Assembly: GCF_001676785.2 (NCBI RefSeq)
Contig: NZ_CP015910.2
Coordinates: 2,046,001 to 2,110,000 of the forward strand
Length of the DNA: 64,000 nucleotides
From: Brachyspira hyodysenteriae ATCC 27164
GTDB taxonomy: Bacteria; Spirochaetota; Brachyspiria; Brachyspirales; Brachyspiraceae
Reading direction: 5' to 3'
Shown here: positions 1-64,000 of the stretch, piece by piece
How positions within the stretch are numbered: the first letter of the stretch is position 1
How the letters are laid out: every line of letters starts with the position of its first letter
Position numbers and translations under genes: made by a program
The notes under the pieces: model-generated
What the model saw: only the letters and a program-made list of their open reading frames with translations
The model's database searches: none
What the model was told of the DNA's origin: nothing

Positions 1-272
1 TTTTTACCATGATTTATATTCTCATTTATTTTTATATATTTAGTAACTATATTTTGCATTTCTTTATATTCTTCCAAGCTGTAAATAAATTCTTTATCCT
101 GAAAGATAATATTTACAATATCATCACTATATTTCATCAAGCCGTATATTAATGTCATTAAATAACTTTTTCCGCTGTTATTATCACCTATAAACAATAT
201 AAGATTAGAAAGTTCTATTTCTGCCTCTTTAATCTTACCGAAATTTTTAATTATTAGCTTGGAATATGACAT
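1..272 (-). CDS. AAA-family ATPase, N-terminal part (cut by window edge)
   Basis: The first 90 codons of a gene that runs off the left edge. The product begins MSYSKLIIKNFGKIKEAEIE and then has a Walker A motif, GDNNSGKS, at about residues 30-37. This is the arrangement of SMC/RecF-like AAA_15/AAA_21 ATPases, in which the first beta strands precede the P-loop. The ATG at 272-270 has an AAGG element about 8 bases upstream. Such ATPases may act alone, with a TOPRIM domain (OLD nucleases), or in toxin and defence systems; with the C-terminus missing I cannot choose. ATPase identity is secure, role unknown. Confidence 0.8.
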   Translation of the reverse strand, partial: MSYSKLIIKNFGKIKEAEIELSNLILFIGDNNSGKSYLMTLIYGLMKYSDDIVNIIFQDKEFIYSLEEYKEMQNIVTKYIKINENINHGK

Positions 273-705
273 TTTCAAAATACCTTTTTTAATTTGTATT
301 ATTTTATAATAGAATTTTATCTTTAACAAGTATTTTAATATATACATAAGTAAATATATTTTATCAAAAATAAAATTATATTTTTAATATATGGGGCTTT
401 GCCCCATACCCCACTTCTTTTGTTGTCACAAAGAAGCAAAAAGACTGCATTTTTGACCTAAAATTATGGTATTATCATTATTAAATACATATTCTTAAAA
501 ATTAAGCTGTAATATGTGCATTTTCGCGAAGCGTGTAAAAAAAGTAGATAATATTAATATATTTATATAGTTTTGAAATAGTTTTAATGTAAAAAAGCAT
601 TTAAATAACTTAACATAATATTTTTTATATAAATTCTAATAAAGCAATTTTTGTAATTACCGAAGATATAATATAATAAATTTATAAGATAATGGAGTGT
701 ATTAT
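273..705. repeat. 433-base gap with mosaic hairpin repeat modules
   Basis: No convincing gene. It holds a palindrome around TGGGGCTTTGCCCCA (391-407), then a hairpin with arms CTTCTTT (414-420) and AAAGAAG (430-436), then TTCGCGAAGCGTG (523-535). All three modules recur near 52153-52325, with the first two on the opposite strand. The GC content of these modules is well above that of the surroundings. The 3' end of the gap carries the flgG promoter. Confidence 0.7.
640..666 (+). promoter_or_regulatory. Candidate sigma28 (FliA) promoter of flgG
   Basis: TAAAGCAA at 640-647 and ACCGAAGA at 659-666 are separated by exactly 11 bases. The flagellar sigma28 consensus is TAAAGTTT-N11-GCCGATAA, so the first five -35 bases and the CCGA core of the -10 match. 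It lies 39 bases before the flgG start. The match is partial and the region is A+T-rich, so this is a plausible inference rather than a firm call. Confidence 0.45.
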
Positions 706-1500
706 ATGGTACGTTCTTTATGGACAGCTGCAAGCGGTATGAATGGTATGCAGTTCAAAACTGATACTATAGCCAATAACCTTGCAAATGTTAATACTAT
801 AGGATATAAAAAAGTTAGAGCTGATTTTGAAGATTTAATATATCAAAACTTAAAAATACAAGGAACTCCTGCTACAGAAGACACTGTAACACCTGTAGGA
901 CTTCAAACAGGACTCGGTGTAAAAAGTGCTGCTACTCAAAAAATGTTTGATCAAGGTTCTTTACAGGCAACAGGAAATAAACTTGATTTAGCATTAGAGG
1001 GAGAAGGATTCTTCCAAGTATTAATGCCTGACGGAAGTGTTTCTTATACTAGAGACGGTTCTTTCAAAATTGATGCTAACGGTCAATTAGTTACTTCTAA
1101 TGGATACAGATTAGTTCCTGAAATAGTATTTCCTGAAAATTTCTTGGTAGAGCAGATAAGCATATCAAGAGAGGGTGTTGTTTCTGTGAAAATAGGTGAT
1201 GAAAATGATCCTGTAGAAATAGGACAAATTACACTTCATAGATTCATAAATCAGCCTGGACTTTTATCTATAGGTGATAACTTATATAAAGAAACTATAG
1301 CAAGCGGACCGGCTTTTGAAGGCGAACCAGGTGCTAATGGATTCCCAAGAATTCACCAAGGTTTCGTTGAGATGTCAAATGTTAAAGTTGTTGATGAAAT
1401 GGTTGATATGATAGTGGCTCAAAGAGCTTATGAAATGAACTCAAAAGCAGTTCAAACTAGCGATAACTTACTTGCTACTGTTGTAAACTTGAAAAGATAA
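706..1500 (+). CDS. flgG: Flagellar distal rod protein FlgG
   Basis: A 264-residue protein with the family N-terminus MVRSLWTAASGMNGMQ, the rod signature ANNLANVNTIGYKK, and the conserved C-terminal helix ending MIVAQRAYEMNSKAVQTSDNLL. Length matches FlgG (about 260). FlgG forms the distal rod that crosses the periplasm between the MS ring and the hook; in spirochaetes the whole flagellum is periplasmic. The ATG at 706 is preferred over an in-frame GTG at 697 because GGAG at 694-697 is then 8 bases upstream. It stands alone, with no flgF or other rod gene beside it, and has a sigma28-like promoter and its own terminator. Confidence 0.95.
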   Translation: MVRSLWTAASGMNGMQFKTDTIANNLANVNTIGYKKVRADFEDLIYQNLKIQGTPATEDTVTPVGLQTGLGVKSAATQKMFDQGSLQATGNKLDLALEGEGFFQVLMPDGSVSYTRDGSFKIDANGQLVTSNGYRLVPEIVFPENFLVEQISISREGVVSVKIGDENDPVEIGQITLHRFINQPGLLSIGDNLYKETIASGPAFEGEPGANGFPRIHQGFVEMSNVKVVDEMVDMIVAQRAYEMNSKAVQTSDNLLATVVNLKR

Positions 1501-1528
1501 TTAAAAAAATAATATAACTAGTAAATAT

Positions 1529-1555
1529 AAAAGGAGGCTTTAAAGGCCTCCTTTT
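1529..1555 (+). terminator. Terminator after flgG
   Basis: Perfect 10-bp stem (1529-1538 with 1546-1555, arms AAAAGGAGGC and GCCTCCTTTT) with a 7-base loop. It lies between convergent genes and can act in both directions. Confidence 0.85.
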
Positions 1556-1581
1556 ATATTGTTTATAAAATAAATAATATT

Positions 1582-2139
1582 TTAAAATATTTCTTTTCTA
1601 TATATAGCACCATATGAACTATTTTCTTTCACATAAAGACTTACCATAGTATCATATTCATATTTTATTTTCTCTGCATAAGATTCGCCGTATATATCAT
1701 AAGCATTGCCTGCATTATAATATCTAAGAGACTTCACAATATCACCGTCGAATTTATCCAAAATTTTATCTATGAATCTTACACCAAGCACAATATTATC
1801 TCTAGGATCATACCTATTTAATTTAGGATCAACATCCTTATTTGCAATAGGTGTTATTTGGCAGTATCCGTAAGCATTTTTTCTTGAAAGTGCTGTAGGT
1901 ATGAAGCTGCTTTCAACTTTAATTAGAGCCACCATTAATAGCGGATCAACATCATAATTACTGCAAACATCGAAAACATCTTTTATGAACCAAAAATCCT
2001 GACTATAATGATTAGATACATCCTTAATTAATGTTACCCAATCATTAGATGGAAAGGAGTAATCATTGATGTTCAAACTATGCGTCTCAAGATTGAGATT
2101 GCAAAGAAATAAAACTAATATTATAACTATTCTTTTCAT
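1582..2139 (-). CDS. Lytic transglycosylase (SLT domain), exported
   Basis: A 185-residue protein with a hydrophobic signal peptide (MKRIVIILVLFLCNLNLETH), then an SLT/goose-lysozyme-like domain. ALIKVESSF contains the probable catalytic Glu76, followed by GYCQITP and a late YNAG motif. These enzymes cleave glycan strands of periplasmic peptidoglycan with 1,6-anhydro ring formation. The ATG at 2139 is chosen over one at 2229 because AGGAAG lies just upstream and the signal peptide then starts at residue 1. With flgG next door a role in rod penetration of the wall is possible, but that is only inferred from position. Confidence 0.88.
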   Translation of the reverse strand: MKRIVIILVLFLCNLNLETHSLNINDYSFPSNDWVTLIKDVSNHYSQDFWFIKDVFDVCSNYDVDPLLMVALIKVESSFIPTALSRKNAYGYCQITPIANKDVDPKLNRYDPRDNIVLGVRFIDKILDKFDGDIVKSLRYYNAGNAYDIYGESYAEKIKYEYDTMVSLYVKENSSYGAIYRKEIF

Positions 2140-2295
2140 AAACTTCCTGTTAAATTTTAATATCCTATAGTTGTAGTATAAATTACCTATAAATAAAATC
2201 AATATAAAATTATATTTAAAAATTAACATTTTTTTTTAAAATGTCAGTTAAAAAATATATTTTTTTTACAATAAAGATATAGTGTATAAAAACAT

Positions 2296-3135
2296 CTATA
2301 ATGTAATAGTTCCTTCAAAACAATATCTTGCTTCACCCTTCATAAAAACATTATCATTTTCATATCTTAAAATCAAATCACCGCCTAAAAGATGATTAAG
2401 TATAATATTATCAGTTCTTCCGCTTATAAAACCAGCAACACATACAGCCGAAGCACCTGTACCGCAGGCTAGAGTTTCTCCGCTTCCTCTCTCCCAAGTT
2501 CTTTGCTTCACCTCTCCCCTATTTATTATCTCTACAAATTCTACATTAGTTCTATTTGGAAATATGCTATTATTTTCCATATAACTTCCTATAGAACTAA
2601 TATCCATATTATGAAGATCATTTACAAATATTACAGCATGCGGATTACCCATAGATACTGCTGTAAAATAATAAGTTTTATCATTAAATATTATAGGCTC
2701 ATTAATAATAGGGGTTTTATCTATGGTAGTAGGTATTTTAAGCCCTTCTAATATCGGAGAACTCATACTAATCTCTACAGTATCAACCTCTTCATCTTTT
2801 AAAAATAATTCTGCCTCCAATATACCTCTTAAAGTTTCTATTTTCATAGGATTATTTTTACTAATCCCCCTATCATAAGCATATTTAGCAACGCATCTTA
2901 TACCATTACCGCACATTTCAGATTCGCTTCCGTCATAATTAAACATTCTCATCTGTACATCAGCTTTATCACTCGGCATTATAAGTATTATACCATCTGC
3001 ACCTATAGAGTAATGCCTATGACTTAATATAGGAGAATATTTAATAGCATCTTCAACTGTAAATTTTTCTTTGAAACAATTTATGTATATATAATCGTTT
3101 CCTGTGCCATGCATTTTAGTAAATGATAAATCCAT
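2296..3135 (-). CDS. dapF: Diaminopimelate epimerase
   Basis: A 279-residue protein, normal length for DapF. Both active-site cysteines are present: C75 in MCGNGIRC and C224 in ACGTGAS. It interconverts LL- and meso-diaminopimelate, the last epimerisation before peptidoglycan cross-link precursors and lysine. The start MDLSFTKMHGTGNDYI is the family's typical beginning. lysA, the next pathway step, lies 20 kb away in this window and not in the same operon. Confidence 0.97.
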   Translation of the reverse strand: MDLSFTKMHGTGNDYIYINCFKEKFTVEDAIKYSPILSHRHYSIGADGIILIMPSDKADVQMRMFNYDGSESEMCGNGIRCVAKYAYDRGISKNNPMKIETLRGILEAELFLKDEEVDTVEISMSSPILEGLKIPTTIDKTPIINEPIIFNDKTYYFTAVSMGNPHAVIFVNDLHNMDISSIGSYMENNSIFPNRTNVEFVEIINRGEVKQRTWERGSGETLACGTGASAVCVAGFISGRTDNIILNHLLGGDLILRYENDNVFMKGEARYCFEGTITL

Positions 3136-3221
3136 AATAAACCCTTAAATATTTTTTATATTCTATAGTTTATATATTTTATAATATAATAGAAATTAAG
3201 TAAATATTTTATAAAAATACA

Positions 3222-3255
3222 GCTAATACCTTTTAACTTTATAAAAGGTATTAGC
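3222..3255 (-). terminator. Terminator after katA
   Basis: Perfect 14-bp inverted repeat (3222-3235 with 3242-3255, loop 6). On the minus strand it is followed by a T-rich run, as expected for a Rho-independent terminator of katA. Confidence 0.8.
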
Positions 3256-3317
3256 CTTAGAGATTAAAATTTGATAATTTATTTAATATTTATTTATATA
3301 TATCCAAGTTTTATTAA

Positions 3318-4769
3318 TTATTTTATGTCTTTCTCATCAAAGCCCAATGCTTTAGCAACCCCAAGTCCATAAGCTTTATCAACATTCATACAATTTTTTA
3401 TATGTCTTAATTGTACTTCTTTAGTAACACCATTCATATCTCTTGCTGTATTTTCAAATAATACTTGTTTTTGTGCATCTGTCATAAGATTGAATAAAGC
3501 TCTTGCATCTGTGTAATAATCATCATCATCTTCTCTATGATCATATCTGTAAGCATCGCCGTAAATTTTTAGAGGCGGTTCAGCATATTCTTTCTGCTCT
3601 TTCCATTCTCCCTGAGAGTTTGGTTCATATTCTACTTTAGAACCATTAGACTCTACTCTCATATATCCGTCTCTATGATAAGTATTAGGTTTAAATTTTG
3701 GAGCATTTACAGGTATGCTTGAATAGTTAACACCTAATCTATATCTTTGTGTATCAGTATATGAGAATAATCTTCCCTGAAGCATTCTGTCTGGTGAGAA
3801 TCCTATACCAGGAACTATTGTAGAAGGACTGAATGCTGATTGTTCTACTTCTGCAAAATAGTTTTCAGGGTTTCTATTTAATTCTAATACACCTACATCA
3901 ATTAATGGATATTCTTTTTGAGACCATGTTTTTGTTAAGTCAAAAGGATTTCTCTTGCTTGCATTAGCCTGTTCTTCAGTCATTATTTGAATCTTCATAT
4001 TCCATCTAGGGAAATCTCCTCTCTCTATAGCTTCAAATAAATCTTTTTGAGAACTTTCTCTGTCTTTTGCTATGATTGCTTCAGCTTCCTGGTCTGTTAA
4101 ATTTTTAATTCCTTGCTGAGTTTTGAAATGGAATTTTACCCAATATCTTTTTCCTTCTTTATTTATAAAACTATAAGCATGACTGCTGAAACCATGCATA
4201 TGTCTGTAACTGTAAGGTATTCCTCTGTCGCTCATATCTATAGTTATTTGGTGAATAGCTTCTGGTAAAGAAGTAAGAAAGTCCCATTTATTTTGAGCAC
4301 TTCTCATATTAGTTTTAGGATCTCTCTTTACAGCATGGTTCAAATCTGGGAATTTTAAAGGATCTCTGAAATAAAATACAGGAGTGTTATTTCCAACTAA
4401 ATCCCAGTTTCCTTCTTCAGTATAGAATTTAATAGCAAAACCTCTTATATCTCTTTCAGCATCTGCCGCACCTCTCTCACCTGCCACTGTAGAAAATCTT
4501 ACAAATAAATCAGTTTTCTTTCCAACTTCAGAGAATATTTTTGCCTTAGTATATTGTGTAATATCATGAGTTACTGTAAATGTACCATAAGCACCTGAAC
4601 CTTTAGCATGCATTCTTCTTTCAGGTATAACTTCTCTATCAAAATGTGCCATCTTTTCCATAAACCATACATCTTGTAAAAGCATAGGTCCTCTGGCACC
4701 TGCTGTCATAGAATGCTGATTATTTTCAACCGGAGCACCGAATTCAGTTGTTAATTTTTTATCTGACAT
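3318..4769 (-). CDS. katA: Catalase, monofunctional haem type
   Basis: A 483-residue small-subunit (clade 3 size) catalase. Visible are the catalytic His54 in [10 protein letters not shown], Asn127 in [10 protein letters not shown], and the proximal haem ligand Tyr337 in [14 protein letters not shown]. It dismutates hydrogen peroxide in the cytoplasm; no signal peptide is seen. The start has AAGGAG 7 bases upstream. It is divergent from ferrochelatase, which makes its cofactor, with a PerR-like box between the two promoters. The gene is intact and all key residues are present. Confidence 0.97.
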
Positions 4770-4808
4770 ATTAAAAACTCCTTAATAGTATTTATTATCA
4801 ATAAATAT

Positions 4809-4836
4809 ATTATACTAAATAAATATTTTATTTCAA
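4809..4836 (-). promoter_or_regulatory. katA promoter
   Basis: On the minus strand TTGAAA (4836-4831) and TATAAT (4814-4809) are separated by 16 bases, 40 bases before the katA ATG. Confidence 0.7.
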
Positions 4837-4845
4837 GCCTATTGA

Positions 4846-4860
4846 TAAAAATTATTATAA
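4846..4860 (-). promoter_or_regulatory. PerR/Fur-like operator between katA and hemH
   Basis: Read on the minus strand, TTATAATAATTTTTA matches 12 of the 14 fixed positions of the PerR box TTATAATNATTATAA. It sits 10 bases upstream of the katA -35 element. The sequence is all A+T in an A+T-rich gap, so chance is a real alternative. No perR gene is in the window. Confidence 0.4.
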
Positions 4861-4915
4861 AATATTAATAAATTATTAATAAAAAATATTAAATAATAAA
4901 AAATCAAAATAAGTA

Positions 4916-4944
4916 TTGACTAATAATTAAAAAAAATATATATT
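4916..4944 (+). promoter_or_regulatory. hemH promoter
   Basis: TTGACT (4916-4921) and TATATT (4939-4944) with a 17-base spacer, 34 bases upstream of the hemH ATG. Confidence 0.65.
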
Positions 4945-4978
4945 TAATAATAAATATTACTAATAAGGATTATATATT

Positions 4979-5974
4979 ATGAGTAACAGAAAAGAGACAA
5001 CTATACTTCTAAATATGGGAGGACCTAGAAATTTTGATGAAATAAATACTTTTTTAGTAAATATGTTTAATGATTATTATATACTCAATATAAAAAATAG
5101 TTTTATAAGAGGTATGATAGCCAAAAAGATAGTAAACAAAATAAAACCTGATGTAATAAAGCATTATGAAGCTATAGGAGGAAAATCACCAATAAATGAA
5201 TATACTGAAAAACTTATAAATAAATTAAATGAGTTAGACAAATCAAAAGATTATAAATACATAATGAACTATACTCCGCCTTATTCTTATGATGTATTAA
5301 AAGAGTTAAAAGAAAATAATATAGATAATATTACATTATTCAGTATGTATCCTCAATATTCAGAAGTTACAGTAAAATCATCTTTAGAAAATGTTTATAA
5401 AGCTATGAAAAAATTAAAATATAATCCTAAAATAAATATAATAGATAGATACTATGACAATGAATATTATAATAATTCAGTTGTAAACTTAATAAAGAAT
5501 AGTATAGCTGATAAAAATGCAGAAGAATACATATTAATATTTTCTGCTCATTCAATACCTAAAATGTATGCTGATAAAGGCGATCCTTATGAATATGAAT
5601 GCAATTATAATGTTCAAGTATTAAGAGAAAAACTCAATAATGCAGGATTAAATTTCAAAGATATTGTTCTTTCTTATCAGTCAAAAATAGGAAAAATTGA
5701 ATGGCTGGAACCATCAACTATAGATACAATAAAAAAATATAGCGGCGAAAAATTAATAATATATCCTTTAGCATTCACAATAGATAATTCTGAAACAATT
5801 TATGAAATAGATATTGAATATAGAGAAGAAGCTATTAACAAATATAATATTAAAGATTTTATATTATGTCCATGCTTAAATGACAATACAGATTTTGCTG
5901 AAAGTATAATAGAAATATCAAACAGTTATAACAAACAGAATTTAAATATTCATTATAATAAAAAAATAGTTTAA
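4979..5974 (+). CDS. hemH: Ferrochelatase
   Basis: A 331-residue protein starting near LLNMGGPRN, as in the family. It has the metal-inserting His191 in FSAHSIP and the signature SYQSKIGKIEWLEPST. It inserts Fe2+ into a porphyrin to make haem (protoporphyrin or coproporphyrin route; I cannot tell which from sequence alone). AAGGAT precedes the ATG. No other haem biosynthesis gene is present in the window. Its pairing with katA suggests haem is made or finished to supply catalase. Confidence 0.93.
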   Translation: MSNRKETTILLNMGGPRNFDEINTFLVNMFNDYYILNIKNSFIRGMIAKKIVNKIKPDVIKHYEAIGGKSPINEYTEKLINKLNELDKSKDYKYIMNYTPPYSYDVLKELKENNIDNITLFSMYPQYSEVTVKSSLENVYKAMKKLKYNPKINIIDRYYDNEYYNNSVVNLIKNSIADKNAEEYILIFSAHSIPKMYADKGDPYEYECNYNVQVLREKLNNAGLNFKDIVLSYQSKIGKIEWLEPSTIDTIKKYSGEKLIIYPLAFTIDNSETIYEIDIEYREEAINKYNIKDFILCPCLNDNTDFAESIIEISNSYNKQNLNIHYNKKIV

Positions 5975-6024
5975 AAAATACATATAACCTTTTTATATTC
6001 ATTAAGTTTTATAATAAGAATAAA

Positions 6025-6097
6025 TTTTAAAGTAAATTATGTTGTAATAAAATATTTTATAATTAAAATATTTTTACTTTCATTATTTACTTTAAAA
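6025..6097. repeat. Nested inverted repeats between hemH and the A2M gene
   Basis: A perfect 13-bp outer inverted repeat (6025-6037 with 6085-6097) encloses a perfect 11-bp hairpin (6049-6059 with 6064-6074, loop TAAT). The right outer arm overlaps the likely -35 of the next gene. It could be a hemH transcript end or a regulatory structure. Confidence 0.55.
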
Positions 6098-6113
6098 TTA
6101 TTTATGATATAAC
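6086..6113 (+). promoter_or_regulatory. Probable promoter of the A2M gene
   Basis: TTTACT (6086-6091) and TATAAC (6108-6113) with a 16-base spacer, 34 bases before the ATG. Confidence 0.45.
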
Positions 6114-6147
6114 ATTACAAGATAAAAATATCGTTTCTGGAGCTTTT

Positions 6148-9100
6148 ATGGGAAAACTTATTGTAAAACTAAAAACTATTTATTGTATTATAATAATGTC
6201 ATTAATTTTAACAATGATAACAGGAGTTAGTATGTTTGCAGCGGTAGCTATAGATAGAACTACTCCAATAGGGGAAAATACAAGCAGAGCAAATTATGAA
6301 GCAATAACAGTTACATTCAATCAGCAGATGGTCGCTTTGCAGGCTATTAAAGAAGTAACTAATCAATACTTCAATTTTAATGTAGATGTTAAAGGTACAT
6401 ATAAATGGCTATCTATTAATACTTTAGCATTCTATCCTAGCGAACCTTTACCAGATAATACAGCTATTGAAGTTACACTTAAAAAAGGAATAAAAAGCGA
6501 ACTTACAGGCGATATATTAGAAAATGATTATACTTGGACTTTTAATACTTTAAGACCTATAATGCAAAAAAGTTCTCCTTATGACAGACAATCAGAACTT
6601 CCTACAGATGTTAATATAGTTGTTTATTACAATATGCCTATATATCTTCAAAGTGCAAAAGAAAAAATACAATTAATAGCAAGCAATAATAATACTGCTA
6701 TAGATTTTGATGTAAGATATGCAAAAATAGAAGATTTAAGAGAATGGGAAACTAATTCATATGAGTTGGAACAAGTATTAGTTATAAAACCTAAAAAAGC
6801 TTTAGCTAAAAACGATGAGATAACAGTATATATAGAAGAGGGACTTGCTGCTGTTAATGGTAATTTAGGCACAGCAAATAGTTCAAGTTTTAATTTTTCT
6901 ATACATGATGAATTCTATTTTAAAGGAAACAGTGAACAAACAGTAACAGCATCATATTCTCCTGAAGCTCCTAAATTAGAGTTTAGTACAAGAGTTGAAT
7001 GGGCTGACTTAATAAGAAATATGGAAATCACTCCTGAAATTCAACTTCCTACAGAAGAAGAAATTCAGCAGAACTCTTGGTCATCTAAAAGTTTTTCACT
7101 TTATCAATTAAGATTCAATCCAAATGTTACATACAATATAAAAATCAACGGAAGTTTAAAAGACTCTTACGGACAGACTTTGGCTCAAGAACAAAATATC
7201 ACTTTAAATGTTACTGATTATAACCCAAGCGTTTCTATACCTTCAGGAATGGGAGTTGTTGAATCTTATGAAGGAATAAAACTTCCTGTACAGGTAATGA
7301 ACCCTAATACTATTAATATACAAAGCAGATATATTGACAAAGAAAATATCATACCTTTCCTATTTGTAAATAAGCAGGTATACAGATATGATGAAACTCC
7401 TGAATTTAGAAGATATACAAATCAGTATAAAAATTTATTCGGATACAATAATACTTCAGAATATACTCCGGACGTTGAAAGAAACAGATATATTACAACA
7501 GCATTATATTTAACTAATTATATGGACAATAAACAGTATGGACTTTTATCTATAAAGTTTGATAGTAAAACAGGATATCAAAGTCAGTACGATTATTCTA
7601 CATCTTCACAGATACAAATAACATCTATGGGATTAACAGGTAAATTCTCAGGCGATTCAAACACTATATTTGTAACTGATTTAAAAACAGGAATGCCTGT
7701 TGAAGGAGCTGAAGTAGAAATAAGAGATGATTTCAACAGAGTTTTAGCAAGAGCTACTACAGATGAAAATGGAATAGCAACTACTAAAGGCTTCAGAGAA
7801 TTAGGAATAAAAAGAGCAAGCAGATGGGATACACCAAGACAATGGGCTATAGTTACAAAAGGCGATGATGTATCATTCATAAATAGTGATTGGGGTACTG
7901 GTGTTTCACCTTGGAGAATGGATATAAGTTATGATTATTCACCTGCTGATAGAGATTATAATGGTTCTATGTTCACAGAAAGAGGACTTTATAAACCTGG
8001 TGAAGAAGTACATATAAAAGGTGTTATAAGAGAAAATATATTAGGAAACTGGAAAATAGCTAGAGATTTCAAAACAGGATTATACACTGTTAATAATTCA
8101 AGAGGAGAAGAAATACATAAAGGAACAGTTACTTTAAATGAATATGGTTCTTATTTAATTGACTTCACTCTTCCTGCTGATGCTCCTACAGGATATTACA
8201 GTGTAAATGTTGAATTCAAAAGCGATTCAAATAAACAAAGCGATGAAGAAAAACAAGAAGGCGTAAAAGATCAAACATATAGTTTATCTCAAAGCTTCAG
8301 AGTAGAAGAATTTAAACCTTTAGAATATGAAAGCAGACTTTGGGTTGAAGATAAGAATTATTATTTAGGCGACACTATGCCTATTAAGATGTCAGGCTGG
8401 TATTTATTCGGCGAGCCTATGATATCTAATCAAGTAGATTATAATATATCTATGAATGAAACTTTCTTCACTCCTCCTAATAATGCAGGATTCAGATTCA
8501 CTAAATTGAGCTGGTTTGAAGATGAGTATTATAATAATTATTATTCTATGATAGCAAATGGTACAGGTGCATTAGATGAAAACGGTGAATATGCTTATGC
8601 TCCTACTATAGATGCAAGCCGTTCAATACATGCTGCTTATGTTACTATAGAATCAACTGTATCAGGTGAAGATTCTCAAAGAGTAAGCACAACTAAAAGC
8701 GTATTAGTTCATGGAAGCGATTATTATATAGGTATAAAAAGACAAGGCTATTTCTTAGAAACAGATAAGCCTACACAATTAGAATTCATTGCTGTTGATC
8801 CTGAAGGAAACAGACTTGAAGGCAAAAAAATAGAAATTCAAGTTATAAGAAGACATTGGGAATCTGTAAGAAAAGCTATAACAGGCGGAAGATTTGAATG
8901 GGAATCTAAACAAATAGACGATGTTGTTGAAACTACTACAGTTACAACAAAAAAAGATCCTGTTGCCTACAGCTTTACTCCTACAAATTCAGGACTTTAC
9001 ATAATATTAGCAAGAGCAAAAGACTCTAAAAACAGAGAAGTTGCTTCTGATGAATATATGTATGTTATAGGTAAAGATTATGCTCCTTGGGCTATGTTCG

Positions 9101-11940
9101 ATGATGATTTGTTAGAGCTTATCACTGAAAAAGAAGAATATCAGCCTGGCGAAACAGCTAAGATAATGATAAAATCTCCTTATGAATCTGCTACTGCTTT
9201 AGTAACAGTTGAAAGGGAATATGTAATAGATTCTTATGTTACAAATATTGAAGGTTCTACTGCTTTAATAGAAGTACCTATAAAACCTGAATATTTACCT
9301 AATATTTATGTAGGTGTTTCACTTGTTAAGGGAAGAGTTGAAAATGAAGCATATACTAATTATGCTACTGATGAGGGAAAACCTTCATTTAAAATAGGTT
9401 ATGCAGGACTTTCAGTATCGCCTCGTGAAAAAGAACTTAATGTAAAAATAACAAAATCTGCTGATACTTTAGAGCCTCGCGATGAAATGACAGTAGATTT
9501 ATATGTAGAAACTAAAGAAAGCCAACCTATGGAAACAGAAATTATGTTAAGCGTGGTTGATGTTGGAGTATTAAATTTAATAGGTTATAAAACTCCTAAC
9601 TGGTTCAATACTTTCTATGGACAAAGACCTTTGAGTGTAGCAAGTGCCGACACAAGAATACACTTAATAGGACAGAGAAACTACGGAGAGAAAGGAGATA
9701 CTCCTGGCGGCGATGGTATGAGAGCTGCTAATGATATGATGGCTAAAGCTGAAGCTATGGGTATGGATGTATTCAGCATAAGAAAGAATTTCTTGACAAC
9801 TGCATTCTATCAAGGAAGAGTAAAAACTGATGCTAATGGTAAAGCTACAGTTACATTCAATTTACCTGATAATATTACATCATTTAGAATAATGGCTTCT
9901 GCTATAAATAAAGATGGTTATTTCGGTGCTTCTGATGATGTTGTTGTAGTTAAGAAAAATATCATGCTTATGCCTACCCTACCTGAATTTGCTTATGTTG
10001 AAGATAAATTCAAAGCTGGAAGTATAGTATACAATTATTCTGATCAGGATTTAGAAATAGAAGTTCAGGCTGTTGCTTCTAATGCTACAATAGAAAACGC
10101 ATCTCAAATAATTACTGTCCCTAAAGGCGGTAATGCTGATGTAAGATTCGATATTATAGCTACAAACAGAGGAGAGGCTAAAGTTACAATACTTGCTAAA
10201 GGCGGAGAATATACTGATGCTGTAGAAAAAGCATTTGAAGTTAATATTCCTATGACTACAGAATCTGTTGCTCTATTCTCAAGCACTACAAATAACAATA
10301 CTGATTTAATGCTTAGAATACCTAATATAACAGAAGCATATAAAGGTGCCGGAGATTTAGAAGTTTATATGTCTCCTAGTGCATTCAGCGAACTTACAGG
10401 CGGTATAAATTATCTTATAAATTATCCTTATCTTTGTTTGGAACAGCAGTTATCAAGAGTTTATCCTATAATAACAAGTAAGAGATTATTAGTAGACATG
10501 AAGCTTACTGATATATCTGAAGAAAATCTAGATAAAACAGTTCAGGATTTCTTAAAAATGATGCCTACATATCAGAGTCCTGACGGAGGATTCTCTTACT
10601 GGCCTAGCAAAACTTGGGTATCTCCATGGCTTACTGCTTATGCTGCTGATGCTATGATTAAGGCTAAAAAAGAAGGATATACAGTTGATGAAAACTCTTT
10701 AAAACTAGCATTAGAATACATCAATAATTATGCTAAGAGCGGAAATGCTGAAAAACCTAGCTTCTGGCAGGATGAATATATCAATCTTTCATCTATAGCT
10801 TATATTGCTGCAGTTCTTTCTGAAGGTGGATACAATGCTAATGATGTAAAAGCTATAATAGACAGAATATATCCTCAAGTTAATAATATACCTTTCTATG
10901 GACAGGTTCAATTAATGAGAGCTATGTACTATAACAAATATGATAATAAGGCATTAACTGAAGTTAGACAGTATATACTTAACACTATTAAAGAAGATCC
11001 TAACACAGCACATTATGAGCTTGAAGCATATTATTCTAATCTTTATTGGATACACTCTTCTTCAGTAAGAGATACATCTGTTGCTTTATATGCTTTAATA
11101 GAAACAGGATATGACAATGCTATTAATGAAAAAGTAGTTCGCTGGTTAGTTCAATCAAGAAAAAACGGCAGATATTTAAATACTCAGGACAATGTTTCAG
11201 TATTTGCTGCTATGAATATGTATTATAAAAAATACGAAAATGTTAAACCTAATTTCAAAGCAGAGTTTATATATCAAGGTAAAACTTTACTTGAAGAAAC
11301 ATTTACTGTAAGAACTCAGCCTAGCCTAACTAAAAAATATACTTTAGATGAGTTTATGAATGAAAGATTAAGTAATTCAAATACTAGATCTGCTTTAGCT
11401 AACATAAAACGCAATGGAGACGGAAGACTTTATTATGGTGTTAGACTTACTTATGCACCTCGTGAGTTAGCCGTTAATAGAGATATGGGTATAAAAGTAG
11501 AAAGAAGATACGAAACTAAAGACGGCAGAGTATTAGACTTAACTAAAGATAAATTCAAGCAAGGCGAAGAATATGTTGTAGTAGTTAAAGTTACAGCTCC
11601 TTATGAAAGACATTTTGTTGTAGTTGATACTCCTATTGCGGCAGGTATGAGAATATTGAATGCAAGCTTTGCTACAGAAAGCAGTGAAGTTAAAAACTTA
11701 ACTGGAAATGCCGGCAAACCTACTTGGTGGTGGGGCGGATTCAATCACACTGAAAACTATAATGACAAAGTGTTATTATTTGCTGATATGCTTAGTGACG
11801 GCGAACATGAGTATAGATATGTAGTTCGTGCTGTTACTCCTGGTGAATATTTACTTCCTGCTACTAAAGCTGAAGAGATGTATAACCCTGAAGTATTTGG
11901 TTATGACGGACAGCATAAAGTTGTTATAGAAGCTAAATAA
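6148..11940 (+). CDS. Bacterial alpha-2-macroglobulin-like protein (MG2/thioester type)
   Basis: 1930 residues with an N-terminal hydrophobic signal segment (about 9-34) and no lipobox cysteine, so it is likely periplasmic or signal-anchored. The early region (Big_5-like, TPIGENTSRANYEAITVTFN) is followed by MG domains (FTERGLYKPGEEVHIKGVIR), the A2M core (VVDVGVLNLIGYKTPNWF), and the thioester motif CLEQ at 1430-1433 leading into an alpha-toroid domain (PDGGFSYWP). Family members trap proteases that enter the periplasm by covalent thioester attack. The intact Cys and Gln mean the thioester can form. No pbpC-type penicillin-binding gene is adjacent, unlike the enterobacterial arrangement. GGAG precedes the ATG. 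Confidence 0.9.
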   Translation: MGKLIVKLKTIYCIIIMSLILTMITGVSMFAAVAIDRTTPIGENTSRANYEAITVTFNQQMVALQAIKEVTNQYFNFNVDVKGTYKWLSINTLAFYPSEPLPDNTAIEVTLKKGIKSELTGDILENDYTWTFNTLRPIMQKSSPYDRQSELPTDVNIVVYYNMPIYLQSAKEKIQLIASNNNTAIDFDVRYAKIEDLREWETNSYELEQVLVIKPKKALAKNDEITVYIEEGLAAVNGNLGTANSSSFNFSIHDEFYFKGNSEQTVTASYSPEAPKLEFSTRVEWADLIRNMEITPEIQLPTEEEIQQNSWSSKSFSLYQLRFNPNVTYNIKINGSLKDSYGQTLAQEQNITLNVTDYNPSVSIPSGMGVVESYEGIKLPVQVMNPNTINIQSRYIDKENIIPFLFVNKQVYRYDETPEFRRYTNQYKNLFGYNNTSEYTPDVERNRYITTALYLTNYMDNKQYGLLSIKFDSKTGYQSQYDYSTSSQIQITSMGLTGKFSGDSNTIFVTDLKTGMPVEGAEVEIRDDFNRVLARATTDENGIATTKGFRELGIKRASRWDTPRQWAIVTKGDDVSFINSDWGTGVSPWRMDISYDYSPADRDYNGSMFTERGLYKPGEEVHIKGVIRENILGNWKIARDFKTGLYTVNNSRGEEIHKGTVTLNEYGSYLIDFTLPADAPTGYYSVNVEFKSDSNKQSDEEKQEGVKDQTYSLSQSFRVEEFKPLEYESRLWVEDKNYYLGDTMPIKMSGWYLFGEPMISNQVDYNISMNETFFTPPNNAGFRFTKLSWFEDEYYNNYYSMIANGTGALDENGEYAYAPTIDASRSIHAAYVTIESTVSGEDSQRVSTTKSVLVHGSDYYIGIKRQGYFLETDKPTQLEFIAVDPEGNRLEGKKIEIQVIRRHWESVRKAITGGRFEWESKQIDDVVETTTVTTKKDPVAYSFTPTNSGLYIILARAKDSKNREVASDEYMYVIGKDYAPWAMFDDDLLELITEKEEYQPGETAKIMIKSPYESATALVTVEREYVIDSYVTNIEGSTALIEVPIKPEYLPNIYVGVSLVKGRVENEAYTNYATDEGKPSFKIGYAGLSVSPREKELNVKITKSADTLEPRDEMTVDLYVETKESQPMETEIMLSVVDVGVLNLIGYKTPNWFNTFYGQRPLSVASADTRIHLIGQRNYGEKGDTPGGDGMRAANDMMAKAEAMGMDVFSIRKNFLTTAFYQGRVKTDANGKATVTFNLPDNITSFRIMASAINKDGYFGASDDVVVVKKNIMLMPTLPEFAYVEDKFKAGSIVYNYSDQDLEIEVQAVASNATIENASQIITVPKGGNADVRFDIIATNRGEAKVTILAKGGEYTDAVEKAFEVNIPMTTESVALFSSTTNNNTDLMLRIPNITEAYKGAGDLEVYMSPSAFSELTGGINYLINYPYLCLEQQLSRVYPIITSKRLLVDMKLTDISEENLDKTVQDFLKMMPTYQSPDGGFSYWPSKTWVSPWLTAYAADAMIKAKKEGYTVDENSLKLALEYINNYAKSGNAEKPSFWQDEYINLSSIAYIAAVLSEGGYNANDVKAIIDRIYPQVNNIPFYGQVQLMRAMYYNKYDNKALTEVRQYILNTIKEDPNTAHYELEAYYSNLYWIHSSSVRDTSVALYALIETGYDNAINEKVVRWLVQSRKNGRYLNTQDNVSVFAAMNMYYKKYENVKPNFKAEFIYQGKTLLEETFTVRTQPSLTKKYTLDEFMNERLSNSNTRSALANIKRNGDGRLYYGVRLTYAPRELAVNRDMGIKVERRYETKDGRVLDLTKDKFKQGEEYVVVVKVTAPYERHFVVVDTPIAAGMRILNASFATESSEVKNLTGNAGKPTWWWGGFNHTENYNDKVLLFADMLSDGEHEYRYVVRAVTPGEYLLPATKAEEMYNPEVFGYDGQHKVVIEAK

Positions 11941-11965
11941 ATCTAAACAATAATTTTATAAAATT

Positions 11966-12002
11966 AAAGGCGGTATCTTTCTATGAGGTATCGCCTTTTT
12001 TA
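11966..12002 (+). terminator. Terminator after the A2M gene
   Basis: AAAGGCG (11966-11972) pairs with CGCCTTT (11992-11998), followed by TTTTTATT. The loop is long (19 bases) and contains a direct repeat of GGTATC. Confidence 0.6.
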
Positions 12003-12102
12003 TTAAAGAGAAACATAGTATTATAAAATATTAAAAATTTAGTACTATAAAATGTTTTTTTTATAATATTGTATTATATATTTATTTTGAGGATATATAA
12101 AT

Positions 12103-13236
12103 ATGTCATTAGAATTATATATTGATGAATCAGGAAATACACATACTAATTGGGCAGATAATAGTCAACCATATTTTATTTATGGCGGATGGTTAATTGA
12201 ATCTTCAAAAAAGTATGAAATAGAATCTTATTGTAATAATTTAAATATATCAAAATCAAAAGGAGAATTAAAATCTTCTAGTATATTTAAACATAATAAA
12301 AATTATTCAATATTTATAAAAATATTTAGTGATATGATTTGTAAATATAATGCTATACCATTTTTTAATATATGTAATAAAAGATATCTAGTCTCATCTT
12401 ACATCGTAGAAACATTTTTTGACCCATATTACAATTCATCTTTAAATTATGAAATTTTAAGCTCAAATATTTATATGATATCTCAATTTAAACAATCATT
12501 AGCTTCATATATATTATTAAATGATAAATATAATATAATTGATGATTTTTCTGAGGTTATACAAAATAAAAATAATATTGATTTAAATAAAATGATAAAT
12601 ATTAAAGATAAATTGATGGAATTATTTTATGATATAAAAATTGTCTATAATTCTTTAACTAATTTTAGTAATCTAAATTTAGAAGATATGTTAGAATCTT
12701 TTAATAAAGAAAAACATGTACAATTTTTTAATAGCATACTTTTACCAGTTATGAGTTCTTTATTTATGAATTTAACAGATTACTTACATAAAAAAAATAT
12801 AAAAGATGAATTATATATTTATTATGATAGTCTTTCAAAATATGAAAATTTTTTTAAATATGTTGAAGAGAATTACTGGAACATTAGTGAAATAAAATCT
12901 ATAAAAATAGATCCTAATACTACTATATCTTTAGGATTTGAAAATTTGAAATCAATAAAACCAATGGATTCAAAAAATGAAATTTTAATACAATTGTCAG
13001 ATTTATTGTGTGGTTTTACTTATAGAGTATATAGAAATTTTATAGAAAATAAACATATTGATAATAATATAAAATATTTTTTTGAATTTATTAAAAATAA
13101 TATTAATAATTTAATAATAATTAATGAAGATACAGAAAATATCAAATTATTTTATAAAATATTTGGAAACGATACATTAAAAAATTATAATGATTATGAT
13201 GTAATTGTAAACTATTTTAATTATTTTATTAAATAA
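12103..13236 (+). CDS. DUF3800 domain protein
   Basis: A 377-residue protein starting MSLELYIDESGNTHTN, with the DUF3800 hallmark YIDESGN (Asp8, Glu9). Near the end it has IQLSDLLCG, the second conserved acidic motif of the family. DUF3800 is predicted to have an RNase H-like fold with acidic residues suited to metal binding; the function is unproven, and members often occur in accessory regions and near defence or mobile genes. The gene is very A+T-rich, more so than neighbouring housekeeping genes, which is compatible with transfer. GAGG precedes the ATG. It is monocistronic. Confidence 0.8.
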   Translation: MSLELYIDESGNTHTNWADNSQPYFIYGGWLIESSKKYEIESYCNNLNISKSKGELKSSSIFKHNKNYSIFIKIFSDMICKYNAIPFFNICNKRYLVSSYIVETFFDPYYNSSLNYEILSSNIYMISQFKQSLASYILLNDKYNIIDDFSEVIQNKNNIDLNKMINIKDKLMELFYDIKIVYNSLTNFSNLNLEDMLESFNKEKHVQFFNSILLPVMSSLFMNLTDYLHKKNIKDELYIYYDSLSKYENFFKYVEENYWNISEIKSIKIDPNTTISLGFENLKSIKPMDSKNEILIQLSDLLCGFTYRVYRNFIENKHIDNNIKYFFEFIKNNINNLIIINEDTENIKLFYKIFGNDTLKNYNDYDVIVNYFNYFIK

Positions 13237-13351
13237 AATATACTTTAAATTTAAATTAATTTTTTATATATAATAAAAAATTTCTTGATTAATATATAAT
13301 TAGCTATATAATATTTGCAATAAAAAATCGGTTTTGTATAAAGGTTCAAAA

Positions 13352-14035
13352 ATGAAAACAGAAAATAAGCATATTATAATAAGCGGTGAATTAGCATTAA
13401 TTTTAGTTGTGGTTATGAATAGTTTTGGAGTTGTATTAATGCTCTACTCAGGTTCTGGAATATCTGCTATATCAAGTGTGCCTTATGCTTTTTCTGAAGT
13501 TATAAAAAATATATCGCTTGGAACTTTTACATATATTTTTCAAACCTTACTTGTATTAGTACTTATGATATTAAGAAAAAAATTTGTAGGAGAATATTTA
13601 TTTAGTTTCGTTGTAGGATTTTGTTTCGGTAAGTTCGTGGATATACATGCTGCTTGGATAAATCATCTACCATTAACAATAACAAGCAGAATAATATATT
13701 TCATAATAAGTTATTTTATATTGGCATTCGGAATAGCTTTATCAAACAGATGCGGACTTCCTATAATACCAACAGATTTATTCCCAAGAGAATTATCAGA
13801 TATAATAAAAATACCTTATGCAAAAGTAAAAATAACATTCGATGTAATTTGCCTCTTAACAACAGCAATACTTACATTTGTTTTCTTAGGTCATATAAAA
13901 GGACTTGGAATAGGTACTGTACTTGCCGCTTTCACGATGGGTAAATCTATTTCTTTTATAGGCAAACTTCTAGATAAAAAAATAGAATTTATACCGTATA
14001 TAAAAAAACTATTGCATAAAGAAAATAATGCATGA
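13352..14035 (+). CDS. YczE/YitT-like integral membrane protein
   Basis: 227 residues with about five or six hydrophobic segments. Features such as LALILVVVMNSFGVVLMLYSG near the start and the loop RCGLPIIPTDLFPRELS match the YczE/YyaS/YitT (DUF6198) group. The substrate and role are unknown. The ATG at 13352 is preferred over an in-frame TTG at 13334 because AAGG (13341-13344) lies between them at proper spacing. It ends two bases before the convergent murB stop. Confidence 0.75.
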   Translation: MKTENKHIIISGELALILVVVMNSFGVVLMLYSGSGISAISSVPYAFSEVIKNISLGTFTYIFQTLLVLVLMILRKKFVGEYLFSFVVGFCFGKFVDIHAAWINHLPLTITSRIIYFIISYFILAFGIALSNRCGLPIIPTDLFPRELSDIIKIPYAKVKITFDVICLLTTAILTFVFLGHIKGLGIGTVLAAFTMGKSISFIGKLLDKKIEFIPYIKKLLHKENNA

Positions 14036-14037
14036 AT

Positions 14038-14943
14038 TTAAAATTTTTCATTTTCATCATTAGATATTATTCTAACTTCAGCATTTAAAGTTATGCCTTT
14101 CTGATTATAAACTTCTTCCCTTACTTTTCTCATAAGATTTAAAATATCTCTTCCTGTAGCATTATTATAATTGACTATAAAATTTGCATGATAAGGAGAA
14201 ACCATAGCACCTCCTAACCTAGTTCCTCTCATATTAATTGAATCTATAACCTTACCTGCTATCATATTAGTTTCATAATCATTCAAAAAAGTACTTCCGG
14301 CAGAAGGATATTTAAATTGATTTTTATTCTTTCTGTCTTTATAAAACTTTTTCATCTCAGGCTTAATCAATTTTTTTGAGCCCTTATTTAGTTTAAATCT
14401 AACATCTACAATTACATATTTCTTATCCTGAAAAATACTTCTTTTATATGCGTACTCACAATCTTCAACATTTATATGCATATATTCAAAATTATCATCT
14501 ATTATACCAACTTTATCTATAAACTCGGATACAGAATGTTCATAACATCTCGCATTCATATAAGCAGCACCTCCTATAGTACCAGGAAGTCCTGATAAAA
14601 ACTCTAAACCTGTGAAAGCATTTTTATAAGCATATTTAACAACATCAGAAACTTTGGCTCCTGAATATGCTAAAATATTATGAGATGTATGCTCTATACG
14701 AGAAAAAAATCCCATATGAATAATTGGAAATTCTATAACTTTATCCAAAAATAATACATTGCTTCCACCTCCTAAAATCATATACCTTTTATTATTATCA
14801 TTAAGATATTTAATCAAATCTATAAAACCATTAATAGTCTCAGGCATATAAAATTCCAAAGCCTTAGCACTAACTCTAAAAGTATTAAATTTTTTTAAAG
14901 AAACATTCTCTTTACTTAAAACACCATTAAAAGATTTAACCAT
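14038..14943 (-). CDS. murB: UDP-N-acetylenolpyruvoylglucosamine reductase
   Basis: A 301-residue FAD enzyme that reduces enolpyruvyl-UDP-GlcNAc to UDP-MurNAc in the cytoplasm. Seen are the FAD-binding GGGSNVLF, SGLPGTIGGAAYMNARCYEH, and PSAGSTFLN with the catalytic serine. Length fits the shorter type II MurB. It is last in a minus-strand cluster after scpA and a BspA-like gene, 61 bases downstream of the latter. Confidence 0.95.
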   Translation of the reverse strand: MVKSFNGVLSKENVSLKKFNTFRVSAKALEFYMPETINGFIDLIKYLNDNNKRYMILGGGSNVLFLDKVIEFPIIHMGFFSRIEHTSHNILAYSGAKVSDVVKYAYKNAFTGLEFLSGLPGTIGGAAYMNARCYEHSVSEFIDKVGIIDDNFEYMHINVEDCEYAYKRSIFQDKKYVIVDVRFKLNKGSKKLIKPEMKKFYKDRKNKNQFKYPSAGSTFLNDYETNMIAGKVIDSINMRGTRLGGAMVSPYHANFIVNYNNATGRDILNLMRKVREEVYNQKGITLNAEVRIISNDENEKF

Positions 14944-15004
14944 TTCAATAATTCCTAATAAAATATTTATATAAATAAAACTAATAAAAACTATTAAAGT
15001 AATT

Positions 15005-15514
15005 TTATAAATTATACCAATGAGGTTTTTCTATCAAAGAAGTATTTACAAACATATCTTTAATATCCGCATCTTTATTTATTTTCCAATCATTCAAATC
15101 CTGATTAAAATTATAAGCATTCTTAAACATACAAGTCATAGATTTTACATTACTAACGTTCCATTTATTCAATGGATGATTAAAATTTTCCGCTCCAAAA
15201 AACATATAAGCCATATCAGTAACATTAGAAACATTCCAATTATTAATATCTATATTAAAATTCTTTATATTATGAAACATAGATCTCATATTAATGACAT
15301 TAGAAGTATCCCATTTCTCTATGCCAGAAAAATCTATCCTCACATTATAGCTCTCATATTCACTATAGGAGCCTTCAAAACATGCAAAATTAGGCTTATC
15401 AAAAAGCATAGACATATCTGTTATCAATGAAGTGTCTATATCTCCTAAATATATATTATTATTTTCTATTAAACTTCTTAATTCAATTTTGTTTGTAGGT
15501 TTATATTTACTCAT
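15005..15514 (-). CDS. Small BspA-like (DUF285) repeat protein
   Basis: 169 residues built from about four tandem units of roughly 25 residues. The units have the pattern W(D/N)xSNVxxMxxMFxxxxxFNxxxxxW, the DUF285/BspA leucine-rich-like repeat. There is no signal peptide or lipobox, so it should be cytosolic, unlike classic surface BspA proteins. It starts 5 bases after the scpA stop and is followed by murB, so it is probably co-transcribed with both. Function unknown; the repeat is typically a protein-binding scaffold. Confidence 0.8.
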   Translation of the reverse strand: MSKYKPTNKIELRSLIENNNIYLGDIDTSLITDMSMLFDKPNFACFEGSYSEYESYNVRIDFSGIEKWDTSNVINMRSMFHNIKNFNIDINNWNVSNVTDMAYMFFGAENFNHPLNKWNVSNVKSMTCMFKNAYNFNQDLNDWKINKDADIKDMFVNTSLIEKPHWYNL

Positions 15515-15519
15515 AATTT

Positions 15520-16497
15520 TTAATTACTTTGATTATTTTCTTCTGAAGAATTATTTTCAGTATTTTCATTACTTTCAGCTATAGGCGCTTCATTATTAGA
15601 AACTTCTTTTGCATCATGATTTTCTTGTTCTTCCTGATCTGTTTCTTCTACTTTAGGCATAAACTTTTCATCTCTTTTAAATACATAAATCTCTTTGAAC
15701 TTCATCTCTTGTTTAAGAAGAATTTCTTTTTCTTTAACAAGTTCAAGCATAGCTAAAAAGAATGTAACAAGCTGCCTTTTAGTAACTCCGTCTTTAAATA
15801 AAGTAATAAAAGGAAAGAATGCTGTTTCGGATAATTTTATTCTTATCATATCAATAGCATTATCTATATGGAAATTAGACATTCCAGAAAGAACCGCCAA
15901 ATCTGTTTCCGGAACAAACTGCACCTTAGTGAATGCATAAACCAAATCATAAAGCGTAATATCCTTCCAAGCTACCTCATTATCATCTGTATTTACAGTT
16001 TTGAAGAATTTTACTCTTTCAGTATCCTTTCTTTCAAATATAGTATCTGATGTATCCTGAAGTTTATCAAGCTCTTCAGAAACCATTTTATATCTTTGAA
16101 ATTCAAGCATCTGCTCAACTATTTCAAATTTAAGCTTATCTGTAAATTTATCATCATCCATATCATGAGGAAGAAGCATTTTAGACTTATAAAGATGAAA
16201 CTCTGAAGCAACAACTAAAAAGTCTCCTGTGGAATCCAAATTTAAAGCAGCCTGAGCCTTCAAATATTCTACAAACTGATCTATAATTTCAAGTATAGAT
16301 ACTTCATATATACTTTTCTCACTTCTTTTAAGCATATCAAAAAGTATAGATAATGGCCCTTCATAATCTATACTAGATAATGAAACTGTAAACTCCTTAT
16401 AATCTGGTTTACTGTTTTCTGTTTCTTCTTTGGCTGAAGTGTCTGCATTTATAGCATTATTATTTTCTTGCTGTGTTTCGTTTATATTCTCTTCCAT
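15520..16497 (-). CDS. scpA: Segregation and condensation protein A
   Basis: 325 residues. The kleisin N-terminal region reads YEGPLSILFDMLKRSEKSIYEVSILEIIDQF, and the C-terminal winged helix contains FPFITLFKDGVTKRQLVTFFLAMLELVK. Both are diagnostic of ScpA, which bridges the SMC heads. An acidic, Asn/Glu-rich extension precedes residue 38 and another follows residue 280; both look disordered. scpB is not in the window. It heads the scpA/BspA-like/murB cluster. Confidence 0.92.
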   Translation of the reverse strand: MEENINETQQENNNAINADTSAKEETENSKPDYKEFTVSLSSIDYEGPLSILFDMLKRSEKSIYEVSILEIIDQFVEYLKAQAALNLDSTGDFLVVASEFHLYKSKMLLPHDMDDDKFTDKLKFEIVEQMLEFQRYKMVSEELDKLQDTSDTIFERKDTERVKFFKTVNTDDNEVAWKDITLYDLVYAFTKVQFVPETDLAVLSGMSNFHIDNAIDMIRIKLSETAFFPFITLFKDGVTKRQLVTFFLAMLELVKEKEILLKQEMKFKEIYVFKRDEKFMPKVEETDQEEQENHDAKEVSNNEAPIAESNENTENNSSEENNQSN

Positions 16498-16556
16498 AAT
16501 GGATTATAATATATTATAAAAATATAAAAATTCAAGTATATAATTTTCAATTAATA

Positions 16557-16584
16557 TTGACAATAAATGAAATTCTAATATTAT
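16557..16584 (+). promoter_or_regulatory. Promoter of the Gfo/Idh/MocA gene
   Basis: TTGACA (16557-16562) and TATTAT (16579-16584) with a 16-base spacer. Confidence 0.6.
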
Positions 16585-16634
16585 TTAAACAATGAAACAA
16601 TATAAAAAATAAAATATTTAATAAGGGGTAATAT

Positions 16635-17615
16635 ATGAAAAAAATAAATATAGGTTTTATAGGTGCAGGTAAAATAGCAGAAAAAATGGCACAAACTATT
16701 TCAAAAATAAAAGAAGCACAATCTTATGCAGTAAGTGCAAGAGATATAAAAAGAAGCAAGGCATTTGCTAAAAAATACGGATTCAAAAAATTTTACGGCT
16801 CTTATGAAGAAATGCTAAAAGATGAAAATGTTGATTTAGTATATATAGCAACTCCGCATTCACATCATTATGAACATATAAAATTATGTTTAGAAAATAA
16901 TAAAAATGTTATATGTGAAAAGGCTTTTACTGTTAATACAAAACAAGCTAGAGAAGTTTTAATACTTGCTAAAAAGAAAAAACTTTTACTTGCTGAAGCT
17001 ATTTGGACTAGATATATGCCTAGCAGACAAATAATCAATGATACTATAAAAAGCGGTATAATAGGAAAAGTTACTTCATTAACTGCTAATTTAGGCTATG
17101 TTATAAATAAAGTACCTAGATTAATAGAACCAGAACTTGCCGGAGGAGCTTTACTTGATGTTGGAGTTTATACTATAAATTTTGCTTTAATGGTATTTGG
17201 TAACAAAATAAAAAAAATAGATTCTAGCTGTGTAAAAACTAGTAAAGGCGTAGATGAACAGAACTCTATTACATTAACTTTTGAAGACAATAAAATGGCT
17301 ATATTAAATTCTACAATGTCAGCATTAACTAACAGAGAAGGCGTTATAAATGGCGATAAAGGTTATATGGTTGTAAAAAATATAAATAATCCTGAAAGCA
17401 TAACTGTTTATTCATTAGACAGAAAAATTGTAAAAACAATAAAAGTACCTAAACAAATAAGCGGTTATGAATATCAAATAATTTCATGCATCAATGCTAT
17501 TAATAACGGCAAATTAGAATGCGAAGAAATGCCTCATGAAGATATTTTGAGAGTAATGAATATAATGGATACTTTGAGAAGAAGCTGGAAAATAAAATAT
17601 CCTTTTGAAAAATAA
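16635..17615 (+). CDS. Gfo/Idh/MocA-family NAD(P)-dependent oxidoreductase
   Basis: 326 residues. The N-terminal Rossmann motif GFIGAGKIAEKMA is followed by LVYIATPHSHHYEH and CEKAFTVN, which contains the conserved Glu-Lys of the family, then a GALLDVGVYTINFALMVFG segment of the C-terminal domain. It resembles dihydrodiol/xylose dehydrogenase-type members; the sugar or diol substrate cannot be read from sequence. Monocistronic, with its own promoter and terminator. Confidence 0.88.
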   Translation: MKKINIGFIGAGKIAEKMAQTISKIKEAQSYAVSARDIKRSKAFAKKYGFKKFYGSYEEMLKDENVDLVYIATPHSHHYEHIKLCLENNKNVICEKAFTVNTKQAREVLILAKKKKLLLAEAIWTRYMPSRQIINDTIKSGIIGKVTSLTANLGYVINKVPRLIEPELAGGALLDVGVYTINFALMVFGNKIKKIDSSCVKTSKGVDEQNSITLTFEDNKMAILNSTMSALTNREGVINGDKGYMVVKNINNPESITVYSLDRKIVKTIKVPKQISGYEYQIISCINAINNGKLECEEMPHEDILRVMNIMDTLRRSWKIKYPFEK

Positions 17616-17639
17616 TTTTATTTAATACATTAATAAAAT

Positions 17640-17674
17640 AAAAGCCGCTAATATTTTTTATATTAACGGCTTTT
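17640..17674. terminator. Bidirectional terminator
   Basis: Arms of 15 bases (17640-17654 with 17660-17674) with one mismatch or wobble, AAAAGCCG outer stem and a T run on the plus strand. It separates two convergent genes. Confidence 0.8.
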
Positions 17675-17691
17675 TTATTTATATATATTTT

Positions 17692-18198
17692 TTAATTAAT
17701 ATCATAAACATATATACTTTCTTCTATATCTTCATCATCTATTTTCAAAGTATTTTTTGTACCGGAATCTTTAAATCCGTTTTTCTCATAAAATTTTTTA
17801 GCATCTTCATTTTTCTCAAAAACACAAAGACATATATTGGTATATCCAGACTCTTTCATGTATTTTACAGCCTGTTCCAACAACAATTTACCTATTCCAG
17901 AACCTTGATATATAGGGTGAACATATAATGATATAATCTCTCCATATCCTTCCATATTGCATCTGCTTTTTCCATGAGATATAACAGCTATAGGCTTTCC
18001 ATCAATATAAGCTAAATGTGCCTCTCTTGTCTTATTATTAATACCCTCCTCAAACTCCTCGCACCAATCATCTAAATATATTCTTTTAAGATATGAATCA
18101 GGTATAATATTTTTATAAGCATCTTTCCAGCATATAGCATGAAGTTTGCTTATATCAAAAACATCTTCTAATCCTGCTTTTTTTATAGTTATATCCAT
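17692..18198 (-). CDS. GNAT-family N-acetyltransferase
   Basis: 168 residues. The acetyl-CoA binding motif A is visible as LYVHPIYQGSGIGKLLLEQA, with Q/RxxGxG, followed by the motif B region FYEKNGFK. The substrate is unknown. It is monocistronic and the start MDITIKKAGLEDVFDI is a typical GNAT beginning. Confidence 0.87.
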   Translation of the reverse strand: MDITIKKAGLEDVFDISKLHAICWKDAYKNIIPDSYLKRIYLDDWCEEFEEGINNKTREAHLAYIDGKPIAVISHGKSRCNMEGYGEIISLYVHPIYQGSGIGKLLLEQAVKYMKESGYTNICLCVFEKNEDAKKFYEKNGFKDSGTKNTLKIDDEDIEESIYVYDIN

Positions 18199-18300
18199 TT
18201 AATTATACCTCTGCATTTTAATAATAATCATTACTATTAAATAAATTATATATCTATAATAAGTTATTTTCAATTATTTATTTTTATTTTTGATAAAAAA

Positions 18301-18879
18301 TTACAAAGTGCTGAGATTTCTTAAAGCATTGCTTATCAAATCTTCTGTAGTCATATTATCTTTATTTTCTATTGCAGACAAAGCCTTAACAGCTTCATTA
18401 TTTGAAAAACCTAATGATATCAAAGCTTTTATAACATCGCTTTCATTATCATTACTAATAACAGACGGTGAAATATTGATATCTATCTTTTCTATCTTAT
18501 CCCTTAACTCAAATAAAAGTTTTTCTGCCTTTTTAACTCCCATACCGGATACTTTTTTTAGTAAATTTATATCCTTATTAAAAAGTATATGCATCAAATC
18601 ATTTATAGAATAAGTAGAAAGAACTTCCATAGCCAATTTAGGACCTACCCCTGAAGCAGACATCAGAGTAGTGAACATATTTTTTTCTTCTCTAGTTAAA
18701 AAACCATAAAGTATCATAGCATCTTCTCTGTGTATAAGTTTGGTATAAAGCCTTATATTATCATCATTTTTTACATCTAATTTTTTTGATACTATAATCT
18801 CATAGCCAACACCATTACAAAGAAGAGCAATGACACCTTCTGATATTATTTGAACTTTACCTTCTATAAAAGCAAACAT
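18301..18879 (-). CDS. ruvA: Holliday junction branch migration protein RuvA
   Basis: 192 residues with the three RuvA domains: an N-terminal OB fold (MFAFIEGKVQIISEGVIALL), two helix-hairpin-helix motifs (SASGVGPKLAMEVL and VSGMGVKKAEKLLFEL), and a C-terminal RuvB-binding domain (ALISLGFSNNEAVKAL). It binds four-way junctions and loads RuvB. Its ATG overlaps the stop of the upstream metal-binding gene by one base (TAATG), so translation is likely coupled. ruvB and ruvC are not here. Confidence 0.95.
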   Translation of the reverse strand: MFAFIEGKVQIISEGVIALLCNGVGYEIIVSKKLDVKNDDNIRLYTKLIHREDAMILYGFLTREEKNMFTTLMSASGVGPKLAMEVLSTYSINDLMHILFNKDINLLKKVSGMGVKKAEKLLFELRDKIEKIDINISPSVISNDNESDVIKALISLGFSNNEAVKALSAIENKDNMTTEDLISNALRNLSTL

Positions 18880-19088
18880 TATAAACTAGGCTCGTATTCT
18901 AATTCTTTTATAGTTTCAAGCATTTTATCTGTAGTTACTTTAGATTCATCATATTCTACTTCAGCACAAGCATTTTCTAAACTTACATTAACTTTGCTTA
19001 TACCGTCTAAAGCACTTAATTCTTCAGTAACTGCTTTAACACAATTTTGACAGCCCATACCTTTTATTTTTATAGTAATATTTTTCAT
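18879..19088 (-). CDS. CopZ-like heavy-metal-associated (HMA) domain protein
   Basis: A 69-residue single HMA domain with GMGCQNC, Cys13 and Cys16 being the soft-metal ligands, and the ferredoxin-like pattern of CopZ/Atx1 chaperones. It probably binds Cu+ or another thiophilic metal in the cytoplasm. No copper ATPase is adjacent; the next gene is ruvA, overlapping by one base. That pairing is odd and may only be economical packing. Confidence 0.88.
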   Translation of the reverse strand: MKNITIKIKGMGCQNCVKAVTEELSALDGISKVNVSLENACAEVEYDESKVTTDKMLETIKELEYEPSL

Positions 19089-19144
19089 TTTAGTACTCCT
19101 TTGTTATAATTATCTAACAATTATATACTACATAAGGGTATTTT

Positions 19145-20920
19145 TCAATTATTTTTTTCTATTTTTTCAATATTTTTAGATTCTTCTTCTTTATACAAAT
19201 TAAATACAACAGTCATTTCTGTACCGACATTCTCTTCACTTTTAATATGAATGTCAGCATTATAATAATTACATATATTTTTTACTATTGTAAGTCCAAG
19301 ACCTGTACCATGAACTTTCAAATATTTATTATTTTTAACTCTGAAAAATCTTTCAAAAACCCTATTCAAATACTGAGGTGCGATACCGCATCCTGTATCT
19401 TTTACTGAAAATATAGCTTTATCAGAATTATTCTTTAAATATATCTTTACTTTACCGTCATCATCAGTATATTTTATAGCATTATCAACTAAATTATTAA
19501 CTACTTCAGTAATTTTCTCTTTATTAGCCATTATAACAGCAGATTCTATATCTAATTCTACATCTATATTTCTCTGCTCGGATTTTATTCTATTGCTTTC
19601 AAATACATCAAGAACAATATCTTTTATGTCTATTTCTTCATCAACAGTTTCTTTCCAATTAGCTTCTATTCTGCTCAATGTAAGCATATCAATAACTAAA
19701 TCTTTCATTCTTAAAGCTTCATTATTTATTCTTTTTATAAAATCTGCCTGATTCTTTCCGCCTCCTGTAGCAATAAGAAGTTCAGAATATCCTATTATAG
19801 AAGTGAGAGGAGTTTTTAATTCATGGGAAGCATTTATAAAGAAGTCCTGCTTTTCTATCTCAACCTTTCTTATATCTGTAACATCTTCAAATTTTATTAA
19901 TGCAGATATATTTTCATTATTTCTTATAGGTATGATGCTTATTTCTATATCCATAGTATGTTCTTTAACATCAAATTTTGAAAATCTGCTGAACTCTATG
20001 GCATTATCTATTTTTTCTATTACATCATCATCTTTTATTATTTCATTGAGTTTTCTTATATTGCTGTCAGAAATTTCAAGCAAATCTAAAGCATACTGAT
20101 TAATAAAAAATATCTCCTTATTTTTATTAACAGCTATAATACCCTGTGCTATATTCTCAAGTACATAATTAAGCTTTTCTCTTTCAGTCTGATAACCTGT
20201 GATATTTTCATTCAAACTAACAGCAAGTTCATTTATATCATAAAGAATAGTATTTATATCATTGTATCCCGTTAAATTTTTAGGTGTTGGAGATTTATTA
20301 TTATATATATTATCCAGGGTTTCTTTTATCATATAGAAAGGAATCATAATATTACGGCTCATCAAAGGAAGAACCAAAGCCATAATTATAATAACTATAC
20401 CTATAACCATTACGGCTGTAAATAAGAAGCTTATCAAATATTTATTAACTGACTCTATAGGAATTGAAACTCTAAGTATATAATCTCTTTTATCATCAGC
20501 TTTAATTTTTTTGGATACATACATATAAGGAGTTTTCTGACTAATAGAGGTATTTATAGAAAAAGCCGGCTTATTTTCCATACTATGCAATGCCTCTATA
20601 ACATCGCTTCTATTTGTATGATTCCCCATAGGATTTTTAGAGGTATCTGTCATCGTATCAGCTACTACAACCCCATTTGTAGATATTATGCTGATTCTTA
20701 ATTCTTCTTTATCTGACTGCAGTACAAATTTTCTAAAAGCATCTTCAGTTTGCACATCATATAAATCAATCTCTTTTTCAAGCATTTCCATAATATTTAC
20801 TATCATAACCTGACTGTACATAATATTATTATATTGCACAGTAAACAGTATACCTATAAACATTAAAGCACTTGATAATATCAAAATGAGTAATGATTTA
20901 TAAAATATGTTCTTAATCAT
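19145..20920 (-). CDS. PhoR-like membrane sensor histidine kinase
   Basis: 591 residues. Transmembrane segments lie near 8-28 and 163-187, flanking an extracytoplasmic sensor domain. A PAS domain follows at about 248-350, then HisKA with His366 in NASHELKTPLTSIIGYSE, and HATPase_c with the N box NNLVDNAIKYT (Asn480) and G boxes DTGCGI and HGTGLGLTIVK. It phosphorylates the response regulator encoded 12 bases upstream in the same operon. The PAS-containing layout resembles PhoR, but there is no pst or phosphate gene nearby, so the stimulus is unknown. Confidence 0.9.
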   Translation of the reverse strand: MIKNIFYKSLLILILSSALMFIGILFTVQYNNIMYSQVMIVNIMEMLEKEIDLYDVQTEDAFRKFVLQSDKEELRISIISTNGVVVADTMTDTSKNPMGNHTNRSDVIEALHSMENKPAFSINTSISQKTPYMYVSKKIKADDKRDYILRVSIPIESVNKYLISFLFTAVMVIGIVIIIMALVLPLMSRNIMIPFYMIKETLDNIYNNKSPTPKNLTGYNDINTILYDINELAVSLNENITGYQTEREKLNYVLENIAQGIIAVNKNKEIFFINQYALDLLEISDSNIRKLNEIIKDDDVIEKIDNAIEFSRFSKFDVKEHTMDIEISIIPIRNNENISALIKFEDVTDIRKVEIEKQDFFINASHELKTPLTSIIGYSELLIATGGGKNQADFIKRINNEALRMKDLVIDMLTLSRIEANWKETVDEEIDIKDIVLDVFESNRIKSEQRNIDVELDIESAVIMANKEKITEVVNNLVDNAIKYTDDDGKVKIYLKNNSDKAIFSVKDTGCGIAPQYLNRVFERFFRVKNNKYLKVHGTGLGLTIVKNICNYYNADIHIKSEENVGTEMTVVFNLYKEEESKNIEKIEKNN

Positions 20921-20932
20921 CTTTAATCAAAA

Positions 20933-21619
20933 TTATTGTACATCTGTTAATTTATATCCCATACCTCTAACGGTTATAATGTTTTCTTTAGTTAAATCAA
21001 GCTTTTGTCTTATGGATTTTATATGCATATCAATAGTTCTTGTTTCCATAGTATGATCAACACCCCATACTTCTTCAAGCATAGTTTCTCTGTCAACTAC
21101 ATTATTAGCATTTTCCATTAAGAGTTTAAGCAAATCAAATTCCTTTTGAGTCAAAATAACCTGTCTTTCTCCTACAAATACATTTCTCTTTTTAACAACA
21201 AGTTTTATATCCCCAAAAGTAAGCTCTTCAGCATCTAATCTAACATCTTTCTTTCTTAAATTTGCTTTTATCCTGGCAAGAAGTTCCAATACAGAAAAAG
21301 GTTTAGGCATATAATCATCCGCACCTAAATTAAGCCCTGTAACAATATTTATCTCGCTAGTTTTAGCTGTAAGCATTATTACCTTAATAGGAAGATGGGC
21401 ATAATCTGTTCTAATAATTTTTAATATTTCTGTACCTTCTATATCAGGAAGCATTATATCGAGCAATACTAAATTAGGAGTTTGTTTTTTTAACGCTTCA
21501 AGCATATCATTACCATTTGAGAAACATTCTATAGTATATCCGGCCTCTTCAACGGTATATTTAATAAGATCTCTGATATTATCATCATCTTCTACTGAGT
21601 AAATAAGTTCTTTATTCAT
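20933..21619 (-). CDS. OmpR/PhoB-family response regulator
   Basis: 228 residues. The receiver domain has the acidic pocket (EDDD at 10-13), phosphoacceptor Asp54 in LVLLDIMLPD and Lys106 in YMPKPFS. A winged-helix DNA-binding domain follows (LTQKEFDLLKLLMENANNVV, then TRTIDMHIKSIRQKL). It is first in the operon with the sensor kinase. PhoB/PhoP/WalR-like; the regulon is unknown. Confidence 0.93.
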   Translation of the reverse strand: MNKELIYSVEDDDNIRDLIKYTVEEAGYTIECFSNGNDMLEALKKQTPNLVLLDIMLPDIEGTEILKIIRTDYAHLPIKVIMLTAKTSEINIVTGLNLGADDYMPKPFSVLELLARIKANLRKKDVRLDAEELTFGDIKLVVKKRNVFVGERQVILTQKEFDLLKLLMENANNVVDRETMLEEVWGVDHTMETRTIDMHIKSIRQKLDLTKENIITVRGMGYKLTDVQ

Positions 21620-21677
21620 AAAATACTACCAAAATTAAAATTATTTTATTGTCAAATTAAATACTTTTTATATCATA

Positions 21678-21705
21678 AATATAATAAAAAAATACATTTT
21701 GTCAA
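21678..21705 (-). promoter_or_regulatory. Promoter of the two-component operon
   Basis: Minus-strand TTGACA (21705-21700) and TATATT (21683-21678) with a 16-base spacer. Confidence 0.6.
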
Positions 21706-21795
21706 AATATTTTATTCAGACTAAAATAACTAATTTATTATTAAATATAATAACTTCTATATTTTACATTATGTAAAAAAATAAACATTTAAATA

Positions 21796-21823
21796 TTGAC
21801 TTATAATATTTTTATATTAAAAT
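21796..21823 (+). promoter_or_regulatory. Promoter of the DtxR/MntR-like gene
   Basis: TTGACT (21796-21801) and TAAAAT (21818-21823), 16-base spacer. The -10 ends 9 bases before the ATG, so the predicted leader is only a few bases long. Confidence 0.5.
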
Positions 21824-21832
21824 CATTTATAT

Positions 21833-22249
21833 ATGAAACAAGAAATAACACCTATATTAGAAAATTATTTAGAAACTATCTACAATCTAGAAGTAGAGAA
21901 AAATTTTAAAGAAGCTATTAGAATAACAGATATAGCAGATTTAGTAGGACGTTCTAAAGCCAGCGTTAATACGGCAATAAAAACATTGTCAAAATTAGGG
22001 CATATCAAACATGAACATTACGGCGATATAGAACTTACTGACAGCGGAAGAGCTATAGGAAAAGATATTGCTGAAAGACATGCTATATTCTATTATTTCC
22101 TCACAAAAGTATTAAATGTGGATGAAAAAATAGCTGATGAAGAAGCTTGTTTAATAGAACATGCTATGAGCAAAGATACCGTACATAAATTTAAAGAGTT
22201 TCTTTGCGGATACTGCAAAAAAGAAAATATATTTAATAAAGAAAATTAA
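21833..22249 (+). CDS. DtxR/MntR-family metal-dependent repressor
   Basis: 138 residues: a winged helix (ITDIADLVGRSKASVNTAIKTLSKLGHIKHEHYGDIELTDSG) and a dimerisation/metal domain with ADEEACLIEHAMS, where the Glu, Cys, Glu and His positions correspond to the metal ligands of DtxR/MntR. It lacks the third SH3-like domain of DtxR, like MntR. Metal (Mn2+ or Fe2+) is not decidable by eye. The start is fixed by the family N-terminus (LENYLETIYNLE), yet no Shine-Dalgarno sequence precedes it, and the promoter is almost at the ATG. No metal transporter is adjacent. Confidence 0.88.
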   Translation: MKQEITPILENYLETIYNLEVEKNFKEAIRITDIADLVGRSKASVNTAIKTLSKLGHIKHEHYGDIELTDSGRAIGKDIAERHAIFYYFLTKVLNVDEKIADEEACLIEHAMSKDTVHKFKEFLCGYCKKENIFNKEN

Positions 22250-22340
22250 AATATTAAAAATTACAAACTAGTGCAGTATACAATTAATAAACTATATTAT
22301 AAAATAATACAGGATAAATTTATAATATGAAATAAAAATA

Positions 22341-22380
22341 ATAAAGACTAAATAGATATGTTTATCTATTTAGTCTTTAT
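22341..22380. terminator. Bidirectional terminator
   Basis: Perfect 18-bp stem (22341-22358 with 22363-22380) and a 4-base loop TGTT, between the convergent regulator and lysA. Confidence 0.9.
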
Positions 22381-22398
22381 TTATTAACATCTCATTTA

Positions 22399-23637
22399 TT
22401 ATAAAATCTCGTCTCTTATCATATCCTCGAAAGTCTGTCTTTTTCTTATAATATAATGTTTTTTATCATCAATCATAACCTGAGGTATAAATAGTCTTGA
22501 ATTATAATTGCTTGACATACTAAATCCATAAGCACCAGCATCAAGTAAAGCCACATAATCGCCCTGCTCTAATACACTGCTTTCCCTGTCATATGCAAAA
22601 AAATCTGAGCTTTCACATATAGGTCCTACAAAATCATAATTTGAAACATTATCTTTTTTAACTAAAGGATATATTTCATTATAAGCATCATACATAGCAA
22701 CTCTGACATAATCATTCATACCGCCGTTTAGTATAACATATTTTCTTCCAAGTTCTTCTTTAATATACTCTACCCTCATTATCAAAGCACCGGATTCTGC
22801 CACAAAATATCTTCCTGGTTCTGTAGTAACTCTCAAATTCATTTCTTTTAATAAGTTAATGCTTTCAGCTTTAAATTTATTAAAGTCAAATCCTGAATGG
22901 TTTCTATTATATCTTACTCCGTAACCTCCGCCTATATCAATATCTGTAATATTAAATCCCATACTATTAATTTCACCAATCAAATCTCTCATAACTAAAA
23001 TAGCTTTATAAAAAGGTTCTGCATCTGTCATTTGAGAGCCTATATGCATTGATAAAGATTCTATTTCTATATTACTTAATGATTTAAGCAATTCAGAATT
23101 CTCTCTGATAGTTTTTATGCTTATACCGAATTTGTTTCCATTAACTCCTGTAGTAATCTTTTCATGAGTATGGGCATCAACATTCGGATTAACTCTTATT
23201 GAACATTTAACTTTCTTTTTGAGTTCTTTAGCTATATTATTAATTCTTATAGCCTCAGGAATAGATTCTATATTAAAACGTTTTATATTAAGTTCTATTG
23301 ATTTTCTTATTTCTTCCTCTGTTTTTGCAACTCCAGAAAATACTACATTCTCAGCCTTTCCGCCTGCCTTTATATATTTTAAAGTCTCTCCTATAGATAC
23401 AACATCAGCACCTATACCCTCTTCAGCCATCATCTTTAATATAGATAAATTATTTTCTGCTTTAATTGCATAAACTATTAATACATCATTCAAAGGTGAA
23501 AATACTTCTTTCAAAAATCTTATCTTATTAAGTATATCATTCTTTGAATAAATATAAAAAGGCGTGCCGTAAATTTCAGCAATCTCTCTAATATCAACGT
23601 TTTCACACATCAATATATTATTTTCATAAGCAATCAT
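22399..23637 (-). CDS. lysA: Diaminopimelate decarboxylase
   Basis: 412-residue fold-III PLP enzyme. Lys59 in VYAIKAENN binds PLP; SMHIGSQ, DIGGGYGV, EPGRYFVAESG and GPICESSDFF (catalytic Cys) are all visible. It converts meso-diaminopimelate to lysine. It is the last gene of a minus-strand run beginning at 26799, 32 bases after the deacetylase-like gene. No lysine riboswitch is seen directly upstream. Confidence 0.96.
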   Translation of the reverse strand: MIAYENNILMCENVDIREIAEIYGTPFYIYSKNDILNKIRFLKEVFSPLNDVLIVYAIKAENNLSILKMMAEEGIGADVVSIGETLKYIKAGGKAENVVFSGVAKTEEEIRKSIELNIKRFNIESIPEAIRINNIAKELKKKVKCSIRVNPNVDAHTHEKITTGVNGNKFGISIKTIRENSELLKSLSNIEIESLSMHIGSQMTDAEPFYKAILVMRDLIGEINSMGFNITDIDIGGGYGVRYNRNHSGFDFNKFKAESINLLKEMNLRVTTEPGRYFVAESGALIMRVEYIKEELGRKYVILNGGMNDYVRVAMYDAYNEIYPLVKKDNVSNYDFVGPICESSDFFAYDRESSVLEQGDYVALLDAGAYGFSMSSNYNSRLFIPQVMIDDKKHYIIRKRQTFEDMIRDEIL

Positions 23638-23669
23638 TATTCATTTTCTCCTAATTGTTTATTTATTTT

Positions 23670-24578
23670 TTAATTTAAAATTTCTGTTATATTCACAGAT
23701 ATAATTCCCTCATCTGCTAAAAGAGGTAAATTATCTTCTAAAATTTTTAATGTTTCTTCGCTTTGGTAATGCCCTATACCAACTGCTATGCCATACTCTT
23801 TAGATAATTTTATTAACTCCCTCCACTGCTTCATTATAGAAGAGTAATCCCTTTCATTATCTAAGAACACAGATCTCCTAGCAGTTTTTACTCCATATTC
23901 AATAGCCATATCATATATTAAACTATCAGACACAGTATAAGAATCTACAAAATATTTATCGTTATTTTTAGCATAATCAAGCATATATGAAACCACACTT
24001 TCATCAGAGCTTGCAACAGAGCCGGTATGATTATTCATTCCATTTGCATAAGGTACCTTTGAAAATGAATAATCCAATAATCTGAATACTTCATCTTCAT
24101 TCATTCCTTTTCTTATTAAAGTCTGCTCTCCGAAATAATCACTGCCTTCCATGGGTATATGCAAAATAATATTAACATTATTGCTATATGCGGCATAAGA
24201 AAAATCTGTGCTATGATAGGAATCAGGAAGAACTGCAAAAGTTATATTGTATTCATTAGCTAAATAAAAATATCTGTCAGAATTATCTAAAGTATTTCCG
24301 CTGTCATCTATTATAATACTTATACAATTACTATGTTCATTTATTTTATTTAAAATAGGCTTTGCGGTATCCGGTGAGTTTACATCAGCCAAATGAAATA
24401 TATCACTTGAGGGCTTCTCTGTTATATTTTTTTGAAGAATTGTATTATTATTTGAAATGTTAGAAATATAATCTGCATATTCAAAACTAATATTATAATT
24501 TTCTTTAACCTTTATAAAAGTAAAGGCAAATATACAAAGTATAATAATTGAAAGTACAAATATAAATATATTTTTCAT
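23670..24578 (-). CDS. YibQ-like divergent polysaccharide deacetylase
   Basis: 302 residues. An N-terminal signal anchor (IFIFVLSIIILCIFAFTFI) is followed by a NodB-like barrel. ISIIIDDSGN has the metal Asp pair, ILHIPMEG and NNHTGS the following motifs, and the protein ends near VGIGHYQSEETLKIL. This matches the divergent polysaccharide deacetylase (DUF610/YibQ) family, periplasmic proteins often found near envelope genes. The substrate is unknown and deacetylase activity is not established for the family. Confidence 0.85.
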   Translation of the reverse strand: MKNIFIFVLSIIILCIFAFTFIKVKENYNISFEYADYISNISNNNTILQKNITEKPSSDIFHLADVNSPDTAKPILNKINEHSNCISIIIDDSGNTLDNSDRYFYLANEYNITFAVLPDSYHSTDFSYAAYSNNVNIILHIPMEGSDYFGEQTLIRKGMNEDEVFRLLDYSFSKVPYANGMNNHTGSVASSDESVVSYMLDYAKNNDKYFVDSYTVSDSLIYDMAIEYGVKTARRSVFLDNERDYSSIMKQWRELIKLSKEYGIAVGIGHYQSEETLKILEDNLPLLADEGIISVNITEILN

Positions 24579-24637
24579 AAAATTATTAATGTAAAAAATA
24601 ATTCATTAATGATATCTTAAATAGTAATAAAAGTCAA

Positions 24638-24907
24638 TTATTTATGCACCATATATTCTGCACTCACAACAGCATGTTCTTTGCATTTGGGACATTTTGG
24701 AGATAATTTTTTTAAAATTTTCTGTATAAAAGATTCTTTTTTAGAATCAATTTTTACTATTATATTTCCATTTTCATCTTTTTCTGCTTCTTTAGAATCT
24801 AAAGAAATAAAAGAAAGTTCTGAAGGAACATTTAATTTCTTATCAGTAGTAAAAAAATATCCGCAATTTCTGCATCTGTAATGAAAAGGAGGTTTATCTT
24901 CAAACAT
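24638..24907 (-). CDS. Small zinc-ribbon protein
   Basis: 89 residues with CRNCGY near the N-terminus (Cys12, Cys15) and CPKCKEH near the C-terminus (two more Cys), a split four-cysteine zinc ribbon around a charged linker. I do not recognise the family. It sits between the phosphoesterase (27 bases upstream) and the YibQ-like gene (59 bases downstream), so it is probably part of the same transcript. Confidence 0.7.
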   Translation of the reverse strand: MFEDKPPFHYRCRNCGYFFTTDKKLNVPSELSFISLDSKEAEKDENGNIIVKIDSKKESFIQKILKKLSPKCPKCKEHAVVSAEYMVHK

Positions 24908-24934
24908 ACTATAATCCTTTTTATATTAACAAAA

Positions 24935-25630
24935 TTATATATCTAATACCAATAATTTATCCTGCTCTGTATCAAAATGATCTGCCATATAAATAGCATA
25001 ACTATCTTTTTTTATAACACTTCCTTGTTTTACTCTATTATGCCCCACAACTTGATTATATCCTATCCATGCATCTTCCGATAAATCCATGGCATCAGCC
25101 CATAATATACCGGCAAACTTACTTCTTCCTCCCCTCCTAAATGAAGCTATATTGCAGTCATCTTTATCATTATTATAAACTATATTTACAATATCATAAA
25201 TATTATCAATATTAATATCTTTTAAATCGTATTTCTGCTTTATATATTCAATCCAACCATTTGTAATTCCGGCATGAGTAAATATATAATTATTTTCCAT
25301 ATGTATTGTTTTAAAAATATCAGAATTATCATTAAATATTTCATGCATTTCTTTAGCATAAGTTTTTCTGTATCTGCTTGCTGTAGGATACCCCACTATA
25401 TACTGAAAATCATGATTGCCTATAAGAAGAATAACTTTATCATCATGATTCTTTTTAAACTCTATTACATCTTTTAAATTATTAATTATCTGCTCATCAG
25501 TAAAAGTAACCCAGCTGTCATCACTATAATCTCCCATAAAAATCACTCTATCAAACTTATCAAACCTTCCTTCAATAAGTTTTTTCCAGCAGCTTTTTCC
25601 ATGTAAATCACCTATAACAGCAGTTTTCAT
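24935..25630 (-). CDS. Calcineurin-like metallophosphoesterase (PPP-like)
   Basis: 231 residues with the complete two-metal site: Asp8 and His10 in GDLHG, Asp34 in MGDYSD, Asn72-His73 in GNHDF, His119 in FTHAG and His197 in VVGHNR. The order GDxHG, GDxxD, GNHD, THAG is that of bacterial PPP-type phosphatases, which act on phosphoproteins or small phosphoesters. Its ATG overlaps the stop of the upstream HPr-like gene by one base (TAATG), so the two are translationally coupled and probably work together. Confidence 0.88.
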   Translation of the reverse strand: MKTAVIGDLHGKSCWKKLIEGRFDKFDRVIFMGDYSDDSWVTFTDEQIINNLKDVIEFKKNHDDKVILLIGNHDFQYIVGYPTASRYRKTYAKEMHEIFNDNSDIFKTIHMENNYIFTHAGITNGWIEYIKQKYDLKDINIDNIYDIVNIVYNNDKDDCNIASFRRGGRSKFAGILWADAMDLSEDAWIGYNQVVGHNRVKQGSVIKKDSYAIYMADHFDTEQDKLLVLDI

Positions 25631-26799
25631 TAAAGTCTCCTTACCATTATATTTATATGCTGATAATCAATAACAGAATCTTCAGAATCCTTTTCAAGAA
25701 CTTTATTAATATAAATAGTTTCAAATTTATTCTGTAAATATTCTTTAAACTCTCTTATTGTTTCCCAATATTCTTCATTATTATGAGAAGTATTAATTTT
25801 ATTTTTATGTTCAAAGTTATCTTTTATTTTATATGCTATATTATCAATAATCTTCTCTTCTATCTCATAAATTTTACCTATATTCTGAACTATATTTATT
25901 GTTCTATAAAGATCCAAACTAAAATTAGATGTATTTGAAATCATATATATATTTATAGAATAATCCGAAGATTTTCTCTTGTCTTCTAATATAAAATCCA
26001 AAGTTTTAATGGATTCGTCTATAAAATTCCTATTAGTTTCTATATCATACTGAACATTTAAAGGCTCTATACCTATAATTTTCTTTATAAATAGTGAATC
26101 AAATTGATTATAAAAATATTTTTTCACATTATTAAAGAATAAATGTATATAAAAATATTTCATTTCTCTGTCTTTTACAATATCTATCAACTTGTATAAG
26201 AAATTGCTTAAATCATTTTCATTTATATTTACTTCATAATGAGAGGATAACTTTCTTATAACATCTGATATATTATTATTAATAACATCAACAATTTCTG
26301 TTTTATCATCATTTTTTACATATATAATATTATTATCCAAATTTAAAGAAGGTAAATGAAGAGAATCTCTTTTTTCTTTCAATATTTTTATTTTATTTTC
26401 TATATCTTCTTTTATAATATCTTTTTTATCATTAGGGGTTAAAAATAATATTTCTTCTTCTATATATTTATTACCTTCTGATTCCTGCTCTTTTTCCAGC
26501 TCTTCTATTTTTTCTAAAGTATAAAATTCCTTTTTCTCCAATACCTCTTCTATTCTTTTTAAGTTATTTTCTCTATCAGCACCATAAACATATAATGTAA
26601 ATTTATATCCGTATTTTATATCAAGCCCCATCATCTTTATAAAAGATTTGGCATTAACCCTCTTTCCATTCTTGTTCTCTATCTCTATTTTATCCTCAAT
26701 AGTCCTAAAAAAATCAACAATGGAATTAACTGTTTTATTATCGCTTACAATAGAATTTCTACATTCAAACTCTTTGGATATAAAATCATTATTTTCCAT
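25630..26799 (-). CDS. Protein with an HPr-like domain lacking the active-site His, plus a ~300-residue unknown region
   Basis: 389 residues. Residues 6-90 follow the PTS protein HPr across its length: the segment GKRVNAKSFIKMMGLDIKYG lines up with HPr NGKxVNxKSIMGVMSLGIxxG, then YGADRENNLKRIEEVLE. By this alignment the HPr catalytic His15 falls at Ser19 and Arg17 at Asn21, so phosphotransfer is not expected, whereas the regulatory Ser46 is kept as Ser52. Residues about 95-389 are charged, mostly helical-looking and unlike anything I recognise. It is first in the run and coupled to a phosphoesterase. The HPr-like assignment is by eye. Confidence 0.65.
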   Translation of the reverse strand: MENNDFISKEFECRNSIVSDNKTVNSIVDFFRTIEDKIEIENKNGKRVNAKSFIKMMGLDIKYGYKFTLYVYGADRENNLKRIEEVLEKKEFYTLEKIEELEKEQESEGNKYIEEEILFLTPNDKKDIIKEDIENKIKILKEKRDSLHLPSLNLDNNIIYVKNDDKTEIVDVINNNISDVIRKLSSHYEVNINENDLSNFLYKLIDIVKDREMKYFYIHLFFNNVKKYFYNQFDSLFIKKIIGIEPLNVQYDIETNRNFIDESIKTLDFILEDKRKSSDYSINIYMISNTSNFSLDLYRTINIVQNIGKIYEIEEKIIDNIAYKIKDNFEHKNKINTSHNNEEYWETIREFKEYLQNKFETIYINKVLEKDSEDSVIDYQHINIMVRRL

Positions 26800-27174
26800 A
26801 CAATATCCTATATATTTTTTTCTTCTATAACTATAATTATATACAAATATACAGACAAATCAATTAGTTATGTATAAAAACATATTAAAAACTATATAGC
26901 ATTACTATATATATACCTATATAGGATATATAAAATATCTATATAAAGATAAAATAATTTAATTAATTATAGACAACATAAATAAAATACCTTTAAAAAG
27001 TGCTATTTTTTAATATTTTTAAAATTAAAAATTTAATTAAAAATGCTTTATTTATTTTAAAAACATATATAAGTATTTATATCGTACAAATCAAACATAA
27101 AAACCCTTGAAATTCTAAATAATATTGTTTATAATAATAAAAAATAAAAAATAACAGAGTAAAAACAGAAAAAT
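26800..27174. other. 375-base divergent intergenic region
   Basis: No gene. It is almost pure A+T, with a perfect 10-base palindrome CCTATATAGG at 26916-26925 inside a longer imperfect dyad, and a strong promoter for the HTH-GTPase at its right end. Confidence 0.6.
27107..27135 (+). promoter_or_regulatory. Promoter of the HTH-GTPase gene
   Basis: TTGAAA (27107-27112) and TATAAT (27130-27135) with a 17-base spacer, about 40 bases before the ATG. Confidence 0.7.
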
Positions 27175-28758
27175 ATGATTGATTTTAATTTAAAAGATAT
27201 TAGAGAAAAAATTTTGAAACTAACACAAAGCCAATTTGCTAAAATGTTAGGCGTGCGTCAAGATTATATTTCTAGATTGGAACGAAATGCTAATAATATA
27301 ACTCTTGACTTATTGGATAAGCTTGCAGAAAATACTGGACTTACTATTGATGAACTTACAAAGTATAAAAAGAATTCTTTTGAAAGTGAAAATCCATATC
27401 TTTATGAGAATCTTATTAATGTACAAGTCATCATAGATAAAATTAATGAAGAAATAAGTACAGTAGATAAAAAGAATAATGAAAAAATATCAGAAATAAC
27501 GGCTGATGTTTACAATAAAATTAGCGATACTTTTGATATTGTGGTTTATGGAAGATATAGTTCTGGAAAAACTTCATTTATAAATGCAATATTCGATAAA
27601 AATATAGATACAAATCCTTATTCTGAAGAAACCAGCAATGATGAATATTATTTGAATGATGATTCCAAACTATTTAGAATAATTGAATATAAAGAAAATC
27701 TTCTTGATACTAGAAAGTACAATAATCAAAATATGTTTATATATTTATGTGATATAAATGCTTTTTCTCAGGAAGATATTACTAATATAAATGCTTTAGC
27801 AAATTTTATAGATGATTTCAGCAATATATCTATAATATTCTCAAAAGCTAATATTTTTGATGAAAACGAATTAGACAGTGTTATTGATAAAAAATTCGAA
27901 ATATTAAAAAACTTTATAGAATCTTCAAACAATATTAAAAAGATAGATTATAGCCTATTGAGAAAGAGATTCTTCCCATTTTCGATAAATAATAATAATC
28001 TAGTTAAGCAGATAAAAGATGATTTTGCTGAAAATATAAAATATGCTTACTATAATAGAATATTAACAAATATTAATTTTATTACAGAAATAATAGATAA
28101 TAAAAATAACTTCCAAGAAAATGATAAATTAGAAGTTAATTTAAATAAAATAAAAATATCAGTTAAAGAAACATTTAATGAAATTTATAAAAATACTCTT
28201 AATATAGACAGCATAATTCAATCAATTGATAATAATAATGTATACAGAAAAAAAGATGATATAAAGGTATTATGCAACAGTATAAATTCTAATTTAGATA
28301 CACAATTATATAATATACTTGCTATTACAAAAGAAGATTTTGATATTAAAGAACCAAATAAAATAAAAACAAATTTGATAAATCTTTCTATAGGTATTAT
28401 ACCTTCATTCAATTTATTAAAAAACAGCACAATGAAAATAATAAATATAGTAGGAGTATCTTTATCATTCCTTCCTAGTGTTGTATTTATATTATCAGGG
28501 TTTATGTCTTTTTCTGGAAATTGGAAAAAAACACTTTCTAAAAAAGTTATTAAAGCTTATGAAGAAGAAAATGTGGTATCTAAATATAATAAAACAATAG
28601 ATGAATATTTCAATAATTACTTGGCTAATTTAAAAGAAACAGATACTAAAACTAAAGAACTTCTTCAATATCAAGAAGATGCAAAAATATACAAAAATAT
28701 AAAATCTATATTACTTAATTTTTCATCTTATATAGAAACAGAAAAAAATAAAAAATAA
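27175..28758 (+). CDS. XRE-type HTH fused to a dynamin-like GTPase
   Basis: 527 residues. Residues 5-65 are a Cro/C1-type helix-turn-helix (SQFAKMLGVRQDYISRLERN). A coiled-coil-like stretch (80-118) leads to a P-loop, GRYSSGKTS at 126-134, followed by FINAIF, as in dynamin-like/Era-like GTPases. G3 (DxxG) is not recognisable and G4 is degenerate (SKAN, 223-226), so GTP binding is likely but hydrolysis uncertain. Two hydrophobic stretches near 400-450 could insert in a membrane, then a helical tail follows. No adjacent partner dynamin. I do not know a characterised homologue with this layout. Confidence 0.75.
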   Translation: MIDFNLKDIREKILKLTQSQFAKMLGVRQDYISRLERNANNITLDLLDKLAENTGLTIDELTKYKKNSFESENPYLYENLINVQVIIDKINEEISTVDKKNNEKISEITADVYNKISDTFDIVVYGRYSSGKTSFINAIFDKNIDTNPYSEETSNDEYYLNDDSKLFRIIEYKENLLDTRKYNNQNMFIYLCDINAFSQEDITNINALANFIDDFSNISIIFSKANIFDENELDSVIDKKFEILKNFIESSNNIKKIDYSLLRKRFFPFSINNNNLVKQIKDDFAENIKYAYYNRILTNINFITEIIDNKNNFQENDKLEVNLNKIKISVKETFNEIYKNTLNIDSIIQSIDNNNVYRKKDDIKVLCNSINSNLDTQLYNILAITKEDFDIKEPNKIKTNLINLSIGIIPSFNLLKNSTMKIINIVGVSLSFLPSVVFILSGFMSFSGNWKKTLSKKVIKAYEEENVVSKYNKTIDEYFNNYLANLKETDTKTKELLQYQEDAKIYKNIKSILLNFSSYIETEKNKK

Positions 28759-28773
28759 AATAATTTTAATACA

Positions 28774-28810
28774 AAAAAAGAGCAGGTTTATTTTTACCCT
28801 GCTCTTTTTT
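28774..28810. terminator. Bidirectional terminator
   Basis: 13-bp stem (28774-28786 with 28798-28810, arms AAAAAAGAGCAGG and CCTGCTCTTTTTT) between convergent genes. Confidence 0.88.
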
Positions 28811-28828
28811 ATATTATAAATTTTTTAT

Positions 28829-29440
28829 TTAACTATTAGTATTATTAGTATAAACCATCCAAGTACTATCAGGTAATTGATAATAAGAATTCTCTATAAG
28901 TTTTTGTACATTCCTTCTATATAAAGCACTTTCTACTTCTTTTATATTAGCCATACTAAGTTTAGGATCAGATAATATCAAATATTCGGCTATAGTTCTT
29001 CTGTCAGTATTTTCTTTTTCCATTATTTCTTTTATATATTTTATTCTCTCTTCACTGTATGTTGTTTTTGGTTTTGAAACATCGAATGCTATATATGATA
29101 AGTATCCTCCGTTATTTTCACCTATATAGTAGTTAGTTTTATACAAATTTATTTCATCTTGATTGAACATGCTTCTTATAAGTGCCTCTTTATATCCTTG
29201 AGCTAATTCATCAGAAACATTTGTGCTCACCATAATAAGATTTAAATCTTCCTCACTTGAAAGAGTAGATATTTGATATGCACTTTCATCTATCTGTCTG
29301 TATCTTCCTAAAACCTGAGCTTCTATCAAAGTCTTTCCTCCAAGCACCCTCATCTCAGGCTCCTGTACCAATATAAGCTTTGAACAGCTTGTAACAAATA
29401 ATAAAATGAGTAAAATAAATATCATATTATAACATTTCAT
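28829..29440 (-). CDS. DUF1318-like lipoprotein
   Basis: 203 residues with a lipoprotein signal: hydrophobic core then VTSC, lipidated Cys19. The stretch KTLIEAQVLGRYRQID followed by YQISTLSS resembles DUF1318 proteins of spirochaetes (TALEQQxLGxY type) and the YdbL group. It lies 28 bases after the giant AsmA-like gene, in the same orientation. In E. coli an AsmA-like protein (YdbH), a lipoprotein (YnbE) and a DUF1318 protein (YdbL) form one operon involved in the cell envelope. Here DUF1318-like and lipoprotein features are in one chain. The domain call is by eye. Confidence 0.6.
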   Translation of the reverse strand: MKCYNMIFILLILLFVTSCSKLILVQEPEMRVLGGKTLIEAQVLGRYRQIDESAYQISTLSSEEDLNLIMVSTNVSDELAQGYKEALIRSMFNQDEINLYKTNYYIGENNGGYLSYIAFDVSKPKTTYSEERIKYIKEIMEKENTDRRTIAEYLILSDPKLSMANIKEVESALYRRNVQKLIENSYYQLPDSTWMVYTNNTNS

Positions 29441-29468
29441 AAAACAAATATCTCCTATTTTTACTGTA

Positions 29469-32400
29469 TTAATTTCCGCCTTCTAAATATGATATAACAT
29501 CAGAGAAAGGCATAGGCTCAAGTCCGAATTTATCTCCTTCAAATGCTATGAGCTGCTGTTTCTGCTGATTAGGTTTATCCAAGTTTTGATCTCTAAAATA
29601 GAATGTAGTAAATACTTTATTAGCAGATATACTAAACTCTACCGAATTAGGATCATAACCGAATTGTACAATATTTTCAACAGTAGATATACCTGGGTTA
29701 ATAGGTCTTATCATCTCTATTAAGAACTTAGAAAATTCTGTGGACATTTTACTTATACCCACAAAGAATGTAGTAGGTCTTATATTATTCAAAGGACTTA
29801 CACCAACTCCGGCAATATCTGCTGTAAGATTAACCAATAATTTTTCATCATTAATCTTTTCTCTATTTTCAGGAGCAAGCAAATATTTAAAGTTTATATC
29901 ACTTGCTAAAACACGCATATCATATTTTATAGTACTTGTATTAAAGCTTCCCAAATCAACATTGAGCCAAGGTAAATGTATAGCTCCTCTTCTTGGTGCT
30001 GTATTATTTGAGATAGATGTTAAAAATAAATTATCATCAAACTTTTCTCCGCCTATATATATAGATGATTTCAAATCCTGTATTGTAAGTCCATGCCCTT
30101 GAACTTTAACATAAGAAGAAAAATCTCTTAATCTTATACTATCATCTATAAAAGGAGTAACTTTTAAATATACTCTTAATTGTTCAAAAAATACATTCGG
30201 AATCTGTTCTATAAGAGGAGTATATCTTGTAGCTGTAGCAGTAACTTCATTATCTGTAGGAGTCAAATCAAAATGATAGTCTATATTAGAAGTAAGACCT
30301 TTTAATACTATAGACATCTTATCTGGAGAATCCATATTAGCAAAGAACTTATCAGTTTTAAAAACACCGTCTGCTATATTATTTTTCAAATTACCATTAA
30401 CATTGAATAATCCGCCTATTTCAATTCCAAAAGGTAAATATAAATTATCTGTATCCAATCCTACATTATAATTCAAGTCAGCATTTTTTATAATAGGAGT
30501 AAAATAACCATTAACATGTACTAACAATTTATTAGTAGGACTTTGTAAATTAAATTCTCTAATATCAGCATATAAATTTTCTCCGAAATTAACATCCGCA
30601 TCAACCTTCATAGTAACATCTTGAAGTTTGTACTGTTTTTCTGTTACATAAAAAGTACTGAAATTTGTAACTGTTGCAAATTTATCATCTAATGACAAAT
30701 TATATCCTAAAGCACTAGTCATTTTTATATCATCTTCAAAAGGCAAACTATCAAGAATCTCTGACAATTTAGTAGAAAGCCAATTCTTCATAGCATAAGG
30801 AGCTATTCTTAAAGTTGATATATTAACAAAACCTCCCTTTAATCCTAAACCTTCTAAATCAAGATTGGATCTAAAATTAAGGAAATTATCTAAATCAAAA
30901 TTAAGTTCAGTAACTTTTACATCCTGACTAAGCAAATCAGCATTAGCAAGCACATTAAGTTTAGCAGTAGCAGTAGAAGAAACTTCGCCATTTAAATTAT
31001 AAGAGAAATTTCTTATTATTCCATTTACTGTTGTATTAATATCATTTATCATCTGTCCGAAAACATGAACATCTAAATTAAGAGAACCTCTTGCAAGTCC
31101 TCCTGAGAAATTAGCAATAGGCAATGATGTTACATTTATATTTAAATCTGTAGGATCATCAAACTTTACTGCACCATTAACTTTTATATCAGAATTAATA
31201 TATTTTGAAGATACATTATCAATATAAAGAACAGTATCGCTTTTCTTATTAGGATCATTAATAGCAGGAAGAACTCCTAATGCCCCATCCAAAGATGATA
31301 AAACTCTAAATGATACATCTGTATTGCTAAATCTATATAATTTTAATGCTGTTACTCTATCAATAGTTGTATTATGATCTAATTTTATATCTTCTCTTGA
31401 AATATTATTAGGATTAAAAGTAAAATTCAATTTTGTTCTTGAATTAAGATTATTTACAGCTATAGTATCTCCCATAGAGAAATTTATTTTATCAAGCACA
31501 ACATTAATTGTATTAGTTAAATTATTTATAGTGCCGCTGCTTTTATCTGCATCCACATTGACCATACCGCTCATATTTATACCTAAAGAAGGTACAAACA
31601 TAGCCGCTAAACCATTTATTTTATCTAAATTAAGTCTTGCATATAATGTATCTAAATTAACCCCTATATTTCCGCTGAATATTTGATTTGCAGAAGCTAT
31701 AACCTTTAATATTTCATCATTCAAAAGTTCTGAAGATAAATTTTCTATAGATACGCTTTGAGTTCTTATATTATATCTGGCAAGAAAATGTGCCGCAAAC
31801 TGCATATCATCACGTTTTTTACCATTATAACTAAAATTAGGATCGTCTATTTCAAAATCGAATGTTATTATTATCTCATCTTTATTTTCTGTACCATCAG
31901 GATTTTTAGGATATGATACATCCAAATTAAATAAAGGATTATCATTAAAGAAAATACTGCTGTCATTATACGCTAAGCTATTACTTATAAAACTTTTCAA
32001 ATAAATATCTTTCAAAACCTCAGGAGCAGATATACCCATCACCTGAGATAATGAAAATCTTTTTGTATGCAAGTCCAAATGAAGATTATAATTACTTAAA
32101 CTAGCTATAAGTCCGTTATTAGGTACATTAGTTAAAAATGATTTGCTGTCTGCTTTTAATGCTAAATTATTTATTCTAATATTTTCCACATCAGCTTTTA
32201 ATTTAAGAAAATCAAGTTTGCTGAAATCAAAAGGCTCTTTATTAGTATCTTCTTCTTTAGGCTCTGACGGAGGCATATCCGGCAAATTCCAATTTCCGCT
32301 TTCGTCTGTAAACATATAGACATATAAATTATCTATACTCAAATCCTGAACATGAAGCTTTAAAAAGAATAAAGAAAAAAGTGAAAATTTTAATCTAAAA

Positions 32401-32732
32401 TTATCTATCTTTATATTTTCTTCATTATTAAAGTTATCAGAATTATAAAGCACAACATTGCTCATTTCTACTTTTGGAAATAATAATCCGTATTTAAAAT
32501 CGCCTATTTCCAATTTTCTATTAGTAGCAGAATATACTATATTTTCAATAAGATTTTTCATTCTTTCATTATTGAAATATATTCTAGCTCCGGCAATGCC
32601 TACAACAATTAAAAAAAGAAGTATCAAAGGTATATATCTTTTTTTGAATCTTCTTTTTTTCTTATTGTTATCTTTATTCTCTTGTTCTGATGATATTTCA
32701 GTTTTTTCTTTTTTCTTAAAAAAATTCTTCAT
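29469..32732 (-). CDS. Giant AsmA-like protein
   Basis: 1087 residues. A basic N-terminus and one transmembrane helix (about 33-53, YIPLILLFLIVVGIAGARIYF) anchor a long periplasmic region rich in beta-strand repeats with alternating hydrophobic residues. It starts the ectodomain ENIVYSATNRKLEIGDFKYGLLFPKVEMSNV, the typical AsmA/TamB/YdbH opening in which a membrane-proximal domain lists basis lipids or integral motifs. Members are thought to bridge the periplasm and move lipids to the outer membrane. It is followed by the DUF1318-like lipoprotein. Confidence 0.8.
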   Translation of the reverse strand: MKNFFKKKEKTEISSEQENKDNNKKKRRFKKRYIPLILLFLIVVGIAGARIYFNNERMKNLIENIVYSATNRKLEIGDFKYGLLFPKVEMSNVVLYNSDNFNNEENIKIDNFRLKFSLFSLFFLKLHVQDLSIDNLYVYMFTDESGNWNLPDMPPSEPKEEDTNKEPFDFSKLDFLKLKADVENIRINNLALKADSKSFLTNVPNNGLIASLSNYNLHLDLHTKRFSLSQVMGISAPEVLKDIYLKSFISNSLAYNDSSIFFNDNPLFNLDVSYPKNPDGTENKDEIIITFDFEIDDPNFSYNGKKRDDMQFAAHFLARYNIRTQSVSIENLSSELLNDEILKVIASANQIFSGNIGVNLDTLYARLNLDKINGLAAMFVPSLGINMSGMVNVDADKSSGTINNLTNTINVVLDKINFSMGDTIAVNNLNSRTKLNFTFNPNNISREDIKLDHNTTIDRVTALKLYRFSNTDVSFRVLSSLDGALGVLPAINDPNKKSDTVLYIDNVSSKYINSDIKVNGAVKFDDPTDLNINVTSLPIANFSGGLARGSLNLDVHVFGQMINDINTTVNGIIRNFSYNLNGEVSSTATAKLNVLANADLLSQDVKVTELNFDLDNFLNFRSNLDLEGLGLKGGFVNISTLRIAPYAMKNWLSTKLSEILDSLPFEDDIKMTSALGYNLSLDDKFATVTNFSTFYVTEKQYKLQDVTMKVDADVNFGENLYADIREFNLQSPTNKLLVHVNGYFTPIIKNADLNYNVGLDTDNLYLPFGIEIGGLFNVNGNLKNNIADGVFKTDKFFANMDSPDKMSIVLKGLTSNIDYHFDLTPTDNEVTATATRYTPLIEQIPNVFFEQLRVYLKVTPFIDDSIRLRDFSSYVKVQGHGLTIQDLKSSIYIGGEKFDDNLFLTSISNNTAPRRGAIHLPWLNVDLGSFNTSTIKYDMRVLASDINFKYLLAPENREKINDEKLLVNLTADIAGVGVSPLNNIRPTTFFVGISKMSTEFSKFLIEMIRPINPGISTVENIVQFGYDPNSVEFSISANKVFTTFYFRDQNLDKPNQQKQQLIAFEGDKFGLEPMPFSDVISYLEGGN

Positions 32733-32850
32733 AATAAATCTTCTATAACAATATATTTTACATATTTATAAAACAATTTTACACTTAAAAGGTAGTATAT
32801 TATAAAACATATTCTTTATCAATAGCAAATAAATATTTAAAAGTCATTAA

Positions 32851-34530
32851 TTATTCATAATATCCATTATCTTCATAAGTGTTATCTTCATCATTATGAT
32901 AATATGTATCATTTTCATAAGTATTATCCTGATAATAATAATCATTGTACATATTTTCATTGTTATTTGTATCTTCTTCATTACTATAATAATAATATTC
33001 AGAATTATAATCTTCAGGTCTTATAATTATAACATTATTAGTATTATTGAAATTACTTTCTAAATTTTCTTCAAATTGTTCTTCCGGTATATTATTATTA
33101 TTTAAATAATTATTGCTGTAATTATAATAATCCATTTCATAGGTATTAGTATTATTGTATAAATCATATCCATAATTATAATCGCCGCTTATTTCATTTG
33201 ATATGCTCATATTAAACTCATAATTTCTAGCCTTTGAAATACCTTTTTTCCATCCCTCTTTAGTTAAATCTCTTTCAAATATGAGATAATATCTGCCTTG
33301 AGACAAACTTATTTCCTGCTCATCATCAGTCTGAGGCATAGTAATAATTTTACCCAATATATCATTAGAAATACTTATATTAATAGCCTGTGAATCTATT
33401 AAAAAATAAGAAAGCTTAACACTTGATTTAATAGGTATGCTGAAATTGTAATAATCTCTGTCATAAGAATAATCTATAGCACCTTTATATGTTTGATTAA
33501 ACTCTATAGTTTGAGCTTCCTGAGGTTTATTATTAGGTTCATGTTCAATATATTTATCATAAGGCTTAGCTATAATGCTTACTCTATATGGTATATTATT
33601 AACTGCATTAGTAGAAGCCAATATAAAATAATATGACATATAAGGATAAAGTATAAGCTTATCAACAGTCTCTCCGTCTCCTGTATTGTTAATATCTTTC
33701 ATAGTTATCCAATTACCCTTTTGATCATAAAGTCTTATGCTTGCATCTATAGCAGGAACTCCTGAAAGCTCTATAGAAATAGAATATGTATTAAAAGAAC
33801 TATTAGTTATTTTATATGCATCTGTTTCAAGATTTTTTAAATCCCCAGTTTTCAAAGTAGGATTATAAGTTTGGCTATAGTATCCATCTATTGTATATAG
33901 TCTGTTATCGCTATTAACATCTATAATCTGAGCTGCAGAAATTTTATCATTAGGCTCTTTTTCGTCGGTTTCTTTATAGTCTCTTTTTTTAATTATAAAC
34001 ATATAATCAATATTTTCTTTTACATTATCTTTTGGAGCTATTGATATATAATATTTATTTTCATCTATATTATTTTCAGAAGCTTCAAAATATATATTCT
34101 TCATTATCTGAGTTGTATATATCATTTCTTCTTCTTTTTTATTTTGATTATTGTTATTGCTGCTTACTGCTTCATTAGTATTACTATCATTTGTAATTGG
34201 ATTTGTTTCAGTATATGGCACTTCATCCGGTTCATTTATCACTTTTATTATATTATTCTTATAATCATATAAAGTCATTATAACAGGAGAATATGTAGAA
34301 TTGGAAACATAAAAATCTATGATGCTTGCTTTACCATCAAAAGTAAAATAATAATAATCTGTATTATCCCCTTCCAATTGCCCAATTATACCGTCTTTAT
34401 TAATTTTCTGGGCTGTTTCAAAAGTATTATTACCGCCTGCTTTTTTTTCTAATTTATATTGTGAAGAACTGCATGATGCTATAATAATCATTGCAATATT
34501 AATAATAATTACAAAACCAATTTTTCTCAT
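32851..34530 (-). CDS. Lipoprotein with repeated PPC-like beta domains and Tyr/Asn-rich tail
   Basis: 559 residues. The lipobox IASC gives Cys20. Three similar stretches begin with an E(K/P)(N)xxxxAQxI pattern and an L/I-x-G-x-(L/Y)-x-x-D-x-D-Y-Y-x-F core (NTFETAQKINKDGIIGQLEG, NDKISAAQIIDVNSD, NKPQEAQTIEFNQT), which resembles bacterial pre-peptidase C-terminal (PPC) domains. The last 110 residues are almost only Asn, Tyr, Asp and Glu. The ATG at 34530 is preferred over one at 34560 because GGAG lies just upstream and the signal peptide then starts at residue 1. Probably exposed in the envelope; function unknown. Confidence 0.7.
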   Translation of the reverse strand: MRKIGFVIIINIAMIIIASCSSSQYKLEKKAGGNNTFETAQKINKDGIIGQLEGDNTDYYYFTFDGKASIIDFYVSNSTYSPVIMTLYDYKNNIIKVINEPDEVPYTETNPITNDSNTNEAVSSNNNNQNKKEEEMIYTTQIMKNIYFEASENNIDENKYYISIAPKDNVKENIDYMFIIKKRDYKETDEKEPNDKISAAQIIDVNSDNRLYTIDGYYSQTYNPTLKTGDLKNLETDAYKITNSSFNTYSISIELSGVPAIDASIRLYDQKGNWITMKDINNTGDGETVDKLILYPYMSYYFILASTNAVNNIPYRVSIIAKPYDKYIEHEPNNKPQEAQTIEFNQTYKGAIDYSYDRDYYNFSIPIKSSVKLSYFLIDSQAINISISNDILGKIITMPQTDDEQEISLSQGRYYLIFERDLTKEGWKKGISKARNYEFNMSISNEISGDYNYGYDLYNNTNTYEMDYYNYSNNYLNNNNIPEEQFEENLESNFNNTNNVIIIRPEDYNSEYYYYSNEEDTNNNENMYNDYYYQDNTYENDTYYHNDEDNTYEDNGYYE

Positions 34531-34642
34531 TTTATCTCCGTTATAAAAAACAATATACAAAATTATACATTATTCTATAATAAAAAGATACTTAATATTT
34601 TTATATATTTCAAAAAAAATAAAATAAAAATAGAAATAGCTA

Positions 34643-34671
34643 TTGACATTTTTATTTATGTATGGTATTAT
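34643..34671 (+). promoter_or_regulatory. Promoter of tRNA-Tyr
   Basis: TTGACA (34643-34648) and TATTAT (34666-34671), 17-base spacer, 24 bases before the tRNA. Confidence 0.75.
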
Positions 34672-34695
34672 TTTTTTACGTTTTCAAATTAATAT

Positions 34696-34778
34696 GGGTA
34701 GGTGGCCGAGCAGTCAATGGCAGCAGACTGTAAATCTGCCGACGTGAGTCTACGGGGGTGCGAATCCCTCCCTGCCCA
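34696..34778 (+). tRNA. tRNA-Tyr (anticodon GTA)
   Basis: 83 bases. Acceptor GGGTAGG (34696-34702) pairs with CCTGCCC (34771-34777). Anticodon stem GCAGA/TCTGC holds loop CTGTAAA, anticodon GTA at 34730-34732. A long variable arm follows, as expected for class II tRNA-Tyr, then a GTGCGAATC T-loop. CCA is not fully encoded. Confidence 0.95.
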
Positions 34779-34821
34779 CATTCTTTTTTTACGAATATTT
34801 ATCTTAAAAAGAGGTATCGCT

Positions 34822-35145
34822 TTGGCTATAGAATTTAATAATGAATATATATCTATAGTTATGGAAGCTAACCTATCTGCTCCCGAAGAAATAAAAACTT
34901 TTGTAGAAGATTCTGATGAAGCATGTAATATAAGAATGCCTGTTGTTGTTCTTGATATGAAAAATGTAAAAGAAATTAACAGTGCAGGAATAGCTAAAAT
35001 ACTTAAACTTTATAAAAACCTACAATCACTTAAAGTTAAACTATTTATGATTAATGTGGATGACTCTATAAAGCCTACTATAAAAAGCTTAATGATGTTC
35101 AGTTTAATAAAATATTTTGATGATCCTAAAGATTTTAGTATATAA
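34822..35145 (+). CDS. STAS-domain protein (anti-sigma factor antagonist type)
   Basis: 107 residues forming one STAS domain (VVVLDMKNVKEINSAGIAKILKLYKNL). The phosphorylatable Ser of SpoIIAA-like proteins corresponds to the Ser in INSAGIAK. No ATG fits the domain start; TTG at 34822 gives MAIEFNNEYISI and has GAGG (34811-34814) 7 bases upstream. It is 43 bases after tRNA-Tyr with no visible terminator between, so it is probably read from the tRNA promoter. The cognate anti-sigma kinase is not in the window. Confidence 0.82.
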   Translation: MAIEFNNEYISIVMEANLSAPEEIKTFVEDSDEACNIRMPVVVLDMKNVKEINSAGIAKILKLYKNLQSLKVKLFMINVDDSIKPTIKSLMMFSLIKYFDDPKDFSI

Positions 35146-35272
35146 TATCATATAAAATATTGTTTTCATATACAATTAAAAATTTTAATACTCAGCATTT
35201 GAAAATACTTAAATTTATAAAATATCTATATAGCAAATAAATATCTTAATAAAAAATTTAATTATTATAAAA

Positions 35273-35298
35273 TGGGCTATAAAATTAATTATAACCCA
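35273..35298 (-). terminator. Terminator after the first aminotransferase
   Basis: 9-base arms (35273-35281 with 35290-35298), pairing with wobbles on the minus strand, followed there by an A/T run. Confidence 0.6.
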
Positions 35299-35312
35299 TA
35301 AAAAATCAATAC

Positions 35313-36512
35313 TTACTTTTCTACTTCTTTTTTGTATTTAATCAAACCTTCTTTCAAAATTCTCATAGCTTTTTTAAGATCATCTGAATTAAGTACATAG
35401 CACATTCTTATCTCATTTCTTCCTAAACCTTCAGTAGCATAAAAACCTTCAGCAGGAGCAAACATAACAGTTTCATTATCAATATTGAAATCCTTAAGAA
35501 GCCAAATAGCAAAATCTTCAGCATCTTTAACAGGAAGCTGAGCTAGAACATAAAAAGCCCCCTCAGGTTCTCTCATAAATACTCCATCCATTTTTGTAAG
35601 TTCTTCAAAAAGAATCTTTCTTCTATTATCATACTCATTTCTAGTAGCCTCAAAATAATCAGAAGGCAAATCATATAAAGCAGATGCACCTATCATTTCA
35701 AGAGTAGGAACTGATAATCTAGCCTGACATTCTTTAAAAATAGCTTCCATAAATTCCTTATTCTTACTTATTATACAACCTATTCTAGCACCGCATGCAG
35801 AAAACCTCTTTGAAATAGAATCTATTATAATAACATTCTCCGCTATGTCATTATAACTACCAAAACTTATTGCTTTTCTATCACCATAAACAAACTCTCT
35901 ATATACTTCATCACTTATAATGAAAAAATCATGCTTTTTAGCTAAATATGCTATATCATCCAATTCCCTTTTTGTAGATACAACTCCTGTAGGATTAGAA
36001 GGATTTGAAAATAAATATCCCTTAGTTTTTTTAGTAATGCTTTTTTCTATTATTTCGCGGCTCGGTAAATGAAATCCGTCTTCTGCATAAGTCCTTACCA
36101 CATTTCTTTTAATATTAAGTATATCATAAAAACTATTATAATTAGCATAATAAGGTTCTGACACTAACATTTCATCGCCTTCATCAAATATTGCAATTAA
36201 ACTAAGAAGTATAGCCTCACTTCCTCCGCTAGTTATTATTATTTCATCTTCATTATAATGAATACCTAATCTTTCATAATATTTCTGAATTTTGCTAATA
36301 AGTTCTTTAGTACCTCTTGAATGCTCATATTTTACAGTTTTTATATCGCAGTTAGCAATAGCATCAAAAAATACCCTAGGTGTTTCTATATCAGGCTGAC
36401 CTATATTAAGGTGATGTATTTTTATTCCTCTCTTAGCAGCTTCTTCAGCATAAATATTTAATCTTCTTATAGGAGAAGCTTTAAGCTGCTGTACTCTTCT
36501 AGATAGATACAT
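35313..36512 (-). CDS. PLP aminotransferase class I/II, paralogue 1
   Basis: 399 residues. Fold-type I aminotransferase with HHLNIGQPDIETP, SGGSEAIL, NPSNPTGVV, SDEVYREFVYG and the PLP lysine K235 in SISKRFSACGARIG. It resembles aspartate/aromatic aminotransferases; the amino-donor is not decidable by eye. ATG at 36512 is chosen because GGAG precedes it; an in-frame TTG at 36524 is less likely. It lies 119 bases downstream of a paralogue (36632-37828) and is collinear with it without gaps at least to K235. Confidence 0.88.
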   Translation of the reverse strand: MYLSRRVQQLKASPIRRLNIYAEEAAKRGIKIHHLNIGQPDIETPRVFFDAIANCDIKTVKYEHSRGTKELISKIQKYYERLGIHYNEDEIIITSGGSEAILLSLIAIFDEGDEMLVSEPYYANYNSFYDILNIKRNVVRTYAEDGFHLPSREIIEKSITKKTKGYLFSNPSNPTGVVSTKRELDDIAYLAKKHDFFIISDEVYREFVYGDRKAISFGSYNDIAENVIIIDSISKRFSACGARIGCIISKNKEFMEAIFKECQARLSVPTLEMIGASALYDLPSDYFEATRNEYDNRRKILFEELTKMDGVFMREPEGAFYVLAQLPVKDAEDFAIWLLKDFNIDNETVMFAPAEGFYATEGLGRNEIRMCYVLNSDDLKKAMRILKEGLIKYKKEVEK

Positions 36513-36572
36513 GATAAACTCCAATTCATTGTTGTATATAATAAAATTTTAACTATATTCTATATAAAAAAT

Positions 36573-36604
36573 AAAGGAGCTATAAGATAAATTACAGCCC
36601 CTTT
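36573..36604 (-). terminator. Terminator after the second aminotransferase
   Basis: 13-base arms (36573-36585 with 36592-36604) with G-U wobbles on the minus strand. It separates the two paralogous genes. Confidence 0.6.
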
Positions 36605-36631
36605 TTCATTCTCTTAATCTTTCTAAGACTA

Positions 36632-37828
36632 TTATTTATCTATTTCCCTATATTTAATTAAGGCCTCTCTAAGTATATGCATTGATTTTTTCAAATCTTC
36701 AGAATCTAAAGCATATGAAATTCTAACCTCATTTTTTCCTAATCCTTCAGTGGCGTAGAAACCTTCCGCGGGTGCGAACATAACTGTTTCATTATTTATA
36801 TTGAAATCTTTTAAAAGCCATATGATAAAGTTTTCTGCATTTTTAACAGGAAGTTTAGCAAGAACATAGAAAGCTCCCTCAGGTTCATGAGTAACTACTC
36901 CTTCCATAGTAGCAAGTTCTTCAAATATAATTTTTCTTCTATAATCATATTCTTTTAAAGCTTCATCAAAATAGTTGTCTGGTAAATCATATAAAGCAGC
37001 AGCTCCAACCATATCTAAAGTAGGAAGTGATAATCTAGCCTGACATTCTCTGAATACAGCTGTCATTAATTTTTTATTTTTACTTATAAGACATCCTACT
37101 CTAGCTCCGCATGCAGAAAATCTTTTTGATATAGAGTCTATAATAATAACATGATCTGCTAAATCTTTATAAGTACCGAAACTTATTGCTTTTCTATCAC
37201 CATAAACAAATTCTCTATAAACCTCATCGCTTATAATAAATAAATCATATTTCTTAGCAATATAAGCAATATCATCTAACTCTTTTTTAGTATATACAAC
37301 ACCTGTAGGATTTGAAGGATTTGCAAGCATAAATGCTTTTGTTTTTGGAGTAATATGTTTTTCTATTTCTTCTCTGCTAGGAAGATGGAATCCATCCTCT
37401 GCATAAGTTCTAACAGCATTATATTTAATATTATAAAGATCATAAAAACTTTTATAATTAGCATATAAAGGCTCAGATACTAATATTTCATCTTCTTCAT
37501 CGAATATAGCAAGCATAGCAAAAGATATTGCCTCAGAACCTCCACTAGTGATAACTATATCTTCTTCTTCATAATGAATGCCTAATTTATCATAATATGC
37601 TTGAATTTTATTAATAAGAGGTTTAATACCCCTTGAATGTTCATATTTAAGCGTTTTTTCATGAAATTTAGAAATTGCTTCAAAAAATATTTTTGGTGTT
37701 TCAATATCAGGCTGACCAACATTAAGATGATATATTTTTATACCTCTTTTAACAGCATCTTCAGCATAAGGATTCAATTTTCTAACCGGCGAAACCTTTA
37801 ATCTCTGAATTCTTCTAGATATATCCAT
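36632..37828 (-). CDS. PLP aminotransferase class I/II, paralogue 2
   Basis: 398 residues, a tandem duplicate of the next gene. Motifs are near identical: YHLNVGQPDIETP, SGGSEAIS, NPSNPTGVV, SDEVYREFVYG, PLP Lys235 in SISKRFSACGARVG. By eye around 70% of positions agree with paralogue 1. Substitutions cluster at residues 15-20 and 101-105 and in the C-terminal part (VVTHEPEGAFYVLA versus VFMREPEGAFYVLA). Aspartate aminotransferase-like; substrate preference could differ between copies. It has a strong promoter upstream. Confidence 0.88.
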   Translation of the reverse strand: MDISRRIQRLKVSPVRKLNPYAEDAVKRGIKIYHLNVGQPDIETPKIFFEAISKFHEKTLKYEHSRGIKPLINKIQAYYDKLGIHYEEEDIVITSGGSEAISFAMLAIFDEEDEILVSEPLYANYKSFYDLYNIKYNAVRTYAEDGFHLPSREEIEKHITPKTKAFMLANPSNPTGVVYTKKELDDIAYIAKKYDLFIISDEVYREFVYGDRKAISFGTYKDLADHVIIIDSISKRFSACGARVGCLISKNKKLMTAVFRECQARLSLPTLDMVGAAALYDLPDNYFDEALKEYDYRRKIIFEELATMEGVVTHEPEGAFYVLAKLPVKNAENFIIWLLKDFNINNETVMFAPAEGFYATEGLGKNEVRISYALDSEDLKKSMHILREALIKYREIDK

Positions 37829-38146
37829 AATGACTCTCCATTAATTATTCTAAATAGTAATTTTTTAGCTAATTAAATATATATGAAACAATAAAAATTG
37901 TCAATATATTTTATTTAATTATTAATAAATAAATAAAAAAAATCATAAAATAAACATTATTTATAAATAAAAATTACACTATTATATATATAAAATAGTT
38001 TATAAAGTGAAATTTGGTATCATAATTATAGAATTATAAAAACCATTAATTATTTTTTAATCATAAATAATAAAATATTACCAAATATTGATAAAAGATG
38101 TTTTTTGATATAGAATGAATGACAAAATAAAAAATGAAATTTAAAT
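37829..38146. other. 318-base intergenic region, divergent
   Basis: A/T-only spacer with no gene. Its left part carries the aminotransferase promoter; nothing else is clear. Confidence 0.5.
37876..37904 (-). promoter_or_regulatory. Promoter of the aminotransferase pair
   Basis: Minus-strand TTGACA (37904-37899) and TATATT (37881-37876) with a 17-base spacer. Confidence 0.7.
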
Positions 38147-39751
38147 ATGCATATAAAAAAAATTGTAACAATAATAATAGCAGCTATTTTATTATATATT
38201 CCGTTATATCCTTTTGGCGGAAAGCCTATTCCAATAGAAAAAGTTAAACCTTATTATACTATTAAGGATACTGCTAAAATAGATGTATTTATATATACAA
38301 ATTTAGGTAATAATACAAATTACAATTATTTATGTTTTGCAATAGCAGATGCAGTTGCTAGTCAGATAGAATATAACAAAACCTTGAGACTTCAATCAGA
38401 AACAAATTATACAATAACACCTGTAAATTTTGAAAGAGCATATAATTATAAAGTATTTCAATTTACTAATATAACATACACAAGCAGAACTGAAGGAACT
38501 AATATAATAATATCAACAAATTATGAATATACAACTTATACTAATTGGGGAAATGTAAGGAGTAATGTTCAGTTAATTACACCTCAAACAGAAGGTTTTT
38601 TCCTAGAAACAAATGAAATGTTATTTGATTATAATGGAACTAATGTAATATTAAGAGGTACTAATGATTTTATTCAAAAAGTTGATATAGGAAGAAATTA
38701 TTATGAATATTTCGGAGATGATATAAAAAAATATGTATTCACTAGAAATTCGGATATTGCTATATTTGGAACTGTAGAATATAACAGACCTAATATAAGT
38801 GTAGTAACATATATAGCATATATAAAAGAAAGAAAAATAACTTCATATTCTATAACAATACCGGAAGCAAAAATTGATGAGCAAATACCAAATTATGCAT
38901 TAGAGATAGCTAATAGAATAAGTTATTTGGATAAAACAGGCGTCATAGCAATAGATGTTTCTCCAGAAGATGCATTTGTTTATGTAGATGATGTATTTAT
39001 AGGTAAAAGCGGACAAACTCTATATGTACCAGCATTAACAACGAATAGCCATAGATTTACAATAAAAAAAGAGGCTTATGACACTATAGATACTATGCTT
39101 TCCTTTGAAAAACCAAATGAAAATATAATGCTTAATTTTAAATTAAAAGAATTAAGTAAAAGTGCCAGAGTACAGATTAATATACCAGGTGAAGAAGAAA
39201 GCTCTGTTGTAATCAATGGAGTAAAAGAAACACCTACAAATGTAATAAATAGATATTTTGGATTTGGTACATATTCTTTAAAAATAACAAATAAAAATTA
39301 TTTAGATTATTATGGTACTTTTACAGTAAACAGCACTAATTCTTTAATTCTTACACCTAATATGAAGAAATTTAAAGAACCAACATTAGCCGATAAAATA
39401 TTTAAAAATTATGAAAGAAACACAAAAATATTTTTAGGATTAACTATAGCAAGTGCAATATTTACAGTAGGAACTTATATATATGCAAATGAAGTATTAG
39501 ATTCAGCAGTAGTTAATCACTATAATCAATATAAAGATCTTGCCCCTAGCGACAGACCTCCTTTAAATCTAAATAATTATAATACAGCGGTAAACGTATA
39601 TATAGCTGGAATGGTTCTAACAGGAGCATTCGCTTTAACTGCAGGCGTATATTATATGCTTTGGATAAATGAAAATAATTTTGCTGTTGAAGAGCTTTCA
39701 TTTAATGCAGGATACAGCGGAGTTAATCTGATGTACTCATGGCGGTGGTAG
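38147..39751 (+). CDS. PEGA-domain envelope protein
   Basis: 534 residues. An N-terminal signal segment (IVTIIIAAILLYIPLYPFGG) leads to a mixed alpha/beta region. Residues about 265-330 (GVIAIDVSPEDAFVYVDDVFIGKSG) are a PEGA domain, a surface-carbohydrate or protein-binding fold. A second related copy follows (ARVQINIPGEEESSVVINGVKETP). Two transmembrane segments lie near 425-447 and 480-503. No Shine-Dalgarno is visible before the ATG. Function unknown. Confidence 0.7.
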   Translation: MHIKKIVTIIIAAILLYIPLYPFGGKPIPIEKVKPYYTIKDTAKIDVFIYTNLGNNTNYNYLCFAIADAVASQIEYNKTLRLQSETNYTITPVNFERAYNYKVFQFTNITYTSRTEGTNIIISTNYEYTTYTNWGNVRSNVQLITPQTEGFFLETNEMLFDYNGTNVILRGTNDFIQKVDIGRNYYEYFGDDIKKYVFTRNSDIAIFGTVEYNRPNISVVTYIAYIKERKITSYSITIPEAKIDEQIPNYALEIANRISYLDKTGVIAIDVSPEDAFVYVDDVFIGKSGQTLYVPALTTNSHRFTIKKEAYDTIDTMLSFEKPNENIMLNFKLKELSKSARVQINIPGEEESSVVINGVKETPTNVINRYFGFGTYSLKITNKNYLDYYGTFTVNSTNSLILTPNMKKFKEPTLADKIFKNYERNTKIFLGLTIASAIFTVGTYIYANEVLDSAVVNHYNQYKDLAPSDRPPLNLNNYNTAVNVYIAGMVLTGAFALTAGVYYMLWINENNFAVEELSFNAGYSGVNLMYSWRW

Positions 39752-39796
39752 CTGCAATAATAACTTAATAATAATTAATAAAATTTTCAATTATAT

Positions 39797-39824
39797 TTGA
39801 CAAAACATTATTATTTACTATACT
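39797..39824 (+). promoter_or_regulatory. adk promoter
   Basis: TTGACA (39797-39802) and TATACT (39819-39824), 16-base spacer, 33 bases upstream of the ATG. Confidence 0.7.
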
Positions 39825-39856
39825 ACTTATAATAATATAATTTTAGGAGTTATAAT

Positions 39857-40414
39857 ATGCTTAATATAATTTTTATAGGAGCTCCCGGAGTTGGAAAGGG
39901 AACTCAATCTGCTTTAATTGAAAAAGATTATTCTATATCACATATTGCTACAGGTGATATGTTAAGAGAAAACATTGCTAATGGTACTGAGCTTGGAAAA
40001 ACAGCTAAATCATATATGGACAAAGGTGAATTGGTACCTGACAGCTTGGTTATTGATATGCTTAAAGACAGAATAAAAAAAGATGACTGTAAAAATGGTT
40101 TTATGCTTGATGGTTTCCCTAGAACTATAGAACAGGCTAAAGAATTATCAAATATATTAGAAAGTCTTAATTATAAAATAAGTGCGGTTATAGATATATT
40201 TGCTTCAGAAGAAATAATAATAGACAGATTATTAAAAAGAGGACGTGCTGATGATAATGAAGAAACAATCAAAAACAGATTAAAAGTATTTGAAAATCAA
40301 AGCAAGCCTGTATTAGATTATTATAGCGACAAAGCAAAAATAATAAAAATAGAGAGTATCGGAACTCCTGAAGAAGTATATGCTAAAATAAAAAAAGAGT
40401 TAGATGTATTATAA
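39857..40414 (+). CDS. adk: Adenylate kinase, short form
   Basis: 185 residues with the P-loop [11 protein letters not shown] (7-17), [10 protein letters not shown] (AMP-binding) and [11 protein letters not shown], where the LID is shortened as in the short-form adenylate kinases. It makes 2 ADP from ATP and AMP. Good GGAG site (39845-39848) 8 bases before the ATG. Confidence 0.93.
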
Positions 40415-40438
40415 TTTACAATTATTATATTTTTACAG

Positions 40439-40461
40439 GGCTATGATTATAAATCATAGCC
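40439..40461 (+). terminator. Terminator after adk
   Basis: Perfect 10-bp stem (40439-40448 with 40452-40461, loop 3) followed by TTTTTT. Confidence 0.9.
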
Positions 40462-40548
40462 TTTTTTATATGTAAATTATTTTTATGATATATATTCCGA
40501 CAATATAAAAAAGCAATATTATCAAAATTATTATTTACGGGTTTATAT

Positions 40549-41094
40549 ATGTCTGAAGAAAAAGATATAAATAATAACAATGAAACTGAAAATACTGATG
40601 CTGTACCTAGAAAAGCTGTTAAGAAAAAAATGATAATAAAGTCTAAAAATAAAGAAAATATCAAAGACTTAGATTTATCATCTTATGGAGCAAGAAGACA
40701 GGCCAGAATATATGCCGTTATGTCTTTATATTCATATGAGATTAATGATAGAAAAGAAACAATTAATGAAATTCTCAGCTTTGATTATGACAAAAAAATA
40801 CCTGAAAATATATCTGAATTCACTAGAACTCTAGTAGAAGGAACTATAAATAATTTAGAAAGAATAGATAATTTAATAGAAAAATATTCTAATAATTGGG
40901 ATATAAAAAGGATACAATATGTAGATAAATCAATTATTAGAATGTCAATATATTCGCTAATATTTTTGAAAGATATACCAAAATCTGTAGTTATAGATGA
41001 AGCAGTAGAAATTTCAAAAATTTTTAGTGATAAAGATTCTTATAAATTTGTAAATGGGATTTTAGATGGTATACAAGAAAAAGACATACAATAA
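40549..41094 (+). CDS. nusB: Transcription antitermination factor NusB
   Basis: 181 residues. The all-helical NusB fold is recognised from SSYGARRQARIYAVMSLYSYE and, late, DIPKSVVIDEAVEISKIFSDKDSYKFVNGILDGI. It binds boxA RNA with NusE (S10) in rRNA antitermination. A basic, disordered-looking extension of about 45 residues precedes the domain. Overlaps the next gene by 29 bases. Confidence 0.93.
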   Translation: MSEEKDINNNNETENTDAVPRKAVKKKMIIKSKNKENIKDLDLSSYGARRQARIYAVMSLYSYEINDRKETINEILSFDYDKKIPENISEFTRTLVEGTINNLERIDNLIEKYSNNWDIKRIQYVDKSIIRMSIYSLIFLKDIPKSVVIDEAVEISKIFSDKDSYKFVNGILDGIQEKDIQ

Positions 41095-42961
41095 AAGATT
41101 GGCCAAATATAAAAACATACAAATGATAGTTTTTATATTATCTGTAGGCGCATTAGGTTTAATAGCTATAATATCATTGAATGTAGCAATAATACAGGGA
41201 AAGGTAAAATTAAATTCCCAAATTGTAGATGATTATACATTGGCTAAAGAATATTATAATAACAAAGATTATAATAAAGCTAAATCTATATTGAAAAAAG
41301 AAATAAGAAATACCATAGATCCTAAAAAAGAATATGAAGCTAATATACTTCTAGGAAAAATATACAATGAAACAAAAGATTATGATAATGCAATAAAAGT
41401 TTTTAATACTATGACAAATTCATTGTATCTAGATGAACAGTTAAAACATAATTTAGCTATATCATATCTAAAAAAAGAAATGTATGATGAAGCTTTAGTA
41501 TCATTAGAAACTTCATTATCAATAAACAGCAATTATATACCTAGCCTTCTAACATTGGGAAGATTTTATATGGAAAGAGATTTGCCTAGATTGGCTAAGG
41601 GATATTATGAAAGAGTTTTAACTTTAGAAGAAAATGATGAAGCTTTATTTTATGTTGGATTAATAGCACTTAATGAAGGTTTCCAAAGTGTAGCTTATGA
41701 TACTTTAACTAAATTAGTAAGAAGAAGCAAAGGAGAATATGCTGATAAAGCTGCTACAATATTGGGAGATATATATGTAATCTCAGGAGATACAGACAGT
41801 GCTATAGAGATGTATTTGAAAAGTTTAGTTAATTCGGATACAAAACCTGACTCTATAAAAAGACTTGTAAAAATATATGAGCAGGTTGAAGATTATGATG
41901 GTATAAAAAAAGTATATGAGCAAATATTAGAGCAAAATCCTAATGATGTTGATACAATACTTGCATTAGGTGAATTATATGAAAAAGAAAATGCTTATGA
42001 CAGAGCAATAAAATATTATCTAAAATTGGTAAAAATGAAAGATTATACCAATACTTATGGTGCTACAGGTTTGCTTGCTAATGCATACTACAAAGGAAGT
42101 ATGTTAAAAGAAGCTGAAGCAAATTATAAAAAAATAATTATGGCTAACAATAAAGATGATTTATACAAAACAGCTTTAGAAAGACTTGGAGATATAACAT
42201 ACAGACAAAAAGATTTTATGCCTTCTTTGAGATACTATCAGGAAATATACAAGCTAGAAACTAATAATACTATATTCATGCCTAGACTTGGAGAATTGGA
42301 ATTATACTATGGAAATTCAGACAAAGGAATAAAATTATTAAAGGAATCCATTGCTGAAGATGTAGGAAATGCCTTCCCTAGCAGAACATTAGCTATTTAT
42401 TATGAGAGTATAGGTAATAATAATGAGGCATTAAATTATTATAATTATACACTTTCAAAATATCCTAAAGATAGAGAAAGTATATACAGAGCAGGAATGC
42501 TTTATTACAAAACAAAAAATTATGAAAAATCAAAAGAGTCTTTGCTTATAGCAGCTAATGATGAAAATAATACCACATTAGTAAGGGAAAATGCTTGGAT
42601 AACATTAGCTACAATGATGGAAGAAATACGTTCTTATAATGATGCTTCTTCTTATTACAGACAATTAGTAGAAATGTCGCCTAGTGTTGAAAATTACATG
42701 CTTTATGGAGCATTCTCTTATAGAAGACTTCAATATAATGAGGCTATATATGCTTATAATGAAGCTTTAAATTTGGCAACAACAAAAAAAGATATGTTTG
42801 ATATTAATTTAGTTTTAGGCAAATGCTACTACAGAATGAATGAACTTGATAATGCTGAAGAAAGTTATAGAAACGCTTTAAGCTACAACAGCGGTGATTC
42901 TCAGGCAAAAGATGGTTTAAGACAGGTGCTTACAAAGAAAGAGCTTATGTATAATAATTAA
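41066..42961 (+). CDS. Membrane-anchored TPR-repeat protein
   Basis: 631 residues. One transmembrane helix (about 19-42, MIVFILSVGALGLIAIISLNVAII) precedes at least a dozen tetratricopeptide repeats (e.g. NDVDTILALGELYEKENAYD, YYKTKNYEKSKESLLIAAND) to the C-terminus. It is a scaffold in the periplasm or cytoplasm depending on orientation. The start at 41066 lies within the 3' end of nusB (29-base overlap), so it is translationally linked; a TTG at 41099 is an alternative. Confidence 0.78.
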   Translation: MVYKKKTYNKRLAKYKNIQMIVFILSVGALGLIAIISLNVAIIQGKVKLNSQIVDDYTLAKEYYNNKDYNKAKSILKKEIRNTIDPKKEYEANILLGKIYNETKDYDNAIKVFNTMTNSLYLDEQLKHNLAISYLKKEMYDEALVSLETSLSINSNYIPSLLTLGRFYMERDLPRLAKGYYERVLTLEENDEALFYVGLIALNEGFQSVAYDTLTKLVRRSKGEYADKAATILGDIYVISGDTDSAIEMYLKSLVNSDTKPDSIKRLVKIYEQVEDYDGIKKVYEQILEQNPNDVDTILALGELYEKENAYDRAIKYYLKLVKMKDYTNTYGATGLLANAYYKGSMLKEAEANYKKIIMANNKDDLYKTALERLGDITYRQKDFMPSLRYYQEIYKLETNNTIFMPRLGELELYYGNSDKGIKLLKESIAEDVGNAFPSRTLAIYYESIGNNNEALNYYNYTLSKYPKDRESIYRAGMLYYKTKNYEKSKESLLIAANDENNTTLVRENAWITLATMMEEIRSYNDASSYYRQLVEMSPSVENYMLYGAFSYRRLQYNEAIYAYNEALNLATTKKDMFDINLVLGKCYYRMNELDNAEESYRNALSYNSGDSQAKDGLRQVLTKKELMYNN

Positions 42962-42988
42962 TATCAAAAATTAAATAGAATAAAAAAG

Positions 42989-43019
42989 AAAGCAGGATAT
43001 TCAAAAAATATTCTGCTTT
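42989..43019 (+). terminator. Terminator after the TPR gene
   Basis: 13-base arms (42989-43001 with 43007-43019) with one wobble, 5-base loop, then TTTTTTT. Confidence 0.88.
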
Positions 43020-43020
43020 T

Positions 43021-43288
43021 TTTATTATTGTTATGCTCGTCTACGACTACAATGAGCTAGTGAGTAAACTCACTAGCTGGCTACGACTCGCTTTTATATT
43101 TTTATTCTAATATTTAAAAATTATTATTTATTATTATTGTTATGCTCGCCCATCTGCACTTAATTCGCTAAAGACTTAACTTAATAAATTAAGTTACACG
43201 CTTGTGTCCCTGTGAGGAGGGCTTCAGATCGCTTTTTATTAAAAATATTATTAAGTTTTAAAGTGATAAACTCGCTAGCAATAATAAA
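43021..43288. repeat. MITE-like element with tandem hairpin units
   Basis: Ten-base terminal inverted repeats TTTATTATTG (43021-43030) and CAATAATAAA (43279-43288) bound about 268 bases. Inside are two related units starting with TTATTATTGTTATGCTCG (43022-43039 and 43131-43148). Unit 1 has a perfect 10-bp hairpin (43055-43064 with 43069-43078) and unit 2 an 8-bp hairpin (43177-43184 with 43189-43196), both with loop TAAA. It carries no transposase or gene. The hairpin loops recur downstream near 47867. GC content is above the surroundings. Confidence 0.5.
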
Positions 43289-43467
43289 AAATAAACTATC
43301 AGATAATAACTTTAGTTGTAATCTATTTATTTAAAATTCATAAATAAAAAAATAATCTTTTAATATAAAAATTGTGAATATACTGCAAATTAGTTTGCTA
43401 TAGATTGAATGTGAAGAATTTTATAAGAATAAAAAAAGCCGTACTAATTATCAGTACGGCAACAATG
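43289..43467. other. Remainder of the intergenic region before the tRNA genes
   Basis: A+T-rich with no gene seen. A short GCCGTACTAAT/TCAGTACGGC hairpin (about 43438-43460) lies just downstream of tRNA-Glu on the minus strand and could serve as its terminator. Confidence 0.5.
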
Positions 43468-43541
43468 AACCGGTGACGGGTTTCGAACCCGCGAGTGCAG
43501 GAATGAAAATCCTGTGTGTTAAACCTCTTCACCACACCGGC
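43468..43541 (-). tRNA. tRNA-Glu (anticodon TTC)
   Basis: 74 bases. Acceptor GCCGGTG pairs with CACCGGT (first pair G-U). D arm contains GGTGAAGAGG. Anticodon stem CAGGA/TCCTG holds loop TTTTCAT, anticodon TTC. T arm GCGGGTTCGAAACCCGT. CCA not encoded. It follows tRNA-Lys by 26 bases, probably one transcript. Confidence 0.93.
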
Positions 43542-43567
43542 ATATATTAAAGAACTTTTGATTGATG

Positions 43568-43640
43568 TGAGCCAAGAAGGGTTCGAACCTTCGACAACCG
43601 CCTTAAAAGGGCGATGCTCTACCGACTGAGCTATTGGCCC
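43568..43640 (-). tRNA. tRNA-Lys (anticodon TTT)
   Basis: 73 bases. Acceptor GGGCCAA/TTGGCTC, D arm AGCTCAGTCGGTAGAGC, anticodon loop CTTTTAA with TTT, T arm GAAGGTTCGAACCCTTC. CCA not encoded. Confidence 0.95.
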
Positions 43641-43672
43641 GTTTGTTTTCACATTCATTCAAATGTTTGTAT

Positions 43673-43701
43673 ATAATACAATATTATTAATTTTTTGTCA
43701 A
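43673..43701 (-). promoter_or_regulatory. Promoter of tRNA-Lys/tRNA-Glu
   Basis: Minus-strand TTGACA (43701-43696) and TATTAT (43678-43673), 17-base spacer, 32 bases upstream of tRNA-Lys. Confidence 0.75.
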
Positions 43702-43726
43702 GCCCTAATTATATTTTTTTTCATAA

Positions 43727-44452
43727 CTAATTAAATATATTCCAAGGATTATAAGAAGGAAGATCAGCCTCAACATATATTTCTTCATCTCTTGTGGGAT
43801 GCGGAAATCTAAGACTTTTAGCAAATAAAGCTAAAGGCACATCATTTCTATCATACTTTATATAACTTCCGTATTTCCTATCACCATATATAACATGCCC
43901 TATATTAGCTAGCTGTACTCTTATTTGATGAAATCTGCCTGTTTCTAATTCTACCCTTAATAAGCTAAGATTTTTTATTACATCTTCTTTTATAACATTA
44001 TATTTTAACTTAGCTATTTTAGCATTCTTTGTATTTTCAAAAACAACCTGAGCTATATTACCCAATTTATTTGTTTTTTTTATAAGATAATTTTCAAGCT
44101 TAGCTTCTTTTTCTAAAAGTATTCCATTAACAACAGCATAATAAGTTTTTTCAAATTTTCTATCTCTTATAGCTTCGCTTAATCTTGATGCTGCCTTTGA
44201 AGTCTTAGCAAAAACTATAATTCCGGATACAGGTCTATCTAATCTATGAACAAGCCCCAAAAATACATTACCTTTTTTATTGTACTTTATCTTTATATAA
44301 TCTTTAATATTCTCAAAAAAAGAAACATCTCCTGTTATATCGCCCTGTGTAGGTATATTAGGAGGCTTTACCGCCACTATTATATGATTATCCTCATAAA
44401 TAGGATTAATATAATTACTCATTTCTTTTTCTATATCCATATTATTTACCAT
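43727..44452 (-). CDS. RluA-family pseudouridine synthase
   Basis: 241 residues with the catalytic motif LVHRLDRPVSGIIVFAKT (Asp72) and the later FHQIRVQLANIGHVIYGDRKYG. It lacks an S4 domain, so it is a short RluA/RluC-type enzyme acting on rRNA or tRNA; the target uridine cannot be read. Two in-frame ATGs (44452 and 44440) are equally weak by Shine-Dalgarno; I use the longer. Confidence 0.88.
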   Translation of the reverse strand: MVNNMDIEKEMSNYINPIYEDNHIIVAVKPPNIPTQGDITGDVSFFENIKDYIKIKYNKKGNVFLGLVHRLDRPVSGIIVFAKTSKAASRLSEAIRDRKFEKTYYAVVNGILLEKEAKLENYLIKKTNKLGNIAQVVFENTKNAKIAKLKYNVIKEDVIKNLSLLRVELETGRFHQIRVQLANIGHVIYGDRKYGSYIKYDRNDVPLALFAKSLRFPHPTRDEEIYVEADLPSYNPWNIFN

Positions 44453-44533
44453 TATAATTTTAATTCATAAGAAGTTATATATTATTATATAGTGTTTAAT
44501 TAGATTTATTATGATTTAATAAAGGGGGGAATG

Positions 44534-44606
44534 TGCCGAGTCAGGGAATCGAACCCTAGACACAAGGATTTTCAGTCCTTTGCTCTACCTACTGAGCTAA
44601 CTCGGC
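44534..44606 (-). tRNA. tRNA-Phe (anticodon GAA)
   Basis: 73 bases. Acceptor GCCGAGT/ACTCGGC, D arm AGCTCAGTAGGTAGAGC, anticodon loop CTGAAAA with GAA, T arm CTAGGGTTCGATTCCCTG. CCA not encoded. Confidence 0.95.
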
Positions 44607-44617
44607 AAGTGAAAATT

Positions 44618-44645
44618 ATTATAGCACACAAATAAGAAATGTCAA
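44618..44645 (-). promoter_or_regulatory. Promoter of tRNA-Phe
   Basis: Minus-strand TTGACA (44645-44640) and TATAAT (44623-44618) with a 16-base spacer. Confidence 0.8.
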
Positions 44646-44702
44646 GCACTAATGCAAAAATTATTACAAAAAATATTTTTTTTGGTTTATAAATTATATA
44701 TT

Positions 44703-44731
44703 TTGACAAATAGCATTATTAAATATATAAT
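44703..44731 (+). promoter_or_regulatory. Promoter of the GldG-like gene
   Basis: Consensus TTGACA (44703-44708) and TATAAT (44726-44731) with a 17-base spacer, followed by a leader of about 75 bases. Confidence 0.85.
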
Positions 44732-44812
44732 GTACAGCAAATTTTCATTATTTCTGATTATATATGCAGTCAGAATATTATAATTTTATCATTTTTTATA
44801 TGCAGGTAATAT

Positions 44813-46855
44813 ATGACAAAGAAAAAAGACAGAATAATAACATTTTCACTAATAGTTGTAATTATAATACTAATAAATGCAATAGCAAATCAATTTACCC
44901 CTATGATAGATTTAACTAAAGATAAAGTTTACTCTCTAAGCAAAGAAAGCAAAAATTTAGTTAAAAATTTAAAAGAGCCTATGAGTGTAAAATTTTTTGT
45001 TACACCTAATCTTCCTCCCCCATTTTCTACTTATGAGAAATATATAAAAGATTTATTTGAAGGATATAAAGCAGCAGGCGGAAAAAATATCAGCTTTGAA
45101 GTGATAGATGCTTCAAAACATGGAGATTTAGCTAGTCAGTACAGAATAAATCCTACTCAAATAAGCGTATTAGAAAAAGATCAGACTCAAACTAAAGTGG
45201 CATATATGGGACTTTCTTTTATATACGGAGATTCTATAGAAACAATACCATTCGTACAATCAACTGAAGGTTTAGAGTATAATATAGACACCATAATAAG
45301 AAAGATGATGGATAAAAATGACAGATTAGCAAGATTAGAAAATAATTTGAATGTTTATTATGTGTCATCAAAAGAAATATACGATCTTCTTCCTATAGGA
45401 GCAATGGAGCTTATACCAGATTCTATTATGCAGGCTGTTGCCGATGCTAATAAGGATTTAATGAATAAAGTAAGATTTATAAATGTAGATATGTCTAATC
45501 CTACTGCTGAAAATGAAGAATTATTAAAAAAGCTTAATGTTAAAAAAATTGAATGGGACGATATAAAAGATCCTAATGGAAATATAGTAGCGAATAAAGG
45601 AAGTGCTTATTTTTCATTGATTTTAGAAAACGGAGACGATATAAGACAGCTTTCAACATCATATATATTGTATGGAGCTTTCGACGAAATAAAAAATGAA
45701 ATATCAAAAAACATAGACAGTATGCTTGGACTTAAAGCAACTATAGGATATGTTCAAGGACATGAAGAGGCTAATTACATAACTATACCGCCTCAATTCG
45801 GAGGAAATCCTAATGATGCTTATGACAGCGTAAGCCAATATGTTACAGAAATACAAGGAAATTATAATTTTGAAGCTGTTGATATTGCATTAAATGATAT
45901 ACCTTCAAGTATAGATGCTTTAATAATAGCAGGAAGTAAAACTGCATTCAGCGATTATGAATTATATAAATTGGATCAGTTTATTATGAGCGGAAAACCT
46001 GTATTATTCATGCTTAATGGAGTACAAATTAATCAAGATGATCCTAATGCTCAAATGTACGGACCTAAACTTATACCTGTTACAAACAGACTTAATGAAA
46101 TACTTACTAATTATGGATTCACTGTAGCAGAAAATATGATATTTGATGATAATGCATATAAGGCTCAATTACAGCAGGGTATGCCTGAACAGAAAATGTA
46201 CTATATACCTTTGATAGCTTCTGAAAATATAAATGCTAAAAATGATATAACTAAGAGTATTAATTTACTTCTCACACCTATATCATCAGAAATCGTAACA
46301 AATATGAATAATACAGATATAAAAGTAACACCTCTTATTTATACTAGTGATAAAAGCTGGGTTGAAACAGATAACTTTACTTCTTCTATGACAGGAATGC
46401 CTCAGGATTCAAGCAGATTATCAAAAAGGCTTTTGGCTGCTTCATTTGAAGGAAAAATGAATAGTGCATTTGCCGGAAAAGATATACCTTCATCAACAAA
46501 TGCCCAGAATAATATTAACAGCGGTATAAACAGAATTAATTCTACAACAAGCGGAAAAGTGATAGTTGTTGGTTCTTATGAAATGGCTAAAAACAGTGCA
46601 TATGAGGCTAATAAAATATTCTTAATGAATTTAGTTGATTATATGGCAGGCGACAGCGGACTTATGAGCATAAGAAGAAAAGGAGCTGTATTTAATCCTC
46701 CTTATCAAGTACCTGAAACAGTTAAGCTTTTTGTAAGAGTAATAAATATAGTTATGCTTCCTGTTGCTGTTATAGTATTCGGACTTATGTTATGGAGTTC
46801 CGACAAGAAAAGAAGACAGAATATATTTGAGAAGTTTAACAGAAAGGCAGAATAA
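44813..46855 (+). CDS. GldG-like ABC transporter auxiliary protein
   Basis: 680 residues. An N-terminal transmembrane helix (about 7-28) and a C-terminal one (about 649-668) bound a large periplasmic part. TPMIDLTKDKVYSLSKESKNLVKNLKEPMSVKFFVTPNLPPPFSTYE matches the GldG/ABC_transp_aux start, and GYVQGHEEANY and MSGKPVLFMLNGVQ the later core. GldG partners with an ABC permease (GldF) and ATPase (GldA); in Bacteroidetes these support gliding, and in spirochaetes the role is unknown. No ABC partner gene is adjacent, so it is alone or the partners lie elsewhere. Confidence 0.82.
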   Translation: MTKKKDRIITFSLIVVIIILINAIANQFTPMIDLTKDKVYSLSKESKNLVKNLKEPMSVKFFVTPNLPPPFSTYEKYIKDLFEGYKAAGGKNISFEVIDASKHGDLASQYRINPTQISVLEKDQTQTKVAYMGLSFIYGDSIETIPFVQSTEGLEYNIDTIIRKMMDKNDRLARLENNLNVYYVSSKEIYDLLPIGAMELIPDSIMQAVADANKDLMNKVRFINVDMSNPTAENEELLKKLNVKKIEWDDIKDPNGNIVANKGSAYFSLILENGDDIRQLSTSYILYGAFDEIKNEISKNIDSMLGLKATIGYVQGHEEANYITIPPQFGGNPNDAYDSVSQYVTEIQGNYNFEAVDIALNDIPSSIDALIIAGSKTAFSDYELYKLDQFIMSGKPVLFMLNGVQINQDDPNAQMYGPKLIPVTNRLNEILTNYGFTVAENMIFDDNAYKAQLQQGMPEQKMYYIPLIASENINAKNDITKSINLLLTPISSEIVTNMNNTDIKVTPLIYTSDKSWVETDNFTSSMTGMPQDSSRLSKRLLAASFEGKMNSAFAGKDIPSSTNAQNNINSGINRINSTTSGKVIVVGSYEMAKNSAYEANKIFLMNLVDYMAGDSGLMSIRRKGAVFNPPYQVPETVKLFVRVINIVMLPVAVIVFGLMLWSSDKKRRQNIFEKFNRKAE

Positions 46856-46883
46856 TTGTAAAGCTTTATAATTATTTGTAACT

Positions 46884-46911
46884 TTGACAATTTAAATTCT
46901 TTTGTTATAAT
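46884..46911 (+). promoter_or_regulatory. Promoter of the Rpn gene, predicting a leaderless mRNA
   Basis: TTGACA (46884-46889) and TATAAT (46906-46911), 16-base spacer. The -10 ends 6 bases before the ATG at 46918, so transcription should begin at or next to the start codon. No Shine-Dalgarno is seen. Confidence 0.75.
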
Positions 46912-46917
46912 AAAATT

Positions 46918-47766
46918 ATGAGCAAAACAAAAGATATTAATGTACTTAACGATTATTTTATGCGTTATATGTTTGCAAAAGAAGGACATGAAGGTATTTT
47001 AAAAAATCTCATTAATTCTGTAAGATTGGACTATAATCAAGAGCCATTTGAAGAAGTAAAAGTTTTAAATACTTTTAATCTAAAAGAAACAATTAATGAT
47101 AAACAATCTATAGTTGATGTAAGAGCTGTTACTAAAACCGGTGAAACTGTTTTAATAGAAATACAAAGAATAGGAAATCAGTCATTTGTTTATAGAAGTT
47201 TATACTATTGGTCTAAAGCTTATGTTGCCAATTTGAGAAATAATGAAAAATATAATGATTTAAAACAGGTTATAGTGATTAATATTTTAGACTTTAATCT
47301 GTTAAAAGATATCAATAAAGAACATAGCTGTTATGTTATAAAAGAACTTGAAACTAATCATATACTTACTAATCATCTTGAGATGCATTTCCTTGAATTA
47401 CAGAAATATTTATCTAGTAATTCAAATCTCAAAGATGAATTAGATGCTTGGTTTTATTTTTTAACAAGTAAAGAAAAAATGGAGGATATTATGGAAATAT
47501 TAGTTAAAAAAAATCCTATAATGAAAGAAGTTTATGATGAGTATAACAAATTTGTAAATACAAAAGATTTATTTGATAATTATGCAGAATATGAAAAGAA
47601 TTATTTTGATATTTTAGCTTTAAATGAAGAAAGAATAAAAGGCAGGGAAGAAGGTATAAAAGAAACTAAAATATCTATGGCTAAAAATATGAAAAATAAG
47701 AATATGGATTTAAACCTTATTAGTGAATTAACAAATTTAAGTATAGAAGAAATAAAAAAATTATGA
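46918..47766 (+). CDS. Rpn-family (PD-(D/E)XK) nuclease
   Basis: 282 residues. The PD-(D/E)XK core is Asp67 in SIVDVRAVTKTGETVLIEIQR with Glu81 and Gln83. N-terminal DYFMRYMFAKEGHEGIL and C-terminal MAKNMKNKNMDLNLISELTNLSIEEIKKL are typical of the recombination-promoting nuclease/transposase-associated (PDDEXK_2) family, common in multiple copies in Brachyspira. It cuts DNA and promotes RecA-independent recombination in E. coli; a defence role is also proposed. Intact, with no terminal repeats or transposon context. Its promoter abuts the ATG. Confidence 0.88.
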   Translation: MSKTKDINVLNDYFMRYMFAKEGHEGILKNLINSVRLDYNQEPFEEVKVLNTFNLKETINDKQSIVDVRAVTKTGETVLIEIQRIGNQSFVYRSLYYWSKAYVANLRNNEKYNDLKQVIVINILDFNLLKDINKEHSCYVIKELETNHILTNHLEMHFLELQKYLSSNSNLKDELDAWFYFLTSKEKMEDIMEILVKKNPIMKEVYDEYNKFVNTKDLFDNYAEYEKNYFDILALNEERIKGREEGIKETKISMAKNMKNKNMDLNLISELTNLSIEEIKKL

Positions 47767-47970
47767 GCATATAACCAATTCGCCGAAGGCGGACAGAGTC
47801 ATTTGTTATATATTTTAAGCGAATAATTTTTTATAAATAAATTAAAGAAATAAAAAACTTGTGAGCGTTTAGTAAATTTATTTACTAAACTATAAATGGC
47901 AAACAAGTTTTTTAGTAAATATAAGAAATAGAAAAATTATAATAAAATAAACTATAGAATTAATAAAAAT
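47767..47970. repeat. Gap with nested palindromes
   Basis: A hairpin around CGCCGAAGGCG (about 47783-47793) is followed by an 11-bp outer inverted repeat AAAAAACTTGT/ACAAGTTTTTT (47852-47862 with 47903-47913). Nested within it is a perfect 10-bp hairpin GTTTAGTAAA/TTTACTAAAC (47867-47876 with 47881-47890, loop TTTA). The loop is the complement of the TAAA loops in the 43-kb element. It may end Rpn transcription. Confidence 0.6.
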
Positions 47971-49362
47971 ATGGCTAAGAAAAATAATACTATATTCGTA
48001 TGTGATAATTGCGGAGAAAGCACTATTAATTGGATGGGCAAATGTCCTTCATGCGGTTCTTGGAATAGTTTAAAACCTTTCACAGAACCTTCTCAGGATA
48101 CTAATAAATCCATAAGAGAAAGAACTTCAACATCATCAAGTTCTGACAAGGCTTCATTAACTCCGCTAAAAAAAATAAAAACTAATGATAGAACTAGAAT
48201 ATCAACTAATATAGATGAACTTAACAGAGTATTAGGCGGCGGAATAGTACAGGGAAGCGTTATATTAATAGGAGGAGAACCTGGAATCGGTAAATCTACC
48301 CTACTATTACAAACTGCCTCAAACATTGCTAAAAATGAAAAAGTTTATTATTTCACAGGAGAAGAATCTCTTGAACAAATAAAATTAAGAGCAGACAGAC
48401 TCACATTAGAAGATTCTGACTTTTTAATATCTTCAGAATCTAACTGCGATAATATAATAAACACTTTATTAGATGATACTCCCTCTCTTGCTATAATAGA
48501 CTCCATACAAACTATATACAGTCCGTCTACAAACAGTATAGCAGGATCGCCGGCACAAATAAAGAACTGTGCTTGGGCTTTGATGCAAACTGCCAAATTA
48601 AAAAACATAACAATCTTTTTAGTAGGACATATAACTAAAGAAGGTACTATAGCAGGCCCTAAAATATTAGAGCATATTGTTGACTGCGTATTATATTTTG
48701 AGGGCGATGATAAAGGGATATACAGGATATTAAGAGCCGTAAAAAATCGTTATGGTGCTGTTGATGAAGTTGGTATATTTGAAATGGCAGAAAAGGGCTT
48801 AATGGAAGTAAAAGACCCTTCAAGAGTATTTACTAGAGGAGTTAATGAAACTGTATTTGCTGGAAATGTTGTAACTCCTGTAATAGAAGGAAGCCGAGTA
48901 TTTTGCGTAGAACAAGAGGCATTAGTAGGAAGCAGTGCATTCGGATATCCTAGAAGGCTTACTATAGGTTATGATCAATACAGACTTCTTATTATAATAG
49001 CAATACTGGAAAAAAGAGCACATCTCAATCTTTCAAATCAAGATGTATACATAAACGTAGCTAATGGGCTTAATGTAAAAGAGACTGCAAGCGATTTAGC
49101 AATAGCAATGGCAATAGCTTCAAGTATGTCAGGAATATCTATTCAAAGGACTACTGCTTATATTGGAGAATTGGGGCTTTCAGGAGAGGTAAGACCTGTA
49201 AGATTCATTGAAAGAAGAATAAAAGAGATGCAGAAATTCTCTCTTAAAGAAGTATACATATCTAAAAGAGCTGTAAAAGAAATTAAAAATCCAGGCGACA
49301 TAAAAATAATAGGCATAGATCATATTTCAGAAGCCGTAAAAAGGCTTGGTATTGGAAATTAA
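47971..49362 (+). CDS. radA: DNA repair protein RadA (Sms)
   Basis: 463 residues. The N-terminal zinc ribbon has CDNCGE and CPSCGS (Cys11, 14, 25, 28). The RecA-like ATPase has Walker A GGEPGIGKST. The RadA-specific motif appears as KNRYG (the usual form is KNRFG). A C-terminal Lon-like domain follows (LGLSGEVRPVRFIERRIKE). It drives branch migration of recombination intermediates. No Shine-Dalgarno is visible before the ATG. Confidence 0.96.
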   Translation: MAKKNNTIFVCDNCGESTINWMGKCPSCGSWNSLKPFTEPSQDTNKSIRERTSTSSSSDKASLTPLKKIKTNDRTRISTNIDELNRVLGGGIVQGSVILIGGEPGIGKSTLLLQTASNIAKNEKVYYFTGEESLEQIKLRADRLTLEDSDFLISSESNCDNIINTLLDDTPSLAIIDSIQTIYSPSTNSIAGSPAQIKNCAWALMQTAKLKNITIFLVGHITKEGTIAGPKILEHIVDCVLYFEGDDKGIYRILRAVKNRYGAVDEVGIFEMAEKGLMEVKDPSRVFTRGVNETVFAGNVVTPVIEGSRVFCVEQEALVGSSAFGYPRRLTIGYDQYRLLIIIAILEKRAHLNLSNQDVYINVANGLNVKETASDLAIAMAIASSMSGISIQRTTAYIGELGLSGEVRPVRFIERRIKEMQKFSLKEVYISKRAVKEIKNPGDIKIIGIDHISEAVKRLGIGN

Positions 49363-49496
49363 CATAATAAAAAAACACTTGGGCGGGTGTGCTTTTTCTT
49401 ATAAAAACAATAAATATAAATAAAATTATAATATTAAAAATCGGCCTTAAATAATAAAGGGCGGGGTATGTAAATAAATTTTTTATATAAAAATTA

Positions 49497-50342
49497 TTAT
49501 ACACTTAGTCCTAATTTATTTATATCAATATCTTTAAAACTATTGTCTATTAACATTTTTACAGATTTAACACCAAGTTTCTTTAATTCATCAACTGTTT
49601 CAAAATAACAATTATCTATATTATTACATTGATGAGCATCTGAATTTATTGTAAAAGATACATTTTTTTCTAACAATTTTTTTATAGTATTTTTATTAGG
49701 ATAATGAGCATTCAAATTATTTTTGTTCATAAGTTTAGTATTTATTTCAACTATAGAGCCATTTTTTTCAATAATATCTATAACCTCATCTACTTTTTTT
49801 GTATACCAATCTTCTTCTTCTGTAAAATATTCTTTATTTAAATTATATTTTCTAACCAAATCCAAATGTCCTATAATATCAGGTTTTTGAGTTTCTATCA
49901 TTTTTATAACATTATCATAATATCTAAAAATAACTTCTTTAATATCACCAAAATGCTTTATAGTTTCATTAAAACTATCTCTAGACATATCTATAGGAAA
50001 ATAAGAATTATTACCATCATCAATATAATGTACTGAACCTATTCTATAATCAAGCCCCATTTCTTTATCAGTATCTTTATTTAAATTTGAATAATAATCA
50101 CCTTCTATACCTAAATATACCTGTATTTTATCTTTATAAATATCCTTTGCCTTTTTTATATTCTCTAAATATTTAATAGTATTTTCTTCAGACATAGAAG
50201 TATCATCTATATAAAAATGAGAATGTCCTGAAAAACCTAAGCTTATTAATTCTTTATCTATAGCATATTGTATATTTTCTTCAACTGTATTTTTACCATC
50301 ACAATATTTAGTATGTGTATGCAAATTAGATATATATTTCAT
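49497..50342 (-). CDS. PHP-domain phosphatase (histidinol-phosphatase-like)
   Basis: 281 residues. The PHP metal motifs are present: NLHTHTKYCDG, SGHSHF, GIEGDY, IGSVHY, IGHLDLVR and NSDAHQ. It most resembles HisK-type histidinol-phosphate phosphatases, which complete histidine biosynthesis, but no his genes are near, and other phosphoesters are possible. Intact and monocistronic. Confidence 0.82.
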   Translation of the reverse strand: MKYISNLHTHTKYCDGKNTVEENIQYAIDKELISLGFSGHSHFYIDDTSMSEENTIKYLENIKKAKDIYKDKIQVYLGIEGDYYSNLNKDTDKEMGLDYRIGSVHYIDDGNNSYFPIDMSRDSFNETIKHFGDIKEVIFRYYDNVIKMIETQKPDIIGHLDLVRKYNLNKEYFTEEEDWYTKKVDEVIDIIEKNGSIVEINTKLMNKNNLNAHYPNKNTIKKLLEKNVSFTINSDAHQCNNIDNCYFETVDELKKLGVKSVKMLIDNSFKDIDINKLGLSV

Positions 50343-50426
50343 TTATATTTCCTTATAATATATAAAATAAACAATAATAAAAATATATATTAAAAAATAT
50401 ATTTTTAAATACAAAAATTAAAATAT

Positions 50427-50454
50427 TTGACAAAATAATAATTTAATATATAAT
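50427..50454 (+). promoter_or_regulatory. Promoter of tRNA-Leu
   Basis: TTGACA (50427-50432) and TATAAT (50449-50454), 16-base spacer, 19 bases before the tRNA. Confidence 0.85.
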
Positions 50455-50473
50455 TGTCTTCGTTAATATCTAA

Positions 50474-50555
50474 GCTCGGGTGGTGGAATAGGTAGACACA
50501 ACAGCTTGAGGTGCTGTCGGGTAACACCGTGCTGGTTCAAGTCCAGTCTCGAGCA
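50474..50555 (+). tRNA. tRNA-Leu (anticodon GAG)
   Basis: 82 bases. Acceptor GCTCGGG (50474-50480) pairs with CTCGAGC (50548-50554). Anticodon stem ACAGC/GCTGT holds loop TTGAGGT, anticodon GAG at 50508-50510. A class II variable arm (CGGGTAACACCG) follows, then GGTTCAAGTCC. CCA not encoded. Confidence 0.95.
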
Positions 50556-50581
50556 AATCCACTTTTAATATCATCTAATAA

Positions 50582-51880
50582 CTATTCAGTGTCTGAATCA
50601 TTCTTTTCATCAGTTTTTTCTATTTTATTTACTATAACCTTATCTATTCTAGCACCGTCCATATCAACAACTTCCAAATTTAAATTCTTCCATTCTAAAG
50701 ATTCGCCTTCACTAGGTACATGCTGAAGTAATTCTAAAATCAAACCGCTTATAGTATTATAATTATTTGAAGCATTTTCATCTTCTATTTCAAAATACTC
50801 TAAGAAATCATACATAGGACATTGCCCGTCTACAAACCAGCCTCCGCTCTTTCTCTTTCTAATATCCTTACTGTCTTTTCCTTCTGTTACAGAACCAACT
50901 AAAGCCTCAAATATATCGCTTTGAGTAATCATTCCGTCTATATTACCAAACTCATCAGATACAAGACCTATTTTAGTATTATTCTTTTTCATCTCTTCAA
51001 GAACTAAATAAACTTCCATGTTATTATGAAAGTAATTAGCTTTCTTCACAAACTTTTCTATTTTAGCCTTTGAAGTATTTAATTTATCGAATATATCAGT
51101 TACTCTTACAACTCCTACAATATTATCCAAATTTTTATCAACAACAGGATAAGCAGAAAAAGAATGTTTTGATACTATCTTTTTTATCTCATCATTACTC
51201 ATATTTATATCTAAAAATACCATATCATTTCTATGTGTCATTATAGATTCTATTTTTCTATCTCCCAAAAAGAAAGCCCTCTCTATAATATTCTGTTCTA
51301 TCTCCTTAACTTCTCCCCCTTGTCTGCCCTCTTCTATCATAGATTTTATTTCCTCTTCAGTAACAGGACTTTTATCATCTTTTATACCCAAAACTCTTGA
51401 AACAAGCAATGCGCTATTTGATAATATCCACACAAAAGGAGCACCTATCTTTGCAAGTATTGTCATAGGAGCTGCAACCACTTTTGCTATTCTTTCAGGC
51501 ATTACCATTCCTATTCTTTTAGGCACAAGCTCTCCGAATATCAATGTAAGATATGTTACCAATGCTACCACCAATACCTGAGCTATTAAAGAAGCATAAT
51601 TTAATGGTACATTTATTTTTACAAGTAAATTTGAAACTTCTTTGGCAACTGTATCGCCTGAGTAAATACCTGTTAATATACCTATTAAAGTTATACCTAT
51701 TTGTATTGTAGATAAAAATTTGTCAGGATTATCTGCTAAAGCTAATGCAGTCTTTGCACCTTTATTTCCTTCTTTGCTGTCTTTCATAAGAGAAGATTTT
51801 CTAGCAGAAATTACTGCAATTTCCGACATGGCAAAAATACCATTTAAAAGTATTAACACTATTATTATAATTATATCCAT
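50582..51880 (-). CDS. CNNM/HlyC-CorC family membrane protein
   Basis: 432 residues. The DUF21/CNNM transmembrane domain (MDIIIIIVLILLNGIFAMSEIAVISARKSSL) is followed by two CBS domains (IMTHRNDMVFLDI and IDGMITQSDIFEALVG) and a C-terminal CorC_HlyC domain (VDGQCPMYDFLEYF). This family is often annotated hemolysin, but CNNM homologues are implicated in Mg2+ or other ion efflux, and haemolysis is not to be assumed. Its stop lies 26 bases from tRNA-Leu, convergent. Confidence 0.9.
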   Translation of the reverse strand: MDIIIIIVLILLNGIFAMSEIAVISARKSSLMKDSKEGNKGAKTALALADNPDKFLSTIQIGITLIGILTGIYSGDTVAKEVSNLLVKINVPLNYASLIAQVLVVALVTYLTLIFGELVPKRIGMVMPERIAKVVAAPMTILAKIGAPFVWILSNSALLVSRVLGIKDDKSPVTEEEIKSMIEEGRQGGEVKEIEQNIIERAFFLGDRKIESIMTHRNDMVFLDINMSNDEIKKIVSKHSFSAYPVVDKNLDNIVGVVRVTDIFDKLNTSKAKIEKFVKKANYFHNNMEVYLVLEEMKKNNTKIGLVSDEFGNIDGMITQSDIFEALVGSVTEGKDSKDIRKRKSGGWFVDGQCPMYDFLEYFEIEDENASNNYNTISGLILELLQHVPSEGESLEWKNLNLEVVDMDGARIDKVIVNKIEKTDEKNDSDTE

Positions 51881-52668
51881 TTTGATTTATCCTTAAAAAT
51901 AAAAAAATATTTATTAGATTAAAAAAATTGAAAAAGAAAATAATACGATTTTACAGAGGTAAGTATTAAAATATTTATATAAAAAGAGTAAGTACTGAAA
52001 GTATTATCCTTAATAATAATTAATTTTTGTGATATTCATTATAATATAATTTATATAAAACTTCAAGTGTTTGTAAATAAAATTTTACTATATAGTATTA
52101 TAATATAGTCATTTATTTATACTTTATTTCGTATATATAAAAATATTATAATATTTGCACTTTCGCGAAGCGTGCCTGCGGCGAAAGTGCAAATGTAAAA
52201 TTAGTACTAAATCATATAAACTTTGTTTTACATGTAATATAAATTATTAATTTAAGATAAAATATAGCCCTTTTGCTTCTTTGTGGCAACAAAAGAAGTG
52301 GGGTGTGGGGGCTAGTCCCCACAAATAATAAAACTAAGAAAATAATTTTTGACAGAATATAGTTGTTTGGGTATATACCTAAACAACTACATTTTCTCAA
52401 TTTTTTATTATTTTTGAATGTAATTATAATTTATAAATAATATAAAATATTAAGACATAGTAGTAAAATATGTTTTATCTGTAATATAAATTGTTAATTT
52501 TGTACAATAACAAGTAATCAGCCGCACGTATAGTTGGATATCCATAATAATTTGTAGTACCGTGCGGAAAGCCTGCACGAAGTGTACCAGAGTATAGGCG
52601 AATATTTGACAAACTTAAAAATTTTCAGTATATTATAAAAATTGAATTCATAATAAAAGGAAAATTTG
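51881..52668. repeat. 788-base gap of mosaic repeat modules
   Basis: No gene. It contains a perfect 14-bp inverted repeat around TTCGCGAAGCGTG (52153-52166 with 52181-52194), a CTTCTTT/AAAGAAG hairpin with GTGGGG (52274-52302), and TGGGGGCTAGTCCCCA (52305-52320). All are shared with 391-535. A further GC-rich dyad CCGCACG/CGTGCGG (52522-52528 with 52561-52567) precedes the promoter of the next gene. Confidence 0.65.
52606..52634 (+). promoter_or_regulatory. Promoter of the PP-loop gene
   Basis: TTGACA (52606-52611) and TATATT (52629-52634), 17-base spacer. Confidence 0.7.
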
Positions 52669-53739
52669 ATGAGCGATAAAAAAGCAAAAGCTATTTTACT
52701 ATTATCAGGCGGATTAGACAGTATGCTTGTAGGAGCTATACTAAAAAGAGAAAATATTGATGTTCTTGCTTTGAGATTTGTTACAGGATTGGAATATGCT
52801 GTTATAAAAGAAGAATTACTTGAAATATACAGTGAAGACCCTGCTAAAAAGGCTGCTGATTTTCTTAATATACCAATAAGATTTGTATCATTAAAAGATG
52901 TTTATTTAGATATGTTTTTAAATCCTAAATACGGATACGGAAGTGCTATTAATCCATGTTTGGACTGTCATATATTAATGCTTAAAACTGCTAAAAAAAT
53001 AATGGAAGAGGAAGGTTTTGACTTTATAGCTACAGGAGAAGTTAAAGGACAAAGACCTATGAGTCAGAAATCGCAAGACTTAATCAATGCTATAAAAGAA
53101 AGCGGACTTGATGGAAGATTATTAAGACCATTATCTGCAAAACTTCTGCCTATAACAAAAGCTGAAGAAGAAGGATTGATAAACAGGGAAAATCTTTATG
53201 ATATATACGGTAGAAGCAGAAATGTACAAATGAAACTAGCAGAAGAGTTTGGAATAACAGACTACCCTATTCCAGCTGGTGCAGGCTGTGCTATAGTAGA
53301 TAAAGGATATGCAAGACGATATAATGATCTAATAGCTAATAATGGAAAAGATATACTTAACATAGAGCTTATGCAGTATTTGGCTATAGGCAGACATGTA
53401 AGAATGAATAAAAATGTTAAGCTTTTACTTGGAAGAAATGAAAAAGAAAATGATGCCTTAGAAAAAAGAAAAAGAATAAACTGCATAGTATTAAGACCTA
53501 ATTATAATAGAGGACCTTTAGGCTATTTAGAAATATACGATGATAATGCAGAAAATATTGATGCAGATACAATATATAAATCTGCTATGATAATGGGATA
53601 TTTTTCAAAAGAAGAAAATGAAACTTTATCTATAACAGCATCATATTATAATGACTGCGATGATAAAGAATATAAAAGTGAGATAATAGAAATAAACAAT
53701 AAAGAATCTAAAAACACAAAATTTGAACAGATAGTTTAA
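52669..53739 (+). CDS. PP-loop ATPase of the MnmA/ThiI-like sulfurtransferase group
   Basis: 356 residues. The ATP-pyrophosphatase loop is LLLSGGLDSMLVG near the start. A conserved NPCLDCHILM with two cysteines follows, then DFIATGEVKGQRPMSQ and PAGAGCAIVDKGYARRYNDL. This is the pattern of tRNA thiolation-type PP-loop enzymes related to MnmA/ThiI, but it is not a standard MnmA: it lacks the usual THKD-type region and has its own C-terminal domain. The tRNA or metabolite substrate is unknown. ATG 52669 is chosen over TTG 52666 since AAGG lies 8 bases upstream. Confidence 0.72.
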   Translation: MSDKKAKAILLLSGGLDSMLVGAILKRENIDVLALRFVTGLEYAVIKEELLEIYSEDPAKKAADFLNIPIRFVSLKDVYLDMFLNPKYGYGSAINPCLDCHILMLKTAKKIMEEEGFDFIATGEVKGQRPMSQKSQDLINAIKESGLDGRLLRPLSAKLLPITKAEEEGLINRENLYDIYGRSRNVQMKLAEEFGITDYPIPAGAGCAIVDKGYARRYNDLIANNGKDILNIELMQYLAIGRHVRMNKNVKLLLGRNEKENDALEKRKRINCIVLRPNYNRGPLGYLEIYDDNAENIDADTIYKSAMIMGYFSKEENETLSITASYYNDCDDKEYKSEIIEINNKESKNTKFEQIV

Positions 53740-53749
53740 AATAATAATA

Positions 53750-53774
53750 CCCTTTCAAATTATTCATTTAAAAG
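53750..53774. terminator. Candidate hairpin between convergent genes
   Basis: Eleven-base arms around CCCTTTCAAAT and ATTTAAAAGGG with one mismatch. The T run is weak. Confidence 0.45.
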
Positions 53775-53805
53775 GGCATCACTATAACTTTTAGGATATT
53801 TTTAT

Positions 53806-54621
53806 TTAACTTACTTTCTTATCGGAATAAATGTAACTATCTTTATATGCTGGAATCTTTTTTATTTCAGCTAAAGCCTTTTGAGCTTCTTCTCTAGTTT
53901 CATATCTGCCTATTTTTAATTTATACATCATTTTTCCATCAGACATAGTTTCTTCTTTGATAAAAGCTTTTGGGAATTTAGCTTTTAAACTATCTCTAGC
54001 AGAATAAGTATTATCTTTGTCATAACCTACAGCAACTTGTATGAAGTATATAGAATCTGCTGAAGAACTTCTGCTATAAGGCACAGTGCTTTTTTCAGTA
54101 GTTGTCTGCTTAACAGGAGGTATACTAACCATTTGCTGAGGAGGAGTGTATGTAGTGTTAGGTGCTAATCCAGCTGTATCTTTTTCTTTAATATTTTCAT
54201 TGATTGCATCTAATTCAGAAGCCAAATTCTGAGTATATTCATTATATCTGTCTGCTGAAGTATTACCTTCTCTGATAATGCTGTTATTATTAACTGCAGC
54301 ATCATATTCGCTTAATGCTGTAATATCATCATTAGGCATATCAGCTGTACTTGTTTCTGTTGCTGCCATATTTTCGCCGTCCTGAGCATTTCTCATTAAA
54401 GCTGCAATAGAATCATCAGTATTATTTGCATGAACAGGTTTTGAACCGCCTAAATGAAACCCTAATACAAATATAAATAAAATTAAAGCAACAGAACTAA
54501 TAGAAAATATTAATAATCTTATAGGGGTAAAATTAACTATATAAAGAGTTTTTCTTCTGCCAATATTGTAATTAATAGAAGATCCTTTTTCTTCTGTGTT
54601 TGGATTTTGATTTAACTCCAT
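53806..54621 (-). CDS. SPOR-domain membrane protein
   Basis: 271 residues. A cytoplasmic N-terminus and one transmembrane helix (about 32-53, LLIFSISSVALILFIFVLGFHL) precede a low-complexity linker and a C-terminal SPOR domain (YFIQVAVGYDKDNTYSARDSL, then YKLKIGRYETREEAQKALAEI). SPOR domains bind denuded septal peptidoglycan. Its start overlaps the 3' end of coaE by 50 bases, placing it last in the probable ftsZ operon; a division role fits. Confidence 0.88.
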   Translation of the reverse strand: MELNQNPNTEEKGSSINYNIGRRKTLYIVNFTPIRLLIFSISSVALILFIFVLGFHLGGSKPVHANNTDDSIAALMRNAQDGENMAATETSTADMPNDDITALSEYDAAVNNNSIIREGNTSADRYNEYTQNLASELDAINENIKEKDTAGLAPNTTYTPPQQMVSIPPVKQTTTEKSTVPYSRSSSADSIYFIQVAVGYDKDNTYSARDSLKAKFPKAFIKEETMSDGKMMYKLKIGRYETREEAQKALAEIKKIPAYKDSYIYSDKKVS

Positions 54622-55192
54622 AATACCTTCCTAATTTTTTAGAGATTATAATTAAATTATTATAATCTTTCATGTTGTTTATTAGAATATCGGCATTGAG
54701 TCTATTATTTTTAACATCTCTTTGCATTTTTAATCTTTTTCTTGCTTCAGTTTCTGAAATATTTCTAGTTTTTTTCATTCTTTTGATAATATCAGAAGTT
54801 TTTGAATTGACATATATTAAACTGCTGCACATAAAACGAATTTTACTTCTCATAATAAGAGCAGCTTCTATTACAACATCTTTATCTGTACTTTCTACAA
54901 TTTCTTTTACTTTATTTTCTATATATGGATAATTAAGTTCCTGAAGTTTTTTTAACTTTTTAGCATTGCAAAATACTATGGATCCTAACTTTTTTCTGTC
55001 TATATTATTATTTTCATCTAATATAGATGATGAAAATTCTTTTACTATATTATCTTTATTATTAATTAAAGCCTCATGCCCTATCAAATCGGCATCAATA
55101 TATAATGCATTCATTTCCTCAGCAAGCATCTTAGAAAATGAACTTTTTCCGGAGCATATAAGTCCATATACTCCTACAATATTTCTTTCCAT
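54572..55192 (-). CDS. coaE: Dephospho-CoA kinase
   Basis: 206 residues. The P-loop is GLICSGKSSF (family usual GGIGSGKS), then DADLIGHEAL, the substrate Asp and His region, and RLKMQRDVKNNRLNADILINN near the end. It phosphorylates dephospho-CoA at the 3' position, the last step of CoA synthesis. It lies between the TPR gene (20 bases upstream) and the SPOR gene, which begins inside its last 50 bases. The P-loop variation is unusual but keeps Gly-Lys-Ser. Confidence 0.9.
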   Translation of the reverse strand: MERNIVGVYGLICSGKSSFSKMLAEEMNALYIDADLIGHEALINNKDNIVKEFSSSILDENNNIDRKKLGSIVFCNAKKLKKLQELNYPYIENKVKEIVESTDKDVVIEAALIMRSKIRFMCSSLIYVNSKTSDIIKRMKKTRNISETEARKRLKMQRDVKNNRLNADILINNMKDYNNLIIISKKLGRYYGVKSKSKHRRKRIFY

Positions 55193-55212
55193 AATATTTT
55201 TACTATTTATAA

Positions 55213-57147
55213 TTAATTAACAGCATTAGCATTTGTATTAGTACTTTGAACTGTGTTTGTTATATAAGGCATTACTATTTGATTTAAATTTACTTTATTC
55301 AAAAGTCTTCCGTCTATAAGTTTAGCCAAAGAAACATTTTCATCTGCTGTTATAACCTTTATCATACCTATAGCACTATTATAACCTCTAGTAGATAAAT
55401 CAGTTCTAGCTGCTGATGTATCATAAAGAATCAAATTCATATTATTAGTTATACCCTGCATTCTTCCAGCATTTATGTATATATTATCATTATGAATTTT
55501 TATAACTTTAGAATAGAAAGGAACGCTATTATTTATAACTCTTCCTGCCATAACAGCTGCCCCCATTATTTTTTCTCTGCCTCTAGTCATAACAGTGAAA
55601 TTAGTAACAACTTTCTCACTCTTAACATCAACTAAATCAAGCATGATAGTAAAAGTATCATTATTCTGAAAAGCAGAACCTCTTAAAAAATAATCAACTT
55701 TTCTATTATTAAGTTGTTTATATAAATCTATTGTATCATAATAATTTGTATACATCTCTAATACTTTAAATCTTCCAAATTGAGGAAGTACATAAGCCAA
55801 TGTCTGATATAAAGATGTATTCAAAAATAAAGGACTATCTTTTTGTGCTGTAATAGTATCTGTTATAGCAACTGTGAATCCAGGAGTTTCAAGATTATAC
55901 TGTTCTATTCCCCATGATTTTGAAACTATATTTTTATCTAATTTTCTTTTATAACTATCATATTTATATATAATAGATTTCTCTTCAGGGTTAACATTTC
56001 TTGCTATTTCTAATTCCTCTAAAGATTTCTCTTCCAATCCCATTCTTCTATAAACATCAGAAAGCATCAATCTTGCATAAGTATTAGCAGGATTTAATTT
56101 AAGCATATGTTTTAAATATGCCTGAGATCTTATATTATCTGCAAGTCTTGTATAATAAGATGCTAAATTTCCATAATATAAAGCAGCCCTATCCCTCTCA
56201 TAATCCACAGTAGGATTAGTATGTAGTAATACTCTTTCATAAGCAAGTCTGCCGAGTTCATCTTCAGGCTTAGTTCTAAGGTAATTTATATATGCATTTT
56301 TGGCTCTAACATAATTATTAGCTCCCTCATAAACATTACCTATATAATAGTATTTAGAATTATTTTTAAATCCTGTATCAGGCATATATTCCAACATAGC
56401 TATTGCTTCATCATATCTGCCCAAAGAAATAAATACATTAGCCTTCAATATTTTAGCATCATTATAATTTGTATAATAAAATAAGGCATTATTAATTTCA
56501 TCTAAAGATCTATTATATTCTTTATTTAAATAATAATAATTTGCTAAATGGTAATAAGATTCAGCCATTCTAGGATTATTAGTCATATTCTCATTAAATA
56601 AACTCAAAGCTGCAGCATTATTTCCATTAGCAAGATGCAAGTATGCCAAAGCAACAGTAGCTTCAGGTCTTACTCTGTCAAGAACTCTGGCTCTTTCATA
56701 CATATTCATAGCTGTTTGATAATATCCGGCTCTCTCACTTAAAACGCCTTCACCATAATTAGCTATATAATTTTTACTATCTAATTTTTTTATATCACTT
56801 ACTGTTGTTCTAGCTTCTGAATTTCTATTATTAATAAGCTCCATAGTTAGCTTTCTTTCGAGCAGTCTATAATTTCTTGAATGATAACGCTCTGCATCAG
56901 CTATTAAAGTTTCAACCATAGCAAAATTGTTAAGCTTTATATAATTATCTATCAATAAAAGATATGAATCTAAATCACTAGGCTTAACATTAAGAGATTC
57001 TAATATTCTTATAGAACTTTCATAATTTCTTTCATTATACAATTTCAAAGCATTTTCTAAAGTATTTTGAGAAAATGCATGAAAAGTAAATATTTGAAAA
57101 ATAAAAAGACTTAATAATAATCTTTTTTTAAAAATATTTTTCTTCAT
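55213..57147 (-). CDS. Exported TPR protein with a CsgG/LpoB- and FlgT_C-like C-terminal half
   Basis: 644 residues. A signal peptide (KKRLLLSLFIFQIFTFHAFSQ) leads to about ten TPR-like repeats (residues 30-400). The C-terminal half contains DYFLRGSAFQNNDTFTIMLD and VVTNFTVMTRGREKIMGAA, resembling the CsgG/TolB-N-like fold. Then VIKIHNDNIYINAGRMQGIT resembles the C-terminal domain of FlgT. These similarities are by eye. It lies 15 bases downstream of ftsZ and 20 before coaE, so it is likely co-transcribed; a periplasmic scaffold in envelope assembly is plausible. Confidence 0.65.
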   Translation of the reverse strand: MKKNIFKKRLLLSLFIFQIFTFHAFSQNTLENALKLYNERNYESSIRILESLNVKPSDLDSYLLLIDNYIKLNNFAMVETLIADAERYHSRNYRLLERKLTMELINNRNSEARTTVSDIKKLDSKNYIANYGEGVLSERAGYYQTAMNMYERARVLDRVRPEATVALAYLHLANGNNAAALSLFNENMTNNPRMAESYYHLANYYYLNKEYNRSLDEINNALFYYTNYNDAKILKANVFISLGRYDEAIAMLEYMPDTGFKNNSKYYYIGNVYEGANNYVRAKNAYINYLRTKPEDELGRLAYERVLLHTNPTVDYERDRAALYYGNLASYYTRLADNIRSQAYLKHMLKLNPANTYARLMLSDVYRRMGLEEKSLEELEIARNVNPEEKSIIYKYDSYKRKLDKNIVSKSWGIEQYNLETPGFTVAITDTITAQKDSPLFLNTSLYQTLAYVLPQFGRFKVLEMYTNYYDTIDLYKQLNNRKVDYFLRGSAFQNNDTFTIMLDLVDVKSEKVVTNFTVMTRGREKIMGAAVMAGRVINNSVPFYSKVIKIHNDNIYINAGRMQGITNNMNLILYDTSAARTDLSTRGYNSAIGMIKVITADENVSLAKLIDGRLLNKVNLNQIVMPYITNTVQSTNTNANAVN

Positions 57148-57162
57148 ATTTTAAATTACACC

Positions 57163-59157
57163 TTATCTCATAGTATTTCTTGCCTGTATTTGACGTCTCA
57201 AAAAAGCAGGTTTTTCTAAATCATTGTCAACTGTAGAAGTTTCACCAAATATAGACATTTTAGAACCCATTTTATTATGTTTATCCATATAATCATCTGA
57301 TACTATATCAAATGGTCTTTTATGATAATCAGAATGAGGATTATTATGCTTTTCCTCATCTTCAAAACGCATCTCTTCTGATATTTTTTCTACTGCTCTA
57401 CTATTAATAGTAGAATTTTTTGTTTCATATCTATGAGTATATTCTGAATTATTATTAACTATAGTTCTGTTAAATGTTTCCATAACATTGGCATTATAGT
57501 TATTATTTTCCTCATTAGTAATATTAGCTTTATCTTCTTCCTCAATAAATCTATTTGCTTTAGCTATTAAAGGTTTCTTAAGATTTCTAATATTATTTTC
57601 AAATTTATATTCTTTAGTTTCCTGAACATCATTCTTATTTGAAGTTAATACATTTTCTTTAACCTCTTCTTTTTCTTCTTCTACTGCTATTGTTTCTTTT
57701 TCTACCGCTTTCTCAGCTGTCTTAATATTTTCTGCCTCAGATTTACTAATTTCATTAACTTCTACTTTAGACTGAACACTTTCAAGTTCAACTTCTTTCT
57801 CTTCTTCAGGTTCTTTTACTATAGTATTTATATTATCTATTTCACTAATATTTTCAGCTGCATTTTTTGATACAGTTTTACTTTCAGCAATAATCTTTTC
57901 ATTAATTTCTACTTTATTTATTTCTGATTTATTGTTTTGTATATTTTCTTCTTTTTTATCGTTATTTTTTTCTTCAACTTTGTTTTCTACAGCAGGAGAT
58001 TCAACTTTATTAGTAACAGCATCATTAGAAGAATTAGAATTATTATTTATAACTTCATCTTTTTTATTATCTGTTACAGACTTGTTTATTATATCATTTG
58101 CATGTGAATCTACATCTTTATTTTCAGAATCATTTTTTGAATTAGCATCAAATCCTGTAGCAACTATTGTAACAATAATTTCATCTTTTATATCTTCTTT
58201 AGGACAAACACCAATTTTTATATTAGCATTATCATTAGCATAATTATTGATAATTTTACTAGCTTCTCTATACTCTTTCATAGCAAAATCTTTAGGACAA
58301 ACTATATTAGCAAGTATACCTCTAGCATTTTTGATGCTTGAAACATCTAGAAGAGGATTTTCAAATGCATTAGTTATAGCTTTTTGAAGTCTGTCATCTC
58401 CTTTACCTACTCCTATACCCAAATGAGCTCTTCCATTAGATAGAGAAATCATAGTTTTTACATCGGCAAAGTCAACATTTATGAATCCTGTTTGAGTAAT
58501 TATATCAGAAATTCCTTGTACTCCTTGACGAAGTATATCATCTACAACAGATAAAGCTTCTTCATAGCTGTAATCGTCCATATCAACCATATCATAAAGG
58601 TTTTCATTAGGTATTATGATAAGAGAGTCAACAACTGAAAGCATTTTATCTATACCAGACTCAGCACGGCTCATTTTTAATTTACCTTCATATTCAAAAG
58701 GTTTTGTAACAACACCTATAGTCAAAGCTCCAGCTTTTTTAGCAGCCTCAGCAACTACAGGGCTTGCTCCAGTTCCTGTACCGCCTCCGAAACTGCTTGC
58801 AATAAATACTAAATTAGCTCCGCTTACAACTTCTTCTATATTAGCTATATCTTCTCTTGCAGCTTCAGCACCTTTTTCAGGATCAGTACCGGCTCCTAGT
58901 CCTTGAGTTACTCTATCGCCCAAAACTATTCTTGTAGGAGCATTAGAACGGGATAATGCCTGAGCATCTGTATTCATGGCAATAAAATCTACATCTTTTA
59001 AACCTTCTTCTATCATTCTGTTTACAGCATTACATCCGCCGTTGCCGACTCCTATTACTTTTATTACTGTATCCAATGATGAAGAATCATTCTTAAATGC
59101 CATTTTTTCGCTCCCTTTCATATTATCTGCCAATTGTATGCGATAGTTAGGATTCAT
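57163..59157 (-). CDS. ftsZ: Cell division protein FtsZ with a very long linker
   Basis: 664 residues. The core (about 28-340) has the tubulin motif GGGTGTG (124-130) and the T7 loop NVDFAD (227-232). A low-complexity Glu/Lys/Asn/Val-rich linker of about 300 residues follows. The protein ends with the C-terminal peptide EKPAFLRRQIQARNTMR, which binds FtsA/ZipA-type partners. The ATG at 59157 has GGGGAG 6 bases upstream. A second in-frame ATG at 59103 (MAFKNDSS) also has AGGGAG upstream, so the start is uncertain; earlier ATGs lack a site. Heads the run with the TPR, coaE and SPOR genes. Confidence 0.92.
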   Translation of the reverse strand: MNPNYRIQLADNMKGSEKMAFKNDSSSLDTVIKVIGVGNGGCNAVNRMIEEGLKDVDFIAMNTDAQALSRSNAPTRIVLGDRVTQGLGAGTDPEKGAEAAREDIANIEEVVSGANLVFIASSFGGGTGTGASPVVAEAAKKAGALTIGVVTKPFEYEGKLKMSRAESGIDKMLSVVDSLIIIPNENLYDMVDMDDYSYEEALSVVDDILRQGVQGISDIITQTGFINVDFADVKTMISLSNGRAHLGIGVGKGDDRLQKAITNAFENPLLDVSSIKNARGILANIVCPKDFAMKEYREASKIINNYANDNANIKIGVCPKEDIKDEIIVTIVATGFDANSKNDSENKDVDSHANDIINKSVTDNKKDEVINNNSNSSNDAVTNKVESPAVENKVEEKNNDKKEENIQNNKSEINKVEINEKIIAESKTVSKNAAENISEIDNINTIVKEPEEEKEVELESVQSKVEVNEISKSEAENIKTAEKAVEKETIAVEEEKEEVKENVLTSNKNDVQETKEYKFENNIRNLKKPLIAKANRFIEEEDKANITNEENNNYNANVMETFNRTIVNNNSEYTHRYETKNSTINSRAVEKISEEMRFEDEEKHNNPHSDYHKRPFDIVSDDYMDKHNKMGSKMSIFGETSTVDNDLEKPAFLRRQIQARNTMR

Positions 59158-59466
59158 TGCAGCTCCCCTTGCTATATAATAAATTTCTAATTTAAATTCA
59201 TTTAAATTAAAAATAAATTTATAATAAACATATTTCAATAAACATAATTATATTAACATAATTGCCAAATTCTGCAAGTAGTAAAAATAAAAAAATATGT
59301 TATTATGTTAATCGGATTTTTTTAACTTTTAATTATAAAAAATATTATGTTAATTATATTTTTATTGTTTGTATTATTCTTATTTTAAATATATACTAAT
59401 AGATAACTAATATTACTTATAAAAAATAATAATGATAAAAAACAAAAATAATAAAAGAGAATATTT
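59158..59466. other. 309-base divergent region between ftsZ and mtaB, with a repeated 11-mer
   Basis: No gene. The exact 11-mer ATTATGTTAAT occurs three times: 59302-59312 and 59344-59354 on plus, and 59252-59262 on minus. A near copy (10 of 11) lies upstream of flgG near 610-620. A common operator or chance in A+T-rich DNA are both possible. Confidence 0.5.
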
Positions 59467-60720
59467 ATGAATATACATATACATACTTTTGGATGCCGCC
59501 TAAATCAATATGAAAGCGAAAAAATTTCATATGAGTTAAAAAATTTAGGTGCTAACATAACAGAATTAGATAATGCTGAGGCTATAGCTATAAATACATG
59601 CACTGTTACTAATGACAGTGATAAAAAGCTTATGTCATATTTAGAAAAATTGGGAGATATACAAAATAAAAAAGTATTTCTAATAGGATGCTATGTTTCA
59701 AAAAAAGATAAAGATTCTTCTATATTTAAAGACAATATCGTTCTTATACCAAATGAAAAAAAAGAAGAGGCTTCTGAAATAATATTCAATACTTTACATA
59801 ATAATTCCAACAATAAAATAGATAATCCTATATTCTTTCCTCAGGAACAAAGCAGAGCCTATTTAAAAATACAGGATGGATGCAATGTTTTTTGTACTTA
59901 TTGTATAGTATCAAGAGTACGCGGAAGTCATAGAAGTGTTGAACCTTCAAAAATATACGATGCTGTAAAAATGGCTAATGATTTTAATTATAAAGAAATA
60001 GTTTTAACAGGTTTAAATCTTGGTTCATACAACTATAATAATGAAATAAACTTCACAAAAATACTTCAAAATATATTAGAGTATTCATCTAAATATGGAA
60101 TAAGAATAAGACTTTCATCTATTGAGCCTATTTATTTTGATGATGGGCTTATAAGTCTATTTAAAAATGATGATATACTATGTCCGCATGCACATATACC
60201 TTTACAGTCTGGAAGCAATAAAATATTACAGCTTATGAACAGAAGATACACAAGAGAAGATTATCTAAATATCACAGAAAAACTGTATAAAACTAATTCA
60301 AATATGTCTATAAGCAGTGATGTAATGGTGGGCTTTCCTCATGAAGATAATAATGACTTTAATGATACTTATGATTTATGCGAAAAATCAAAATTTATAA
60401 AGATTCATATATTCAGGTATTCCAACAGAGAAAATACTCCTTCATCAAAGATGGATAATCAAGTTGGGTACAGAACTAAATTAAAAAGAGCTAAAACATT
60501 GAATAATTTAAATAACAAACTTAAAGATTCATATTACAAAAATGCTGAAGGAAGAGATTTAAAAATAGTAATAGAAAAAGCCTTACAAGATAACAACTAT
60601 ATTGGAACGAGTGCTGAATATTTAAAATGCAAAATTCATAGCGAAAATGCTTTAAGCAAAAAGGATCTTGTATCAGCAAAGGCATTGAAATATGAAAAAG
60701 GTATTATGATTTGCGAGTAA
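59467..60720 (+). CDS. mtaB: tRNA N6-threonylcarbamoyladenosine methylthiotransferase
   Basis: 417 residues. The MTTase N-domain cysteines are Cys10 (FGCRLNQYE), Cys45 and Cys75; the radical-SAM cluster is Cys139, 143, 146 in CNVFCTYC; PLQSGSNKIL and VGFPHEDNNDF are later core motifs. The FGCRLNQYE opening is the MtaB rather than the MiaB pattern. It adds a methylthio group to t6A37 in ANN-decoding tRNAs. The TRAM domain is short or degenerate. Confidence 0.9.
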   Translation: MNIHIHTFGCRLNQYESEKISYELKNLGANITELDNAEAIAINTCTVTNDSDKKLMSYLEKLGDIQNKKVFLIGCYVSKKDKDSSIFKDNIVLIPNEKKEEASEIIFNTLHNNSNNKIDNPIFFPQEQSRAYLKIQDGCNVFCTYCIVSRVRGSHRSVEPSKIYDAVKMANDFNYKEIVLTGLNLGSYNYNNEINFTKILQNILEYSSKYGIRIRLSSIEPIYFDDGLISLFKNDDILCPHAHIPLQSGSNKILQLMNRRYTREDYLNITEKLYKTNSNMSISSDVMVGFPHEDNNDFNDTYDLCEKSKFIKIHIFRYSNRENTPSSKMDNQVGYRTKLKRAKTLNNLNNKLKDSYYKNAEGRDLKIVIEKALQDNNYIGTSAEYLKCKIHSENALSKKDLVSAKALKYEKGIMICE

Positions 60721-60741
60721 ATCTAATATTAATAAATAATC

Positions 60742-60785
60742 CTGCTTTTAAGTTTTTCATTTAATAAAAAATAATTTAAAAGCAG
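60742..60785. terminator. Terminator between mtaB and the 1043-residue gene
   Basis: Perfect 10-bp arms CTGCTTTTAA/TTAAAAGCAG (60742-60751 with 60776-60785), loop 24; usable in either direction. Confidence 0.6.
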
Positions 60786-60832
60786 AATTTTATATTAATA
60801 ATTACATTTAATTAATAATAATATCTATATTA

Positions 60833-63800
60833 TTACATATCGTTTAATATATTATTAATAATATCTGTTAATTTATCAAATTCTATTTTTAATTTATTTT
60901 CATCTTCTATTTGATTTTTAAAAATTGAATGAATAATTTCTATTATTATATCAATTAAAAAATAACCCATATTTGATTTTTTATATATACAATCTGTACA
61001 TCCAAATAATAATTTTAATGAATCATATGAATAATTACTATAATCATTAAAAATATCATATATCACTTTTAAATTATTATCTTTTTGTAACTCTTCTAAA
61101 AATTGTTTAAAACCATTATTATTAATATTATTTATTTCATCACAATAATAACAATTAAAAACACCTTTAAGCATAATAAATTCTATTAATTCTGAAACAT
61201 ATATAAAACCTGAATGAATATTCAAGTATATAGTAATTACCTTATCAATAAAATACTTGCTGTCTTCAATAATTTCAGTAAATAAATATAAAATAATACA
61301 TACATTTTTTAAATTATTCTTATAGAAATATTGATTATATATTTTATCAAAAATTGGTACACATAATAATTCATCATCTATACTAGATATATTATTTATT
61401 TTAAGTAAATTATTTAATACTTTAAAAACTGCTTTAGAATCATATAAAGAATATAACAATATATTAATATGATATATATAATTCCAATCATTAAAAATAG
61501 TATTCCATATATTAGTATTATGTTCAAAATACATATTTAATAATTTTATTTTTGTATCTACATCATTATTTTCTATTAAATCAGAATTAATGATTTTATT
61601 TAAGATATAAAAATCTACAATATTATGGTTTTTCAAAACTTTAACAATATCTGAAATATTAGACTTATTAATTATATTCTTAAAAATATTTAATTTAATA
61701 AAATCATCTATGATTGCATTTAACTCTGTTCTGCCATTTTCAAAAAATATATATGAATAAATAAATGCTGAAAAAATGATAGAATTAGGAATATTTAATT
61801 TTTTTAATATATCTATTTTATTTTCAATTAAGTTTATATCTACACAATTTACTTTATATATTGAATCAATAACTTTATACATAAAAATCATTTTCATAAT
61901 ATTAGTATTTACATTACTATTTTCATTTAAATAAAAATATTTATTTATAATTATATCTAATGCTAGTATTTGCAATTCTCCACCATTTAAACTAGATTTT
62001 TTAATATAATTAACTATAGAATCAGGATCTATTTTATATATATTTTTTATAAATATTGTCCAAACATATATACCAAATATTTCTCTTCCAGAATAATCTA
62101 ATGCATTTGAAATTTCAATATAATTTTCTATAGATAATTCATCTTTTTTTATAATATCTAGTAAACTATTAGAATAAGTTAATGTCAATCCTGATTTTTC
62201 ATAATGATTATTAAATAAATATTTTTCCATTTTTATAAGCAATTCTGTTTTATCTGAAATTAATTCAATATCCTTATTAAAAATATCTGCCAATATTGTA
62301 TAATTATTTTGATTTATATGAGATAAAGTATCAGATAAAGCTAAAAAAGCGATTATTTCATCATCATTTTTTAATTTATTATATTTTTCAATAAAACCAT
62401 TTATATTATTTTTTAATACATAATCTATACTATTATTTTCTATATCATCTACTAAATATTTAATATATTTATTTTTGTATTTATTTTTATTATTTTTAAT
62501 AACATCTTTCATATTGAAAAACTCAATTGAATTATTTAATATATTATAAATATATTCTCTTAATTTATCATTTTTTAATATATCAATATATAATACTCCA
62601 AGAGGATATTCTACCATAACAGAGTTAATACTATTTGTAAGAGAATATAATAATACATTATTTCCTCTTTTTAATAATAAATACCTATCATGCATTTTTA
62701 CATTGTTTATCGTTTTTAATATTACATTAGTATTTGTTAATTCAAATAATTTATAAATATTTGACAATTGAGATGATAAATAATCACTATTTTTTGAAGT
62801 AGTAATTATTGTAATATTTCCAACAAGTCTATTAATCAATACCATCATATTTTGAGTAGAATTCATATTATTATCTTTATTATTTAAATCATCAAATGCA
62901 TCAAAATACGGATCTATAAAAATTGCCTCATCTGATTCTTTAACAAGTTCTATCATCTTATTCACACATTCTGTACTATTTATCTTTTCAAACCAATAAC
63001 TTTCTGATGCATTAAACTTTGTATAATCACATCTATCATTTATAAATTTATCTTTTATGTATTGATTATAAATGATATAATCTTTTAATTCAGTATTATT
63101 TATTTTATCAATATAACTTATTTTTGAATGTATAGTATTATCTTTTAATGATATATTTCTTAAATCTTTATTTTTTTTACTTAGAATATCAGTTATACTC
63201 AATATATTTTGCATAATATGCATTTTTAAATCTATCTCTAATAATAGGTGATAATTTTCATAATATATAGATTCTCCAGTTTCATCAAATATTTCTAAAC
63301 TATACCCAGTTGGCAGCATTGATACAGTAATATTTTTTAAATAATCAATATTAACAATGTTAATAATACTATCAAAAATTATTTCATCATAAGAATAAAT
63401 GATAAGCCTTGCTATATTACCCAACACACTATCATCAAATGATAAATGGACTTCAGATGAATATATATCTATATTTATTTTAATAGGAGTATTATAAAAT
63501 AAAATATTATTCTCCATAATATAAAAAGTTCCAATAGGTATAGAATCATTATAAAAAAATGGAGCAGCATATTTTTTTAATTTTTCTACAATATTACTCA
63601 TATCAATATTACCAAAGTCATAATCATTAATAAATAATTTTTTAAATTTATGTAAACTAATAAAAGAATATAAATTTTTTGATTTATTTAATTTAGCCTC
63701 TGATATATATTTTATATCCATATCATTACCATTTTGTTTAAGTAAATCAAATGAAAAAATATTATCATTGATATATTTATTAATGAATTCATTATATTCA

Positions 63801-63964
63801 TTTTTATCTAAAATACTAAAAGATATTTCTATTTCAGAATCATTAAAAACAGGTAATTTATCTAAAAAACAAAAATTATCACACTTTATTACAAATCCAA
63901 AAAGAAATATTTTATCATTACCTAAAATTAAGTTATAAATATAACAAATATATTTTTTTTCCAT
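60833..63964 (-). CDS. 1043-residue protein with a PLD-like motif (VPA1262-like?)
   Basis: Very Asn/Ile/Lys-rich. The middle (about 340-450) reads EAIFIDPYFDAFD, then VKMHDRYLLLKRG (His425-Asp-Arg) and LLYSLTNSINSVM. This DPY plus HDR(Y/F)LL(L/V) plus a late Ser/Asn pattern is that of single-motif phospholipase-D-like proteins, including the VPA1262 family. The usual HxK lysine is not seen, so catalysis is uncertain. Residues 1-340 and 460-1043 are unrecognised; the latter look helical and repetitive. AGGAT precedes the ATG. No partner gene is visible before the window ends. The family assignment is tentative. Confidence 0.55.
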   Translation of the reverse strand: MEKKYICYIYNLILGNDKIFLFGFVIKCDNFCFLDKLPVFNDSEIEISFSILDKNEYNEFINKYINDNIFSFDLLKQNGNDMDIKYISEAKLNKSKNLYSFISLHKFKKLFINDYDFGNIDMSNIVEKLKKYAAPFFYNDSIPIGTFYIMENNILFYNTPIKINIDIYSSEVHLSFDDSVLGNIARLIIYSYDEIIFDSIINIVNIDYLKNITVSMLPTGYSLEIFDETGESIYYENYHLLLEIDLKMHIMQNILSITDILSKKNKDLRNISLKDNTIHSKISYIDKINNTELKDYIIYNQYIKDKFINDRCDYTKFNASESYWFEKINSTECVNKMIELVKESDEAIFIDPYFDAFDDLNNKDNNMNSTQNMMVLINRLVGNITIITTSKNSDYLSSQLSNIYKLFELTNTNVILKTINNVKMHDRYLLLKRGNNVLLYSLTNSINSVMVEYPLGVLYIDILKNDKLREYIYNILNNSIEFFNMKDVIKNNKNKYKNKYIKYLVDDIENNSIDYVLKNNINGFIEKYNKLKNDDEIIAFLALSDTLSHINQNNYTILADIFNKDIELISDKTELLIKMEKYLFNNHYEKSGLTLTYSNSLLDIIKKDELSIENYIEISNALDYSGREIFGIYVWTIFIKNIYKIDPDSIVNYIKKSSLNGGELQILALDIIINKYFYLNENSNVNTNIMKMIFMYKVIDSIYKVNCVDINLIENKIDILKKLNIPNSIIFSAFIYSYIFFENGRTELNAIIDDFIKLNIFKNIINKSNISDIVKVLKNHNIVDFYILNKIINSDLIENNDVDTKIKLLNMYFEHNTNIWNTIFNDWNYIYHINILLYSLYDSKAVFKVLNNLLKINNISSIDDELLCVPIFDKIYNQYFYKNNLKNVCIILYLFTEIIEDSKYFIDKVITIYLNIHSGFIYVSELIEFIMLKGVFNCYYCDEINNINNNGFKQFLEELQKDNNLKVIYDIFNDYSNYSYDSLKLLFGCTDCIYKKSNMGYFLIDIIIEIIHSIFKNQIEDENKLKIEFDKLTDIINNILNDM

Positions 63965-64000
63965 ATAACAATCCTAATTTAATTAATAACAATTATAAAT

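Follow-up and report, generated by a model that had tools for sequence, protein, structure and literature searches.

An HPr domain without the catalytic histidine joined to two helical modules in Brachyspira: probably a regulator rather than a phosphocarrier

HPr proteins without the catalytic histidine are known mainly through Crh of Bacillus, which has Gln15 at position 15. Crh retains the HPr fold and the Ser46 position, and its organism encodes both HprK and a separate catalytic HPr. A gene of Brachyspira hyodysenteriae ATCC 27164 resembles it in the fold, in the kept Ser46 position and in this genomic setting. Its product, the HPr-fusion protein, is fixed across one part of Brachyspira, a genus that comprises pathogens and commensals of the gut, and in it a dead HPr domain is joined to the apparent non-catalytic part of a GTPase family of poorly known function. 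The literature search found nothing on a Brachyspira HPr of this kind, nor on the function of the DUF697 GTPases. Overall, the fusion protein probably has a regulatory role instead of carrying phosphate.

The locus and the distribution of its genes

The window is a stretch of 64,000 nucleotides of contig NZ_CP015910.2 (positions 2,046,001 to 2,110,000), and the features discussed here are collected in Table 1. The stop codon of the HPr fusion and the start codon of the phosphoesterase have one base in common (TAATG), an overlap already read correctly in the initial annotation. The zinc-ribbon gene is followed by genes for a polysaccharide deacetylase-like and then a diaminopimelate-decarboxylase-like protein, the latter label being read from the sequence, with gaps of 59 and 32 bases. 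The XRE-GTPase gene (27175-28758) lies upstream of the HPr fusion in divergent orientation; an XRE-type HTH on a dynamin-like GTPase is an unusual pairing. In a promoter and terminator scan, promoter-like sites were no commoner than in shuffled sequences.

Table 1. Positions in the window of the HPr-fusion gene, its parts and the neighbouring genes
Feature	Position	Strand	Description and basis
HPr-fusion protein, 389 aa	25630..26799	(-)	Carrier-dead HPr domain (6-93), linker helix, two tandem helical modules (about 126-262, 263-389); PF00381, model pLDDT 86
HPr domain, residues 6-93	26521..26784	(-)	Asp20 at the His15 position, Lys22 at the Arg17 position, Ser52 at the Ser46 position; structural superposition, alignment with the genome's five HPr domains, dN/dS
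Helical module 1 (about residues 126-262)	26014..26424	(-)	Profile match to module 2; similarity to GTPase L103:8036-9547 behind its G domain
Helical module 2 (about residues 263-389)	25633..26013	(-)	Profile comparisons; helix order in the model as in module 1
Calcineurin-like, ApaH/PPP-like phosphoesterase, 231 aa	24935..25630	(-)	PF00149 E 3.1e-11; 25/26 genomes
Small zinc-ribbon-like 89-aa protein (two CxxC pairs), third in the run	24638..24907	(-)	Zinc-ribbon matches weak, below cut-off
XRE-type HTH and dynamin-like GTPase with hydrophobic C-terminal segment, 527 aa	27175..28758	(+)	HTH_3 E 5.2e-13, MMR_HSR1 E 2.6e-4; divergent neighbour, association uncertain

In a scan of the genome collection, the HPr fusion is found in Brachyspira only, where it is present in 18 of the 26 genomes. 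The phosphoesterase is present in 25 of the 26, seven of which are among the eight that lack the HPr fusion. The survey of the pair that the initial annotation had proposed finds the two genes adjacent wherever the HPr fusion occurs (18/18), with a spacing of 20 bases or less outside the window. The pair thus withstands the refutation named there, homologues whose genes never lie side by side. This linkage is not special, because the order of the downstream genes is equally conserved in the genomes examined. In a tree of the canonical HPr region, the eight genomes without the HPr fusion fall on one side of a fully supported branch, and the 18/8 pattern of presence is a single gain or loss, not eighteen events.

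The zinc-ribbon protein is found in the same 18 genomes, with one further marginal match (G003, E 5.6e-4), and so is the XRE-GTPase, which is unlinked to the HPr fusion in three of them (G007, G009 and G015). Since the 18/8 split corresponds to one branch, the co-occurrence of the HPr fusion, the zinc ribbon and the XRE-GTPase is not independent evidence of association. The zinc-ribbon protein had been proposed as a third member of a module; it does share the distribution of the HPr fusion, but this sharing reflects one phylogenetic event. The HPr fusion is intact in all 17 readable genomes. The apparent gene breakage in G015 is an assembly artefact, due to stretches of N within the HPr-fusion gene and also within the XRE-GTPase gene (L101:7466-7905, L102).

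Searches of plasmids and of viral contigs found no relatives of the locus in either collection, and a plasmid or viral origin was rejected on this ground. A part in anti-phage defence was also rejected; PADLOC gives no match for the HPr fusion or the phosphoesterase, and only partial, mostly weak LeoA/LeoBC matches for the GTPases.

The HPr domain and the helical modules

Residues 9-88 of the HPr fusion match PF00381 (E 1.1e-9, 38.6 bits against a cut-off of 23), as do all 20 family members, orthologues and paralogues together, and phmmer with the fusion retrieves HPr and Crh from the PDB. An AlphaFold2 model built from 20 aligned homologues (mean pLDDT 86) superposes on E. faecalis HPr (1ptf) with Z 15.2 over 86 residues at 1.4 A, and its top structural matches are all HPr. 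The likeness to HPr proposed for residues 6-90 is borne out by this match and by the predicted fold. As a PTS phosphocarrier HPr, the domain falls short of the cut-off of NCBIfam TIGR01003 (30.7 of 47.9 bits).

The catalytic histidine is absent from position 15, as the initial annotation said, but its register through the active-site loop was off by one. The alignment with the genome's own HPr, which is ungapped through this loop, pairs H-A-R with D20-N21-K22, and the structural alignment to Crh begins at model residue 20, corresponding to Crh residue 15. Position 15 is therefore occupied by Asp20 rather than Ser, and position 17 by Lys22 rather than Asn. The surrounding G-L-H-x-R-P motif is also absent; Gly13, Leu14 and Pro18 are gone. 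Since His15 and its motif are lost, a carrier role by the usual PTS chemistry is excluded, unless Asp20 takes over. Ser52, on the other hand, was placed correctly at HPr Ser46. It is invariant, and N49-A50-K51-S52 is unchanged throughout the 20 members, even in tandem paralogues that are only 39-41 percent identical. His15 replaced by Asp20 and Ser46 kept as Ser52 is the combination expected of a Crh-like domain.

The dN/dS ratio is 0.02-0.08 in the HPr domain, 0.11-0.21 in the rest of the protein and 0.12-0.16 over the whole gene, so that constraint within the fusion protein is strongest in its HPr domain. A dead domain that is more constrained than the rest still does something, and its strong constraint argues for a maintained interaction surface.

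The genome encodes five HPr domains: the canonical HPr, two other single-domain HPrs, a DhaM-type fusion and the HPr fusion under study. It also encodes three EI N-terminal domains and one HprK (PF07475, E 1.9e-64). The initial annotation had asked whether hprK is present; the gene is found in 25 of the 26 Brachyspira genomes, the sole absence being from an incomplete one. Because HprK is encoded, phosphorylation of Ser52 is possible. Its invariance alone does not show phosphorylation, since Ser is retained at position 46 in four of the five HPr domains of the genome. Elsewhere in this genome (L009:58-1761), a free-standing HPr shows the reverse of the HPr fusion, with HAR present and Lys in place of Ser46, and lies directly behind a 474-residue gene resembling a PTS-type transcriptional regulator. 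The closest HPrs to the domain of the fusion are the canonical Brachyspira HPrs (E 1e-14 to 4e-17), those of other spirochaetes matching at 1.6e-10 or weaker, which suggests that the domain arose by duplication of ptsH within the lineage.

The region behind the HPr domain, all helical in the model, had been described as an unknown 300-residue region. It is not featureless, but a tandem pair of helical modules. A profile comparison of residues 95-262 with residues 255-389 scores 32.1, against 12.9 +/- 2.4 for column shuffles (maximum 21.9; 0 of 200 as high) and 17.8 for a reversed control. The helices of the two halves pair one to one in the model (133-145/267-285, 167-187/293-310, 194-210/315-330, 218-241/341-368 and 253-263/379-388).

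These modules resemble part of two GTPases encoded at the corresponding locus of another Brachyspira genome (L103 of G018). The two GTPases, gtp1 and gtp2, are 58 percent identical over 354 residues, and DUF697 is matched by one of them (E 3.2e-7). In blastp searches of a small set, the sequences that follow their G domains match the modules at E 1e-4 to 4e-5. Pairwise shuffles of gtp2 residues 205-310 with ten members of the HPr-fusion family give p from 1.2e-6 to 1.3e-2, although one of 33 control proteins also reaches 1.2e-4. In profile comparisons gtp2 scores 28.4 and 25.1 with the modules, and gtp1 scores 28.2 with module 2, against control maxima of 21.4 and 19.5 (77 segments), whereas module 1 with gtp1 alone scores 19.1, under the control maximum of 21.4. 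Similarity beyond controls is therefore found only with the L103 pair, a DUF697 GTPase and its close paralogue, behind their G domains. The Pfam DUF697 model (PF05128) matches none of the 20 members at E up to 10, a profile comparison with a wider DUF697 set gives no significant score, and the C-terminus of another Brachyspira GTPase, G001_B, does not match the modules in the same kind of comparison. Kinship of the modules with the post-G-domain region of a DUF697 (YcjF-like) GTPase is statistically supported and likely, but not proven, and the HPr domain appears to sit where the G domain would.

Against the PDB, the best scores of the C-terminal model (Foldseek E 1.3; VIA, Z 5.6) are within the range of unrelated helical bundles, as are those with the MxA stalk (Z 4.7-5.3). 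No known fold is assigned to the C-terminal part for this reason, and the lack of a PDB match does not show that its fold is new. In a sample of 393 genomes of the phylum, no relatives of the C-terminal part were found outside Brachyspira, and only HPr domains were matched there. An EI-like C-terminus, an idea taken from fusions such as DhaM, is without Pfam support, and KaiB matches in a PDB profile search are at chance level.

The phosphoesterase and the neighbouring GTPases

The phosphoesterase belongs to the superfamily of PF00149 (E 3.1e-11, 44.5 bits against a cut-off of 21.5). The PPP signature (GDxHG, GDxVDRG, GNHE) is incomplete: GDLHG is present, and GDYSDDSW and GNHD replace the other two motifs. 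The nearest solved relative is ApaH (2dfj, 9ojd), with a weak E of 0.017. The earlier label of a PPP-type phosphoesterase thus holds for the calcineurin-like family and the GDxHG motif, but not for the full set of PPP motifs. GDLHG, GDYSDD, GNHD, HAG and GHNR are conserved in all 17 aligned genomes, six of which are without the HPr fusion. Since seven genomes without the HPr fusion retain the phosphoesterase, with the same motifs in the six aligned, it has another job besides the HPr fusion.

In one genome without the HPr fusion in which the upstream genes are kept (G001), two GTPases and a 139-residue protein are encoded ahead of the phosphoesterase. In view of this arrangement, it is no less plausible that the phosphoesterase is connected with GTPases than with Ser52. 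The 139-residue protein in this upstream slot (L090:2155-5836) is of no known family.

The gene order in G018 is HPr paralogue, GTPase, GTPase, HPr fusion, phosphoesterase and zinc ribbon. Here the two GTPases separate the HPr fusion from its tandem paralogue (L103:5403-9547), and G002 and G020 have the paralogue without GTPases. The same genome carries a run of four further GTPase genes elsewhere (L151:6100-11792), two of them with two G domains per chain, with no HPr gene nearby. DUF697 GTPases are missing from most genomes with the HPr fusion, and a GTPase partner of the DUF697 type cannot therefore be general.

Possible roles and likeness to known systems

The reading preferred here, at a probability of roughly 0.4, is that the HPr fusion may be a regulatory adaptor and not a phosphocarrier, Crh-like and regulated by HprK, with the HPr domain and the C-terminal modules as its docking and partner-binding parts. 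A Crh-like role is favoured because His15 is lost, Ser46 is kept and HprK is present. A duplicated HPr of the genus would have lost His15 and the surrounding motif and would then have been joined to two helical modules. Like Crh in Bacillus, its HPr domain would most likely be a docking head whose binding is regulated. A PTS protein other than HprK might also read or modify this head. HprK would phosphorylate Ser52 when energy is plentiful, altering what the HPr fusion binds, and the helical modules would bind a partner, plausibly a DUF697 or dynamin-like GTPase. Domain kinship and gene order make GTPases the first candidates. We only infer the phosphorylation of Ser52, the GTPase partner and the direction of the effect. 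The initial annotation also proposed a signalling module rather than a PTS carrier; this agrees with the loss of the usual carrier chemistry and with purifying selection, but its assignment of the phosphoesterase as a dedicated eraser is not supported, as discussed below.

The conservation of Ser52 has another explanation: Ser46 caps the N-terminus of an HPr helix and is frequent also in organisms that lack HprK, such as E. coli. The domain might then be a plain protein-interaction domain that is never phosphorylated and binds a PTS partner (EI, EII) or an unrelated protein constitutively, Ser52 being kept as a helix cap. The prevalence of Ser at position 46 in the HPr domains of the genome, whatever their role, fits such a function, and no partner kinase is linked to the gene. 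The tandem paralogues, which have a four-residue deletion in the active-site loop, still keep N-A-K-S and the fold signature. This explanation is nevertheless somewhat unlikely, given that all four residues from N49 to S52 are invariant even in these divergent paralogues and that hprK is lacking from one incomplete genome only.

The adaptor reading can be extended by supposing that the HPr domain replaced the G domain of a DUF697-type GTPase, which would give a nucleotide-independent subunit whose assembly with GTPases is switched by the energy state of the PTS and HprK. This extension is unlikely as matters stand.

Asp20 might instead be a permanent mimic of phospho-histidine, or accept phosphate from EI, which the genome encodes, so that the domain would report or intercept PTS flux. 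All 17 full-length orthologues have Asp20 and Lys22, whereas the residue at Ser19 differs among them (S, D, T, E, K, Q), as does residue 21. Crystal structures of E. coli HPr with H15D show a folded HPr, and 1cm2, 1cm3 and 3ccd are among the structural matches of the model. However, the deletion in the paralogues falls in this very loop, the residues that flank His15 in HPr are gone, and the invariance of Asp could be structural, which makes such a role distinctly improbable.

The switch at Ser52 with the neighbouring phosphoesterase as its dedicated eraser, as first proposed, draws on the unbroken adjacency of the two genes, their overlap by one base in the window and close spacing elsewhere, and the conservation of both. 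This is quite improbable in view of the retention of the phosphoesterase where the HPr fusion is absent. Its linkage is one of local synteny, shared by the genes downstream, and its nearest solved relative, ApaH, is a dinucleotide polyphosphate hydrolase. Besides, HprK is bifunctional in known cases, so that no extra eraser is needed. A degenerating relic of a horizontally acquired GTPase island with no current role would suit the confinement to one part of the genus and the coming and going of neighbouring GTPases, but is very improbable for a gene that is under purifying selection, above all in its HPr domain, and is interrupted only by the run of N in G015.

If the kinship of the modules is true, the HPr fusion offers a concrete way to find out which partners DUF697 modules bind and what is regulated by HprK in spirochaetes. 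If the G domain has indeed been replaced, it would provide a direct link between sugar-transport signalling and GTPases of the dynamin/DUF697 type.

Crh is free-standing and has 85 residues, whereas the HPr fusion has Asp at position 15 and about 290 residues of helical modules. The canonical Brachyspira HPr (L006:1477-1758, beside EI) is the closest HPr by sequence, at about 43-45 percent identity over the matched part, but has T-G-L-H-A-R-P in a single domain and is linked to ptsI. In DUF697/YcjF-like GTPases (e.g. L103:6638-7741, PF05128), the helical C-terminal region appears akin to each module of the fusion. These GTPases have an N-terminal G domain and hydrophobic segments, whereas the fusion has HPr at that place, two modules and no membrane-type segment (maximum Kyte-Doolittle value 0.59, versus 1.86 and 2.40 for the GTPases). 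ApaH, the symmetrical Ap4A hydrolase, has the GDxHG, GNHD and HAGIT motifs in common with the phosphoesterase, which is 50 residues shorter and is without the ARG/DRG part of motif 2.
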